From Alphaproteobacteria bacterium (GTDB lineage Bacteria; Pseudomonadota; Alphaproteobacteria; Acetobacterales; Acetobacteraceae): 52,193 nt of DNA. The position numbers were made by a program, and so were the translations under genes. Where the stretch lies: positions 1 through 52,193 of the forward strand of contig VGDL01000024.1 of assembly GCA_016869735.1 (NCBI GenBank), given 5' to 3'. The notes under the pieces were generated by a model. The model did no database searches and was not told where the DNA came from. It worked only from the letters and a program-made list of their open reading frames with translations. Each line of letters begins with the position of its first letter. Positions within the stretch are counted from its first letter, which is position 1. This document shows, piece after piece, positions 1 to 52,193 of this stretch.

Positions 1-55
1 GGGTGGGAGCTTCGCAACTCCACCCCAGCCGCCAGGTCCGATGGCCACCCAAGCT

Positions 56-124
56 CTACACCCCGGCCAGCGCCGGAATTTCCACCACCTCCGCGGACGC
101 TACCGAATGCCGGGGCAGTATCAT
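56..124 (-). other. 22-codon ORF with good ribosome binding site, possible gene remnant
   Basis: Just downstream of the large minus-strand gene, an ATG at 124-122 is preceded by AGGAG six bases upstream and is followed by 22 sense codons and a TAG at 58-56. The peptide (starting MILPRHSVAS) matches nothing I know. It may be a leader peptide, a chance ORF, or the first codons of a gene that has lost its frame. The rest of 1-199 shows no other supported feature. Confidence 0.2.
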
Positions 125-199
125 GCGTTGCTCCTGTGTTGCGGGGCTTGGTTAGCCAGCAGCATGATCGTCAATAAGCGAAGGCGCCAATGCGACAAT

Positions 200-2722
200 T
201 CACAGGCGACGGAATCGCGACAAAAGACGCTCCGCCGATTCACGCCCCACCAGCACTTCCTCGATCCTGGCAATTTCCTGCCTAGAAACAAAGCTGTTTT
301 CGGAGCGGAGCAACTTCCCCATCTGCGCGTGAAATTCTTCTTGAGCTGCAAGATACACTTGTTTGGACCCCAAGCGCCGGCCGATATCTTCAATCCTTCG
401 GGCGATGCGCGCCATCGCTTCGATCTCCTCCAAAGCATCGGATTGATCGGCCTGAATATCAAGAAGCGGTTGCGTTACATGCACTGTGACCAATTCGCGA
501 TAAGTGGTGCGGCAGAACTGATCAACGCTGCGGCGATGGGCCGGCAACTCGGACGTAATCTGTCTGGCATTGAGCCTTGGCAAGGTTTCCAGGGTTGACA
601 CCACGGCACCAATTTCAGACGCGATGCGCGTGCCCGTTTCAAAATCATCCTCCATCAGATTTGGTAATGTAGTCGTCACCCAGCCATTCAGGGTTTCTTC
701 GATAACGCCGGCTATTTGTGGCGTAAAATCCTTGTGAATGGTGAGGAGGATGGAGGGACGCAATGCGCGTTGCAATAAGGCGTTTAACGCGGCCGCGAAG
801 ACGAAGCGCCCTTCTTGCGCGGGGCCAGCCAGGGCCGAGCGCAATATGTCTGGGGAACAATTATCGCTTATCTGGCGCATGCCGTCCCAAAGGGGCGACG
901 CGTGGCGCCAGAGTGCGATTGCCAGTGAAACCATGGCATCGAAATCTCTTTTGGAGAAACCGGCAAGCGCCCATGAAGGTCCTGGTGAAATACTTGCTTT
1001 CGCTTCGGCGGCTACCTGCCACAGGCCTCGCCCGGCGCGATTGATCAATTTGGGGTCTTCGAGACTCCCGCCGCGTATTTCCAGTGCCAAGGCGTCGAGC
1101 TTCGGGCCAAGCGTAAGCTTTAGAGCTTCCATCAGCGGGCCGATGGCATTGCGCGGGATTTGCCCTTCCGTGCGGCGCCACTCGGCCGGATCAATCAATG
1201 CACCTGAAAGAGGCAGAAAGAGCAGGCGCATGAGGCTGGCAGGCCGTGGTGGGCGCAAGCGCTTGAGACGCGGCAAGGATGGTCCGAGCAGACGTTCGTG
1301 AATCTCTGAATTGGAAAGCCGGTCAACCAAGGAAACAATCTTGGCCAAAGCCTCATCTGATGCATTCCCGATCGATTCTCCCAAGCTGCGTGCCTCCGAA
1401 GCAACAGCGACCTTCGCCTGGACCTTTCCAGGAACTGCGGCAGTTTGACTTTCTTGGTCATTGCCCGTGGCGGATCCAGATGCTTGCCCCGGTTTGGTCA
1501 AGCGCCACCTTGTGGTTAGCTTTTCATCATCCGTAAATCGCGGTATCCGCAGCCGTGATCGTGAGTTTGACCGCTTGAGAGGCTTGATGTGGTTTTCATA
1601 AGTTATCGAAAAACTGATAAGGTTTTCATTGCGCGCGACAAGTTCCGTCACGTCACCGCTGCGCCAATCGGCTTTGTCCCGCACTACCTGTGTGGTCTGG
1701 CGCAGGGATTCACCCGCTTCTTTTGATTTCGGCAGCCATGCTTTCGCCTCACGCGGCAGGATGGGCGCGATCAATGCCATTTCCCATATCGCCGCGTTAC
1801 GTTGGCTTGGTTCCGCAGCACCCCATAAAGCCATGGGGGTTTTCCACCCATCCATAACCCAATCAGGCCCGCGGGCGCATTCCAGGATATTCTCCCATTC
1901 GTTGCGCCATTCGGGCACCAGAAGCCCCAAATCGCCAATAAGGTTATCGGCTGCTGTCAAGGCGATTGTTGCGCATTGAATCGTTTGGCGTGCGGTCTGC
2001 TGCACGAAGTTTGCTGCCTGGAACTGGGTACTGTCACGCGGTTGACCCGCTACCCAAGCTGCAATCTCATCGGTCATGCGGTTCAGGCTTTCCAGCATTT
2101 GCCGAAGCCGGGCATCCTCCAAACCAATTTTTGGCGTTGTCCCACTCAAAGCGTTGGACAAATCATCAAGGTCTGCTGCGAATCTCGACAGTGGTTGACC
2201 CGAAATTTTTGCTGACCGCGCTATGGCGCGTTCCGCGCGCTTGAGAAATTCCTCCTCATCCGGATCACTGCTGCGCCCCGCTGCCTCAGCGCTCGTTTCC
2301 ACTGCTGCGATAAGGCTATCAAGCAGCATGGACTTGATGAGTCGCTGGCAAGAAACCTCTCGGCGTTGGGCATCCTTCGCGGCCAAAGCGGCTCTCCGCC
2401 CGGCAAGGCCTTGCGCCGCCAGGCGTTGGGCTTCGTGCCGAATGCCGATCGGCGAGATATCAGTTGCCTGGCCCAGGATTTCCCATAATTGGCGATCAAA
2501 AAGTGTTGGAGAGCAGATTTCGGTCATCATTGACCAGGGCAGGATCAGCATGCCGCGCCCGCCCGAGGGATTGATCGCGACCAATTCCAGGCTTTGTCCA
2601 GAGGTGGATCGGCGAATACGAGCATTGAGCAACAAAGGTGTCGTGAAAGGCACAGTGGCGCCCCTTTCACGAAAGCTCGCAGGCTCGAAAAGTGCCGACC
2701 TGAACCGGTCAAGATCGGACAA
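200..2722 (-). CDS. Large protein of unknown function (840 aa)
   Basis: I do not recognise this protein. It has no signal peptide, no obvious transmembrane segment, and no Walker, HD, DDE or other catalytic motif I can name. It is rich in Ala, Leu, Arg and Glu and looks mostly helical and soluble. A variable, Ser/Gln/Ala-rich linker lies near residues 410-445, separating an N-terminal half from a C-terminal half. The first codon is TTG (2722-2720); a TAA lies in frame eight codons upstream. A better start may be GTG at 2653 (817 aa), which has AAAGGGG about seven bases before it. Codon choice looks less GC-rich than in the housekeeping genes of the window, which fits an accessory gene. The call as a real gene rests on length, continuity and codon pattern only. 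Confidence 0.7.
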   Translation of the reverse strand: MSDLDRFRSALFEPASFRERGATVPFTTPLLLNARIRRSTSGQSLELVAINPSGGRGMLILPWSMMTEICSPTLFDRQLWEILGQATDISPIGIRHEAQRLAAQGLAGRRAALAAKDAQRREVSCQRLIKSMLLDSLIAAVETSAEAAGRSSDPDEEEFLKRAERAIARSAKISGQPLSRFAADLDDLSNALSGTTPKIGLEDARLRQMLESLNRMTDEIAAWVAGQPRDSTQFQAANFVQQTARQTIQCATIALTAADNLIGDLGLLVPEWRNEWENILECARGPDWVMDGWKTPMALWGAAEPSQRNAAIWEMALIAPILPREAKAWLPKSKEAGESLRQTTQVVRDKADWRSGDVTELVARNENLISFSITYENHIKPLKRSNSRSRLRIPRFTDDEKLTTRWRLTKPGQASGSATGNDQESQTAAVPGKVQAKVAVASEARSLGESIGNASDEALAKIVSLVDRLSNSEIHERLLGPSLPRLKRLRPPRPASLMRLLFLPLSGALIDPAEWRRTEGQIPRNAIGPLMEALKLTLGPKLDALALEIRGGSLEDPKLINRAGRGLWQVAAEAKASISPGPSWALAGFSKRDFDAMVSLAIALWRHASPLWDGMRQISDNCSPDILRSALAGPAQEGRFVFAAALNALLQRALRPSILLTIHKDFTPQIAGVIEETLNGWVTTTLPNLMEDDFETGTRIASEIGAVVSTLETLPRLNARQITSELPAHRRSVDQFCRTTYRELVTVHVTQPLLDIQADQSDALEEIEAMARIARRIEDIGRRLGSKQVYLAAQEEFHAQMGKLLRSENSFVSRQEIARIEEVLVGRESAERLLSRFRRL

Positions 2723-2907
2723 TGAATCGCTCGTTTGGAATGATTATCAGAAAAGAAGGCACTTTGGGAAGAATGGCGCCGGAATGTCACAGGGAGCATC
2801 GCGGCCAGGGAACCCCCATTTTATTTTACAAGAATGAAGGTTCTTGGTTGCTTATTTTCAACCCTTGGTGGCGGATTCCGAGTGACCGTCGCGTCTTCTC
2901 TCGTGGT

Positions 2908-3846
2908 TCAAATGATGCGAAACATTAAAGTGTCATTATTCGTAATTCGCCGGCAATTTTCCGCCGCCAGACCGAAGGATCGGGTAAAAGTCCCGGTTGA
3001 AAGCCAAGCCACATGGGGCGCCAGCACCACATTGGGCAAGACGAGCAGCGGGTCCGCGGGGTCCACCGGCTCAGCGGCAAAAACATCCAGCCCGGCTGCC
3101 GCCAAATGGCCGGATTGCAGCGCTGCCACCAGGGCCGGCTGATCCACCAGGCCGCCGCGGGCCGTATTCACCAGCACCGCGCCTCGCTTCATGCGGGCAA
3201 GTGCCGCTTTATTCATCAGGCCACGCGTTTTGGGTGACTCCGGGACATGGAGCGAGATCACATCCGCTTCCGCCAAAAGCGCCTCCAAAGGGCGAAATGC
3301 GCCAATCGCCTCGGGCTTCGGGCCGCGGGCAGTATATAAAACCTCACACCCCATGGCCTGCAAAACGGGGGCAAGTAGTTTCGGCACCGCACCATAGCCA
3401 ACCAAACCCACCTTGCGCCCGCCCAGTTCGAAAAGCCCATCCTGCAGGGCCGGGGGCTGAGACCAGCCGCGCCCGGCGCGGGTCTCGGCATCAAAATAGG
3501 CAATGCGCCTAAGCGCACCCAGCATCAGCAGCAGCGTCATTTCCGCGACCGCCCGGCTATTGGTGCCCGGCAAATTGCACACCGCAATGCCGCGCGCGCG
3601 GGCGGCCTCCAAATCAATCGTGTTCACGCCGACGCCAATTTTCTGGATCAGGCGCAGCTTGGGCGCGGCGGCGATATCGGCGGCGGTGATGGGGCGCAGC
3701 ACATGCCAAATCACCTCAACCTCCGGCAGCAGGCGCGCATAAAGCGCCGTATCGGCTTCCGGGCAGATGGTCAGGTCAATGCCGGGCAGCGCGGCCAACT
3801 GCGCCGCCAGCCCAGGCCCTGCGTCATAATGCAGCAGCACCTTCAT
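2908..3846 (-). CDS. D-isomer-specific 2-hydroxyacid dehydrogenase
   Basis: This NAD(P)-dependent oxidoreductase of the PGDH/hydroxypyruvate reductase family (312 aa, usual length) interconverts a 2-hydroxyacid and a 2-ketoacid in the cytosol. The catalytic triad is visible: Arg230 in NTARGGLVD, Glu259 in FAAEPVD and His278 in LAPHVAW. The nucleotide-binding loop is unusual: where GxGxxG is expected it reads GYGAVP (150-155), with proline for the last glycine. The start is ATG 3846, which overlaps the TGA of the enolase-like gene (ATGA), so translation is probably coupled; a longer reading into that gene (from 3930) is not needed. It is the last gene of a four-gene operon. The substrate is unknown; hydroxypyruvate/glycerate is one candidate given the kinase and enolase-like neighbours. 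Confidence 0.9.
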   Translation of the reverse strand: MKVLLHYDAGPGLAAQLAALPGIDLTICPEADTALYARLLPEVEVIWHVLRPITAADIAAAPKLRLIQKIGVGVNTIDLEAARARGIAVCNLPGTNSRAVAEMTLLLMLGALRRIAYFDAETRAGRGWSQPPALQDGLFELGGRKVGLVGYGAVPKLLAPVLQAMGCEVLYTARGPKPEAIGAFRPLEALLAEADVISLHVPESPKTRGLMNKAALARMKRGAVLVNTARGGLVDQPALVAALQSGHLAAAGLDVFAAEPVDPADPLLVLPNVVLAPHVAWLSTGTFTRSFGLAAENCRRITNNDTLMFRII

Positions 3847-5132
3847 GGCCGGGACCGCCCAAGATAGGCGCCGCCGGCAAAGCGCGCCCTGGCACCCAGG
3901 CTTTCTTCCACGCGCAAGGCTTCGTTCCATTTCGCCATGCGTTCAGACCGGGCGAAGGAGCCGACTTTCAATTGCCCGACACCCCAACCCATGGCCAGAT
4001 GCACAATGGTGACATCCTCGGTCTCACCGGAGCGGGCGCTGACAATGCCGGCGAAGCCCACGTCACGCGCGGCATCCCAAGCGGCTTTGGCCTCCGTCAG
4101 TGTGCCGCGCTGGTTCGGTTTGATCAGCACGGTATTGGCCGCACCGATCGCGGCGGCGCGGCGCACGCGCGCAGCATCCGTCACCAGGAAATCATCGCCC
4201 ACCACTTGGATGCGCCCGCCCACTTCGCGGGTGAAGGCGCTAAAGCCCGCCGCGTCATCTTCCGCCAGCGGGTCTTCGATGGAAGCGATTGGATAGGCAG
4301 CGATCCAGCCAAGCAACATGCGGATCATCTTATCCGTGCCGAGTTCGCGGCCTTCCAAACCGAGCTTGTAACGCCCGCCCTTGCCGAAATCCGTCGCGGC
4401 AATATCAAGCGCAATCGTCACTTGCTGTCCCGGCGCGAAACCCGCTTTTTCGATGGCGGCAACGAGGGTTTCCAAAGCCTGTTCATTGGCGGTGAAAGCA
4501 GGCCACCAGCCACCTTCATCGGCCACACCTTGCAGCAGGCCGCGTTGCTTCATGATGGCGCCGGCGGCGCGATAGACCTCAGCGGTCCAATCCAAAGCCT
4601 CGGCAAAGCTGGTGGCGGCCGGGCACATCACCAGAAAATCCTGGATATCCACGCGCCGCCCGGCATGGGCACCACCGCCCAGAATCTGGATTTGCGGCAG
4701 CGGCAAAACATCCGGCGCATCACGGCCCAAGTAGCGCCACAACGGCAAACCTTCTGCTGCCGCAGCGGCGTGGGCAGCGGCCATTGAAACCGCGAGTGTC
4801 GCATTGGCGCCCAGGCGCGTTTTTTGCGGCGTGCCATCGCGCGCGATCAAGCACGCATCCAGCGCCGCTTGCGCGCGCGCATCCATGCCAAGCAGCGCCG
4901 GGGCCAATTCGCGGTTCACGGCATCCACCGCACCTGTCACGTCATAACCGCCAAAGGCGCTGCCGCCATCGCGCTTGTCCAAAGCCTCACCACTGCCGGT
5001 GCTCGCACCAGCGGGGGCAATGGCGCGGCCTGTCGCACCGCCGGCCAGGGTGATTTCCGCCTCCACCGTGGGCCGGCCTCGGCTATCCCAAACGCGGCGG
5101 CCACGAATGGCGGTGATGATGGTGCTGCTCAT
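3843..5132 (-). CDS. Enolase-superfamily protein with altered active site (enolase-like)
   Basis: The protein (429 aa) aligns with phosphopyruvate hydratase over its full length: GASTG loop (42-46), ADEGG with Glu206 (yeast E211), metal ligands Asp243, Glu286 and Asp313, Lys338 (yeast K345, general base), and GQLKVG with Lys389 (K396). Two near-invariant residues differ. The histidine of SHRSGETED (yeast H373) is alanine (Ala366, codon 4037-4035), and the glutamate of the LQEF/IQEF motif (E168) is aspartate (Asp165). The set of retained metal and phosphate ligands suggests a phosphorylated hydroxyacid is still bound, but it may not be 2-phosphoglycerate, or activity may be low. ATGA overlaps join it to the kinase gene upstream and the dehydrogenase gene downstream. 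A housekeeping eno presumably exists elsewhere in the genome. Automatic annotation would call this 'enolase'; I treat that as family only. Confidence 0.88.
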   Translation of the reverse strand: MSSTIITAIRGRRVWDSRGRPTVEAEITLAGGATGRAIAPAGASTGSGEALDKRDGGSAFGGYDVTGAVDAVNRELAPALLGMDARAQAALDACLIARDGTPQKTRLGANATLAVSMAAAHAAAAAEGLPLWRYLGRDAPDVLPLPQIQILGGGAHAGRRVDIQDFLVMCPAATSFAEALDWTAEVYRAAGAIMKQRGLLQGVADEGGWWPAFTANEQALETLVAAIEKAGFAPGQQVTIALDIAATDFGKGGRYKLGLEGRELGTDKMIRMLLGWIAAYPIASIEDPLAEDDAAGFSAFTREVGGRIQVVGDDFLVTDAARVRRAAAIGAANTVLIKPNQRGTLTEAKAAWDAARDVGFAGIVSARSGETEDVTIVHLAMGWGVGQLKVGSFARSERMAKWNEALRVEESLGARARFAGGAYLGRSRP

Positions 5133-6139
5133 GCGCCGATTTCTTCCCCCCAGGCCGCGCGCACCGCCAACAGGCGATCCACGGGCTTGGTCAATAAGGC
5201 GCGCGCCACGCGGCGCACGCGGTTTTTGTCATGTTCTTCGGTCAGGTATTCGACCGGGCTTTTACCGTCCACCCGCGCCAGAAAAAGCCCCGGCAGCAGC
5301 CGCGCCGCGCGCGCTTCCAGCGCATCCGCCGCTTCCCAGGTGATGCCAGCCAGATAACGCGCCGCCAGCGCTTCAAAGCACGCCATGAAGCCGGCGCTGA
5401 CCTGCGGTGTCCACAAGCATTTCAGCAAAAGATGATTGAGGCAAAAGGCAAGATCAAAAGCCGGGTCGCCCCACCAGGCGCATTCAGCGTCCAGAAACAC
5501 AGGGCCTGATGGTCCGCAAAGGATATTCTTCGGGCTGACATCTCCATGCACCAGCGTGCGCTTACTGCGCGCCGTGACCGCCGCGATGTCTTGCAATAGC
5601 GTTGCCAAATCCGGATGCACGCGCGCGGTCGCCAGCAGATAAGGTTCCAGCCGAATGGCATGAAAAATCTCATCTGTTGGGAAAGCTTCCGCCAAGCCTG
5701 GCTGAGCCGCGGCATGCGCATGAATGGCAGCAATGCGCCGCCCAACCTCAGCGGCGAAAGCCACATCCGCGTGGCCATCACGCAGCCGCGCTTTCCAGAC
5801 CGGGTGATCCGTGGGCGAAAGGAACGCCATGGCCAGCGCGCCTGTTGCCTCATCTTGGCCGAGCAGTTTTGGCACCGCGCCAGGGATCGCGCGATCCGCT
5901 GCCAAAAGCCAGCGCGCTTCATAAATGTTGCGCACCACCGGCGCGCGCCAATCGGCGGCAACCTTCAGCTTGGGCAAAGCGCGCTTGACGCAAATTTCCT
6001 GCCCATCGGGCAGGGTTAGATGCCAGATATCGGATGAAACGCCACCTGCCAGGGCCTCACCCCGCACATGCTGCCCAGGCGCAAGCAACCCCATGGCAGC
6101 AAGCCCGGCGGCAATGGCTTCCGGTATGGGCTCCAGCAT
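5129..6139 (-). CDS. APH-fold small-molecule kinase (aminoglycoside phosphotransferase family)
   Basis: This 336-aa protein of the protein-kinase-like APH/choline kinase/MtnK group transfers the ATP gamma-phosphate to a small alcohol. Visible motifs are the N-lobe lysine in EICVKRAL, the catalytic Brenner loop VHGDVSPKNIL, and the metal-binding segment FLDAECAWWGDPAFDLA. No membrane segment or signal peptide is seen. The ATG at 6139 lies 3 bases after the receptor gene stop, and its own stop overlaps the enolase-like start. Its position between an uptake receptor and an enolase-like protein suggests that it phosphorylates an imported hydroxy acid or sugar acid rather than an antibiotic. That is inference; the family alone does not give the substrate. 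Confidence 0.85.
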   Translation of the reverse strand: MLEPIPEAIAAGLAAMGLLAPGQHVRGEALAGGVSSDIWHLTLPDGQEICVKRALPKLKVAADWRAPVVRNIYEARWLLAADRAIPGAVPKLLGQDEATGALAMAFLSPTDHPVWKARLRDGHADVAFAAEVGRRIAAIHAHAAAQPGLAEAFPTDEIFHAIRLEPYLLATARVHPDLATLLQDIAAVTARSKRTLVHGDVSPKNILCGPSGPVFLDAECAWWGDPAFDLAFCLNHLLLKCLWTPQVSAGFMACFEALAARYLAGITWEAADALEARAARLLPGLFLARVDGKSPVEYLTEEHDKNRVRRVARALLTKPVDRLLAVRAAWGEEIGA

Positions 6140-6142
6140 CGC

Positions 6143-7084
6143 TCAGCGCTTCAGCAGCGCTTCCCAGCGCGTCACTTCGCCGGCCAGATAGGCCTCGCTT
6201 TGTGCGACATTCAGGCTGAGAATGCGATCTGCCCCAAGATCACCCAAGCGCTTGCGCAAGCCTTCCTGACCAAGCGCGCGATTGATCGCGGCATTCAGCA
6301 CGTCCCGCCTGTCACGCGGTGTCGCGCTTGGCACGAAAACCGCCTGCCAGACACTCATTTCCACATCCACGCCGCCTTCGCGCCAGGTGGGCACATCGGG
6401 GTTGGCGGCGTTGCGTTGTGCGGTGGTCACGGCAAAGGCACGCGCCTGATTGCCGCGCGCGGTCTGGAACCCGGTAAGGCCGGCATCGAACATCATGGCA
6501 ATGCGCCCGGCGGCAAGGTCAAGCGTGGCGGGCGCGCCACCGCGATAGGGCACTTCATTCAACTGCAAGCCGGTTGCCTTTAGATAAAGCAGCGCTGCCA
6601 GCTGCAAAATGCCGCCCCCGCCGGAGCTGCCGTAATCCAATTGGCCGGGCCGCGCCTGGGCCAAGGCGGTGAATTCGCGCAGATTATTGGCCGGTACGTT
6701 ATTCGCCACCAGCATAACGATGGGTGATTCCGCCACCACCGCTATCGCCTGCAAGCTGGTAATGGGATCGATCGGCTGATTGGGCACCAGCACCCGCAAG
6801 GCCGCATGGCCCGTATTGTTGAACAGCACCGTATGGCCATCGGCTGTAGCGCGCGCCACGACTTCGGCCCCCACCATCCCGCCGGCGCCGCCGCGGTTTT
6901 CGATGACAAGCGGTTGCGGCAGGATCGGCGCCATGGCCTCTGCAAGCACGCGCGCAACCACATCGGTCGCCCCACCAGCCGCATAGGGCACGATCACGCG
7001 AATGGGCCTTTCGGGATAGGCGCTGGCGGGCATAAAGGGTGCCAAAACCAGCATGAAACAGCAGAGCATCAGGCGCAGCAGCAT
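6143..7084 (-). CDS. Tripartite tricarboxylate transporter (TTT) substrate-binding protein, Bug family
   Basis: This periplasmic receptor (313 aa) belongs to the TctC/Bug family, which bind small carboxylates and deliver them to TctAB-type permeases. A Sec signal peptide covers residues 1-21 and ends in ASA. The mature start YPERPIRVIVPYAAGGATD is the family hallmark, followed by VIENRGGAGG and the 'NNTGHAA' ligand region. The ATG at 7084 was chosen because AAGGGGGAAAA lies directly upstream; longer readings to 7177 lack support. It is the first gene of the receptor-kinase-enolase-like-dehydrogenase operon. No TctA or TctB is present in the window, so the membrane component must be encoded elsewhere, as is common for Bug proteins. 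Confidence 0.9.
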   Translation of the reverse strand: MLLRLMLCCFMLVLAPFMPASAYPERPIRVIVPYAAGGATDVVARVLAEAMAPILPQPLVIENRGGAGGMVGAEVVARATADGHTVLFNNTGHAALRVLVPNQPIDPITSLQAIAVVAESPIVMLVANNVPANNLREFTALAQARPGQLDYGSSGGGGILQLAALLYLKATGLQLNEVPYRGGAPATLDLAAGRIAMMFDAGLTGFQTARGNQARAFAVTTAQRNAANPDVPTWREGGVDVEMSVWQAVFVPSATPRDRRDVLNAAINRALGQEGLRKRLGDLGADRILSLNVAQSEAYLAGEVTRWEALLKR

Positions 7085-7217
7085 TTTTCCCCCTTGTTCC
7101 GGCTTGCGGAAACAAACTTTTGTCATCTTGCCCGGCCTTGGCGCCGCTGCCAAACCCTGTAACCTGACCCCGCGCAAAGCCTATGGTATAGGGCCCAACG
7201 CAATGACCCGAGAGAAC
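7085..7217. promoter_or_regulatory. Divergent intergenic region between TTT operon and pseudo-HtrA gene
   Basis: These 133 bases separate two outward-facing transcription units and must hold promoters for both. The leftward ribosome binding site (AAGGGGG next to 7084) is clear; the rightward one is an AGAGA before 7218. I could not assign -35/-10 boxes or an operator with confidence. Confidence 0.4.
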
Positions 7218-8186
7218 ATGGCCGAAGAAGACTGGGATATTCCTGAGCATTTGCAGCCCGACCCGACGGAGCATGGCTTCGACCTGGATCAGGCCTATCG
7301 CGCGGTGGTCGGCTTGCGGAGCCAGGTGCCGCCGGATGCCTTCACCGCGCGGGTGCTCGGCACGGAACGCGAAGGCAGCGGCGTGCTGATCGGCGATGGG
7401 CTGGTGCTGACCGTGGGCTATCTGGTGAGTGAGGCTGAGACGATCTGGATCACCACCGCCGAAGGTCGCGCCGTGGCGGGCCATACCCTCGCGGTGGATC
7501 AGGAAACCGGCTTCGCCCTGGTGCAGGCATTGGGCCAGATTCCTCTGAAGCCGTCGGCACTGGGGGATAGCGAAAAACTGAAAATCGGCGCCGCGACGGT
7601 GATGGCGGCTGCCGGTGGGCGCGCTCAGGCGGTGGCGGGCAAGCTTGTCGCGCGCCAGCCCTTCGCTGGCTATTGGGAATATTTGATGGAGGATGCGCTT
7701 TTCATCGCCCCCGCACACCCATCCTGGGGCGGTGCTGGGGTATTCGGCCCGGATGGCAGGCTGGTCGGCATCGGGTCCCTGATTTTGCAGCAGGGGGAGG
7801 AAGGGCGCCGGTTTGATCTTAATATGGTGATCCCGGTGCATCAATTGACGCCTGTTTTGGATGAACTGACCACGCAAGGCCGCCGCCCCGGCCCGCCGCG
7901 CCCCTGGCTTGGGCTTTACGCGACCGAGGATGAGGATGGCATTTCAGTGGCCTCCCTTGCCCCCAATGGTCCGGCTGAAGCGGCGGGCCTGCGCAATGGG
8001 GACCGCATTCTGGCGGTAGAAGGCGCCGAAATTGGCGAATTGGCCGATTTATGGCGCGCGATTTGGGCGATTGGCCCAGCGGGCAGCAATGTGCAATTGC
8101 AGGTGAGCCGAGGCAAGGCGCGGCGGGATGTGACGATCACCTCGGCTGATCGGGTGCAATACCTGAAGCGGCCGCGCTTGCATTGA
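7218..8186 (+). CDS. Catalytically inactive HtrA/DegP-like protein with one PDZ domain
   Basis: This 322-aa protein keeps the trypsin-like S1C fold and a C-terminal PDZ domain (about 228-308) but has lost all three catalytic residues. The His of TNxHVV is Tyr68 (TVGYLV), the Asp of DPRTDLA is Gly98 (DQETGFA), and the GNSGG serine is replaced in PSWGGAG (Gly171). Flanking framework motifs survive (GSGVLIGDGLVLT, ALGDSEKLKIG, GRLVGIGS), so it is a true homologue and not a misread. There is no signal peptide, which suggests a cytoplasmic location, unlike DegP. A start at 7218 gives MAEEDWDIP; ATG 7203 is an alternative five codons longer. It probably acts as a scaffold or peptide-binding protein. 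The cupin gene follows 11 bases after the stop, suggesting co-transcription. Confidence 0.85.
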   Translation: MAEEDWDIPEHLQPDPTEHGFDLDQAYRAVVGLRSQVPPDAFTARVLGTEREGSGVLIGDGLVLTVGYLVSEAETIWITTAEGRAVAGHTLAVDQETGFALVQALGQIPLKPSALGDSEKLKIGAATVMAAAGGRAQAVAGKLVARQPFAGYWEYLMEDALFIAPAHPSWGGAGVFGPDGRLVGIGSLILQQGEEGRRFDLNMVIPVHQLTPVLDELTTQGRRPGPPRPWLGLYATEDEDGISVASLAPNGPAEAAGLRNGDRILAVEGAEIGELADLWRAIWAIGPAGSNVQLQVSRGKARRDVTITSADRVQYLKRPRLH

Positions 8187-8197
8187 AAGGTTCGCCC

Positions 8198-8761
8198 ATG
8201 TCCGGTTCCGGTGGTTTTGTCCTTATTCCGCCGGGTGGCGGGGCGCAGCATTGGCAGCCGCAACCCGCCAATGGCTGGATTGAGGTACTGACCTCTCCGC
8301 GCATCGCCGGGATGCCGGCGGGCTTTTCGGCGGGGCTTCAGGAATTGCCGCCGCTTGGCAAAATCCGCGAACACTCCCACCCGGCCCAGACCGAAATTTT
8401 CTGGGTGGTGGCCGGGGAGGCGCTGGGGCGGCTGGATGGTATGGTGCGGCGCATCCCGACCGGCAGCTTCATGGTCGCACCCCCCCATATCCGTCATGGC
8501 TTCATCAATGACGGTGCAGATCCCTTCCGGTTTTTGTGGCTGCTGATCCCAGCGGGGCTTGAGGATTTTTTCATTGGCATTGGCCGGCCCAAGGCACCAG
8601 GTGCGCCGGACCCAACGCCTTATCCACGCCCGGCCGATGCCGGAAATATCGAACTCTCAACGGTTTTTGAGACGCTCGACCCACCCCCGCCCCCGCCCTG
8701 GGATACCAGCCCCATCACCGATCCGGCGGTATTGGAAACGCTGCGGCAACAGGCTTTGTAA
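8198..8761 (+). CDS. Single-domain cupin protein
   Basis: This small beta-barrel protein (187 aa) has both cupin motifs. Motif 1 has metal ligands His59, His61 and Glu66 within GKIREHSHPAQTEIFWVVAG; motif 2, GSFMVAPPHIRHGFIN, supplies His100. It could be a metal-dependent oxygenase, isomerase or sensor; the sequence does not decide. The C-terminal 50 residues are rich in Pro and outside the barrel. ATG 8198 is preceded by AAAGG seven bases upstream and is preferred over a TTG at 8183 that would overlap the previous gene. It follows the pseudo-HtrA gene closely. Confidence 0.85.
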   Translation: MSGSGGFVLIPPGGGAQHWQPQPANGWIEVLTSPRIAGMPAGFSAGLQELPPLGKIREHSHPAQTEIFWVVAGEALGRLDGMVRRIPTGSFMVAPPHIRHGFINDGADPFRFLWLLIPAGLEDFFIGIGRPKAPGAPDPTPYPRPADAGNIELSTVFETLDPPPPPPWDTSPITDPAVLETLRQQAL

Positions 8762-8852
8762 AATCCCCGCTTGCAGTAGGGCGCGGTTGCGTGAAGGATC
8801 ATCCCTGAAAGGTCGGCACCGAAGCCGCCCACAAAAAGGGAGAGTCCAGAAG

Positions 8853-10190
8853 ATGGCCAATCAGATCACGCGCCGCCAGGCGCTTGGCGCAACTGCTGCT
8901 TTGCTCGGCGCGCCAGCCTTTGTGCGGCAAGCCAATGCGCAAAGCCGCTTCGATTGGAAGCGCTTTGCCGGTGAACGCATTGAAGTCACGCTGCAAACAT
9001 CGCCGCGCGGCTTGTTGTTGCAACGCCAGAACAAGGAATTCGAAGACCTGACCGGCATTCGCTGCGGCATTGAAGTGGTGCCGGAACAGCAGCATCGCCA
9101 GAAAATCATCGTGGAATATGCCTCTGGCCGGCCTTCCTTTGATGTGGCGGAACTCAGCTTGCATGTGAATAAGCGGCAAGTCGGCAAGGCGAAATGGAAC
9201 ACCGACATCAAGGCACTGATCGCGGATACTTCCATCACCGCGCCGGATTTTGACTTCGCAGATTTCGGCGCGGGCATGGTGCAATATGCGACGCAATCCG
9301 ATGGCCGGATGGATTCGCTGCCGGCCTTCGCGGATTACTTCATTCTCTACTACAACAAGGAATTGCTGGCGGCCAAAAATATCGCTGTGCCGACCACCTG
9401 GGATGGCATGTACGAAGCCGCCAAGGCGCTGACCGATCCTTCACGCCAGATTTATGGCCATGTCGGGCGCGGCCTGAAGAACGCCAATGTTGTCTTGTGG
9501 TCCAGCTATCTGCTTGGCACTGCGCAGCGCGATATGATCAACGCCAACCGGCAATTGATCACCGATACGGATGACGCTGTCTGGGCTGGGGAGATGTACA
9601 AGAAATTCCTGCGCGATGTCTCACCGCCCGGATCCATCGGCTTCAACTGGAATGAATGCCAAACCACCTTCATGCAGGGCCGTGCGGCCATGTGGGTTGA
9701 CGGCATTGGCTTCGCGGCGCCGCTGGAAGATCGGCAACGTTCCCGCGTGGCGGGCAAGGTTGGCTATGCGTTGGTGCCGAAGGGGCGTGGGCCCAACCAT
9801 CATTGCTGCCTGTTCGGCGCGGGTTATGGCATTCCAGAAGCATCGCGCAAAAAGGGGCCGGCCTGGCTTTATCTTCAATGGGCGCTTGGCAAGGCAAATC
9901 AGCTTCGCATGCTGACCAGCGGTGCCGGCGTGCCGGCGCGCAGCAGCCCCTTTGGCAATGAACAGGCGATTGCTTCCAGCACCTTCCCGCGCGAATTTTT
10001 CAACTCGCTCAATGAAAGTGCCAAGATTGCGCGCGCCGGTCTGCCCGAGATTGTGCCAGTGACGCAGTTCCGTGACGTGATCGGCACGGCTTTGACCAAT
10101 ACCATCAGCGGTTCGGATGTGGCGACGGAACTCCGCCGTGCCACCGCTGAATTCCGCCCGATTCTTGAACAAAGCGAAAGGGAAAGCTGA
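8853..10190 (+). CDS. ABC transporter substrate-binding protein, sugar type (family 1), Tat signal
   Basis: This periplasmic binding protein (445 aa) belongs to the MalE/UgpB-like extracellular solute-binding family 1. The N-terminus ITRRQALGATAALLG followed by a cleavage region near ANAQ is a twin-arginine signal. Mid-protein motifs such as DYFILYYNKELLAAKNI and TTWDGMYEAAKALTD are typical of carbohydrate-type receptors. A strong AAAAAGGGAGAG lies 8-20 bases before ATG 8853, which decides this start over readings from 8559. Two MalF/MalG-type permease genes follow. The nearby amidohydrolase hints that the cargo could be an amide or N-acyl compound and not a plain sugar; this is inference. 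Confidence 0.9.
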   Translation: MANQITRRQALGATAALLGAPAFVRQANAQSRFDWKRFAGERIEVTLQTSPRGLLLQRQNKEFEDLTGIRCGIEVVPEQQHRQKIIVEYASGRPSFDVAELSLHVNKRQVGKAKWNTDIKALIADTSITAPDFDFADFGAGMVQYATQSDGRMDSLPAFADYFILYYNKELLAAKNIAVPTTWDGMYEAAKALTDPSRQIYGHVGRGLKNANVVLWSSYLLGTAQRDMINANRQLITDTDDAVWAGEMYKKFLRDVSPPGSIGFNWNECQTTFMQGRAAMWVDGIGFAAPLEDRQRSRVAGKVGYALVPKGRGPNHHCCLFGAGYGIPEASRKKGPAWLYLQWALGKANQLRMLTSGAGVPARSSPFGNEQAIASSTFPREFFNSLNESAKIARAGLPEIVPVTQFRDVIGTALTNTISGSDVATELRRATAEFRPILEQSERES

Positions 10191-10205
10191 GGCTTTCGCA
10201 ACTTG

Positions 10206-11117
10206 ATGCAGCAGGCTGAAACCATCACCGCGTCCCCGAGCAAGGCGGCGCGGGCGCGCAATTACGCCCGGCATTATGGCTGGTTCATCGTCCCCGCGGC
10301 GGTGGTGGTGCTTGCCGTCATCATCTTTCCCTGGATCTTTACCATTTATGTCTCCGCCCATGATTGGCATCTGGGCGGAGAGCGGCGTTGGGTCGGCTTC
10401 GATAACTACATCAAGCTATTCACCGATTCCCGCTTCGGCTGGGCCATGCTGCGCACGCTATTCTATACGGTATTGGCCGTGGTGTTTCCGATGATTTTGG
10501 GGCTGGCAGCAGCTTTGGCCTTTAATCGCAAATTTCCGTTGCGCGGCCTGGCGCGGACCATCTTCATCCTGCCCATGATGGCAACGCCGGTGGCGGTGGC
10601 GCTGGTGTGGACCATGACCTTCCACCCGCAGCTTGGCGTGCTGAATTGGCTTTTGGGTCAAGTGGGTCTGCCCTCCAGCATGTGGATCTATAGCGCGAAT
10701 ACCGTCATCCCGACTTTGGTGATGATTGAGATCTGGCATTGGACACCCTTGGTGATGCTGCTGATCCTGGGCGGCCTCGCTTCCTTGCCGATTGATCCTT
10801 ATGAGGCCGCGAAGATTGATGGCGCCAATGGCTGGCAGGCCTTTCGCCACATCACCCTGCCCTTGCTGATGCCCTTTATCGTGGTGGCACTGATCATCCG
10901 CTGTATTGATGCGCTGAAGGCGTTTGACACGATTTACGTGATCACCCAGGGCGGGCCTGGTTCGGCCAGTGAGACGATCAATATCTTTCTCTATCTGCAG
11001 GCCTTTGCGTTCTACAATGTCGGCTATGCCTCGGCCGTGGTGGTGGTGTTTTTCGCGATCATCCTGGCGCTGGCCGCGCTGCTGTTATGGACGCGTCAGC
11101 GGGTGAAAATGAAATGA
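10206..11117 (+). CDS. ABC transporter permease, MalF/UgpA-like
   Basis: This inner-membrane permease (303 aa) has about six transmembrane helices, the first near residues 24-46 (WFIVPAAVVVLAVIIFPW). The coupling-helix EAA loop reads YEAAKIDGANGWQAFRHITLPLL, with the conserved G. It pairs with the next gene to form the channel of a binding-protein-dependent importer. ATG 10206 is preferred; a TTG at 10203 precedes it. Its last codons overlap the next start in ATGA (11114-11117), so the two permeases are translationally coupled. Confidence 0.92.
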   Translation: MQQAETITASPSKAARARNYARHYGWFIVPAAVVVLAVIIFPWIFTIYVSAHDWHLGGERRWVGFDNYIKLFTDSRFGWAMLRTLFYTVLAVVFPMILGLAAALAFNRKFPLRGLARTIFILPMMATPVAVALVWTMTFHPQLGVLNWLLGQVGLPSSMWIYSANTVIPTLVMIEIWHWTPLVMLLILGGLASLPIDPYEAAKIDGANGWQAFRHITLPLLMPFIVVALIIRCIDALKAFDTIYVITQGGPGSASETINIFLYLQAFAFYNVGYASAVVVVFFAIILALAALLLWTRQRVKMK

Positions 11118-11971
11118 GTGTGGAAGCAAAACGCAGCCCCGCGCAGTATCGGCTGCGTCGGCTGATCGGCAATATCGGCTTTGGCTTTTCGGTGCTGGTG
11201 CTGGTTTCGCCGGCCATCCTGTTCTTCCTGTGGATGCTGTCGCTGTCCTTCAAGAATGAGCTGGACAATACCGATTGGCCGCCGGTCTTCATCCCGGAAT
11301 CACCGACACTGGATAATTACCGAGAGGTTTTCGCGCGCAATGATTTCCTGCGCTTTGCCTGGAATTCCATTGTCGTGTCCTTCGGCGCCACTGGGATTGC
11401 GCTGCTGATTGGCGTGCCGGCGGGCTATGGCATCGCCAAGATGCACGCGATGCGCGCCGCCGCCTTGATTTTGATTGCGCGCATCACGCCGGGGCTTTCC
11501 TATCTGATCCCGCTATTCCTGCTGTTCCAATGGCTTGGCATGACCGGCAGCCTGACACCCATTGTCATCACCCATTTGGTGATCACGGTGCCGATTGTGG
11601 TCTGGGTGATGATTTCCTTCTTTGAGGGCCTACCGCCGGAATTGGAAGAAGCGGCTTTGGTGGATGGTGCTACGATCTGGCAGGCGTTTCGCTATGTGGC
11701 AATGCCACTCGCGCGGCCTGGCATTACCGTTGCCACCATCCTGTCCTTCATTTTTTCCTGGAACAATTTCATCTTTGCCATGGTGCTGGCCGGGCGGGAA
11801 ACCCGCACCCTGCCGGTGGCGGTGAATAATATGCTGACCTTTGAGCAAATCGCCTGGGGGCCGCTGTCTGCGGCGGCATTATTGGTGACAGCGCCGGTGC
11901 TGATCCTGACGCTAGTCGCGCAAAAGCAGATTGTGGCCGGGCTGACGGCGGGGGGCGTGAAGGGCGCTTAA
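11114..11971 (+). CDS. ABC transporter permease, MalG/UgpE-like
   Basis: This is the second inner-membrane subunit (285 aa) of the importer. It has roughly six hydrophobic helices and the EAA loop EEAALVDGATIWQAFRYVAM. The start is the ATG within the ATGA overlap with the preceding permease. No ATP-binding subunit follows; the next gene is on the opposite strand. The importer must therefore borrow an ATPase encoded elsewhere, as MsmK-type systems do, or the ATPase gene has been separated or lost. Confidence 0.92.
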   Translation: MSVEAKRSPAQYRLRRLIGNIGFGFSVLVLVSPAILFFLWMLSLSFKNELDNTDWPPVFIPESPTLDNYREVFARNDFLRFAWNSIVVSFGATGIALLIGVPAGYGIAKMHAMRAAALILIARITPGLSYLIPLFLLFQWLGMTGSLTPIVITHLVITVPIVVWVMISFFEGLPPELEEAALVDGATIWQAFRYVAMPLARPGITVATILSFIFSWNNFIFAMVLAGRETRTLPVAVNNMLTFEQIAWGPLSAAALLVTAPVLILTLVAQKQIVAGLTAGGVKGA

Positions 11972-11979
11972 CCCTTCCA

Positions 11980-12528
11980 CTACTCCGCCGCCGCCTGATT
12001 ATGCGCCGCTGCATCAATCCCAAGCGCGCCCGTAAAGCGGTTGAAGAAGCCGCAGAGCGTAATGCGCAAGGTCAGTTCCACAATCTGCGCCTCGGAAAAA
12101 TGCTCCCGCAACGCGCGGAACAGCCGTTCGGGTACGCGGTGGCTTTTTTCCCAAGCAGCGACTGAATATTCCGCCACCAGCCGATCAATCGGCGTGAGCG
12201 ATGGGTGATCAATCCGCCCTGGCAGCCCTTCCAAAGCCTCGGTCGGGATGCCTTCCACGGCCAGAAATGGGCCGTGATGATCCACGCAATAATCGCAGGC
12301 ATTAAGCTTGGAGACGACCACAATCGCCAATTCCAGATAGCGCCGCGGCAGCGTCCCCGCCGCGCGCAATTCCATCAGCATCGGCATCAAATGGCGCAAA
12401 GCCGCCGGCACATGGGCAAAGATCGCCAATTGCTCCTCAAACGGGCCATAGCCGGCCACATAACGATGCCAGATATCGCGGAGTTCCGGTGTTAGTGCCT
12501 CGGGCGAGACTTCACGCACGCGGGCCAT
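11980..12528 (-). CDS. Carboxymuconolactone decarboxylase / AhpD-like family protein
   Basis: This 182-aa all-helical protein has the AhpD-type redox signature Glu66 - 11 residues - Cys78-Asp-Tyr-Cys81 - 3 residues - His85 (ELAIVVVSKLNACDYCVDHH). In the peroxidase-related branch these residues form a proton-relay and thiol peroxidase centre; in the decarboxylase branch the cysteines are absent, so a peroxidase or disulfide reductase role is more likely. AAAGGAAA precedes ATG 12528. It is divergent from the amidohydrolase gene (117-base spacer) and convergent with the permease gene, only 8 bases apart. Confidence 0.85.
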   Translation of the reverse strand: MARVREVSPEALTPELRDIWHRYVAGYGPFEEQLAIFAHVPAALRHLMPMLMELRAAGTLPRRYLELAIVVVSKLNACDYCVDHHGPFLAVEGIPTEALEGLPGRIDHPSLTPIDRLVAEYSVAAWEKSHRVPERLFRALREHFSEAQIVELTLRITLCGFFNRFTGALGIDAAAHNQAAAE

Positions 12529-12645
12529 GGCGGTTTCCTTTTCAATAGGAATAAAGCTTGCGCTGCCTGCCCATCCCCGTCCACCCCTGGACTTGGGTGG
12601 GGCGCCGCGCGAAACTCACGTCCCTGAATCAAGGAGCCCAAGGCA

Positions 12646-14064
12646 ATGCGCAATACGGAAGAAATCTGGCGGCTGGTGGATGCCAAGGCGCCTGAGGCGA
12701 TTGAACTCAGCGACCGGGTCTGGGGCATGCCTGAACTCTGCTACGCCGAACACCGTTCCTGCGCCGAACATACCGCCATGCTGGAAGCCCATGGTTTTCG
12801 CGTGACGCAGAATGTGGCGGGCATCCCCACAGCCGTGATGGGCGAAGCCGGCGATGAAGGCCCCATCATTGCGATCCTTGGCGAATATGATGCGCTGCCG
12901 GGGCTTTCACAGGAAGCCGGTGTGGCGGAACCGCGCCCCTTGCCGGGCGATGGCAGCGGGCATGGCTGCGGGCATAATCTGCTCGGCGCCGCATCCCTGC
13001 TGGCGGCGAGTGCGGTGAAGGATTGGCTCGCGCAAAACGGCATCAAGGGGCGCGTGCGCTATTATGGCTGCCCGGCGGAAGAAGGCGGCGCGGCCAAGGG
13101 TTTCATGGTGCGCGCCGGCTGCTTTGATGATGTGGATATGGCGATCTGCTGGCATCCGGCAGCGTTTTCGGCGGTGAATGAACCGGTGTCGCTCGCCAAT
13201 ACGCGCATTGATTTCGCTTTCACCGGCCGTTCTTCCCACGCTGCTGCCGCGCCGCATTTGGGCCGCAGCGCGCTTGATGCTGTCGAGTTGATGAATGTCG
13301 GCGTCAACTATATGCGCGAACACATGCCATCAGATGCGCGCATCCATTACGCCTATCTGGATGCCGGCGGCATTGCGCCCAATGTGGTGCAGGGCACGGC
13401 GAAGGTGCGCTATCTGATCCGCGCGCGGGATTTGGTGGAGCTGAACGGCCTGGTCGCGCGGGTGCGCAAGATTGCCGATGGCGCGGCGCTGATGACGGAA
13501 ACCAGTGTCTCCACCAAGGTGGTCAGCGCAGTGTCCAATCTGCTGGGCAATACGCCCTTGGAAAAGGCGATGTATGACAATTTCCAACGCCTGGGCGCGC
13601 CGCAATTCGATGAGGATGATCGGCGCTATGCGCGCGAAATTCAGGCGACGCTGAAGCCTGAGGATATCGTCTCCGCCTTCCGCCGCCACGGCCTGACGCC
13701 GGAGATGGATTTGCCGCTTTGTGACAAGATCGTGCCGCTGGAAAACAAGGGCTTTGGTGGCGTGGGGTCCACTGATGTTGGCGATGTGTCCTGGGCGGTG
13801 CCAACGGTGCAGGCGCGCGGTGCGACTTGTGCTGTCGGCACGCCGGGGCATTCCTGGCAGCTGACCGCGCAGGGTAAATCCGGCATTGCCCATAAGGGCC
13901 TGGTGCATGTGGCGAAAATCATGGCCGGCACGGCGGTGGATGCCATCGCCAATCCGGAAATCCTGGCCGCCGCCAAGGCGGATCACCAGAAGCGCACAGC
14001 AGCGACCCCCTATGTCTGCCCGCTGCCGCCGGATGTGGAGCCGCCGATCCAAATGTCGGCGTAA
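12646..14064 (+). CDS. M20 family metallo-amidohydrolase, AbgB-like
   Basis: This 472-aa zinc peptidase-fold hydrolase most resembles AbgB, the B subunit of p-aminobenzoyl-glutamate hydrolase, and related N-acyl amino acid amidohydrolases. Zinc-site motifs seen are GSGHGCGHN, the catalytic PAEEGGAAKG, CWHPAAFSAVN, and the dimerisation-domain FTGRSSHAAAAPHLGRSALDAVEL. The C-terminal VGTPGHSWQLTAQGKSGIAHKGL is typical of AbgB. AAGGAG about eight bases before ATG 12646 supports the start. No AbgA partner is next to it. Its position after the ABC importer suggests that it cleaves the imported compound. Confidence 0.9.
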   Translation: MRNTEEIWRLVDAKAPEAIELSDRVWGMPELCYAEHRSCAEHTAMLEAHGFRVTQNVAGIPTAVMGEAGDEGPIIAILGEYDALPGLSQEAGVAEPRPLPGDGSGHGCGHNLLGAASLLAASAVKDWLAQNGIKGRVRYYGCPAEEGGAAKGFMVRAGCFDDVDMAICWHPAAFSAVNEPVSLANTRIDFAFTGRSSHAAAAPHLGRSALDAVELMNVGVNYMREHMPSDARIHYAYLDAGGIAPNVVQGTAKVRYLIRARDLVELNGLVARVRKIADGAALMTETSVSTKVVSAVSNLLGNTPLEKAMYDNFQRLGAPQFDEDDRRYAREIQATLKPEDIVSAFRRHGLTPEMDLPLCDKIVPLENKGFGGVGSTDVGDVSWAVPTVQARGATCAVGTPGHSWQLTAQGKSGIAHKGLVHVAKIMAGTAVDAIANPEILAAAKADHQKRTAATPYVCPLPPDVEPPIQMSA

Positions 14065-14314
14065 AACGCTACGGGGTAACCCCGCCTTGCTTTCGCCCCG
14101 AATGGCGCCCATATGATCCTGGTCAGCGCGTTATCCCGCGCGCCTCGCGCCCTGCCGGCTGCGTGATCGGTCCCCGCCGCTTCCCAGGAAGCGCGGTGCG
14201 GGCCCGGGTCGGCCAGATCGCTTTTCCCACTAGGACGGTCCCAATCCCGCGGGGCTTTCTGCCCCAAGCCGCGCTTGGCCCGGAAGGCTGTGCGCGGCTG
14301 ATCTAGGATTCATC
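14065..14314 (+). promoter_or_regulatory. Leader region of the RNA helicase gene with hairpins
   Basis: This 250-base gap holds a short inverted repeat CGGGG-TAA-CCCCG (14073-14085), possibly ending the amidohydrolase transcript, and a perfect 7-bp hairpin CGCTTCC-CA-GGAAGCG (14178-14193) with further GC-rich pairing around it. No coding sequence is evident. A structured 5' leader would fit RNA helicase genes that are controlled after transcription, but no known riboregulator motif is recognised. Confidence 0.3.
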
Positions 14315-15652
14315 GTGACCGATAATTTCGAGGCTCTGCGCCTCAACCCGCTTATCCTTCAGGCTTTAAAGGATGAGGGCTATAAATCCCCAACCCCCAT
14401 CCAGGCCCAGGCCATTCCCGCCGTGCTGGAAGGGCGCGACCTTTTGGGCATTGCCCAGACCGGCACCGGCAAGACCGCAGCCTTCGCGCTGCCCTTGCTG
14501 CATAAGCTTGCCGCCCTTAAGGGACGTCCGCCACGCGGTGGCTGCCGCGTGCTGGTGCTGAGCCCCACGCGCGAATTGGCGACGCAAATCGCCGAAAGCT
14601 TCCGCGCCTATGGCAAGCACCTTGGCTTTTCCGTCACCACGATTTTTGGCGGGGTTGGCTTTGGCGGTCAGCGCCAGGCGCTGGGCCGCGGCATTGATGT
14701 GCTGGTGGCAACGCCTGGCCGTTTGCAGGACCATCTGGAACAGGGCTCTGCCCGGCTTGATCAGGTCAGCACGCTTGTGTTGGATGAGGCTGATCAGATG
14801 CTCGATAAGGGCTTCCTGCCGGCCATTCGCCGCCTGATCCGCGCCGTCCCTGCGGAACGCCAAACGCTGTTCTTCAGCGCCACCATGCCGGTGGAAATCA
14901 ACCGCTTGGCGGATGAGATGCTGAAATCCCCGGTCCGCGTGGCGGTGGCGCCGGTGGCGAGCACGGCTGAGAAAGTGGCGCAGCGCGTCATTCACGCCAA
15001 TCGGCAGGATAAGCGCCGGGTGCTGGCGGAATTGCTGCGGGCTGAAGGTGTTGGCCGCGCGCTGATTTTCAGCCGCACCAAGCATGGGGCGGACCGGATT
15101 GTGAATCAATTGGATCAGGATGGCATCAGCGCCAATGCGATCCATGGCAATAAATCCCAGAATGCGCGTGAAGCCGCTTTGGCCGCCTTCCGTGATGGTC
15201 GCGCGCCCGTGCTGGTCGCGACCGATATCGCCGCGCGCGGTATTGATGTTGATGGCGTGACCCACGTTATTCAATTTGATCTTCCAGAAGTGCCGGAAAA
15301 CTATGTTCATCGCATTGGCCGCACCGCACGCGCCGGGGCTGCGGGGATTGCGATTGCGCTTTGTTCCGGTGAAGACCGTGACAAGCTGCGCGCGATTGAA
15401 AAGCTGATTCGCGCGCAGATCCCAGCAGAAGATCGCCGCACCGGGGAAGCTGAGGAAGCCGGCCCTGCCCGCCCGCCACGCCAAGCCCGCCAGCAACGCG
15501 CTGCACAAAAGCCGCGTCAGGCGCAGGAACAGCAACGCCCGCGCCGGCCATCATCTGGCCCAGCCCGCAGCAGTGGCGGTGGGGGCGAAGGGTCTCGTCG
15601 CCGGTCCACCTCTACCCCTGGTTCGGGGCAATTCGGACGTTTGCCGCGATAG
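14315..15652 (+). CDS. rhlE: DEAD-box ATP-dependent RNA helicase, RhlE-like
   Basis: This 445-aa helicase unwinds RNA duplexes in ribosome assembly or mRNA turnover. All helicase motifs are seen in order: Q motif (PTPIQAQAIP), I (AQTGTGKT), Ia (PTRELA), Ib (TPGRL), II (DEAD in VLDEADQML), III (SAT), IV (IFSRTKHGAD), V (ATDIAARGID) and VI (HRIGRTARAG). A basic, Gln/Arg/Pro-rich tail of about 65 residues after residue 380 is of the RNA-binding kind found in RhlE proteins. The start is GTG 14315. The symbol is by best resemblance; several paralogues are usual in this group. Confidence 0.88.
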   Translation: MTDNFEALRLNPLILQALKDEGYKSPTPIQAQAIPAVLEGRDLLGIAQTGTGKTAAFALPLLHKLAALKGRPPRGGCRVLVLSPTRELATQIAESFRAYGKHLGFSVTTIFGGVGFGGQRQALGRGIDVLVATPGRLQDHLEQGSARLDQVSTLVLDEADQMLDKGFLPAIRRLIRAVPAERQTLFFSATMPVEINRLADEMLKSPVRVAVAPVASTAEKVAQRVIHANRQDKRRVLAELLRAEGVGRALIFSRTKHGADRIVNQLDQDGISANAIHGNKSQNAREAALAAFRDGRAPVLVATDIAARGIDVDGVTHVIQFDLPEVPENYVHRIGRTARAGAAGIAIALCSGEDRDKLRAIEKLIRAQIPAEDRRTGEAEEAGPARPPRQARQQRAAQKPRQAQEQQRPRRPSSGPARSSGGGGEGSRRRSTSTPGSGQFGRLPR

Positions 15653-15655
15653 AAT

Positions 15656-15688
15656 TTTCAAGCCGGGTTGAAACCATCCGGCTTGAAA
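15656..15688 (+). terminator. Stem-loop after the helicase gene
   Basis: A perfect 11-bp inverted repeat (TTTCAAGCCGG ... CCGGCTTGAAA) with an 11-base loop begins 4 bases after the helicase stop codon. There is no run of T after it, so it may be a weak or 3'-protective terminator. The symmetrical T/A-rich outer pairs would allow either direction. Confidence 0.5.
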
Positions 15689-15988
15689 TCGCCCATCCAA
15701 CTCACGGGCACTTCCCAGACCGGCACAAGCGTTTCCGCATTGCTTGTACCGCTGAATTTCAAAGCGCGTTGACGCCTGAATTTATGGCAGAGGCGCGCTT
15801 TCCTGTTTTTATTTTGATCAATTTTTTTTGTTCGCCAAATAACAGCGGGTCACATTTTGGTGAGAGTAGCGTTCACGCATTCAGTTTCTCTATAACCTCA
15901 CCCACCTGAATAGATCAAAAAGAAACACAGATCCGCAGCACTTCCATCTACCAACCGGGTCCAAAGCGTGACGTTTTTGGAGAACTGA
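15689..15988 (+). promoter_or_regulatory. Upstream region of the hybrid histidine kinase gene
   Basis: Three hundred bases without a gene, distinctly more AT-rich than the flanks (for example the T-run near 15815-15830). It must contain the kinase promoter, and GGAGA lies seven bases before ATG 15989. I could not pick -35/-10 elements or an operator with confidence. Confidence 0.35.
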
Positions 15989-18139
15989 ATGCAACCCTCA
16001 TACCTCGACATGGATCAATCGGTCCTTGCGGAATTCCTGGCGGCAGCGATTGAAATCGGCGATGCGGATTGCGGGGATATTCGGCTCCTGAACGGGCCCA
16101 TGGGGACGTTGGATCTCTTCATGCAGCGCGGATGTCCGCGGGCTTGGGAAAGATATTGGCGTTCGAAGCCATTAGACTTTGACTGCTGTCAGGCAGGCCT
16201 TGATGCAAAACAGCCTATTCGGGTTGATGATGTCGAAAATTCTGCCTTCTTCAGGACCATCCCAGCCCTGCGAAGGATGAAGGAACTCGGCTATCAATCA
16301 CTCAGAACCACGCCGCTCATCGCTCGATCCGGTCGGTTCCTGGGCATCTTGGCCTTGTTCAGAAAACGGCCATCTGCGCCTGATGCGCGCTCCCTGCCGC
16401 TATTGAACCTGCTTGCCCAGCAGGCAGTGGATCGTATGGAAAATGAACGTTCGGCAGTAATTTTGAGGCAGAATGAGGAACGAAAATCCTTCCTGCTGAA
16501 CCTTGCGGATACCCTTGCCCCGCTGAGGGACCATCTTGCGGTGGAACGTGAAACTTGTCGAATGATTGGTGAGTTTCTGAAGGTCACCCATACGTATTTC
16601 GCGCAATTTGATGAGGAGAACGATACCGCAATTATCCGACAGGATTATACAAAGGAAACCGCCTTCCCGTTGAACGGCGCATATTCAATGTCTGCTTTCG
16701 AATGGTCCATCGAAAAGCTGCGGCGCAATGAATGCAAAATCGTCCCAGACATGAAGGATACGGCGCTGGTGCCGGATTCCTATCGGAAGATCTGCCTTGA
16801 ATTGGGTATCATGAGTTCCGTGAGCGTGCCCATTTTTCGTTCAGATAAGCTCGTTGCGGCACTCTGCATTACGCATCATCAGAAACGCGTATGGCTTGAC
16901 AATGAAACACTCCTGCTTCGGGAAATTGCCGAACGTATCTGGGAAGTACACGCGCGTATCAAGGCAGAACAAGTGCTGGAACGCGCCCATGAGGCGCATC
17001 AGCGCGCCCAACGGCTGGAGGCGCTGGGGCAATTGACCGGGGGCATAACCCATGATTTCAACAATCTGCTGATGGTGCTGTCGGTTAATCTTGAAATTGC
17101 GGAAATGCACGTCACCGCACCGAGAGGAAAAATTGCGATCTTGAGGGCGATAGACGCCATCAAGCAGGGCGCCAGTTTGAATCGCCGCCTTTTGACGTTC
17201 TCGCAGCATCGCCCTCTCAAGACCGAGCCAATCAACATAAACGAACGCATCATGAATTTGATGCCATTGCTCCGCGGCGCAATCGGCGAAGCATTTCGCG
17301 TCACTACAACCCTGGCGGCAGATTCCTGGATTTCCAAGGTGGATGTTGGGGAATTCGACAATGCGCTGGTCAACTTGGCATCAAATGCCGGAGAGGCCAT
17401 GGGGAATGGGGGCGAATTCTCGATTGAAACACAAAACCTGTCGCTGCAGGGTGAAAAGGCGAGGCTTCTGAATTTACCCGAAGGCCACTACATCCGATTG
17501 AGTGTCCGCGATACCGGAAGCGGCATGTCGCCGGAGGTCATCCAACGAGCGATCGAACCCTTCTTCACGACCAAATCTTTTGGCAAAGGTAGCGGGCTTG
17601 GCCTGAGCAGTATCTATGGCTTCGTGCGGCAATCAGGTGGGGCGCTCGATATCAACAGCAAGCTTGGCGCTGGAACAATGGTTTCGCTGTACCTCCCGAA
17701 GGCCGCAGCGTTGCACCCCACGCCAAAAGCGGAGGATCAGCACGAACAATTTCTCCCGGGCCAGGGCGAAATGCTCCTGCTTGTCGAAGATCATGAGCAG
17801 GTGCTGGAAGCCTCAGCAGAACGCCTCAGGTTGCTGGGCTATAATGTGCTTGTGGCGCGGAATGGGCGTGAAGGACTCCACGCGCTTGAGCGGAACAACC
17901 TCATCAGGCTTGTCGTGAGCGATATCGTCATGTCGGGCGGCATAAGCGGTTATGACCTTGCCGAATGGGCCAAACAAAATCGGCCAGAGGTGGGTGTTAT
18001 TCTTGTTTCGGGTAATTTGGGGGCCGGTGCATCGCTCTCGCCGCAAAGCGGGTATCGTGTTGTGCTGAAACCCTATTCCTTCGCGGTTCTGGCCAAGGCG
18101 CTGCGCGATGCCCTTGCTGCGCCGACCGCCGTATCGTGA
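15989..18139 (+). CDS. Cytosolic hybrid histidine kinase: GAF-GAF-HisKA-HATPase-REC
   Basis: This 716-aa signalling protein has no membrane segment. Two GAF-like sensor domains occupy about residues 10-160 and 175-330. The H box GQLTGGITHDFNNLL carries the phospho-accepting His355. The catalytic ATPase domain shows the N box (VNLASNAGEAM, about 460), G1 (DTGSGM) and G2 (GKGSGLGLSS). A C-terminal receiver (about 595-716) has the acidic pair in VEDHE, phospho-acceptor Asp645 in VVSDIVM and Lys in VLKPYS. This layout is that of light/redox- or ligand-sensing alphaproteobacterial hybrid kinases. No heme- or bilin-binding residue can be identified by eye, so the signal is unknown. No response regulator gene is adjacent; phosphate may pass to a phosphotransfer protein elsewhere. 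Confidence 0.9.
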   Translation: MQPSYLDMDQSVLAEFLAAAIEIGDADCGDIRLLNGPMGTLDLFMQRGCPRAWERYWRSKPLDFDCCQAGLDAKQPIRVDDVENSAFFRTIPALRRMKELGYQSLRTTPLIARSGRFLGILALFRKRPSAPDARSLPLLNLLAQQAVDRMENERSAVILRQNEERKSFLLNLADTLAPLRDHLAVERETCRMIGEFLKVTHTYFAQFDEENDTAIIRQDYTKETAFPLNGAYSMSAFEWSIEKLRRNECKIVPDMKDTALVPDSYRKICLELGIMSSVSVPIFRSDKLVAALCITHHQKRVWLDNETLLLREIAERIWEVHARIKAEQVLERAHEAHQRAQRLEALGQLTGGITHDFNNLLMVLSVNLEIAEMHVTAPRGKIAILRAIDAIKQGASLNRRLLTFSQHRPLKTEPININERIMNLMPLLRGAIGEAFRVTTTLAADSWISKVDVGEFDNALVNLASNAGEAMGNGGEFSIETQNLSLQGEKARLLNLPEGHYIRLSVRDTGSGMSPEVIQRAIEPFFTTKSFGKGSGLGLSSIYGFVRQSGGALDINSKLGAGTMVSLYLPKAAALHPTPKAEDQHEQFLPGQGEMLLLVEDHEQVLEASAERLRLLGYNVLVARNGREGLHALERNNLIRLVVSDIVMSGGISGYDLAEWAKQNRPEVGVILVSGNLGAGASLSPQSGYRVVLKPYSFAVLAKALRDALAAPTAVS

Positions 18140-18257
18140 TGCGCCGCATAACCGTGACAGGTCCAACCTGCCGTTTCAGAGCTTCTTTCAGCGCGTGCTG
18201 ATGGGCCCTTTCTGGCCGCCATTTCGGCCCGCACCAAAATTCCTGCTTGAAGGAAGC

Positions 18258-18272
18258 ATGGCCCCGGGCCAT
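18258..18272 (-). terminator. Short hairpin at the end of the DUF1217 gene
   Basis: A perfect 6-bp stem ATGGCC-CCG-GGCCAT touches the stop codon of the minus-strand gene in the convergent 132-base gap. It lacks a T-run, so a terminator role is only possible. Confidence 0.25.
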
Positions 18273-20590
18273 CAAACTTTGATTGAAAGGCCTGCTATCG
18301 TCGCGAAAGGATCGCTCCCGATCGTGGCGGTGCTGGCTGCGGCCTTATCGGCTTCCGCCATCAGGTAGCGTTCGGCAATGGCGCGCACTTTGGTGGCGTC
18401 CTGCAAATCCGCAAGCTTCATCCGCGCAAGCACGGCGCGCGCCTGGGTTTCAACAGGCTGAATGGCAATCTGATCCGGCAAGCCAAGCGCGCCAAGCACG
18501 ACACGGCGGAGAACACCATTGCCCAAAATATCAAAGACCGACTTCACGGTCTTGGCGTTTTCACTGAAAAAGATTGCGTTTGCCATGCCAGGGTTGGTGT
18601 CACTTAGCCCAGTGCGATACTCATATTTCGTGAAACCATTGGTCAGAATCTCAAGCATTTTCGGATCGGAAAGGCTGCCAAGACGAAGCCCAGCCTTCAT
18701 CGATGTCACGATCTTATCGGCATCGGATGGAATAATGCGCGATTGCTGCAACCCGGTTGCGGTTGAAAGCGGCCGCCCGTCACGACCATTCAATACCTGA
18801 CGCGACCGACCCAGCAGGGATTGTGCCTGAAAGGTTTGATCGAGTGTTGTCGCATGGTTTTGCATGCGTTCCGCCATGGCGGCCGAAATCTCAAGCGCGA
18901 AATTGTTATTGCCGTTGATGCCGTCCTTTTGAAAAGTCTCAAGCCGCATCTGAAAATCCCGCGACCAGACCACGCCGGAAGGCGCCTCAAGCGCGGCCAA
19001 TTTCTCAAGCCGCTCAGCTACCCCTGGCGCATTGCGGCGCAGCTGTTCGACCAGGGCGCTGACTTCCAGCAGCGCCGCGCTGCCGATGCGCTTCGTGGCG
19101 GCGGGCATGGAAGCCTCATCAGCGATGGCGGACAAAGCTTCGTCGGCCCGCTGTATCGCCGACGCATAAGTACCCGCCCGGGTCAACCGTGCGATATCCT
19201 TCAATGCCTGGTTCGCAAGGGTTGGCATGCCAAAGACGGGTGTTTCCGCGAGCTTGATGGCGCTGACTGCCGCGCCGGCGGCGTAATTCACCTCAATCTG
19301 CGCGCGCGGAATATTGGGCGGCGCCGTGTTCTTCAGCGTATCCAGCAGCTTCGTCGCATCCGCTTGGGTGATGCGCGCGGGCGGCACACCGTCAATCGGG
19401 GTTCGGGTTGGTCGGCCATCCCGAGTCTTCAGGACGTTCAGGGATTTATCAGCATAGGTCTGCGCCAACTCAATTTCATCAGCATTGAGAGCGGCATCTT
19501 GCATGCGCCGCGCCATGGCAGCCGACACTTCAAGCGAGAAATTCGAATTCTTATCCACGCCTTCCTTGTTGAAGGCATCAAGCCTGGTCTTGTAAGCGGG
19601 CAACCAGACCGCTGAAGTGCCGCTCGGCCAATCAATGGCGGTCAATTGTTCGGCGCGCCGCGCGACACCAGATGCATCGCGGCGCATTTGTTCAATAGCC
19701 ATCCCGCCTTCCAGCAGCGCGATGCGGGATTAGCGCGATTCTTCCGGTGTAAGCCCCCCCGCGCTATCAAGCGCGATCAGCGTATCATCCACAACGGCAA
19801 GTGCGGCTTCGAAGGACCCACCCTGCAGAAGGCCCGCAATCTGTTTCAGTGCATCCTTGGCGATGGCCGGCAGATTAGGCGCCGGCACTTCCGCCTGTCG
19901 GATCGTCACGGCTGTCAGCGTCGCAACCTGCTCCACCTCACGCCGCGCACGATCCGCGACCAATTCCTCACCGGGGCGCAGCCGTGCGATCAGCGCGCTG
20001 GTCACCTTGTCCTGCAGGCCGTCAAAAGCCCTGCGGTTCGGCGTGGCTGCGCGGCTTGCAGGGGCGGTCAACACGGCTTCACCCGGGCGCAATTGCCTGG
20101 CCACCGCCGTGGTTTCCTGATCGGTCAATCCTTCAAAGGCGGTGGTTTTGGGCGTGGTACTGGCCTTCAGATTGAGCGTTGCGGCGGCATTCTTCCAGGT
20201 GGTGCCAAGCTGCGCCGCAACCCCTTTGGGGTCCTTGGGGTCAGACAATAATGCCCGCCTCACCAAGCCTGGATTGCCCACCTGATCCGCCAGGCCAAGG
20301 GCGGGCATCAGCACCTTCAAGACGCGCGGATCGGAAAGCGCCTTGTCAATGTTTGGCGCCGCATCCAAGGCTTGGCGAAACTGCGCCACCGCCGTCAGCG
20401 TGACGGGATCCTTCTTTTCGCGCGCGAGGCCTTTGTCTTCCTCACCGGCCTTCGTCACGCGGCGGAAGGCCACAACGGCTTCCCCGGCGCTGGCCACAGG
20501 GGCTGCGTTACCGAAGGGAAGCATCAGCGACGCCTGACCTTGTTGACCAAACAGCCCCGCTAAAAGGGTGGCACTCATATTGATAGCCAT
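18272..20590 (-). pseudogene. DUF1217 flagellum-associated protein gene interrupted by in-frame TAA
   Basis: Two reading frames, 20590-19730 (286 aa) and 19702-18272 (476 aa), lie in the same frame and are separated by one TAA (19732-19730) and nine sense codons, so the ancestral protein was 772 codons. The first part has the DUF1217 signature (KDPVTLTAVAQFRQALD, LSDPRVLKVLMPALGLAD, RRALLSDPKDPKG). The second ends in a second DUF1217-like block (LSDPKMLEILTNGF, NAIFFSENAKTVKSVFDILG, LGALGLPDQIAI). Residues 1-105 and 230-340 of the second part are a tandem duplication, and the segment spanning the TAA aligns with the intact copy further on, which proves continuity. DUF1217 proteins sit in alphaproteobacterial flagellar loci; their exact role is unclear. 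The downstream half has an ATG at 19702 and could be made separately. Start ATG 20590, alternative 20578. Confidence 0.8.
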
Positions 20591-20652
20591 CCCTGCAAAT
20601 TGCGCCGGAAAAGATTAACAAATCCTAAAGAACGGGCGCAGGCGCGATATAA

Positions 20653-21459
20653 TCAGCGCAAAATCCCAGGATCGCAGGTCACGCCATGATCCAAAGGCCC
20701 ATGCCCCGCGCCATAGCCCGGCGCGGCGACAATGGCGGCCCGCACATAGGCCCGCGCGCGGATCACGGAATCCCTGAGCGACATCCCCTGCGCCAAGCCA
20801 GCCGCCACCGCGCTTGCCAGGGTGCAGCCCGTGCCATGGGTATGGCGCGTTGCAATTCGCCGGTCGCGGAAGATTTCCAGGCGCGTGCCGGTCGCCAGCA
20901 GATCCACCACCTCATCCCCCGGCAAATGCCCACCTTTCAGCAGAACGGCTTTGGGTCCCAGCGCCAGCAGCGCCTTGGCCGCCTGGTGCATGGCGCCGAC
21001 ATCTTGGATGGCAAAGCCGCAAAGCGCCTCGGCCTCTGGCAGATTGGGGGTCAGCACGGCGGCAATCGGCAAAAGGCGGCGCTTCAGCGTCTCGGCGGCT
21101 TCTGGCACCAGCAAGGGGTGCCCGCCCTTGGCCACCATGACGGGGTCCGCCACCAAGGGCAGGCCGGGTGCGCGGGCAGTGATTTCATCGCATACCGCTT
21201 CAATGGTCGCGCTATCGGCCAGCATGCCGGTTTTCAGCGCATCGGCGCCCAAATCATCCAGCACCACGGCGATTTGCTGGCGCAGAAATTCCAGCGGCAC
21301 CGGCATAACCCCATGCACGCCAAGCGTATTCTGCGCCGTCAACGCCGTGATCGCCGTCATGCCAAAAGCACCCAGCGCGGTCACGGCCTTAAGGTCAGCC
21401 TGGATGCCCGCGCCGCCGCCGGAATCAGACCCGGCAATAATCAGCACGCGCCCCTTCAT
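20653..21459 (-). CDS. thiD: Hydroxymethylpyrimidine/phosphomethylpyrimidine kinase
   Basis: ThiD (268 aa) phosphorylates HMP and then HMP-P to HMP-PP for thiamine synthesis. Ribokinase-fold motifs are clear: [18 protein letters not shown] at the N-terminus, [38 protein letters not shown], and the anion-hole/catalytic [17 protein letters not shown]. The ATG overlaps the glmM stop in ATGA (21456-21459), so the two are translationally coupled. No thiamine riboswitch was noticed near it, as expected for a gene internal to an operon. Confidence 0.95.
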
Positions 21460-22823
21460 GCCGCGCGCGCCTCGGCCCTGATAAGATCAGCCAGGCGCCC
21501 GACCACGCCATCAACCAGGGCTTCTTCCTCGGCTTCCGCCATGACGCGGATCACGGGTTCCGTGCCACTCGCGCGGATCAGCACGCGGCCACGCGCGCCA
21601 AGGGCTGCTTCCTCGGCGGCAATAGCCTCGGTGACGGCAGGCTTAATAAGCGGGGAAGCGCCGGCATAGCGCACATTCACCAGGCGCTGCGGCAGGGGGG
21701 TGAAGCAGCGCAGCACCTCGCTCGCCGGGCGCTTGTCTTCAACCAAAACGGAAAGCACTTGCAGCGCCGCGATCAGCCCATCCCCGGTGGTGCCGAATTC
21801 GGGCATGATCATGTGGCCGGATTGCTCGCCACCCAGATTGCAGCCGGCTTCGCGCATCTTCTCACCCACATAGCGGTCACCGACCGCGGTGCGGAGCAAG
21901 CCAAGGCCGCGCGCCGCAAGGAAGCGTTCCAGCCCCATATTGGACATGACAGTCGCCACCACGGCACCGCCGGTGAGGCGGCCTTGCGCGTGCCAGGACT
22001 GAGCAATCAGCGCCAGGATCTGGTCGCCATCAATCACCTGCCCGGCTTCATCCACCAGCACCACGCGATCAGCATCGCCATCCAGGGCAATGCCCAAATC
22101 TGCGCGGCGTTCCTGCACCAAAGTCGCAAGTGCCGCCGGCGCTGTGGACCCAACACCCTTGTTGATATTGAAGCCATCAGGCGCAACGCCAACGGGGATC
22201 ACCTCGGCCCCCAATTCCCACAGCACGGTGGGTGCCACGCGATACCCAGCGCCGTGGGCGCAATCCACCACAATACGCAGCCCATCAAGCGTTTGCCCGC
22301 GCGGGAAGGATGCCTTGGCGGCTTCGATATAACGCCCCGGCGCATCTTCCAGCCGGCTCGCGCGACCAAGCCGGGCAGGCGGCACGAGCGCCGAGCCCAA
22401 ATCACCCGCCATCAGGGCTTCGATCTCCGCTTCTTGCTCATCGTTCAGCTTCAGCCCATCCGGGCCGAACAGCTTGATGCCATTGTCTTCGTACGGATTG
22501 TGGGAGGCGCTGATCATCACCCCCAAATCCGCGCGGAGAGAGCGCGTGAGCAAGGCAATGGCCGGCGTGGGTAGGGGCCCGACCAGCACCACATCCATCC
22601 CCGCGCCAATAAAACCGGCGGTCAGCGCCGGTTCCAGCATATAGCCGGAAAGCCTGGTATCCTTGCCGATGACAACGCGATGGCGGTGATTGCCGCGATT
22701 GAAATAGCTGCCCGCCGCCTGCCCAAGCCGCAGCGCGGTGGCCGCATCCATGGGCGCGGCATTGGCTTTGCCGCGAATGCCATCAGTGCCGAAAAGCCTG
22801 CGGGTCGGGGGTTGATCACTCAT
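21456..22823 (-). CDS. glmM: Phosphoglucosamine mutase
   Basis: GlmM (455 aa) converts glucosamine-6-P to glucosamine-1-P for peptidoglycan and LPS precursors. Seen are the N-terminal [12 protein letters not shown], the phosphoserine loop [20 protein letters not shown] (active Ser107), the Mg-binding DGDADR, the sugar-binding GGEQSGHMI, and the C-terminal phosphate loop [14 protein letters not shown]. Start ATG 22823 gives [12 protein letters not shown]; the longer frame to 22877 has no support. In many alphaproteobacteria glmM follows ftsH-folP directly; here two unrelated genes intervene. Confidence 0.96.
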
Positions 22824-22898
22824 GCGTGACTTATAGCCCCTTGCCGGCTTCGGATGAAACCCAGCCGCGCCCGGCAAGCCCAGGCGCGGCGGTTAGCT

Positions 22899-24503
22899 TC
22901 AGGCCCGCCGGATATTCCAGAATAGCGGCGGTTGGCCCTTCAGCATCCCGGTCAGGTTCCGGCGATAGGCGGTCGGCTGGTAATACATGCCTGTCGGCAC
23001 ATAGGGCACTTCTTCAAAGGCGATGCGCTGCATTTCCCGCCCTGCGGCCGCTTCTGCTGCCGCATCGGGGGCGTTGAACCAGGCTTCGCGCTGCGCTTCC
23101 AGCGCCGGGATGGTCGGCCAGCCGGCCCAGGCATTATCGCCATGGCCACGGATGGACGCATGGCTTGCCGGATTCCAGTGATCAATCCCCGACCAGAAGG
23201 TGAAGAAGCCGGACCAGCCACCTTGATCGAGCGGATTCTTGCTCGCCCGGCGCGCGACCAGCGTGCCCCAATCGGTGCTGACCAGATCAACATTGAAGCC
23301 CATGCGGCGAAACAGATCAGCGCCTACCAGTGTGGCGGCGTTGATCGAAGACAGATCAGTCGCGTTCAGCAGAACCAGGCGCTGGCCCATGGCACCAGCG
23401 GCCTGCAATTCAGCGCGCGCGGCTTCGATGCTTTTGCGCATGCGTTCCATGCCGATATTGCTCGCCATCGGGCTTTCGGGGGCAAAATAGCCAATGCCTT
23501 CGCGGCGGAGATCGGCGCGGCCTTCAATGCCCGAGGTGCCGATGATGGCGGTCATGAAATCAATCTGATTGACCGCTGTTAGCACTGCTCGGCGCACCGC
23601 CGGGTTATTGAAAGGCGCGGTCGTGTGATTCGGGCGGAAAATCCCGATCAGCCCCGTGTCATTGATGATATCCACCTTGATGTTGCGCGCGGCTGCCCCG
23701 CGCAGAAACAGGGGAAACAAATCCGCGGTTGGCTGTTCCCACCAATCAATTTCGCCCGATTGCAGCGCAGCCGATGCAGTGCTCGCATCCGGAATAATCC
23801 GCCACTCCACGCGGTCAAAATGCGTCACCTTGCCGCCGGCGGTCATGGAAGGCGCTTCCTGGCGCGGCACGTAATCGGCATTGCGCGCATAGGCCAGCAT
23901 GGAACCCGGCACCCATTCATTCTGGATGAAGCGATAAGGCCCGCTGCCTACTGCCTCCGTGATATTCGTGAAGGGATCCACATTCGCCAGCCGTTCCGGC
24001 ATAATGAACAGGCAGCTTGTGGTCACCTTCGCCAGGCAATCCAGCATCTTCGGGAAGGGCGCGGTCAAGCGAATTTCGAACACGCGGTCGCTGACTTCGA
24101 CCATATCCGCAACGCGCGACATCAGCACCTGGCCGAAGGCATCGCGCCGGCCCCAACGCTTGATGGAGGCAATGCAATCCCGCCCGCGCACCGGCGTATT
24201 GTCGTGGAATTTGAGCCCCTCACGCAGCGTGAAGCGCCAAGTCTTGCCATCATTTTCGACGACATGGCCTTCGACCATTTGCGGACGCGGCTGGAACTTG
24301 TCGTCCATGCCATAAAGCTGGTCATAGACCAGGAAGGCGTGGTCGCGCGCGACAAAGGCCGTATTGGTGAAGGGGTCAATATTCGGCAGATTGGCGTGCG
24401 GCACGTATTTCAGCACACGCGGTGCTTGCGCGATGGCCGGTGCGCCGTTCGAGGCGAAGGGGAGCGCCGCCGCGCCGCCGAGCAGGTGTCGTCTTTGAAG
24501 CAT
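22899..24503 (-). CDS. ABC transporter substrate-binding protein, dipeptide/oligopeptide type (family 5)
   Basis: This 534-aa periplasmic receptor is of the DppA/OppA/NikA family. The N-terminus MLQRRHLLGGAAALPFA to about AIAQ is an export signal with a twin-arginine look. Typical motifs are the early 'VLKYVPHANLPNIDPF', 'GKTWRFTLREGLKFHDNTPV', and the late NDTGLIGIFRPNHTTAPFNNPAVRRA. GGGAG six bases upstream fixes ATG 24503. It stands alone, without permeases or ATPases, between glmM and an FMN-dependent monooxygenase gene, and so must use a membrane complex encoded elsewhere. Its neighbour suggests the ligand may be a xenobiotic or chelate degraded by that enzyme (inference). Confidence 0.9.
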   Translation of the reverse strand: MLQRRHLLGGAAALPFASNGAPAIAQAPRVLKYVPHANLPNIDPFTNTAFVARDHAFLVYDQLYGMDDKFQPRPQMVEGHVVENDGKTWRFTLREGLKFHDNTPVRGRDCIASIKRWGRRDAFGQVLMSRVADMVEVSDRVFEIRLTAPFPKMLDCLAKVTTSCLFIMPERLANVDPFTNITEAVGSGPYRFIQNEWVPGSMLAYARNADYVPRQEAPSMTAGGKVTHFDRVEWRIIPDASTASAALQSGEIDWWEQPTADLFPLFLRGAAARNIKVDIINDTGLIGIFRPNHTTAPFNNPAVRRAVLTAVNQIDFMTAIIGTSGIEGRADLRREGIGYFAPESPMASNIGMERMRKSIEAARAELQAAGAMGQRLVLLNATDLSSINAATLVGADLFRRMGFNVDLVSTDWGTLVARRASKNPLDQGGWSGFFTFWSGIDHWNPASHASIRGHGDNAWAGWPTIPALEAQREAWFNAPDAAAEAAAGREMQRIAFEEVPYVPTGMYYQPTAYRRNLTGMLKGQPPLFWNIRRA

Positions 24504-24580
24504 GTCTATCTCCCATTGGCGTGAGGCGAAGCCTTCGCCCTGTTTGCTGGACTGAGTTTAGGGTGAAAGCTTTGGTCTAT

Positions 24581-25918
24581 TCAATGATTTGCAAAACCCT
24601 CGGGCTCAAAAAACCGATTCCTCGGCCTGGGCAGCCCCAAATGCTCCCTGAGCGTGGTCCCGCCATATTCCTTCCGGAAAATCCCGCGCCGTTGCACTTC
24701 CGGCACCACGAGCCGCACAAAATCCTCAACCCCGCCGGGGATAGTTGGGAACATGATGTTGAAGCCGTCACAGGCGTCGCTTTCCAGCCAATATTGCATC
24801 TCATCGGCGATGGTCTTGGCGCTGCCGGTGAAAGACAACCCGCCATAGCCACCAAGCGCCACGGCCAATTGCCGCACGGTCAGGTTGTCGCGCCGCGCGC
24901 GTTCCAGCACGCGTTGGCGGCCGCTTTGGCTTTGATTGGTCTCGGGGATGTCGGGGAGCGGCGCGTCCAGGTCGAAGGCGCGTGCGTCGGTGCCGAGCGC
25001 GATGGAAAGCGCGCCCATGCCGCTATCGGGATGCACAAGGCTATCCAATAGCGCGCGTTTTTCGCGGGCGGCTTCATCGGTTTCCGCCACCGTCACCAGC
25101 GCGCCGGGCAGGATCTTGATCAAGCCTGGGTCGCGCCCTGCCTTGGCTGCGCGGGATTTGATATCGGCGTAATAGGCGCGCGCATCGGCAATCGGTCCTC
25201 CAGCGGCGAAGATCATCTCGGCGACCTCGGCAGCGAGTTGCCGGCCGGAATCAGAAGCGCCTGCCTGCACAATCACCGGCCAGCCCTGCACCGGGCGCGC
25301 AATATTCAAAGGCCCGGCGATGGAAAGATATTTGCCCTCATGATCCAGCTTATGCATCCGCGCGGGGTCCCAAAAGACGCCGCTATCCTTGTCCCGAATA
25401 AAGGCATCTTCCGCGAAGCTATCCCAAAGCCCCGTGACCACATCATGGAATTCCCGCGCGCGGGCATAGCGTTCCGCGTGGTCCATGTGTTCCGTCATGC
25501 CGAAATTGCGCGCTGCATCTGGGTTGGAGGTCGTGACGATATTCCACCCAGCGCGCCCGGCGCTGATGTGATCAAGTGACGCAAAGCGCCGCGCGATATG
25601 ATAGGGCGCGTCATAGGTGGTGGAGGCAGTGGCGATCAGCCCAATCCTTTCCGTCACCATCGCGAGCGCGGATAGCAGCGTGAAGGGCTCAAAGGATGTA
25701 ACGGTGCCGCTGCGCTTCAACGCCTCAATCGGCATGTTCAGCACGGCCAGATGATCGGCCATGAAGAAGGAGTCGAACTTGCCGCGTTCCAGGGTTTGGA
25801 TGCAGTGAACCAGATGCTTGAGACTGAAATTCGCCTCGGGCGCTGAATCCGGATGGCGCCACCAGGCGGTATGGATGCTGACAGGACGCATGAAGGCGCC
25901 GAGGTGCATTTGCTTCAT
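24581..25918 (-). CDS. FMN-dependent monooxygenase, NtaA/SnaA/DszA/SoxA family
   Basis: This 445-aa bacterial-luciferase-like TIM barrel is of the two-component type that uses FMNH2 from a separate reductase. Family motifs include the N-terminal LGAFMRPVSIHTAWWRHP, FDSFFMADHLAVL, SFEPFTLLSALAMVTERIGL, 'FASLDHISAGRAGWNIVTTSN', and QAGASDSGRQLAAEVAE. Such enzymes open nitrilotriacetate, EDTA, dibenzothiophene sulfone or related compounds; the substrate cannot be read from sequence. Start ATG 25918. It is downstream of folP (12 bases) and upstream of a lone dipeptide-type receptor, an insertion between two housekeeping genes. Confidence 0.9.
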   Translation of the reverse strand: MKQMHLGAFMRPVSIHTAWWRHPDSAPEANFSLKHLVHCIQTLERGKFDSFFMADHLAVLNMPIEALKRSGTVTSFEPFTLLSALAMVTERIGLIATASTTYDAPYHIARRFASLDHISAGRAGWNIVTTSNPDAARNFGMTEHMDHAERYARAREFHDVVTGLWDSFAEDAFIRDKDSGVFWDPARMHKLDHEGKYLSIAGPLNIARPVQGWPVIVQAGASDSGRQLAAEVAEMIFAAGGPIADARAYYADIKSRAAKAGRDPGLIKILPGALVTVAETDEAAREKRALLDSLVHPDSGMGALSIALGTDARAFDLDAPLPDIPETNQSQSGRQRVLERARRDNLTVRQLAVALGGYGGLSFTGSAKTIADEMQYWLESDACDGFNIMFPTIPGGVEDFVRLVVPEVQRRGIFRKEYGGTTLREHLGLPRPRNRFFEPEGFANH

Positions 25919-25930
25919 GGACCTACTCCG

Positions 25931-26956
25931 TTATGGCGCAACGCCATGCGCACAAGCCCGCCAAACGGCCAGCGCCTGAATGGTTTCTGCCACATCATGC
26001 ACGCGCAAAATCGCCGCACCCCGCGCCGCACCCGCGAGCGCCACCGCGAGGCTGCCAGCAAGCCGCGCTTCCGCCTGCTCCACGCCCGATAGCGTGCCGA
26101 TAAAGCGCTTACGCGACGCGCCGAGCATGATCGGGCAGCCAATGCCCGCCAGGATCGGCAGCGCTTCGATCAGTGCAAGGTTATCCGCCATGGTCTTGCC
26201 AAAGCCGATGCCGGGATCAATCGCGATCCGTCCGCGCGCAATGCCAAGCGCTTCAAGTGTGGCCACACGGTCGCGCAGGAAACGCGCCACATCCAAAACC
26301 ACCTCGGCGTAATCGGCCTGCGCCTGCATGGCGCGCGGGTCGGTGCCCGGCATATGCATCAGCACCACCGGTGTCTGGGTACGCGCCAGCAAATCAACTG
26401 CCGCCGGATCATGACGCAGCGCAGTCACGTCATTGATAATCTCAGCGCCGGCTTCGAGTGCTGCCTGCATGGTCGCGGCGTGGCGTGTGTCTATGCTGAC
26501 CGGCGCTGCCTTGGCCAATTCGCGCACCACCGGAATGACGCGGGCGATTTCCGCATCTGGCGGGACAGGCTTTGCCCCTGGCCGCGTGGATTCTCCGCCG
26601 ACATCCAGAATATCCGCGCCCGCTTCCAGCATGGCATGGCCCGCTTCAATCGCGGCGCTCGGATCAAAATGTCGCCCGCCATCGGAAAAACTATCGGGCG
26701 TTATGTTCAGAATGCCCATGACCAAAGGGCGGGCGGAAACCAGACCAGCGAAGGGCAAAGGCCGCGCCGTGATCGCCTCGATCTCATCGCCCCACTCTTC
26801 CGGCAGCGCCGCGACAGGAAGGGTCGCGGCTTCGCGCCCATCTTCGATCAGCCGTGCCAAGGAAAAGGCCAGATCGCCACCCTGCAAGGGCAGCGCCTGG
26901 CCTTCACCAATGGCCCGAAACGCGGCTGGGCCTGACAGCAGGCCCAGCGGATGCAA
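25931..26956 (-). CDS. folP: Dihydropteroate synthase
   Basis: FolP (341 aa) joins p-aminobenzoate to DHPPP in folate synthesis and is the sulfonamide target. The TIM-barrel motifs are complete: MGILNITPDSFSDGG, ILDVGGESTRPGA, VSIDTRHAATM, INDVTALRHD, VVLMHMPGTDP, IDPGIGFGKT, LGASRKRFIG and the final LRVHDVAETIQAL. An N-terminal extension of about 75 residues before the barrel is common in alphaproteobacteria. The start at 26956 is TTG with a weak ribosome site, so the exact N-terminus is uncertain. It lies 20 bases downstream of ftsH, an arrangement widespread in proteobacteria. Confidence 0.94.
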   Translation of the reverse strand: MHPLGLLSGPAAFRAIGEGQALPLQGGDLAFSLARLIEDGREAATLPVAALPEEWGDEIEAITARPLPFAGLVSARPLVMGILNITPDSFSDGGRHFDPSAAIEAGHAMLEAGADILDVGGESTRPGAKPVPPDAEIARVIPVVRELAKAAPVSIDTRHAATMQAALEAGAEIINDVTALRHDPAAVDLLARTQTPVVLMHMPGTDPRAMQAQADYAEVVLDVARFLRDRVATLEALGIARGRIAIDPGIGFGKTMADNLALIEALPILAGIGCPIMLGASRKRFIGTLSGVEQAEARLAGSLAVALAGAARGAAILRVHDVAETIQALAVWRACAHGVAP

Positions 26957-26976
26957 CCAACGTTCCAGTGTCGAAC

Positions 26977-28899
26977 TCAGGTGGCAGGAGCCGCACCAGG
27001 GGAAAGCCCACCGGGGCGCATTGTCGGCCGGCCCGCCGTCGGCACACTGCCGCGGCCTTGATTCACCGGCTCATCCGGGTGATTACGCACCACGGGTTCG
27101 CCATTGATCACCTGGCGGATTTCATCGCCGCTCAATGTCTCATGCTCCAGCAAACCCTTAGCGAGCAGATGGAGCTGATCCATACGTTCTGACAGGATAT
27201 GCGTGGCCCGCGCATAGGCGCCATCAATGATGCTGCGGATTTCACCATCAATCTGGCGCGCGGTTTCTTCCGAAAGGTTCTTGGTCTGCGTCACGGAATG
27301 GCCGAGGAACACCTCCTGGCTATTATCGCCATAGGCGATCATGCCAAGCTTTTCACTCATGCCCCATTCGGTCACCATCATGCGCGCCTGATTGGTCGCC
27401 ATCTTGATGTCACCCGAAGCGCCATTGCTGACCTTATCCGCGCCGAAAATGAGTTCTTCCGCAACGCGTCCGCCCATCGCCATCGCAAGTTCGGATTTCA
27501 GCTTGGATTTATGCTTGGAATAGCGATCCCCTTCCGGGAGCGACATCACCAAGCCAAGCGCGCGGCCACGCGGAATGATGGTGGCCTTATGCACCGGGTC
27601 ACATTCCGGTTCATTCATGGCAACCAAAGCATGGCCCGCTTCGTGATAGGCCGTCATGCGCTTTTCGGCTTCAGACATCACAAGGCTGCGCCGTTCAGCG
27701 CCCATCAGCACCTTATCCTTGGCGGCTTCAAATTCCGCCATGCCAACGGTGCGCCGACCCGTGCGTGCCGCGAGTAGTGCTGCTTCATTGACAAGGTTCG
27801 CCAGATCAGCGCCCGAAAAACCCGGCGTGCCGCGTGCAATCACCTTGGGGTCCACATCGGAAGCCAATGGCACCTTCCGCATATGCACGCGCAGGATTTT
27901 CTCACGCCCATTCACATCCGGATTGGGCACCACAACCTGCCGGTCAAACCGGCCGGGGCGCAGCAGCGCAGGGTCCAGCACATCCGGGCGGTTGGTCGCG
28001 GCAATCAGGATCACGCCCTCATTGCTTTCGAACCCGTCCATTTCAACGAGCATCTGATTGAGCGTCTGTTCACGTTCATCATTGCCGCCGCCAAGCCCAG
28101 CGCCACGATGGCGTCCGACCGCGTCAATTTCGTCAATGAAGATGATGCAAGGCGCGTTCTTCTTGCCCTGTTCGAACATGTCACGCACGCGCGACGCACC
28201 AACACCCACGAACATTTCGACGAAATCCGAACCGGAAATCGTGAAGAAGGGCACATTGGCTTCGCCCGCGATGGAACGCGCAAGCAAGGTCTTGCCGGTA
28301 CCCGGAGGCCCCACCAGCAGCACCCCCTTCGGGATCTTGCCGCCCAGGCGCTGGAATTTCTGCGGATCGCGCAGGAATTCGACAATTTCCTCAAGCTCCG
28401 CCTTGGCTTCATCAATGCCGGCGACATCGTCAAAGGTCACGCGGCCCTGCTTTTCCGTCAGCAGCTTGGCGCGGGATTTGCCGAAACCCATGGCGCGCCC
28501 GCCGCCGCCCTGCATCTGCCGCATGAAGAAAATCCACACGCCAATCAGCAGCAGCATCGGGAACCAGGATGCCAAATAATGCAGCAGCGGATTGACCTCG
28601 GCTTCTTCAGGACGGGCCACCACGCGCACGCCCTTTTCGGTCAGGCGCGAAATCAGCCCAGGATCTTCCGGCGTGTAGGTGGAGAATTGGCGGCCATCGC
28701 TCAGCTGCCCGGTCAGGGTGCGGCCCTGGATGGTGACATCGCGCACATGGCCAGCCTGTACCTCATTCAAAAAGTCGGAATAGGCGACTTGAGAGGTTCC
28801 AGGGCGGCTCGTGCCGCTTGGTTGAAACAGGTTGAACAACGCCACCAACAGCAGCGCCACGATCACCCATAAAGCCATGTTTCGGCTGAAATTATTCAC
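26977..28899 (-). CDS. ftsH: ATP-dependent zinc metalloprotease FtsH
   Basis: This 640-aa membrane-anchored AAA+ protease degrades unassembled membrane proteins and regulators. It shows TM1 (about 8-25), a periplasmic domain, TM2 ([15 protein letters not shown]), Walker A GPPGTGKT, Walker [13 protein letters not shown], the second region of homology ending [10 protein letters not shown], and the zinc motif HEAGH (about 419-423) with a downstream Asp ligand region. The pore motif is in the AAA domain near [12 protein letters not shown]. The start is GTG 28899 with AAGGG upstream. The C-terminal 40 residues are Pro/Gly-rich, as usual. Confidence 0.97.
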
Positions 28900-29019
28900 C
28901 GCAACCCTTCCATCTTCAGGAGCCAGGAGGCGTCATCCGCCAACCGCTGCCAGCATACATAGTGAGGCTTCACGCATCTTGAATGACCCGCGCGAAATCT
29001 TCCAGCCACGGAAGCGCGA

Positions 29020-30225
29020 TCAACCTGGGGGAAGGCCGCCGCCCTTGGGGGCAAAGACCAGGCGCCAAGCCGCCGCTTCCACCCCTTCAGCATAGAACAG
29101 GCCGGGCAGGACCGCCAGCTTTCCCTTTTCATCCCAAAGCGCTGGCAGGGCGCTAAGCGCGGCAAGCGGCGTTCTGGTCTGCTGCCGAAAGCCCGCGGCC
29201 GCTTCACCCAAGGCAGCGCAAACCCAACCCGGCCGCGCTGGGCCAGTCACCAGAAAGCGCCCATCCCACAAAAAGGGCGGCTGCAAGGGCTGGGCGGGGG
29301 CCACCAGGCCAGGATCACGCAGCACCAGCCAACGCCCGCCCGCGCCCGGGCGCACCCAAGCACCGGCAAGACTCCCCCCGCCCCGCGCCATCAGCGCCGC
29401 CGTGGCCTCAAGCGGGACTGGCCAGGCCGCGCCACCCATCAGGCCAAGCAACCGCGTGAGCGCCGCAACGCCAAGCGCATCGCCGCCAAGCGCCTTGGGG
29501 TCCACCCAGGCATAGGCTTCCGGGTGAATTTCCGCCGCCGCCGCCAGCCGGGCCAGCAAGGCCGCTTCCTGCCGGGCGCGGCGGCGCGCAAAAGCCTCTG
29601 CCGCTTCGGCGAGTGCCCGGACCCCTTCACCTTCCCCGTCAGGGTCGGCCAATGCCTGCCGGATACGAATACGGGCAAAACGAGGGTTCTCATTGGAAGG
29701 ATCGCGCACTGGCGCAAGCCCCGCCGCTGCCACAACCGCCTCCAACCGTGCCGGGGCAAAGCCGAGCAAAGGGCGCAGGATCAGGCAATCAGGCGCAACA
29801 CGCAGGGAAGCCATGGCCGCCAACCCCGCCGCGCCACTGCCGCGCAGCGCGCGAAAGGCCAGGGTTTCCGCCTGGTCTCCGCGATGATGCCCAAGCAGCA
29901 GCCAGGGGCAGCCATGGCGCGCTGCGGCCTCGGTCAGGGCAGCCAGGCGGGCGCTGCGCGCGCGCTCCTGCAATCTGGTGCCATTGGGCAGGCCAAGGCG
30001 CAGGCCAAGCGCCGCAATCCCCGCTTGCGCCAATAGCGCCAAAACATGATCCGCCTCTGCCCCGCTTTCCGGGCGCAAACCATGATCCGCAACCAGCGCC
30101 AGAATCTGCCCGCCCCGCGCCGCCGCCCAATCGCGCGCCAGCAAGGCAGCCGCAAGGCTATGCGGGCCACCCGATACCGCCACCGCAATGCGGGGCGCCG
30201 GGCCGAATGGCCCCAGCGGCGCCAT
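29020..30225 (-). CDS. tilS: tRNA(Ile)-lysidine synthase with variant PP-loop
   Basis: TilS (401 aa) modifies C34 of the CAU-anticodon tRNA-Ile to lysidine, which is essential for AUA decoding. N-type ATP-pyrophosphatase features are present: AVSGGPHSLA at the PP-loop, DHGLRPESGAEAD, GTRLQERARSARLAAL, LLLGHHRGDQAETLAFRALRGSG, and RPLLGFAPARLE. The PP-loop reads SGGPHS with His22 where SGGxDS has aspartate (codon 30162-30160 is CAT). The protein is extremely Ala-rich with a divergent C-terminal domain. Start ATG 30225. It lies between cpoB and ftsH, 120 bases before the latter. Confidence 0.92.
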   Translation of the reverse strand: MAPLGPFGPAPRIAVAVSGGPHSLAAALLARDWAAARGGQILALVADHGLRPESGAEADHVLALLAQAGIAALGLRLGLPNGTRLQERARSARLAALTEAAARHGCPWLLLGHHRGDQAETLAFRALRGSGAAGLAAMASLRVAPDCLILRPLLGFAPARLEAVVAAAGLAPVRDPSNENPRFARIRIRQALADPDGEGEGVRALAEAAEAFARRRARQEAALLARLAAAAEIHPEAYAWVDPKALGGDALGVAALTRLLGLMGGAAWPVPLEATAALMARGGGSLAGAWVRPGAGGRWLVLRDPGLVAPAQPLQPPFLWDGRFLVTGPARPGWVCAALGEAAAGFRQQTRTPLAALSALPALWDEKGKLAVLPGLFYAEGVEAAAWRLVFAPKGGGLPPG

Positions 30226-30294
30226 GGCAGCAGCGAATGCGGCGCGGCTGACCGGCAGGTTCAGCGCAGGAAGCAGGCTATCCCCAAGGCTGCC

Positions 30295-31167
30295 TCATTG
30301 GCATTGCGCTCGGCGGCGGCTTTCGGTAGCGCGCTGCGCCTGCGGGCCGGATAAATTGGGGAAGTTGGAACGTAAATTATTCAGAGTTTCGCAAGCTTCG
30401 CGCCGGGCGCCAAATCCCTGGAAAGCATTGGCAAGGCCAATCATGGCTTCCGGCGCGCGGGCGCCCTGGCGGCTGCGGTTATAGGCTTCATCATAGGCAA
30501 GTGCGGCATTCTGGAAATCCCGCTTGCCCATCAGCGCATCAGCCAAAAGCAGCGACGCATCCTGAGCGCGGGCGCCGGGGCGGGCACGGATCGCTTCCCG
30601 TGCTGCGGCCTCGGCGACGGGGAAATCCCGCCGCGCGAGTGCTGCCTGCCCATCCGCAATAGCGCGTTCAGCGGTTCTGGGGGCGTTGGAGGGTGCCGGG
30701 TTGGCCGGGGCTGGCGGGGTCTGCGCCGCCGGCCCCGGCTGAGGAGGGCGCGTGGTGGCCGGTCGGCCAGCCCCTTTCTCTAGGGCTTGCAAGCGGAAAT
30801 CCAGATCACCGCGCAGCTTTTCCACCTCGGCGCGCATTTGCCGTTCATTATTGTCGGCCACATCGGCGCGCCCACGCAGGCGGCGGTTTTCTTCTTCCAA
30901 TTCCTGCACGCGGGCGAGCAATTGCTGCACCAGATCGCCCGATGCGGTGGACCCGCGGGATGGTGCGCTTGGTGCCGGCATGGCGCCGCCACGGCGCAGC
31001 GCATCAAGTTCCCGGCGCAAATCCAAGATTTGGTTTTGCAGCGCAATGCCTTCCCGGCTTTCCGGCTGAGCCATTGCTGGGCTGGCAAGCGCCAGCCCAA
31101 GACCCAAAAGCGCCAGACGAAAGACCGGGGTGAAGCCTGCCATGGTCTTCAAGCGGCGCGGCAGCAA
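30295..31167 (-). CDS. cpoB: Cell division coordinator CpoB / YbgF, Tol-Pal associated
   Basis: This periplasmic protein (290 aa) couples Tol-Pal function with septal peptidoglycan synthesis. It has a signal peptide ending near SPAMA|QPES, a coiled-coil trimerisation segment (about 40-130, LRRELDALRRG ... LQELEEENRRLRG style heptads), a Pro/Ala linker and three C-terminal TPR-like repeats (about 165-285) with the family motif GKRDFQNAALAYDEAYNR. The start is taken as TTG 31167 because AGGGGAGG lies five bases upstream; ATG 31143 is the alternative. It is the gene after pal, with 14 bases between them. Confidence 0.92.
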   Translation of the reverse strand: MLPRRLKTMAGFTPVFRLALLGLGLALASPAMAQPESREGIALQNQILDLRRELDALRRGGAMPAPSAPSRGSTASGDLVQQLLARVQELEEENRRLRGRADVADNNERQMRAEVEKLRGDLDFRLQALEKGAGRPATTRPPQPGPAAQTPPAPANPAPSNAPRTAERAIADGQAALARRDFPVAEAAAREAIRARPGARAQDASLLLADALMGKRDFQNAALAYDEAYNRSRQGARAPEAMIGLANAFQGFGARREACETLNNLRSNFPNLSGPQAQRATESRRRAQCQ

Positions 31168-31181
31168 CCGCGCCTCCCCTC

Positions 31182-31646
31182 TCAGCGGACCACCGTAACA
31201 GCGCGGCGGTTCTGCGCCCAGGCGCTTTCGTCTGAACCAAGCGCCGCCGGCTGATCATTGCCGAAGGAGATGGTGGAAACCCGTGAAGAGTTCACGCCAC
31301 CCGCCACCAGCACATCACGCGTCGCATTGGCGCGGCGCTGACCAAGGGCCAGGTTGTATTCGCGCGTGCCGCGTTCGTCGGCATGGCCCTCAACCTGCAC
31401 CCGCACTTCCGGGTGACGGCCCATCCATTCCGCCTGGCGCTGCAATACCGGGCGCTGATCAGCACGGACATTGCTGCGATCAAAATCGAAGAAGATGCGA
31501 TCACCCACATTGGCGACCAGATCTTCCTGGCTGCCGGGACGGATATTGCCCGCACCCATACCGCTGCCGGTGCCGCTGCTTGAATCGGAATTGGAGCAAG
31601 CGGCGAGCAGCGCGAGGCTGGCAATACCAAGGCATTTCAAGTTCAT
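31182..31646 (-). CDS. pal: Peptidoglycan-associated lipoprotein Pal
   Basis: Pal (154 aa) is an outer-membrane lipoprotein that binds peptidoglycan and closes the Tol-Pal bridge. It shows a lipobox LLAAC after a short signal peptide, a Ser/Gly linker, and an OmpA-like domain with FFDFDRSNV, the diaminopimelate-binding VEGHADERGTREYNLALGQRRA, and GNDQPAALGSDESAWAQNRR. ATG 31646 has AAGGAAA upstream. It sits 88 bases after tolB in the operon. Confidence 0.96.
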   Translation of the reverse strand: MNLKCLGIASLALLAACSNSDSSSGTGSGMGAGNIRPGSQEDLVANVGDRIFFDFDRSNVRADQRPVLQRQAEWMGRHPEVRVQVEGHADERGTREYNLALGQRRANATRDVLVAGGVNSSRVSTISFGNDQPAALGSDESAWAQNRRAVTVVR

Positions 31647-31734
31647 GACTGGTTTCCTTTCATGGAAAACATAGCTTTGTGCAGCGCGGTAAAGGCTCGA
31701 TCCGCTGCGGTCAAGCCAAAACTGACCAAGGGCC

Positions 31735-33090
31735 TCATGAGAGCAAGGGCGACCATGTCGGGTCGGTCGCATCGGTTGGGGTCGGCAAGGGGCGTTCATT
31801 GAAGCCCGCAATGTCTATGGTGTGGATGCGCGCAGAAAAACCGCCGCCGCGCGCATCAGTGGCGCGGGTTTCCCGGCCAAAGACCAACATGCGGCCATTG
31901 GGCGCAAAGCTCGGGGCTTCCATTTTCCAGCCCTCAGACAGGATGCGTTCCCCAGATCCATCGGGGCGCATGACGCCAATGGCAAAGCCGCCACCGCCGA
32001 AGCGCGTGAAGGCGATCAAATCTCCGCGAGGTGACCAGACCGGCGTGGCATAGCGCCCGCGACCAAAGGAAATGCGACGTATTCCCCCGCCATTGGCATC
32101 CATCACATAAAGCTGCTGATCGCCGCCACGATCCGAATTGAACACAATCTGCGTGCCATCAGGCGAATAGGCGGGGCTGACATCAAGCGCGCTGCCGCTG
32201 GTCAGCTGCCTTTCACGCCGGCTTGCCAAATCCACCGCGTAGATATTCGCATCCCCGCCGCGCATGGCGGAAAGCACCACCGAACGCCCATCCGGCGCGA
32301 AGCGCGGCGAAAGCGTCATGCCCGGAAAATTACCCAGCACTTGCTGGCCACGCGTGTTCAAATCAAACAGCACCACGCGCGGCTGTTCGCGGCTTTGATA
32401 GGACATGAAGGCTACGCGATCGGCAGACGGATGAAAGCGCGGCGTGAGTGCGGCTTCGCGCCCATCGGTCAGGAAGGCGTTGTTTTCGCCATCCTGATCC
32501 ATGATCGCCAGCCGGCGCAGGCGCCGATCGCGCGGGCCGGATTCCGCGATATAGACGATGCGCGTATCAAAATAGCCTTTCTCGCCCAGCAATCTTTCAT
32601 AGATCACGTCGGAAATAAGATGCGCGATGCGCCGCCAATTGCCGGTTGGCGCGGTGAAGGCCGTGCCCTGCAATTGGTTTTCCGGCAACACATCCCAAAG
32701 GCGGAATTCCACGCGCAAATTGCCACCCTGGATATCAGCGCGCCCTGTCGCCAGCGCCTGCGCGCCAATCACGCGCCAATCCTGAAAGCGGGGGGTCTGC
32801 GCGGCGGCTTCCGAGGTTTGGATGAAAGCCTGACGCGCCACCGGACGAAACAATCCGGAATTGCGCAAATTATCCTGCACCACCCGCGCAATATCGCGCC
32901 CGAAACGCTGACCATCACCGGTGCCCGCGAAATCCGGAATGGCGATGGGGATCGGGTTCGTGCGCGCGCGCGTGATGTCAATCACCGCCCCTTGCGCGAA
33001 AGCCGCATCCGGCGCGCCCGCAAGGCCCGAGACCGTCACCGCGCCCGCGGCACCAAGCAGAAGGGAGCGTCTTGTTGTCATGCCCATCAT
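31735..33090 (-). CDS. tolB: Tol-Pal periplasmic protein TolB
   Basis: TolB (451 aa) is a periplasmic protein that links TolA and Pal. An N-terminal alpha/beta domain (about 30-170) precedes a six-bladed propeller carrying repeated units such as DRRLRRLAIMDQDGENN, FDLNTRGQQVLGNFPGM, LSPRFAPDGRSVVLSA, SPAYSPDGTQIVFNSDRGG and TPVWSPRGDLIAFTRF. The N-terminus MTTRRSLLLGAAGAV resembles a twin-arginine signal, not a plain Sec one. Starts at 33090, 33087 or 33081 are all possible; the first is given. The gene begins 7 bases after the tolA stop. Confidence 0.95.
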   Translation of the reverse strand: MMGMTTRRSLLLGAAGAVTVSGLAGAPDAAFAQGAVIDITRARTNPIPIAIPDFAGTGDGQRFGRDIARVVQDNLRNSGLFRPVARQAFIQTSEAAAQTPRFQDWRVIGAQALATGRADIQGGNLRVEFRLWDVLPENQLQGTAFTAPTGNWRRIAHLISDVIYERLLGEKGYFDTRIVYIAESGPRDRRLRRLAIMDQDGENNAFLTDGREAALTPRFHPSADRVAFMSYQSREQPRVVLFDLNTRGQQVLGNFPGMTLSPRFAPDGRSVVLSAMRGGDANIYAVDLASRRERQLTSGSALDVSPAYSPDGTQIVFNSDRGGDQQLYVMDANGGGIRRISFGRGRYATPVWSPRGDLIAFTRFGGGGFAIGVMRPDGSGERILSEGWKMEAPSFAPNGRMLVFGRETRATDARGGGFSARIHTIDIAGFNERPLPTPTDATDPTWSPLLS

Positions 33091-33097
33091 CCCGAAT

Positions 33098-34120
33098 TCA
33101 GCGCACCAACCCGCGCGGGCTGAAGCGAAAAGTGGAAGCCATCACGGTTTGCATTTTGTCCGCTGGCACTTTCAGTGGATTGCACGCTGGCGCCAGTAAA
33201 GCACGCCGCGCCGATTCGAATACGGACCGCACACGCGGGTCGGTCGGCATATTTCCCGCCGGCACCACATTGCGGACGTTGCCTTGCGGATCAAGCTGCA
33301 CGCGCAATTCCACCGTGATGTCCTGAAGCCCGAGCATGCCGGCATCCACATTCCAGCATTCCGCCACCTGATCCGCGAGGCCGCGAATTTCGCCTTGCGT
33401 CAGCGCCGCCGTCCCAGTGGGTGAACCACCACCCTGGCGCGGCGCGCCGGAAGGATTGGGCCGCGCGGTGGGTGCGCGATCCTGCTGCTGCGCGGCCCGC
33501 AGGCGTTCAAGCGTGTTCTGTACGGACGTGCTGTTTTCCTGCGGCCGCGCCACGGGCGGCGTTTGCCCGGTGCCCGCCTGGCGCGATGGCTCGGGCGGCG
33601 GTGGCACCGGGGGCGGTGGCAAGGGCAAGGGCGGTTCCGGGCGCGGCGGCTGCGCGGCCTGCTGCCGCGGCGGTGTTGGCTGCTGCGCTGGCGTCTGCGG
33701 CGTCACGCGCGGGGCGGGCGAAGGCTCGGGGCTTGGCGCGGGTGCCGGCGCAGGCGGGGTGGGTGGCGCTGGGCTTGGCGGTGCTGGCGTTGGCGCAGCG
33801 GCAGGTGCCGGCGGCGGCGGAGGCGGTGGCGGCGTTGGCTCGGGCGGCGCATTGCGCGGCGGCTCCGGCGCGGGCGGTTCAGGCGTGGGCGGATTGGGCG
33901 CCGGTGTAGGGCTTGGCGCTGGGATCGGCGCGGGGTTATCCGCGCGCGCCATCTGCGCCGGGCCAGGGGCTACCAGCTCCACCGCGATGCCCTGTTCCTG
34001 CGGTTCCGGAATGCTGCGCGCAAGCGAAAACAGGGCCCCGATGGCCAATAGCGCGACATGCAGCCCCGCCGAGACCATCAGCCATTTATTCAGGCGCTTA
34101 TCGGGCGCGGCCCGGGGCAA
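33098..34120 (-). CDS. tolA: TolA, proline-rich energy-transducing protein
   Basis: This 340-aa inner-membrane protein spans the periplasm and transmits proton-motive force from TolQR. It has one N-terminal TM helix (about 14-33, WLMVSAGLHVALLAIGALF), a long periplasmic linker of Pro, Ala and Glu (about 60-190, including runs of proline), and a C-terminal TolA/TonB-like domain with LADQVAECWNVDAGM and VELRVQLDPQGNVRNV. The linker is a TonB-like polyproline rod instead of the helical Ala/Lys rod of E. coli TolA. The start is TTG 34120, fixed by GGAAGGAG eight bases upstream. Confidence 0.92.
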   Translation of the reverse strand: MPRAAPDKRLNKWLMVSAGLHVALLAIGALFSLARSIPEPQEQGIAVELVAPGPAQMARADNPAPIPAPSPTPAPNPPTPEPPAPEPPRNAPPEPTPPPPPPPPAPAAAPTPAPPSPAPPTPPAPAPAPSPEPSPAPRVTPQTPAQQPTPPRQQAAQPPRPEPPLPLPPPPVPPPPEPSRQAGTGQTPPVARPQENSTSVQNTLERLRAAQQQDRAPTARPNPSGAPRQGGGSPTGTAALTQGEIRGLADQVAECWNVDAGMLGLQDITVELRVQLDPQGNVRNVVPAGNMPTDPRVRSVFESARRALLAPACNPLKVPADKMQTVMASTFRFSPRGLVR

Positions 34121-34143
34121 GGCGTTTTCTCCTTCCCCAGCCT

Positions 34144-34686
34144 TCAGCGTGGCGGCTGGGCGGGGCGATTGGGCGCAGGCGCCGCCGGCCGTGCCGGTTG
34201 CGTCGCCGGGCGTCCCGCCGGGGGTGCTGCCGCCGCTGGGCGCGGGCCTGCGGGCTGTTCCGCCAAAAGCGCAACGCGGGTGAAGCCTGCACCGGCGATG
34301 GTGCCCATCACCTCCATGACCTGGCCATAGGAAATCGCCTTATCGCCGCGCACAAAAATCCGCCGCTCCGGCGCGCCCTGCGGCTGTTCACGCATGATCG
34401 CTTGCAGGCGCGGCACCAGCCCATCCAGCGGCACCTCGGTTTCCTGCAAGAAAATCTTGCCCTCAGGGTTCACCGTAATCGTCAGCGGCTCGGTTTCCTG
34501 ATTGAGCGGCTGGGCAGTGGTTTTCGGCAAATCCACCGGCACACCCACCGTCATCAAGGGCGCTGCGACCATGAAAATGATCAGCAGCACCAGCATCACA
34601 TCCACCAGTGGCGTGACGTTGATTTCCGCCATGGGCCGATAGCGAGACCGCGCGGAAGCCCGCCCGCCGGAGAGAGAAGCCCCCAT
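34144..34686 (-). CDS. tolR: TolR, ExbD-family proton-channel subunit
   Basis: TolR (180 aa) has one transmembrane helix holding the proton-carrying Asp in AEINVTPLVDVMLVLLIIFMV (residues about 20-40). It is followed by a periplasmic domain (PVDLPKTTAQPL ... KIFLQETEVPLDGL ... RIFVRGDKAISYGQVMEVMGTIAGAGF). A Pro/Ala-rich tail of about 35 residues extends beyond the usual ExbD end. Its ATG lies 3 bases after the tolQ stop. Confidence 0.95.
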   Translation of the reverse strand: MGASLSGGRASARSRYRPMAEINVTPLVDVMLVLLIIFMVAAPLMTVGVPVDLPKTTAQPLNQETEPLTITVNPEGKIFLQETEVPLDGLVPRLQAIMREQPQGAPERRIFVRGDKAISYGQVMEVMGTIAGAGFTRVALLAEQPAGPRPAAAAPPAGRPATQPARPAAPAPNRPAQPPR

Positions 34687-34689
34687 GGC

Positions 34690-35436
34690 CTATTCCGCCG
34701 CCTGATTCGGGCTGCGCGGCCCGCCATCATTCGCCGCCGCTTCCGTCTGCCGCGACAGGATGGCGCCAAATTCCGTGGCAAAGCCTTCCATGCGCGCGGC
34801 AAAACGCGCCAAATCCGTATTGATCTTGTTATACGCCAGCACTGCCGGAATGGCGGCCACCAGCCCAATAGCCGTTGCAAACAAGGCTTCCGCGATCCCC
34901 GGCGCCACCACGGCCAAATTCGTATTCTGCATGCCCGCAATGGCCGAGAAGGAATTCATGATCCCCCAGACCGTGCCGAACAATCCCACGAATGGCCCGA
35001 CCGACCCAACGGACGCCAAAAACACCATCCAGCGTTCCAGCCTTTCCATTTCCCGACCGATGGTCACACCCATGGCGCGTTCCACGCGTTCCTTGGCACC
35101 GCCCAGCACACTCAGGCTGCCCGCGCTGCGGCGCCATTCGCGCATCGCCGCGCCAAACACCGCCGCCATCGGATGTGAGGGCTGCTCCCCTTCACGCGTA
35201 TAAAGTTCATCCAGGCTGCCGCCGGACCAGAAGCGATCTTCAAACCCATCCGCCGCCTTATTGATGCGCCGCATGGTGACGACTTTTTCGAACACCACAG
35301 CCCAGACCCAAATACTGGCGAGCAGCAGTCCAATCATCACCGCCTTCACAACCCAATCGGCCTGCAGGAACAAGCCCCAAAGCGACAAATCATGGGCCGC
35401 CTGCCCAAGCGCCTGAGTGGTCACGTTACGATCCAC
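34690..35436 (-). CDS. tolQ: TolQ, ExbB-family proton-channel subunit
   Basis: TolQ (248 aa) has three transmembrane helices: near residues 27-48 (WVVKAVMIGLLLASIWVW), near 145-165 (FLASVGSVGPFVGLFGTVWGIM), and near 175-205 (GIAEALFATAIGLVAAIPAVLAYN). It forms the pentamer around the TolR dimer. The start is GTG 35436, supported by AGGAG seven bases upstream. It is preceded by ybgC after a 99-base gap, the standard order. Confidence 0.96.
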   Translation of the reverse strand: MDRNVTTQALGQAAHDLSLWGLFLQADWVVKAVMIGLLLASIWVWAVVFEKVVTMRRINKAADGFEDRFWSGGSLDELYTREGEQPSHPMAAVFGAAMREWRRSAGSLSVLGGAKERVERAMGVTIGREMERLERWMVFLASVGSVGPFVGLFGTVWGIMNSFSAIAGMQNTNLAVVAPGIAEALFATAIGLVAAIPAVLAYNKINTDLARFAARMEGFATEFGAILSRQTEAAANDGGPRSPNQAAE

Positions 35437-35535
35437 ACCACATCTCCTGCGCCCCGAAGGGACGATTGCCGGCGGCCAAAGCCACCTGAAAACATAACAC
35501 CCGGGAAAAGCGGCCTTTTCCCGGCAAAAACGTGT

Positions 35536-35961
35536 TCAGCCCGGCGCTGCCTCAGCCACCGCGCGCAAAGCTGAGCGCCAAGGCTCCGGCAAGGGCACGG
35601 GCTTGGCGCCACCTTGCCCCACGGAAGCCAGCCGCACTTCCAGTACCGCCAGCACTTCACCGGCGTCACGCCGCACCACCTGGCACAGCGCCACCTGCAC
35701 GCCCGTCACACGGCGGATATGCGTCTCCACCACCACCGAATCGTCGAGTCGCGCCGGTTTGAGATACTCCACTTCCAGCCGCCGCACCACGAGGAAGACA
35801 CCATGCCGCGCGATCATTTCCTGGTGCGGCAAACCCATGGCGCGCAAGGCCTCCGTCCGCGCCCGCTCTGCCCAATGCAGATAGCGCGCGTGATAGGCAA
35901 CGCCGCCCGCATCCGTATCTTCAAAGTAAACGCGGATGGGCCAGAGATGCGGCGCGCTCAC
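35536..35961 (-). CDS. ybgC: Tol-Pal-associated acyl-CoA thioesterase YbgC
   Basis: This 141-aa hotdog-fold thioesterase acts on short or medium acyl-CoA and is always linked to tol-pal genes. The 4-hydroxybenzoyl-CoA thioesterase-type active site is seen in [29 protein letters not shown], with the catalytic Asp in EDTDAGG. The GTG at 35961-35959 overlaps the ruvB stop in GTGA (35961-35958), and the family start pattern fits it; the longer frame reaching 36033 is an artefact inside ruvB. Confidence 0.93.
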
Positions 35962-36998
35962 GCGTCCTGATCCCCGAGCAAATCCAACAATGGCTGCACC
36001 CCAGCGGGCGGGCTCAAGCCCAAATGCCGCCAACCGCGATCGCCCAGCACGCGCCCGCGCGGGGTGCGCAAAACCAGGCCTTCCTGGATCAGGAAAGGTT
36101 CCACCACTTCTTCCAGCGTATCCCGGCTTTCGGCGAGTGCCGCCGCCAAAGTCTCAATCCCGACCGGGCCGCCATTATGATGTTCCGCAATACGCGCCAA
36201 ATACCGCCGGTCCATTGCATCCAAACCAAGCGCATCAACTTCCAAGCGCCTGAGCGCCGCATCCGCCATGGCGCGGTCCGCGACCTTTTCTTCCATCAGC
36301 GCGAAATCACGCACCCGCCGCAAAAGCCGCCCCGCAATACGCGGCGTGCCGCGCGAACGGCTCGCGATCTCCCGCGCGCCATCCTCGGACAAATCGAACC
36401 CCAATTTACGCGCGCCGCGCGTCACAATACCCAGCAATTCCTCAGGCGTGTAAAGCACCAAACGCAAGGGAATACCGAAGCGATCCCGCAAGGGTGTGGC
36501 CAATAACCCAGCCCTGGTCGTCGCCCCAATCAAGGTAAAAGGTGGCAAATCAATCCGCACCGTGCGCGCCGCCGGGCCTTCGCCAATGATCAGATCAAGC
36601 TGGAAATCCTCCATCGCGGGATAGAGCGTTTCCTCGATTGCCGGTTGCAGGCGATGGATTTCATCCACGAACAACACATCACGCGGCTGCAAATTGGTCA
36701 GGATCGCGGCCAAATCACCGGCACGCTGCAACACCGGGCCCGACGTTGCGCGAAATCCAACACCCAATTCACGCGCCACAATCTGCGCCAAAGTCGTCTT
36801 CCCAAGACCAGGCGGGCCATGAAACAAGACATGATCCATCGCCTCAGCCCGCGCCCGCGCGGCACCGATAAAAACGCGCAAATTCTCCCGCAAACCACGC
36901 TGCCCGGTAAAATCATCCAAGGTCTGCGGGCGGAGCGAGACCTCAGCGCCATCCTCCTCAAGCCGGGATGGGGTGGAAAGACGATCGGTGTCGGTCAT
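35958..36998 (-). CDS. ruvB: Holliday junction branch migration helicase RuvB
   Basis: RuvB (346 aa) is an AAA+ ATPase that drives branch migration with RuvA. It shows [12 protein letters not shown], Walker [15 protein letters not shown], Walker [13 protein letters not shown], sensor 1 [11 protein letters not shown], the arginine finger region PLRDRFGI, and the winged-helix end [15 protein letters not shown]. Start ATG 36998. It is separated from ruvA by an unusual hairpin-dense 232-base spacer. Confidence 0.97.
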
Positions 36999-37230
36999 GG
37001 GTGGGGTGGCTCCGCGGGGGGCTCTGCCCCCCGCCCCCCCGCCAGGAGGAATGCATCCTCCTGGACCTCCATCATGGGGCTGGGTGGGGAGAGGGGCGCG
37101 CGGGAAGCACCGGGCAAGCGGGCGCGCTGAGCCCCTCTACCCACCCGGCCCCGTATTGGCGGGGTCCGGGGAGACACTGTCTCCCCGGCGGGGGCACGGG
37201 GGCAGCGCCCCCGCAGACCGACCCACCCCA
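36999..37230. repeat. Hairpin-dense GC-rich spacer between ruvA and ruvB
   Basis: Four perfect inverted repeats sit in this spacer. The first is 9 bp at 37014-37034 (GCGGGGGGC-TCT-GCCCCCCGC). The second is 9 bp at 37042-37064 (CCAGGAGGA-ATGCA-TCCTCCTGG). The third is 11 bp at 37166-37188 (CCGGGGAGACA-C-TGTCTCCCCGG). The fourth is 8 bp at 37188-37214 (GCGGGGGC, 11-base loop, GCCCCCGC). The middle is GC-rich and low in complexity. It resembles the dispersed palindromic intergenic units seen in GC-rich genomes. No coding sequence is supported. Confidence 0.7.
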
Positions 37231-37848
37231 TCACCGCGCCATCTCCTTCAACCCGTCGCGGATGAGGTCGTTGAGGGTGGCGTCGGCGCCGAGGCGTTTC
37301 GCCGCGCGGGTGACGGCGGTGGTGGCTTCTGGGCGTTTCAGGCCGAGGTTCACAAGGGCGGAGATGGCGTCTGCTTCCATGGTATTGGGGTCAGGGGCGG
37401 TGGGGCTGGCGCCTTCGCCATCTGCGCTGGGCGTGATGCGTCCGACCGCCCATTTTTGCATGGCAGGTTCATCCACGATGCGGTTCGCGGTAGCGGCGCC
37501 GAGGCCCTTCACGGCGCCCAAACGCTTGCGTTCCTTGGCGGCGATGACGTGGGCGAGTTCGGCGGGGGTGAGGCCGGATAGGACCAGCAGGGCTTTCTGT
37601 GGCCCCACGGTTTTCACTTCGATCAGCGCCAGGAAGGCATCGCGTTCTGTGGCATCGGCAAAGCCGAATAGGGTGATGGCGTCTTGCCGGAGGTGTGTTT
37701 CAACCAGCACGCGGTGTGGGCCTTCGCGGGCAGAGAGCGCGTCAAGCGTTTTGCGGGAGCAGGAAAGCAGATAGCCCACGCCGTTCACATCCAGGATGCA
37801 GCCGGTTTCATGGGTGCTGTCCAGCCGGCCGGTGAGCTTGCCGATCAT
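37231..37848 (-). CDS. ruvA: Holliday junction DNA-binding subunit RuvA
   Basis: RuvA (205 aa) binds four-way junctions as a tetramer and loads RuvB. Domain I begins MIGKLTGRLDS with the OB fold and VETHLRQDAITLFGFAD. The two helix-hairpin-helix segments are LIEVKTVGPQKALLVLSGL and LGAVKGLGAATANRIVDEP, the first less canonical than usual. A Pro/Ala linker leads to domain III (AISALVNLGLKRPEATTAV) that contacts RuvB. Its ATG overlaps the ruvC stop in ATGA (37845-37848). Confidence 0.95.
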   Translation of the reverse strand: MIGKLTGRLDSTHETGCILDVNGVGYLLSCSRKTLDALSAREGPHRVLVETHLRQDAITLFGFADATERDAFLALIEVKTVGPQKALLVLSGLTPAELAHVIAAKERKRLGAVKGLGAATANRIVDEPAMQKWAVGRITPSADGEGASPTAPDPNTMEADAISALVNLGLKRPEATTAVTRAAKRLGADATLNDLIRDGLKEMAR

Positions 37849-38363
37849 GCGGTTGCGTAACCTTTGGCTAGGTTGGCGCGGGTTTGCCGGTGATGCGCGT
37901 GGCAGATGGCGATGGCGAGTGCATCTGCGGCATCGGCGCGGCGAAAGGCAGCGCCGGGGAGCAGATGGCGCACCATGGCCTGCACCTGTTCCTTGGCGGC
38001 GTGCCCATTGCCGACCACGGCGCGTTTCACTTCCATGGCCCCGTATTCCGCAACCGGGAGGCCAGCTAGGCGCGGCGCCAGCATCACCACCCCGCGCGCC
38101 TGACCAAGTTTCAGCGCGCTGTCCGGGTTCCGGGCGATATAGGTGTTTTCCACAGCCGCTTCATCCGGTTGGAAATTGGCGAAGGTTTCCGCCAGGCCCT
38201 GATGCAGGATCAGCAACCGGTCGCCGAGCGCATCGCGGGCGGAGGTGGAGACAACGCCTTCGGCGATGAAGCGCAGGCGATAGCCATCGGTTTCGATCAG
38301 CCCCCAGCCGGTATGCTGAAGGCCGGGATCAAGCCCAAGGATGCGAATCGCGCGCGAAGACAT
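37845..38363 (-). CDS. ruvC: Crossover junction endodeoxyribonuclease RuvC
   Basis: RuvC (172 aa) cuts Holliday junctions. The four acidic metal ligands are present: Asp12 (GLDPGLQHTGWG), Glu72 (AAVENTYIARNPDSALKLGQARG), and Asp144 and Asp147 (RRADAADALAIAICH). Length and order fit the family. Start ATG 38363. It leads the ruvCAB-ybgC-tol run. Confidence 0.97.
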   Translation of the reverse strand: MSSRAIRILGLDPGLQHTGWGLIETDGYRLRFIAEGVVSTSARDALGDRLLILHQGLAETFANFQPDEAAVENTYIARNPDSALKLGQARGVVMLAPRLAGLPVAEYGAMEVKRAVVGNGHAAKEQVQAMVRHLLPGAAFRRADAADALAIAICHAHHRQTRANLAKGYATA

Positions 38364-38421
38364 GACGTCTTTCTAGCAGATCAGCCCCGCCAAGGCTTCA
38401 TGCGGGCATGGGCCGCTTTGG

Positions 38422-38439
38422 GAAGCTGCTGCCAGCTTC
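38422..38439 (-). terminator. Stem-loop between the RTX gene and ruvC
   Basis: A perfect 7-bp stem (GAAGCTG-CTGC-CAGCTTC read on the plus strand) lies 15 bases after the RTX gene stop and would fit a transcript end there. No T-run follows. Confidence 0.35.
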
Positions 38440-38453
38440 TCGGTGGCTTGGCC

Positions 38454-40610
38454 TTAGCCGCGACGCTGCGCCTTCGCTGGCCGCCCTATTGTTTCAGACC
38501 GTAGAGCCAGCGACCCATGGATTTCATCAAGCTTGAGGCCCTGGCGCAGCACCGGCAGGCAAGCCCGATGGTCATACTGCCCTTGTGAGCGCCCGGCTTC
38601 GAAATCCAGGAACAACCCGGTCATGGCCGCATTGTTGAAGGCGTGGCGGTTGCCATCATCCAAATAGCTTTCAGACCAAGTGCCTTCGGACAGCAGCAGG
38701 CCATGCGCTTCCAGCTCCAGGTGGAAGTAGCGCACGCGCCGGCACCAGGTTTCCTGGATAATGCTTTCACCATTCACCAGATGCTTGGCCGGGATCAGAT
38801 GGCCATCAATTTCCATCGCGTGATCCGGGCTGACCCGCAGGTCTCGTGCCGGCATGCCAGGCGCCAGTGCGCCCGCCTTGATCAGCACAGGCGCAGCCTT
38901 GGCCGCCATGGCCGCATTGCGCGGCACGGCAACATCCATGAAGCCCACCCAGCGCAGCGGTTCAAACCCGGCCTGACCATTGCGCATCGCCAGAACCATG
39001 TCGCCAGCGCGCAGGTTTTCCACCGCGTCTTCGCCATTTGGAGTTACAATGCGCGTGCCTTCGGCGAAGCACACCACCGTTTCCCAGCCTTGGGCATAAA
39101 TCGTATCTGTCTGATCCCGATAAAGCGAGTAACCACCTTCTTCGCTGAGGAATGCCCAGTCTGACCCAAGGTCGAGCGTATCAGTCCCCTCGCCACCAAT
39201 CAGCGTATCACTGCCGGAATCAGTCGGATCACGCAGGTAATTCTCATCGCTATTGCCGAAATCCAGACAGTCATTGCCGGCATTACGAGAGAGGCTGTCA
39301 ACCCCATCACCACCGATCAGCGTATTAGCATCGGTATTGCCAAGTAGCGTATCGTTAGAGTTGGAACCAATCAGCCCTTCGATATTGAAGAGCACGTCAA
39401 GACCCGCGCCACCGGCGACGTTGCCGTTGATTAACGCGGCAACGCCCGCAGCGGCGCCGGCGTAGCTCGCGAAGTCATTGCCGGTTCCGCCATCGATGTT
39501 GTGATCACCATCGCCGCCAAGCAGCGTGTCATTACCGGCGCCGCCATCCAATACATTGGAAAGGCTGTCGCCCAGAATGCTGTCATTTCCGCTGCCACCC
39601 AGAACGCCTTCAATCCGGGCTAGTTCATCATTACCATCCGCTCCGGAACTGGTGCCCGCTGCCAAATCAACCGTGACGTTGCCTGTGGCATTGGCGTAGG
39701 TGGCGAAATCACTGTCATCGCCCCCATCCAGGGTATCATTGCCGAGTCAACCTTCAAGCGTATCATCGCCTGTGCCGCCTGAAATGCAATCATTGCCAAT
39801 GCTAGCCTGAGTATCGCTGGCGTTGCCGGCCTGCACACTGTCATTGCCTGCCTCACCAAGGAACCAATGTCCAGTGCCGCCGATTGATCCAACGAATGTA
39901 TTGAGCGTATCATCGCCATCGCCGCCAAAGAGAGTGTCGCGGCCTATCCCGGCCCGCAAACTTTCATTGCCAATGCCGCCAAGAAGCGTCCGCGAGACTG
40001 TGACGGCGCTGGAAGGACCGGCATCAATGGTGTCATTCCCATCATCGCCCAGCATACTGTCGTTACCTTGACCGCCACGTATGCTGTCGTCCCCATCGCC
40101 TCCGGAAATCGTATCATTGCCGGTTTGGCCCTGCAGAGTATCATTGCCACCTTCACCAAAGTACCGTGGAAGCGGTCCTGAACCCGACATAGAGTCGTCG
40201 CCCTCACCGGCAAATATGGTATCATTGCCGTTGATCGCGCTGATCGTGTCGTTACCGCCATTAGAAATGATGCGTTCACTGCCCGTGGAGCCACGGATGG
40301 AATCATTACCCGAACCGGTGACATAAACTTCAAAACCGGACAAAATATCATTGCCGCCAGCCAAGGTGGCACCGGGTGAGCCAGTGCCACTCAGGGAAAT
40401 GGTTACAGCACCTGTTTCGGCAGAATAATCAAGCCAATCGGTGCCAGTACCGCCAATCAGCGTATCATTGCCGAGCCCACCGACAATCGTGTCATTGCCA
40501 TTGCCGCCATTAATGCTGTCATTGCCGCCCAGGGCCAAAATCGAATCATTGCCAGAGTTATCCTGCACACCGGGCCAAACATTATCGTTGTTGTCGAGGG
40601 TGATACTCAT
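38454..40610 (-). pseudogene. RTX calcium-binding repeat protein with C-terminal Hint domain, interrupted by in-frame TGA
   Basis: The reading frame 40610-38454 (719 codons with stop) is broken only by TGA at 39749-39747 (codon 288). Upstream, the protein is a chain of nonapeptide RTX repeats (GGxGNDTL type), which bind Ca2+ after secretion by a type I system. Downstream of the TGA the repeats resume in the same frame (LGNDTLDGG ... LGGSGNDSIL), and the TGA stands exactly where a repeat has its second glycine, so GGA to TGA is the simplest origin. The last 200 residues are a Hint_2-type domain: CFAEGTRIVTPNGEDAVENLRAGDMV, DLRVSPDHAMEIDGHLIPAKHLVNG, and ESYLDDGNRHAFNN. No N-terminal signal peptide, as expected. 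ATG 40610 has GGAGA upstream. The truncated 287-aa product lacks Hint and the C-terminal secretion signal. Confidence 0.85.
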
Positions 40611-40945
40611 AGCAAATCTCCAGCAAGAACGGCACATACATAGATTGGCAGGCAAGCAGACTCACCCAAACGTTCGGGACCGATTCACTCAGGCCTGCAA
40701 AAAGGGAGCAGCAGCACCAAACCTTATTGTGCCGCTTGGTTCTTACCGAAGACCTAGCGGGAGCACCCAGCCGGCGATTTTTCGCAAAATTATTTGCAAT
40801 AATTTTTACTAATACCTAAAAAAGTCTCGATGTTATATCTTAATAAGTTACAATTTATCTATGCATTTGTCCCATTATTCTGGTGCTGATTGAAACTGGA
40901 TTAAATAAACACAATCAAGAATTGTATTCTGCGCCCTCAACGCAC
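40611..40945. promoter_or_regulatory. AT-rich region upstream of the RTX gene
   Basis: This 335-base gap lies between two minus-strand genes. Its inner part (about 40780-40925) is strikingly AT-rich against the GC-rich surroundings, with runs such as TAATTTTTACTAATACC and TTATATCTTAATAAG. No coding sequence is supported. It should hold the RTX promoter and perhaps binding sites of a silencer of AT-rich DNA; exact promoter boxes could not be chosen. Confidence 0.45.
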
Positions 40946-41599
40946 TCAACATCTTCCCGCCACCACCGCCAGAATCGCCTGCGCCGCCGCTGCCTGGCTT
41001 GGTTCAATCACCGGCACACCGCAGGCATCTTCCGCAGCCCGCCGATGATGCGCCATGCCGGCGCAGCCAAGGATCACGGCCTCAGCGCCGAGTGCCACCA
41101 ATTCCCGCGCCACAGCCATAATCCGCGCGCGTGGCGCCACCGGGTCCGTCAGCACTTCCATATCCAGATTAAGCGCAATGGAAGCGACCATGCGTTGCTC
41201 CACCCCCATGCTTTGCAGCACGCGGCGCTGGCGCGGCTTGGATTTGTCGGTGAAGGCGATCATGCCGAAATTCTCGGCACGGTTCAGTGCGGCGGCGATG
41301 GAACAACGCAAGGGGCCGAAAACGGGCTTGTCGGTTACCATCCGCACAGCCTCAATCGCCGGGTCGGAAACGCAGCCGATGATATAGGCATCGGCAGGCT
41401 CGGCAGCGACGCGGCGGCACAAAGGTTCGGCCACCGCATACCAATCACGCCACGTGATGATGGCTGGCGGGCCTTCTTCCAGCCGCGTCACATCAATGCG
41501 CGGCAAGCCAGGGGCGGCAAAGGGGGCAACGGCGGCGGCAATGCCCTCGGTGCAACTTACGCTGCAATTCGGGTTGATCAGCAGGATGCGTTCATTCAT
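40946..41599 (-). CDS. Asp/Glu/hydantoin racemase family protein
   Basis: This 217-aa cofactor-independent racemase-type enzyme has the two active-site cysteines in IIGCVSDPAIEA and ILGCAGMAHH, and a typical N-terminus ILLINPNCSVSCTEGI. Related proteins are hydantoin racemases and maleate/arylmalonate-type enzymes; the sequence is closest by eye to the hydantoin racemase group. Start ATG 41599; a longer frame to 41641 adds an unlikely tail. It is divergent from the DUF983 gene. Confidence 0.88.
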   Translation of the reverse strand: MNERILLINPNCSVSCTEGIAAAVAPFAAPGLPRIDVTRLEEGPPAIITWRDWYAVAEPLCRRVAAEPADAYIIGCVSDPAIEAVRMVTDKPVFGPLRCSIAAALNRAENFGMIAFTDKSKPRQRRVLQSMGVEQRMVASIALNLDMEVLTDPVAPRARIMAVARELVALGAEAVILGCAGMAHHRRAAEDACGVPVIEPSQAAAAQAILAVVAGRC

Positions 41600-41717
41600 G
41601 GCTGCTATGCTGCATGCATGGGCAGGCTGGGTGCAAGCCACGCTTGATCGGGCGGCGCTTCGGGCTTATCGCTGCGCTGCACAACGCCAGAGCCACCTGG
41701 TGAGGATTGGAAAATTC

Positions 41718-42152
41718 ATGCGCTGGGAACCGGATCGCACGCCGCCCACCTTGCCCTATCAACCGCCCGGCGCCCGGGATGGGATCATGCGCGGCTTGAA
41801 AGGGCTTTGCCCGGTTTGCGGCCAGGGGCAGCTTTTCGCAGGGTTTCTGCGCGTGGCGGATACGTGCGAAAGCTGTGGCGCGCCCACGGGGCGGCTGCGC
41901 GCTGATGATGCGCCGCCCTATTTCACCATTCTGATTACCGGGCATGTGCTGGTGCCGCCCGTGTTATGGATTGAAAAGGCCTATATGCCGCCAATCTTGC
42001 TGCATATGGTGATTTGGCTGCCATTATTCGCCATTGTCTGCACGCTACTGCTGCGCCCCATCAAGGGGGCTGTGATTGGCTGGATGATGCGCCTTGGCAT
42101 GACAGGCGATGAAGGCGGCGTGGCGCTGCGGGGTAGCAAGCCGGATGCCTGA
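41718..42152 (+). CDS. DUF983 family membrane protein with zinc-ribbon-like cysteines
   Basis: This 144-aa protein belongs to the alphaproteobacterial DUF983 family. The N-terminal part holds two CxxC pairs (LCPVCGQGQLF and TCESCGAPTG), probably a zinc ribbon. Two hydrophobic helices follow (PYFTILITGHVLVPPVLWI and ILLHMVIWLPLFAIVCTLLL). The function is unknown; some members lie by cytochrome oxidase genes. ATG 41718 is taken, with GAGG upstream. Its end overlaps the UPF0262 gene start by 8 bases. Confidence 0.88.
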   Translation: MRWEPDRTPPTLPYQPPGARDGIMRGLKGLCPVCGQGQLFAGFLRVADTCESCGAPTGRLRADDAPPYFTILITGHVLVPPVLWIEKAYMPPILLHMVIWLPLFAIVCTLLLRPIKGAVIGWMMRLGMTGDEGGVALRGSKPDA

Positions 42153-42615
42153 ACAGCGCCTGATCCGCGTTGAATTGCCCGAAGAAGCCCCGGCCCCTTC
42201 CGCCTATGCGGAAGCGGATCGGCGCCAGGCGATTACGGATTTGCTGCATCATAACCGCTTTGATCCTGAAGGCCTGCCACGCGGGCCTTATGTGCTGGGC
42301 TTGGCGGTGCGCGAAGGGCGGCTGGTGTTTGATATCCGCAATGAAGCGAATGAGTCGCTGCTTGTGCTGGCCCTGGCACTCGGCCCTTTCCGACGCCTGA
42401 TCAAGGACTACCACATGGTTGTGGAGGCGCATGAACAGGCGGTCGCGGAAAGCGGGCCGGAGTCGCGTGTGCAGGCCATAGATATGGGCCGGCGCGGGCT
42501 GCATAATGAAGGCGCTGAATTGTTGCGTGCGCGGCTGGCAGGGCGTGTGGCGCTTGATTTTGACACGGCGCGGCAATTATTCACGCTGGTCTGTGCGCTC
42601 CATCAACGGATTTGA
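42145..42615 (+). CDS. UPF0262 family protein
   Basis: This 156-aa cytosolic protein belongs to a family restricted to alphaproteobacteria, recognised by RRLIKDYHMV, AIDMGRRGLHNEGAELLRARL and LDFDTARQLFTLVCAL. Its role is unknown. ATG 42145 lies within the DUF983 gene end, so the two are probably co-translated. Its 3' end overlaps the convergent SDR gene by 13 bases. Confidence 0.9.
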   Translation: MPEQRLIRVELPEEAPAPSAYAEADRRQAITDLLHHNRFDPEGLPRGPYVLGLAVREGRLVFDIRNEANESLLVLALALGPFRRLIKDYHMVVEAHEQAVAESGPESRVQAIDMGRRGLHNEGAELLRARLAGRVALDFDTARQLFTLVCALHQRI

Positions 42616-43502
42616 AGGTTTCGTATTTCGGCGGCGAGTGAAACCGGCGCGATAAAGCCAACTTCGCGTCTAAGCCGCCCGGTATGCGCCACCGTATAAG
42701 GCGCTTCATTTGGCCGATCAGGTAAAGTGCCAATCTTCAGCAAATCAGACCGCCCCGCGATGTTGGCGATCAGCCGTGCCATGGCGGCAATGCTGATCGG
42801 CGCGCCTGAGGCGATATTGACCGGCCCGGTAACATCGCTGGTCGCGAATGCAGTGATGGCGGCGGCTGCGTTTTGTGTGCTGATGAAATCCCGTATCGGG
42901 CGGCCTGACGCACATGGCGCTTCGCGCCCTTCACGCAGCGCGATCATGATGGAAGGGACAAGTCGCGCGGGGTTTTCGCCCGGACCGAACAAATGAAATA
43001 GCCGCGCCCAGGCGAAGCTGAAATGCGCGCGGGCTTCAGCCATTTCGGCCAGGCGCCGCGCGAGGGTGGCCTTGGCTTCGCCGTAAGGTGTGGCAGGGGC
43101 GATGCGCCGCGCCTCCGGCCAGGGAAAGGCGTCATCACCCGCTTCGGTCGCGTATTCGGCGCAGGTGCCAAGCCCAATAAAGCGCCGCGCACCGGCTTCC
43201 GCGCCATAGGCGGCGAGTGCGGTGGAAGCTTCCAGCCAATCTGTATTCTCAGGCGCCGTCCAGAAGCGCCCATGGGCGACATACCAGGCGGTATGGATGA
43301 CGATGTCGGGCCGGATATCCCTGATCAGGCGCTGCGCGTTATCTTGGTGGAGCAGATCAACCCCATGTGCGGTGATGCCGGGGGGCGTGGGCAAAACATT
43401 GCGCGCCGTTATGTGGGTTTCGTAGCCGCGCGCCTGCAGCAGCGCCGGGATATGCCGCCCGATGAAGCCCGTTGCCCCCGTAACCAGAATGCGTTCAGGC
43501 AT
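42603..43502 (-). CDS. Extended SDR: NAD-dependent nucleotide-sugar epimerase/dehydratase
   Basis: This 299-aa Rossmann protein has the N-terminal GATGFIG motif for NAD(P), the catalytic YGEAK, and the Thr of GLGTCAEY in the place of the catalytic Ser/Thr. DFISTQNAAAAI and PVNIASG are typical of nucleotide-sugar enzymes. It is the last gene of the GT41-epimerase-SDR operon, overlapping the epimerase gene by 8 bases. It probably makes or modifies the sugar donor, possibly as a 4-ketoreductase after 3,5-epimerisation; the exact sugar is unknown. Confidence 0.88.
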   Translation of the reverse strand: MPERILVTGATGFIGRHIPALLQARGYETHITARNVLPTPPGITAHGVDLLHQDNAQRLIRDIRPDIVIHTAWYVAHGRFWTAPENTDWLEASTALAAYGAEAGARRFIGLGTCAEYATEAGDDAFPWPEARRIAPATPYGEAKATLARRLAEMAEARAHFSFAWARLFHLFGPGENPARLVPSIMIALREGREAPCASGRPIRDFISTQNAAAAITAFATSDVTGPVNIASGAPISIAAMARLIANIAGRSDLLKIGTLPDRPNEAPYTVAHTGRLRREVGFIAPVSLAAEIRNLQIR

Positions 43503-44025
43503 GGATCAAGGGCCAGGCATTATCGCGTGCGGAAATCACCTTGGGCTCGGCCGGCCAGGAAATGCCAAAGGCGGGATCATTCCAGCGCACCCCGCGCGCC
43601 AAAGCGGGCGCATAGGGTGTGTCAATCAGATACTCCACTACCGCATCATCCGTCAGGCTGAGGAAACCATGCGCAATGCCGCGCGGCACAAACACGGCAT
43701 TATTCGCGCGGCTATCAAGCGTGATGGCGATGTGGCGCAAATAACTCGGCTGATCGGCGCGCAAATCCACCAGCACATCAAATACCGCGCCGCGCACGCA
43801 GCGGATCAGCTTCTGCTCTTCGCTGGGTGCCAGCTGAAAATGCATCCCGTGCAAGGTGTGCTTTAGCGCATTTTCCGAAAGGCTGGCTTGGATTGGCGAG
43901 AAATCAATCCCGGCAGCAATAAAACTTTCCCGGCACCAGCTGCGCAGAAAGGCGCCGCGATCATCGCGTGCGGGGCTAGCTTCGATGCTGATGATGCCGG
44001 GGATGGCGGTTGCGTTGAAAATCAC
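43495..44025 (-). CDS. dTDP-4-dehydrorhamnose 3,5-epimerase-like protein (RmlC/RfbC family)
   Basis: This 176-aa cupin-fold sugar epimerase has the catalytic His in GMHFQ, the basic residue and loop in QKLIRCVRGAVFDVLVDLR, FVPRGIAHGFLSLTDDA, and the tyrosine region EYLIDTPYAP ... RGVRWNDPAFGI. It is divergent from true RmlC (GLHYQ), so it may act on another 4-keto sugar. The GTG start at 44025 overlaps the GT41 gene stop in GTGA (44025-44022), showing coupled translation with the glycosyltransferase. Confidence 0.88.
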   Translation of the reverse strand: MIFNATAIPGIISIEASPARDDRGAFLRSWCRESFIAAGIDFSPIQASLSENALKHTLHGMHFQLAPSEEQKLIRCVRGAVFDVLVDLRADQPSYLRHIAITLDSRANNAVFVPRGIAHGFLSLTDDAVVEYLIDTPYAPALARGVRWNDPAFGISWPAEPKVISARDNAWPLIHA

Positions 44026-46427
44026 AAGGCGCAGACCTCGGCCACCTTGTCATAGAACGCCTTGCCAAAGCGCGCGGGCTGGCCAAGCGGCATGGCGCGG
44101 ATCATGTCGCGCAGCCCATGGCGGAGTACGCGCCGGCGCGGCGCATCGGCGGCCAACTCAGCGGCTTTTTCAATGTAGGCTTCAACGCTGAAGGTCGCCA
44201 TATCGCCAATGCCGGCGTTGGAAAGGTTGGAATAGGAAAGCCGCTCGGCAAAGCCAGGCCCTACAAGCGATACGCAGGGCACGCCCATCCAGATGCTTTC
44301 GCAGGTGGTTGTGCCGCCGACATGCGGCAGCGTATCAAGCGAGATATCCATCTTGTTGTAATGCGGCAGATGCTTGCCGCGCACGCCGACAAATTCGATC
44401 CGGTCCGGGTCCACATTGCGCGCAGCAAAAGCAGCGCGCGTGTTTTCCAGAAAGGATGGCCCACCCGCTTCCGGGTGGATGAAAATGAAGCGCGAATTGG
44501 GCACGCGGCGCAGCACCGCCGCCCAGGTATCAATGCAAAGCTTGGTGTATTTATAGGGGTTGTTCGCAGTGCCGAAGGTGACATAGCCGCAGCGGTCTTC
44601 CGGAATTTCCAGATCAATCGGCACTTCATAAAAGCCAAGACGGCCGCCTACCGTCACCCAGGTTTCCGGCAATTCAAACGGCTTTTCAATCAGCAGGCGA
44701 GGGTCTTCCGGTTTGATGTAGGGGTCAACCAGGATGTAATCTATTCTCTCAAGCCCAGCAGAATGTGGATAGCCAAGCCAACTGCCACCCAGCCGTGCGG
44801 GGCGATAGGCCATGACTTCCAACTTGTTCATCGCCGTGCTGCCGCCCAATTCGAACAGCAGATCAAGATTATCCTTGGCGATATCGGCCGCAACCTGATC
44901 ATCGGGCCGATACGGCCACCAGCGGAAATTGGTGAATTTTTCAAGCTCCGCCTGAATGACATCGCGTTCGTCTTCATAAAAGGAATAGCAAAACACTTCG
45001 AACCGATCACGGTCATAGGCTTCAAGCAAAGGCATGCAGAAATAGGTGACGGGGTGGTTGCGCAAATCGCTCGAAAGGAAACCGATGCGCCATTTGCGCG
45101 GCATATGCAGCGCCGGGGCGGGCGGCAGGGGCTTGATGCGTTTCTGCACGCCGCGGCCCCAATTGCGGTGCCATTCCACCATCCCGATGCGTTCTTCCAG
45201 GCTATGAACCTGGCCCAATTCATAATGCACAGAAGAATGCCGGCCTTCCGCCTGCCAATACGGCAAAAGGCTTGGGATGGAACCGGTGGCTTCCAGATTC
45301 TCGATATCCATCACGCGTTGGAACACGGTGCGCAAGGAACGCGAATTGCGCGCAACCTTATCCGGATGGCGCTTCATGAAATCAAGCGATAGCCGATAGG
45401 ATTCCTCCAGATGCGCCGCTTCACTGTCATAACGGCTGCGCGACAGGCTTTCGATGTAGGAGGATTGCACATCAGCCGCGTCCGGATTGGCTGCATGCGC
45501 GCGCTGCAGCGCCTCATTCGCCAAGCGCCAATCGCCATCGCCCGCCATACGGGCCAGGAAAAGATTGGCCTGCCTGTCGCCAGGGTCCTGCGCCAGGATG
45601 CCGTCAATCACCACGCGGGATTCTTCGCGCCGGCCAAGCCTGAGCAGCATGCGCGCATGCATCACATCCAGCCCGCGATCACCCTGGCGGAATTGCCGCG
45701 CGCGCGCCACAACGGGGATGGCGGCTTCGATATCGCCGGCATCAATCAAAAGCCCCATCAGATCATTCAACGTATTCTGATCTTTGGGCTGAAATTCGAA
45801 GGCTTTCAGGAAACTCGCCCGCGCGGCTTCGGCATTGTTCAAGACCCGCTGCATACGCCCAAGCAGGCGCCATAATTCGCCATTGCGTGGGTCGCGCCGC
45901 ACGGCGCCCTCAAAGGCTTCAGCGGCGGCGGCGTAATTGCCGCGCGCTTCTTCTGCATTGCCCAGATTCTGCCAGGGCGAAGCGTTTTTCGGTTCAAGCT
46001 TCTGCGCTGCCTTCAGCGTGGCCACCGCTTCATCATGGCGCCCGGCGCGCTTCAGCATGACGCCAAGCAAATTGGTCAGCGCGAAATCCTTGGGTTTGCG
46101 CGCCTGCACCGGCGCCACCAGCTCCACCGCTTCCGCATGGCGCCCAGCCGAGGACAAGGCCAAGGCATAAGGCGTGCAAATCGCCGCCACCGGCACGCCA
46201 TGGGCCAGCGTCTTGGCAAAGGCATCAGCCGCTTCCGCGTGGCGATTTTTGCCAGCCATAAGACCCGCCAATTGCTGCCAGGCCGCGCCATTGGTTGGCT
46301 GTTCCACAAGACGCGCGCGCAGGCTTTCTTCCATGCGCACCTGATCGGCGGGCTGGAGCGCTGAGGGGGCCGCTTTGGCCGGGCGAGGCTTTTGCCGCAT
46401 GCGGCGCGTTAAATCCCTGATTGGCAT
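44022..46427 (-). CDS. TPR-containing GT41 (SPINDLY/OGT-like) glycosyltransferase
   Basis: This 801-aa cytosolic protein has an N-terminal array of about eight tetratricopeptide repeats (about 35-310; e.g. NASPWQNLGNAEEARGNYAA, ELWRLLGRMQRVLNNAEA) joined to an O-GlcNAc-transferase-like catalytic domain (about 400-790). GT41 marks are RIGFLSSDLRNHPV (with the His region), YPHSAGLERIDYILVD, FGTANNPYKYTK (the catalytic-lysine region) and MDISLDTLPHVGGTTTCESIWMGVP for donor binding. Bacterial members glycosylate proteins such as flagellins. The start is ATG 46427 (weak ribosome site); ATG 46400 is possible. It heads an operon with an RmlC-like epimerase and an SDR, and is divergent from parE by 127 bases. 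Confidence 0.9.
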   Translation of the reverse strand: MPIRDLTRRMRQKPRPAKAAPSALQPADQVRMEESLRARLVEQPTNGAAWQQLAGLMAGKNRHAEAADAFAKTLAHGVPVAAICTPYALALSSAGRHAEAVELVAPVQARKPKDFALTNLLGVMLKRAGRHDEAVATLKAAQKLEPKNASPWQNLGNAEEARGNYAAAAEAFEGAVRRDPRNGELWRLLGRMQRVLNNAEAARASFLKAFEFQPKDQNTLNDLMGLLIDAGDIEAAIPVVARARQFRQGDRGLDVMHARMLLRLGRREESRVVIDGILAQDPGDRQANLFLARMAGDGDWRLANEALQRAHAANPDAADVQSSYIESLSRSRYDSEAAHLEESYRLSLDFMKRHPDKVARNSRSLRTVFQRVMDIENLEATGSIPSLLPYWQAEGRHSSVHYELGQVHSLEERIGMVEWHRNWGRGVQKRIKPLPPAPALHMPRKWRIGFLSSDLRNHPVTYFCMPLLEAYDRDRFEVFCYSFYEDERDVIQAELEKFTNFRWWPYRPDDQVAADIAKDNLDLLFELGGSTAMNKLEVMAYRPARLGGSWLGYPHSAGLERIDYILVDPYIKPEDPRLLIEKPFELPETWVTVGGRLGFYEVPIDLEIPEDRCGYVTFGTANNPYKYTKLCIDTWAAVLRRVPNSRFIFIHPEAGGPSFLENTRAAFAARNVDPDRIEFVGVRGKHLPHYNKMDISLDTLPHVGGTTTCESIWMGVPCVSLVGPGFAERLSYSNLSNAGIGDMATFSVEAYIEKAAELAADAPRRRVLRHGLRDMIRAMPLGQPARFGKAFYDKVAEVCAL

Positions 46428-46554
46428 GAAGCTATGCGTCCATTCGTTTATCATCCGTTTCGCGCTTTGGCCACGCTATTAGGGTTCGACTCGGCAACCG
46501 CGTTGTTTCCCGCCGCGCGCCCCGGTATGTTCGGCGCGAATCAGGGAACAAGGC
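46428..46554. promoter_or_regulatory. Divergent promoter region between GT41 operon and parE
   Basis: This short spacer must contain both promoters. AGGGAACAAGG just before 46555 serves parE. No operator-like palindrome stood out. Confidence 0.35.
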
Positions 46555-48537
46555 ATGAACGATCTTTTCGGTCGCGGCGGTCCTCGGAAGGGGGGAGCCG
46601 GGCAGCAGGATGGCTATTCCGCCAAGGATATCGAAGTGCTGGAGGGGCTGGAGCCCGTCCGCCGTCGCCCCGGCATGTACATCGGCGGCACGGATGAAAA
46701 CGCCCTGCATCATTTGGCGTCGGAGATCATTGATAACGCCATGGATGAAGCCGTGGCCGGCCATGCCGACCGGATTGAGGTAACGCTGGAAGCCGATAAT
46801 TGGCTGACGGTGCGCGATAATGGCCGCGGCATTCCTGTGGACCCGCATCCGAAATTCCCGAAACTGAGTGCGCTGGAAGTGATCCTGACCACGCTGCATT
46901 CGGGGGGCAAATTCTCCGGCAAGGCTTATGACACTTCGGGCGGCTTGCATGGTGTTGGCTCATCGGTCGTGAACGCGCTGTCTGAGCGGATGGAGGTTGA
47001 GGTCGCGCGTGACCGAACGCTGTTCACCCAGGCCTATTCGCGCGGCAAGGCGATCACGAAGCTGAAGGATGCCGGCGCGGTGCAGAACCGCCGCGGCACC
47101 ACCATCCGCTTCAAGCCGGACACAGAGATTTTTGCCAAGCATATGTTTCGTCCGGAACGGCTGTATCGCTTCTGCCGATCCAAGGCGTATTTGTATCGCG
47201 GTGTTGAAATCCGCTGGGCTTGCGACCCCGCACTGATGAAGGATGAAACGCCCGCGCAAGCCGTGCTGCATTTTCCAGGTGGCTTGGCGGATTTTCTGAC
47301 AGCCGCTTTGGAAGGCAGGCCGACTGTGGTGCCCGCCGCCTGGTCAGGCGATGCGGAATTTCCCGAAGGTGCGGGGCGCGTGGAATGGGCGGCAAGCTGG
47401 GTGGAGCGCGGCGATGGTTTCTTGAATACCTACGCCAATACCATCCCAACCCCGCAGGGCGGCACGCATGAAGCGGGGTTCCGTACGGCGCTGGTCAAGG
47501 GCCTTCGCGCCTATGGCGAACTGAAGAAGGAAAAGCGCGCGGCCAATGTGACCGCCGAAGATTTGCTCGGCCCCATTGCCGGCATGCTTTCGGTCTTCAT
47601 CCGGGAACCGCAATTCCAAGGCCAGACGAAGGACAAGCTGACCAGTCCGGAAGCGGCGCGGCTGGTCGAATCAGCCTTGCGCGATCATTTCGATCATTGG
47701 CTGGCGGGGGATCCGGCCAACGCCGATAACCTGTTGGCCTTCGCGATAGAGCGCGCTGAGGATAGGATGCGCCGCCGCGCGGAAAAGGACACGCCGCGCA
47801 AGACCGCAACGCGCAAGCTGCGGCTGCCCGGCAAGCTTTCCGATTGCGCGCGTGAAAGCGCCGATGGCACAGAGCTTTTCCTGGTGGAGGGCGATTCCGC
47901 CGGCGGTTCTGCCAAGCAGGCGCGGGATCGTGAAACCCAGGCGGTGTTGCCGCTGCGCGGAAAAATCCTGAATGTCGCCAGCGCCAGCGTGGAAAAGCTC
48001 AGGCAAAATCAGGAATTGAAGGATCTGATCGAAGCGCTTGGTTGCGGTGTTGGTGATCGGTTTGACATCGCCAAGCTTCGCTATGGGCGCGTTGTGATCA
48101 TGACGGATGCGGATGTGGATGGCGCGCATATCGCTGCCCTTTTGCTGACTTTCTTTTATCGCGAATTGCCGGAATTGGTGCGGCAGGGCCGCGTGTTTTT
48201 GGCGCAGCCGCCGCTTTATCGCCTGCAAGCGGGCGGAGTTTCGGTTTATGCCATGGATGATGCGGATCGCGAACGCGTGCTCAAGGCGCGGTTCAAATCC
48301 AACCAGAAGGTGGAAGTCAGCCGCTTCAAGGGGCTTGGCGAAATGCCCCCCGCAGCGCTCAAGGAAACCACCATGGACCCGAAGAAGCGCACGCTGCTCC
48401 GCGTGATGCTGGCGCCGGAAGATCGGTCCTTCACCAGTGAAAGGGTGGAAGAATTGATGGGAAGGCGCCCGGAATTGCGCTTCCGCTTCATTCAGGAAAA
48501 TGCCGGGCGCATCGCCGCCGAAGCCCTGGATGCCTAA
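46555..48537 (+). CDS. parE: DNA topoisomerase IV subunit B
   Basis: ParE (660 aa) is the ATPase subunit that, with ParC, decatenates chromosomes. It shows the GHKL ATPase site (EIIDNAMDEAVAG, VRDNGRGIPVD, TSGGLHGVGSSVVNALSE), the transducer region, and the TOPRIM domain (FLVEGDSAGGSAKQARDRE, VVIMTDADVDGAHIAALLL), ending in FKGLGEMPPAALKETTMDP. The length, and the absence of the GyrB-type insertion, favour ParE over GyrB. No parC is nearby, as usual. Confidence 0.95.
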   Translation: MNDLFGRGGPRKGGAGQQDGYSAKDIEVLEGLEPVRRRPGMYIGGTDENALHHLASEIIDNAMDEAVAGHADRIEVTLEADNWLTVRDNGRGIPVDPHPKFPKLSALEVILTTLHSGGKFSGKAYDTSGGLHGVGSSVVNALSERMEVEVARDRTLFTQAYSRGKAITKLKDAGAVQNRRGTTIRFKPDTEIFAKHMFRPERLYRFCRSKAYLYRGVEIRWACDPALMKDETPAQAVLHFPGGLADFLTAALEGRPTVVPAAWSGDAEFPEGAGRVEWAASWVERGDGFLNTYANTIPTPQGGTHEAGFRTALVKGLRAYGELKKEKRAANVTAEDLLGPIAGMLSVFIREPQFQGQTKDKLTSPEAARLVESALRDHFDHWLAGDPANADNLLAFAIERAEDRMRRRAEKDTPRKTATRKLRLPGKLSDCARESADGTELFLVEGDSAGGSAKQARDRETQAVLPLRGKILNVASASVEKLRQNQELKDLIEALGCGVGDRFDIAKLRYGRVVIMTDADVDGAHIAALLLTFFYRELPELVRQGRVFLAQPPLYRLQAGGVSVYAMDDADRERVLKARFKSNQKVEVSRFKGLGEMPPAALKETTMDPKKRTLLRVMLAPEDRSFTSERVEELMGRRPELRFRFIQENAGRIAAEALDA

Positions 48538-48543
48538 GCGGCT

Positions 48544-50286
48544 TTATCCCGCAAAAGCCTGGGTACGCACCAAGCGCGCATAAAGCCCATCGGCAGCCAT
48601 CAATTCCTGATGATTGCCTTGTTCCACCGCGCGGCCGGCTTCCATCACCACAATGCGGTCCGCATCGCGCACCGTCGCCAGGCGATGCGCGATTACCAGC
48701 GTGGTGCGGCCCTGACGCAGCCGCGCCAGCGCTTCCTGTACCAAGGCTTCGTTTTCAGCGTCCAAAGCGCTGGTGGCCTCATCCAGCAGCAGCACGCGCG
48801 GGTCTCGCAGCAAGGCGCGCGCAAGCGCCAGGCGTTGGCGTTGCCCGCCTGAAAGGCGATTGCCGCCGGGGCCGAGTTCGGTTTGATAGCCCGCCGGCAA
48901 GGCGCTGATGAAATCATGCGCGGCGGCGGCGCGCGCCGCTGCTTCAACTTCTTCCGCCGTTGCCCCCGGTCGGCCGTAGGCGATATTGGCGAAGGCCGTG
49001 TCTTCGAAAATCACCGCATCCTGCCCGACATAGGCAAGCGAATCACGCAAGGCTTCAAGCGTGATGGCGCGAATATCCACGCCATCCAGAAGCACACGCC
49101 CTTCAGTTACATCATAAAGGCGCGGCACCAGGGCAAGCGCCGTGGATTTTCCCGCACCCGATGGCCCGACAAGCGCTAACGTCTGGCCGGGTTCAGCCGC
49201 AAAACTCAGGCCCGAAAGTGCTGCATCGGGCACAGCTTCATAGCGGAAGCCAACAGCATCAAAGACAATGCGCCCGCCGCCTGCCGGCAGCGCCGCCGGG
49301 CTGGCGGGGTTCGTGATCTGGCGCGGCGTGTCAATCACGCCAAAGACGCGCGCAAGGCCAGCAAGCCCTTCCTGCAAGGCAGAGTTCAAGGACCCCAAGG
49401 CGCGCACCGGGCGTGCGGCGATCAGCACGGCGGCGACAAAGCCCGTGAATTCCCCAATCGTGCCCTGCCCGCTGGCGACGCGATATCCAACCACAGCCAA
49501 GACTGCCGCGACCGCCAAGCCGCCCAGCACTTCCAGCATGGGATCAAGCGAAGCGCGCGTGCGCTGGATGCCGAAAATCGCCTCTCGCAAACGGGCGAAT
49601 AACGCATTGGCGCGCGCTTCCTCAGCGGCTTCCAGCCGATAGCCGCGCACCACCCGCGCTGCGCCAAAGCTTTCCGTGAGCCGCGTTGCCGCATCGCCCA
49701 CACGATCCTGCATGCCGCCTGATGCGCGGCGGATACGCTTGCCCAGCCTCAGGATAGGCACCACGGCAATCGGGTAAAGCAGCGCGGCGATCAAGGACAT
49801 TTTCCAGTCAAGCCAGAGCATGGACCCAATCAGGCCAATCAGCGTCAGCACATCGGCGATGGCACTGATGGATTTCTGCAATGCTTCGCGGATCAGACCG
49901 GCATCGGTGGTGAAGCGCGCGGCATGGCGCGCCGGCGCATCCCGCGCCACGGTCGCCAGGTCAGCGCGCGTCAGCGCCTTGAACAAATCGCGCTGCAGGT
50001 TTTCCACCACGCGCAGTACGACGGATTGAATGGAAACGGCCTGACCGAATTGCGCCAAAGCCTTGGATGAGGTGACAGCCACAATCACGATCGGGATCAG
50101 CCAGATCACGCGCTGATCGCCGGCCGTGAACAGGTCGAATGCCTGCTGGATGACAATGGGATAAAGCGCGGTGCAGCCCGAGACGCCAAGCGTGCAGAGC
50201 AGCGCCAGCAGGATGCCCCTGCCATGCTGACGGACATAATCGCGCCAAAGCCGAAGCGTCAGCCCGCGGGTGGAGGTATCGTTCAT
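48544..50286 (-). CDS. ABC exporter half-transporter, MsbA-like
   Basis: This 580-aa protein fuses six transmembrane helices (about 25-310) to one ATPase domain (about 340-575) and works as a homodimer. The ATPase has Walker A GPSGAGKST, Q-loop YVGQDAVIFED, signature LSGGQRQRLALARALL, Walker B VLLLDEATSALD and the H-loop TTLVIAHRLAT. The family includes the lipid A flippase MsbA and multidrug exporters; the substrate is not decided. ATG 50286 gives MNDTSTRG and is preferred over a 20-codon longer frame. It converges with parE, the stop codons being 6 bases apart. Confidence 0.93.
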   Translation of the reverse strand: MNDTSTRGLTLRLWRDYVRQHGRGILLALLCTLGVSGCTALYPIVIQQAFDLFTAGDQRVIWLIPIVIVAVTSSKALAQFGQAVSIQSVVLRVVENLQRDLFKALTRADLATVARDAPARHAARFTTDAGLIREALQKSISAIADVLTLIGLIGSMLWLDWKMSLIAALLYPIAVVPILRLGKRIRRASGGMQDRVGDAATRLTESFGAARVVRGYRLEAAEEARANALFARLREAIFGIQRTRASLDPMLEVLGGLAVAAVLAVVGYRVASGQGTIGEFTGFVAAVLIAARPVRALGSLNSALQEGLAGLARVFGVIDTPRQITNPASPAALPAGGGRIVFDAVGFRYEAVPDAALSGLSFAAEPGQTLALVGPSGAGKSTALALVPRLYDVTEGRVLLDGVDIRAITLEALRDSLAYVGQDAVIFEDTAFANIAYGRPGATAEEVEAAARAAAAHDFISALPAGYQTELGPGGNRLSGGQRQRLALARALLRDPRVLLLDEATSALDAENEALVQEALARLRQGRTTLVIAHRLATVRDADRIVVMEAGRAVEQGNHQELMAADGLYARLVRTQAFAG

Positions 50287-50423
50287 GCTGCGCCGCTTAT
50301 AACCCCGGATGGCCCGGTGGCGATAAGGGGGGTTGTCAGGCTCCATGAAGCTCTGCTGGTTCTCTTTTTGTTCTTGTTAGGCGCGGCTGGATCCCCATTT
50401 TGCCGCGCTAGCCCAGTGAGTTC

Positions 50424-50446
50424 GGGGGGAGGTTACCCCTCCCCCC
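50424..50446 (+). repeat. Strong GC hairpin before the permease pair
   Basis: A perfect 9-bp inverted repeat GGGGGGAGG-TTACC-CCTCCCCCC lies 28 bases before the first permease codon, in the 188-base divergent gap. It could be a terminator-like or translation-controlling structure, since no other ribosome binding site is seen for the permease. Confidence 0.5.
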
Positions 50447-50474
50447 GCCCTCTCTTGCGCGCCGCCTCCCAGTC

Positions 50475-51017
50475 TTGCAGTTTGCGCGCGTGTTGAATGC
50501 GCTCCGCCGCCACGCTTCCCTCGTGGTCATTTTCCTGATTGCCATCATCGCCGGGCTTGCCACCTTGCAATTGCGGGGCGCCGAGGCGTTCTTGGCCGCG
50601 CTGTGGCATGCCTGGGATTTGTTCCTGTTCATCGTCCCTTCCTTAGTGGCCGGGCTGCTCTTGGCCTCGGCGCTTCGGCAATTGCTCTCCCCGGATGCGC
50701 TGGCGCGTTTGATGGGCGCGGAAAGTGGGATTTTTGGCCTGTTTATCGCAACGCTGGTCGGCACGCTCTCCCCCGGAGGCCCCATGGCCGCCTTTCCGCT
50801 GGTGCTGGTGCTGGCCGGCGCGGGGGCGGATAAGGGCGCGCTGGTTGCCTTCATCCTGGCCTGGTCGCTGAACGGCTTTCAGAAACTGCTGGTCTATGAG
50901 GCGCCGCTGCTCGGCCTTGATTTCGCGCTGTTGCGCACGCTGATCACCTTCCCCATGCCGATGATCGCGGGCTGGCTGGCGCGGCGCATCCCGATTGCGT
51001 GGGAACCACCGAAATGA
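50475..51017 (+). CDS. Half-size membrane permease, N-terminal partner
   Basis: This 180-aa protein has about four transmembrane helices and a family motif SPGGPMAAFPLVLVLAGAGADKGALVAFILAWS. Together with the next gene it resembles one half of the YraQ/ArsP-type permeases (former DUF318). The start is uncertain: TTG 50475 is given, and GTG 50490 is equally possible; neither has a good ribosome site. ATGA joins it to the second gene. Substrate unknown. Confidence 0.75.
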   Translation: MQFARVLNALRRHASLVVIFLIAIIAGLATLQLRGAEAFLAALWHAWDLFLFIVPSLVAGLLLASALRQLLSPDALARLMGAESGIFGLFIATLVGTLSPGGPMAAFPLVLVLAGAGADKGALVAFILAWSLNGFQKLLVYEAPLLGLDFALLRTLITFPMPMIAGWLARRIPIAWEPPK

Positions 51018-51529
51018 GCGGGCCGCAAATCATCCTTTGGGTGATTGCGCTAGCGGTATGGGCGCTGTGCATCCGCCGCGGCATGCCCCAGGCACGGCGC
51101 GCGGTGACTGAGACCAATCGCGGCTTTTGGCGCATCCTGCCCATGTTCTGCGTGGCACTGCCGATGGCAGCGTTTCTGTCAGAGCTTGTGCCAGCGGATA
51201 TCGCCACCGCCTGGCTTGGCGATGATTCCGGGATTTCGGGCATCATGATCGCATCCCTGGCGGGCGGCATCATGCCGGGTGGGCCTTTCGTGACTTTTCC
51301 GCTGGTGATCACCTTCAGCAAGGCAGGCGCGGGGGTCGCGCAAATGACCGCGCTGCTCACGGCCTGGTCGGTCTATGCGCTGCACCGGATCCTGACTTGG
51401 GAATACCCGGTGCTAGGTTGGCGCTTTGTGGCGATGCGCCTGGCGTCGTCCTTTTTCCTGCCAGTATTGGCAGGCTTGATCATGCAGGCGCTGCTGCCGT
51501 TTTTCGCGATCAATCTGGCGGCGCCTTGA
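51014..51529 (+). CDS. Half-size membrane permease, C-terminal partner
   Basis: This 171-aa protein has about four to five hydrophobic helices. It carries MPGGPFVTFPLVITFSKAGAGVAQMTALLTAWS, which repeats the motif of the preceding gene, so the two are related halves of a pseudo-symmetric permease that in other bacteria is a single chain. ATG 51014 sits in the ATGA overlap with the first half. They probably form a heterodimer in the inner membrane. Substrate unknown. Confidence 0.78.
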   Translation: MSGPQIILWVIALAVWALCIRRGMPQARRAVTETNRGFWRILPMFCVALPMAAFLSELVPADIATAWLGDDSGISGIMIASLAGGIMPGGPFVTFPLVITFSKAGAGVAQMTALLTAWSVYALHRILTWEYPVLGWRFVAMRLASSFFLPVLAGLIMQALLPFFAINLAAP

Positions 51530-51568
51530 GCCTATTCTTCGCGCCGAGCTGCGGCGGCGACGTGGAAG

Positions 51569-51775
51569 CTAGTCCTGGTCTTTAAGTTTCCTGAAGGTCT
51601 TTATGGCGACCTTCAAAAACAGGAGTGTCGCAAGCCCGATGACTACACTGATCACACCTTTGATGAGGATGTTTTGCTCGTCAAAAAAAATGCGCTCCAA
51701 TATCATCCCAGCAGAAGCGGAAACGCCAGCGATTATGCCATCACCGACATTAAACTGAGTTTTTTCTTCAGTCAT
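51569..51775 (-). CDS. Small membrane protein of unknown function (68 aa)
   Basis: A short protein with a polar N-terminus (MTEEKTQFNVGDG) and one to two hydrophobic stretches (GIIAGVSASAGMILERIFF and ILIKGVISVVIGLATLLFLK), ending in a basic/acidic tail. GGAGG nine bases before ATG 51775 supports the start. Not recognised. It is downstream of, and on the same strand as, another small membrane protein gene. Confidence 0.6.
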   Translation of the reverse strand: MTEEKTQFNVGDGIIAGVSASAGMILERIFFDEQNILIKGVISVVIGLATLLFLKVAIKTFRKLKDQD

Positions 51776-51881
51776 GGCTATTGGCCTCCATCGAAAAGCC
51801 TCCGTAATATATATCTCCTCTCCTGGCGTCGGCGCTAAGGTCGGCAACCGTGAGGAGGTTTTTTCTCTTTGAACAAGCGGA

Positions 51882-52103
51882 TTAAGATGGGGCCGGCTCA
51901 TTGCGTCCGAGCGCACTCATACCCTTGACGATGGCCATGATGGTCCACACCAGCCACCAGATAAGGATGCCGATAGGAACAAGGATAAGGGCGAAACCGA
52001 GGCTCTTGGTAAACGCATTGGAAATCAAGACCAGGATGTAAATGGCTGTAGTTATCGCCGCAATTATGACGCCACGCCAAAATATTTTAATTTGGAAATT
52101 CAT
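51882..52103 (-). CDS. Small two-helix membrane protein (73 aa)
   Basis: A short protein with two hydrophobic helices (GVIIAAITTAIYILVLI and SLGFALILVPIGILIWWLVW) and a polar C-terminus ending NEPAPS; resembles superinfection-immunity or DUF4282-like small proteins only in general layout. The ATG at 52103 was chosen; a GTG at 52151 would add 16 residues. The ribosome site is weak. Function unknown. The remaining bases to 52193 show nothing I can support. Confidence 0.5.
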   Translation of the reverse strand: MNFQIKIFWRGVIIAAITTAIYILVLISNAFTKSLGFALILVPIGILIWWLVWTIMAIVKGMSALGRNEPAPS

Positions 52104-52193
52104 GTGCGACTTGAACACGCCGATTGGACTTGCCCCTATCAAACCGGACACTCGGCTTGGTTGGATAACTTGCTTGCTATGAACTCACGTGGC

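Follow-up and report, generated by a model that had tools for sequence, protein, structure and literature searches.

MR_MLE and UxaA-type sugar-acid dehydratases act without phosphorylation, and we know of no phosphorylative dehydration among the known sugar-acid dehydratases. Enolase is generally regarded as a single-reaction enzyme. Three classes of glycerate kinases were described in 2007, none of them presented in that account with an APH fold (PMC2063504). One glycerate kinase from another study is described as GarK-like, and enolase is not mentioned in the part of that report that describes it (PMC6365646). Among the open-access publications listed by full-text searches, none describes, judging by title or abstract, the kinase-enolase gene pair considered below or its pathway.

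Organization of the operon

The analyzed window (the whole stretch of 52,193 nucleotides) contains four genes that follow each other on the minus strand (Table 1). As originally predicted, the receptor and kinase genes are separated by a 3-base gap (7084-6143 followed by 6139-5129), and the kinase/enolase-like and enolase-like/dehydrogenase junctions are ATGA overlaps at positions 5132-5129 and 3846-3843, respectively. Pfam matches were obtained for all four proteins, upholding their assignment to a TTT receptor, an APH kinase, an enolase and a D-2-hydroxyacid dehydrogenase. This four-gene operon is real, but what is conserved at its core are two genes, those of the kinase and the enolase homologue. 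The expectation that all four families would be conserved together held for this core only: the same four families do not stay together across 80 relatives' loci, where the reductase type varies and the receptor is mostly absent.

Table 1. Genes of the operon and of the divergent block in the analyzed window
Feature	Position	Strand	Pfam match
TctC/Bug-type periplasmic carboxylate receptor gene	6143..7084	-	TctC 8e-51
APH-clan small-molecule kinase gene	5129..6139	-	APH 1.6e-14
Enolase homologue gene, altered active site	3843..5132	-	Enolase_N 4e-46, Enolase_C 9e-83
D-2-hydroxyacid dehydrogenase gene	2908..3846	-	2-Hacid_dh 7e-23, 2-Hacid_dh_C 2e-52
Cupin	8183-8761	+	Cupin_2
Carbohydrate-type ABC transporter solute-binding protein (ORF)	8559-10190	+	SBP_bac_1
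ABC permeases	10203-11117 and 11087-11971	+	BPD_transp_1

Distribution of the kinase-enolase pair

Among 200 genomes of the family (cut-offs 1e-20 and 1e-130), 43 possess both genes, three only the kinase, none only the enolase-like gene and 154 neither, in line with the predicted linkage of the two genes. One kinase-only genome, G148, in which the kinase (63% identity) lies away from the contig edge, counts against the two-enzyme module proposed below. At 65 of the 80 relatives' loci, the kinase gene shares the strand of the enolase-like gene and is no more than 150 bp away from it, and a 4-base overlap joins the two genes in 53 of the 80, a layout beyond chance. The count of ATGA at the enolase start was dropped as a measure of overlap, because ATGA also arises without one. 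No kinase is visible at the loci L103, L104 and L105, but their genomes have the gene elsewhere, as do five others searched (8/8 in total).

Betaproteobacteria, Actinomycetota and one Bacteroidota plasmid also carry the pair, which spans three or more bacterial phyla. Among 15 actinobacterial loci found via the kinase, the enolase homologue lies within ~105 bp in 13, 945 bp off in one and several kb away in another; this pairing holds at kinase identities down to 29%.

Active site and phylogeny of the enolase homologue

The window protein scores 463.8 bits with the enolase model TIGR01060, whose threshold is 300 bits, and shares about 43–50% identity with ordinary enolases. Its metal ligands (D243, E286 and D313), the base K338, the acid E206 and the phosphate/carboxylate residues S44, H156, R367, S368 and K389 are all kept; in yeast numbering, the retained sites are K345 (the base), E211 (the acid), H159, S39, R374, S375 and K396 in addition to the metal ligands. 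The E168/H373 enolase signature is absent, being replaced by D165 and A366, and V390 stands for T397 (yeast numbering of the original residues). These changes agree with the original suggestion that the enolase-like protein may act on a related but different substrate. The structure model has a pLDDT of 90, with residues 154-159 below 50.

In all available loci, the residues at the E168 and H373 sites are D and A in 167 cases, E and H in 47, and D and G in one; the loci overlap, so that these counts are not independent, and three further alignments end before the second site. All kinase-linked copies aligned across both sites carry D and A, with the sole exception of one very divergent plasmid copy. 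One tally, at positions 165, 366 and 390, is circular, its rows having been picked by these letters; the other listings are free of that. The homologues split from ordinary enolases in two trees with SH-aLRT support of 100 and 99, based on 46 and 41 family sequences chosen for spread from at least 159 available (for trees and tallies, alignments under 340-360 residues were dropped). As the window protein has R at position 342, binding of a second carboxylate, as in tartrate, was considered; it was rejected, since this position is occupied by A, Q, S, C, V, I or N elsewhere.

In ordinary enolase, H373 is presumably located near the leaving hydroxyl. For M. tuberculosis enolase, the cited report proposes that E163 and E204 (E168 and E211 in yeast) handle the C3 water, and alanine mutants of both are non-functional; E163 is also listed among the contacts of the substrate carboxylate, and the mutant tested was alanine, not aspartate (PMC10619443). 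Expulsion of a leaving group other than hydroxyl, e.g., sulfite, from a 2-phospho-3-substituted lactate to give PEP is a highly improbable explanation, as no sulfite export or oxidation gene occurs among the sampled neighbours that were annotated or scanned. In its favour, the two altered sites, E168 according to the M. tuberculosis study and presumably also H373, would be close to the hydroxyl that leaves.

An ordinary enolase accompanies the altered copy in the window's own genome and in 21 out of 21 other carrier genomes checked. Its presence in all 22 genomes suggests that the altered second copy is a specialist, and the earlier reservation that the enolase-like gene could be the only eno of its genome does not apply. 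In databases, the altered copies are annotated as eno, i.e., as ordinary enolase.

Kinase and reductase

APH is the sole Pfam match of the operon kinase, which lacks the MOFRL domain of class II glycerate kinases. Its closest solved structures are 5-methylthioribose (MTR) kinases (MTR-kinase-like fold, 16-17% identity), and its score with the NCBIfam equivalog MTRK, 49.6 bits, falls below the cut-off of 275. We propose that this protein is a 2-hydroxyacid 2-kinase. The structural similarity would also fit a kinase acting, like MTR kinase, on a sugar or sugar-like hemiacetal; the enolase homologue would then be a structural or moonlighting partner and not the next enzyme. The pair closes a sugar ABC operon in the four small-genome actinobacteria L183, L184, L194 and L195, and L-arabinose isomerase is encoded upstream in L183, the one scanned of these four. 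We regard such a role as very unlikely, given that the enolase homologue has lost none of the residues for a 2-phospho acid substrate and that the frequent 4-base overlap couples the two genes.

The window dehydrogenase matches the 2-Hacid_dh and NAD-binding domains over cut-off, whereas its best NCBIfam equivalog, PRK06487, stays below the threshold at 193 of 448 bits; it is proposed to reduce a 2-keto acid to a (2R)-2-hydroxy acid. Among 74 kinase-bearing loci, the reductase beside the pair is of the D-2-HADH type in 40 and ApbA/PanE-like in 16, the latter replacing the former in Burkholderiales. Both families make (R)-hydroxy acids. The other 18 loci have neither, which we count against the phosphorylation-dehydration reading.

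Transporters and other neighbours

A carboxylate receptor beside the pair, as predicted, recurs in nine of 80 loci, with a TctC gene at most 400 bp from the pair. Four of these (L034, L036, L038 and L039) possess the same receptor as the window (89-94% identity), and five (L061, L065, L077, L082 and L085) have distant ones (29-32% identity), four of them on the opposite strand. In the close relatives L035, L037 and L040 the contig ends before the receptor position. TctC genes are numerous at some loci, with several in L065, and part of the nine occurrences may be due to chance. Searches of the window with Paracoccus TctA and TctB found neither component. The block at 8183..11971 is divergent to the operon, and its solute-binding protein is likewise divergent in seven of the 80 relatives' loci; this ABC transporter is a possible import partner of the operon.

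FAH-type hydrolase genes occur in ten of the 80 loci, the neighbour hydrolase being nearest to 2,4-didehydro-3-deoxy-L-rhamnonate hydrolase, and other neighbours include a lactonase, MR_MLE proteins and a galactarate/altronate-type dehydratase. Together with the sugar ABC transporters, these genes suggest a role in sugar-acid catabolism, and as the neighbourhoods differ between lineages, more than one substrate may be handled by the module. An acid derived from a sugar, and distinct from the usual enolase substrate, is probably what the pair acts on.

In four rhizobial loci, including plasmids, PEP carboxylase is encoded inside the cluster, which favours PEP as the product and hence a C3 substrate, against a C4 or longer one. 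In G498, no PEP carboxylase was found besides the one in the cluster. PEP carboxylase as a general partner was rejected, since in a sample of 121 genomes of the rhizobial family it was present in ten, and in two of seven carriers; it is kept as lineage-specific evidence. Such clusters, uniting reductase, kinase and enolase with PEP carboxylase next to them, are what one would expect from a serine-cycle-like route from hydroxypyruvate via D-glycerate and D-2-phosphoglycerate to PEP, the worked example of the original prediction; read literally, its glycerate 2-kinase would be a new enzyme with an APH fold, and the enolase simply a diverged one. This example fared poorly and is now considered quite unlikely: were D-2-phosphoglycerate the kinase product, a second enolase would be needless beside the ordinary one, the window's genome already has a MOFRL-type glycerate kinase (at G000:C34), E168 and H373 are changed in the kinase-linked copies, and few rhizobial carriers possess PEP carboxylase.

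Formation of 2-phospho-L-glycerate by the kinase, with dehydration of this enantiomer to PEP by the altered enolase, is unlikely as well, although it accounts for both the second enolase and an adjacent PEP carboxylase gene. We also count the FAH-type hydrolase genes in its favour, since cleavage of six-carbon 2,4-diketo acids by such enzymes would yield glycerate. The retained lysine base, however, sits on the face used for D-2-phosphoglycerate, and the (R)-products of both reductase families correspond to the D form.

Proposed function and comparison with known systems

We see about an even chance that the pair is a two-enzyme phosphorylation-dehydration module acting on a 2,3-dihydroxy acid other than D-glycerate. 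The precursor would be imported by the receptor system in the window and by sugar ABC, TTT or TRAP transporters elsewhere, and the adjacent reductase, where the lineage needs it, would turn a 2-keto acid into a 2-hydroxy acid. In the presumed order of reactions, the kinase would then phosphorylate the 2-hydroxyl of a (2R)-2,3-dihydroxy acid, both the site and the stereochemistry being conjectural, with a C4 or longer sugar acid as the most likely substrate. The retained lysine of the enolase homologue would take the C2 proton and the C3 hydroxyl would be expelled; the product would be a 3-deoxy-2-keto acid in its enol phosphate form, or a PEP-like compound. More tentatively, specialised enolases across phyla, masked by the name phosphopyruvate hydratase and each with a dedicated APH-fold 2-hydroxyacid kinase, may carry out the phosphorylative dehydration of C4 and longer sugar acids.

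If a kinase-coupled enolase subgroup with fixed site changes exists in Alpha- and Betaproteobacteria, Actinomycetota and on a Bacteroidota plasmid, metabolic models would misassign these copies. It would also offer a new reaction open to testing, in which a phosphorylated acid that is not 2-phosphoglycerate loses water, and knowledge of the substrate would put a name to a catabolic route that plasmids of root-nodule bacteria, among others, carry.

The fold of the operon kinase resembles that of MtnK, from which it differs by low identity, the sub-cut-off MTRK score and its gene partners. With the glycerate kinases of classes I, II (MOFRL) and III it would share the phosphorylation of a 2,3-dihydroxy acid, whereas the protein families are unrelated. 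The enolase homologue has the fold, metal ligands, base, acid and phosphate residues in common with ordinary enolase; it differs in being a kinase-paired second copy on its own tree branch with the E168D, H373A and T397V changes. The enzyme types of the serine-cycle segment (hydroxypyruvate reductase, glycerate kinase, enolase and PEP carboxylase) come together in the rhizobial plasmids, but the module kinase is of another family and the enolase site is altered. Finally, the MR_MLE and UxaA-type sugar-acid dehydratases also remove the C3 hydroxyl of a sugar acid, the net result proposed here, whereas the module described here would employ a true enolase that needs a kinase.

Operon structure and gene identities

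The four-gene operon of the original prediction is borne out on the minus strand of the window, where the joints comprise one 3-base gap and two ATGA overlaps, and the predicted domain assignments (TctC, APH, Enolase_N/C and 2-Hacid_dh) agree with our own. By NCBIfam, the third gene would be labelled eno (463.8 bits versus a cut-off of 300); neither the kinase nor the dehydrogenase reaches the cut-off of any equivalog, and the TctC receptor is without any match. In loci L034-L039, the operon is followed by two or three tandem relatives (~844, 811 and 576 aa) of the 840-aa protein encoded downstream of it in the window.

Coordinates of the operon genes and of further features in the window and in related loci
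Feature	Sequence	Position	Strand
TctC receptor	window	7084-6143	minus
APH-clan kinase	window	6139-5129	minus
Enolase homologue	window	5132-3843	minus
D-2-hydroxyacid dehydrogenase	window	3846-2908	minus
840-aa protein without Pfam match, downstream of operon	window	200-2722	minus
Small CMD/AhpD-family protein adjoining sugar transporter	window	11980-12528	minus
M81/MlrC metallopeptidase, D-serine-dehydratase-like and SelA/beta-eliminating-lyase-like proteins	L058 (Acetobacteraceae)	1277-5364	
Enolase-like ORF and kinase relative	L116 (Enterobacter chuandaensis plasmid pE20191216)	complement 8208-9479 and 9878-10933	opposite strands

Conservation of the kinase-enolase pair

At least 484 related stretches are present in GTDB genomes, and the best 80 of these loci were analysed. 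Among these 80, the kinase and the enolase-like gene share a strand and are at most 150 bp apart in 65 loci; the kinase is farther off in the same locus in nine and was not found in six, four of which are truncated by contig ends (L103 and L104 are the uncut two); the two genes overlap by 4 bases in 53 loci. The kinase is present in all eight genomes searched, namely those of L103, L104 and L105 and five others. Among 200 genomes of the family, at cut-offs of 1e-20 and 1e-130, 43 possess both genes, three the kinase alone, none the enolase-like gene alone, and 154 neither. The kinase-alone genomes are G041 (41% identity), G193 (a fragment at a contig edge) and G148 (63% identity, away from any contig edge). 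No description of the pair or its pathway was found in the open-access full-text literature, covered mostly at title and abstract level.

Of the 74 kinase-bearing loci, 40 have a D-2-hydroxyacid dehydrogenase adjoining the pair and 16 an ApbA/PanE-like reductase; the other 18 have neither. Nine of the best 80 loci carry a TctC receptor gene no more than 400 bp from the pair, represented by the window's own receptor gene in four and by a distant receptor (29-32% identity) in five.

Active-site residues and phylogeny of the enolase homologue

Across 299 genomes of the phylum, the matches listed are bimodal, with the homologue itself at 100% identity, six others at 56-69% and the remainder at or below 49%. 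An ordinary enolase (above 410 bits to Enolase_C) is encoded in the window's genome and in all 21 other carrier genomes checked. Alignment to solved enolases demonstrates that the homologue retains the metal ligands, the lysine base, the second glutamate, and the phosphate and carboxylate residues, whereas D165, A366 and V390 replace E168, H373 and T397 (yeast enolase numbering). The 22 ordinary enolase loci from those 21 carrier genomes have E, H and T at these positions. All kinase-linked copies in which the first two sites are aligned carry the D and A replacements, down to 42% identity and including Rhodococcus, small-genome actinobacteria and Persicobacter, with the exception of the Enterobacter plasmid pair (L116, 36%), where further catalytic positions also differ. 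Position 390, where covered, is V, or I in L116 and in L168 and L196 of one genome.

A single branch separates homologues from ordinary enolases in both trees, the first with 46 homologues and 25 ordinary enolases plus L116 (SH-aLRT 100), the second with 41 and 47, including actinobacterial and same-genome ordinary copies (SH-aLRT 99); both were built by a quick method without bootstrap and contain some long branches and odd compositions.

In M. tuberculosis enolase, E163, which corresponds to E168, has been proposed together with E204 to handle the C3 water, and is also among the carboxylate contacts; alanine mutants except S42A are described as non-functional (PMC10619443). A search of the text of that source found no mention of H363, the counterpart of H373 by alignment.

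Genomic context of the pair

In the window and seven of the best 80 loci, a carbohydrate-type solute-binding protein is divergent to the operon, accompanied in most of them by a cupin and transporter permeases. Four loci of small-genome actinobacteria (L183, L184, L194 and L195) encode, in order, a solute-binding protein, two permeases, the kinase and the enolase homologue; L-arabinose isomerase is the upstream gene in L183. On Paracoccus and Roseibium plasmids, the kinase, enolase homologue, an FAH hydrolase and an SDR precede the genes of a sugar ABC transporter, and TTT genes are located upstream; the Paracoccus FAH hydrolase is nearest to 2,4-didehydro-3-deoxy-L-rhamnonate hydrolase, under its cut-off (352 of 500 bits). 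A larger set comprising a VOC protein near HpaD, a CMD protein, a zinc alcohol dehydrogenase and an FAH hydrolase occurs in 9 of 80 loci (with a cupin in eight) from Burkholderia, Paraburkholderia, Trinickia, Variovorax, Rhizobium and Streptomyces, and is matched by two Rhodococcus plasmids. Additional genes encode a gluconolactonase-type and an MR_MLE protein in L191, a galactarate/altronate-type dehydratase together with an FAH-type protein in L109, and PEP carboxylase in four rhizobial loci (L113, L114, L120 and L126). In the genome G498 the cluster PEP carboxylase is the only copy found; the enzyme occurs in 10 of 121 genomes sampled from this rhizobial family and in two of the seven carriers among them. 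These neighborhoods place the kinase-enolase module in sugar-acid catabolism.

Several other associations were observed. The window's CMD/AhpD-family protein shares 26% identity with its CMD counterpart in a cluster carrying the pair. The three L058 genes adjoin a kinase-enolase-reductase operon, and clustered relatives of all three occur in L051 and L054, also from Acetobacteraceae. On the Enterobacter plasmid, the enolase-like ORF is very divergent (36%) and annotated as hypothetical, and downstream of the divergent kinase relative (39-40%) lie U32, aminotransferase, iron-containing redox, nucleotidyltransferase and MFS genes; this looks like a biosynthetic cluster reusing the pair. Its gene content is partly resembled in L186 and L187 (small-genome actinobacteria), where the pair is near an SDR, a U32-like protein, a class I/II aminotransferase and an FAH-type protein.

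Proposed pathway and comparison with enolase

The presence of a kinase-paired second enolase despite an ordinary enzyme in the genome implies that the kinase yields a compound on which ordinary enolase does not act. Since the phosphate, carboxylate, metal and base residues are kept, the sequence implies that the putative substrate is a 2-phospho acid that undergoes the usual chemistry at C2. The changed residues probably sit where the C3 hydroxyl departs; H373 is presumably close to the leaving group. On the residue pattern and the kinase pairing beside an ordinary enolase we base a proposal in which a 2-keto acid would be reduced to a (2R)-2-hydroxy acid, which would be phosphorylated at position 2 and then dehydrated to an enol phosphate. 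Among candidate substrates, 2-phospho-L-glycerate would be consistent with the PEP carboxylase link but is at odds with the usual stereochemistry of the reductases; a sugar acid of C4 or longer would fit an altered C3 pocket.

The homologue belongs to the same sequence family as enolase but differs at two defining active-site positions and in context, and, judged by both, it should not be classed as a phosphopyruvate hydratase.
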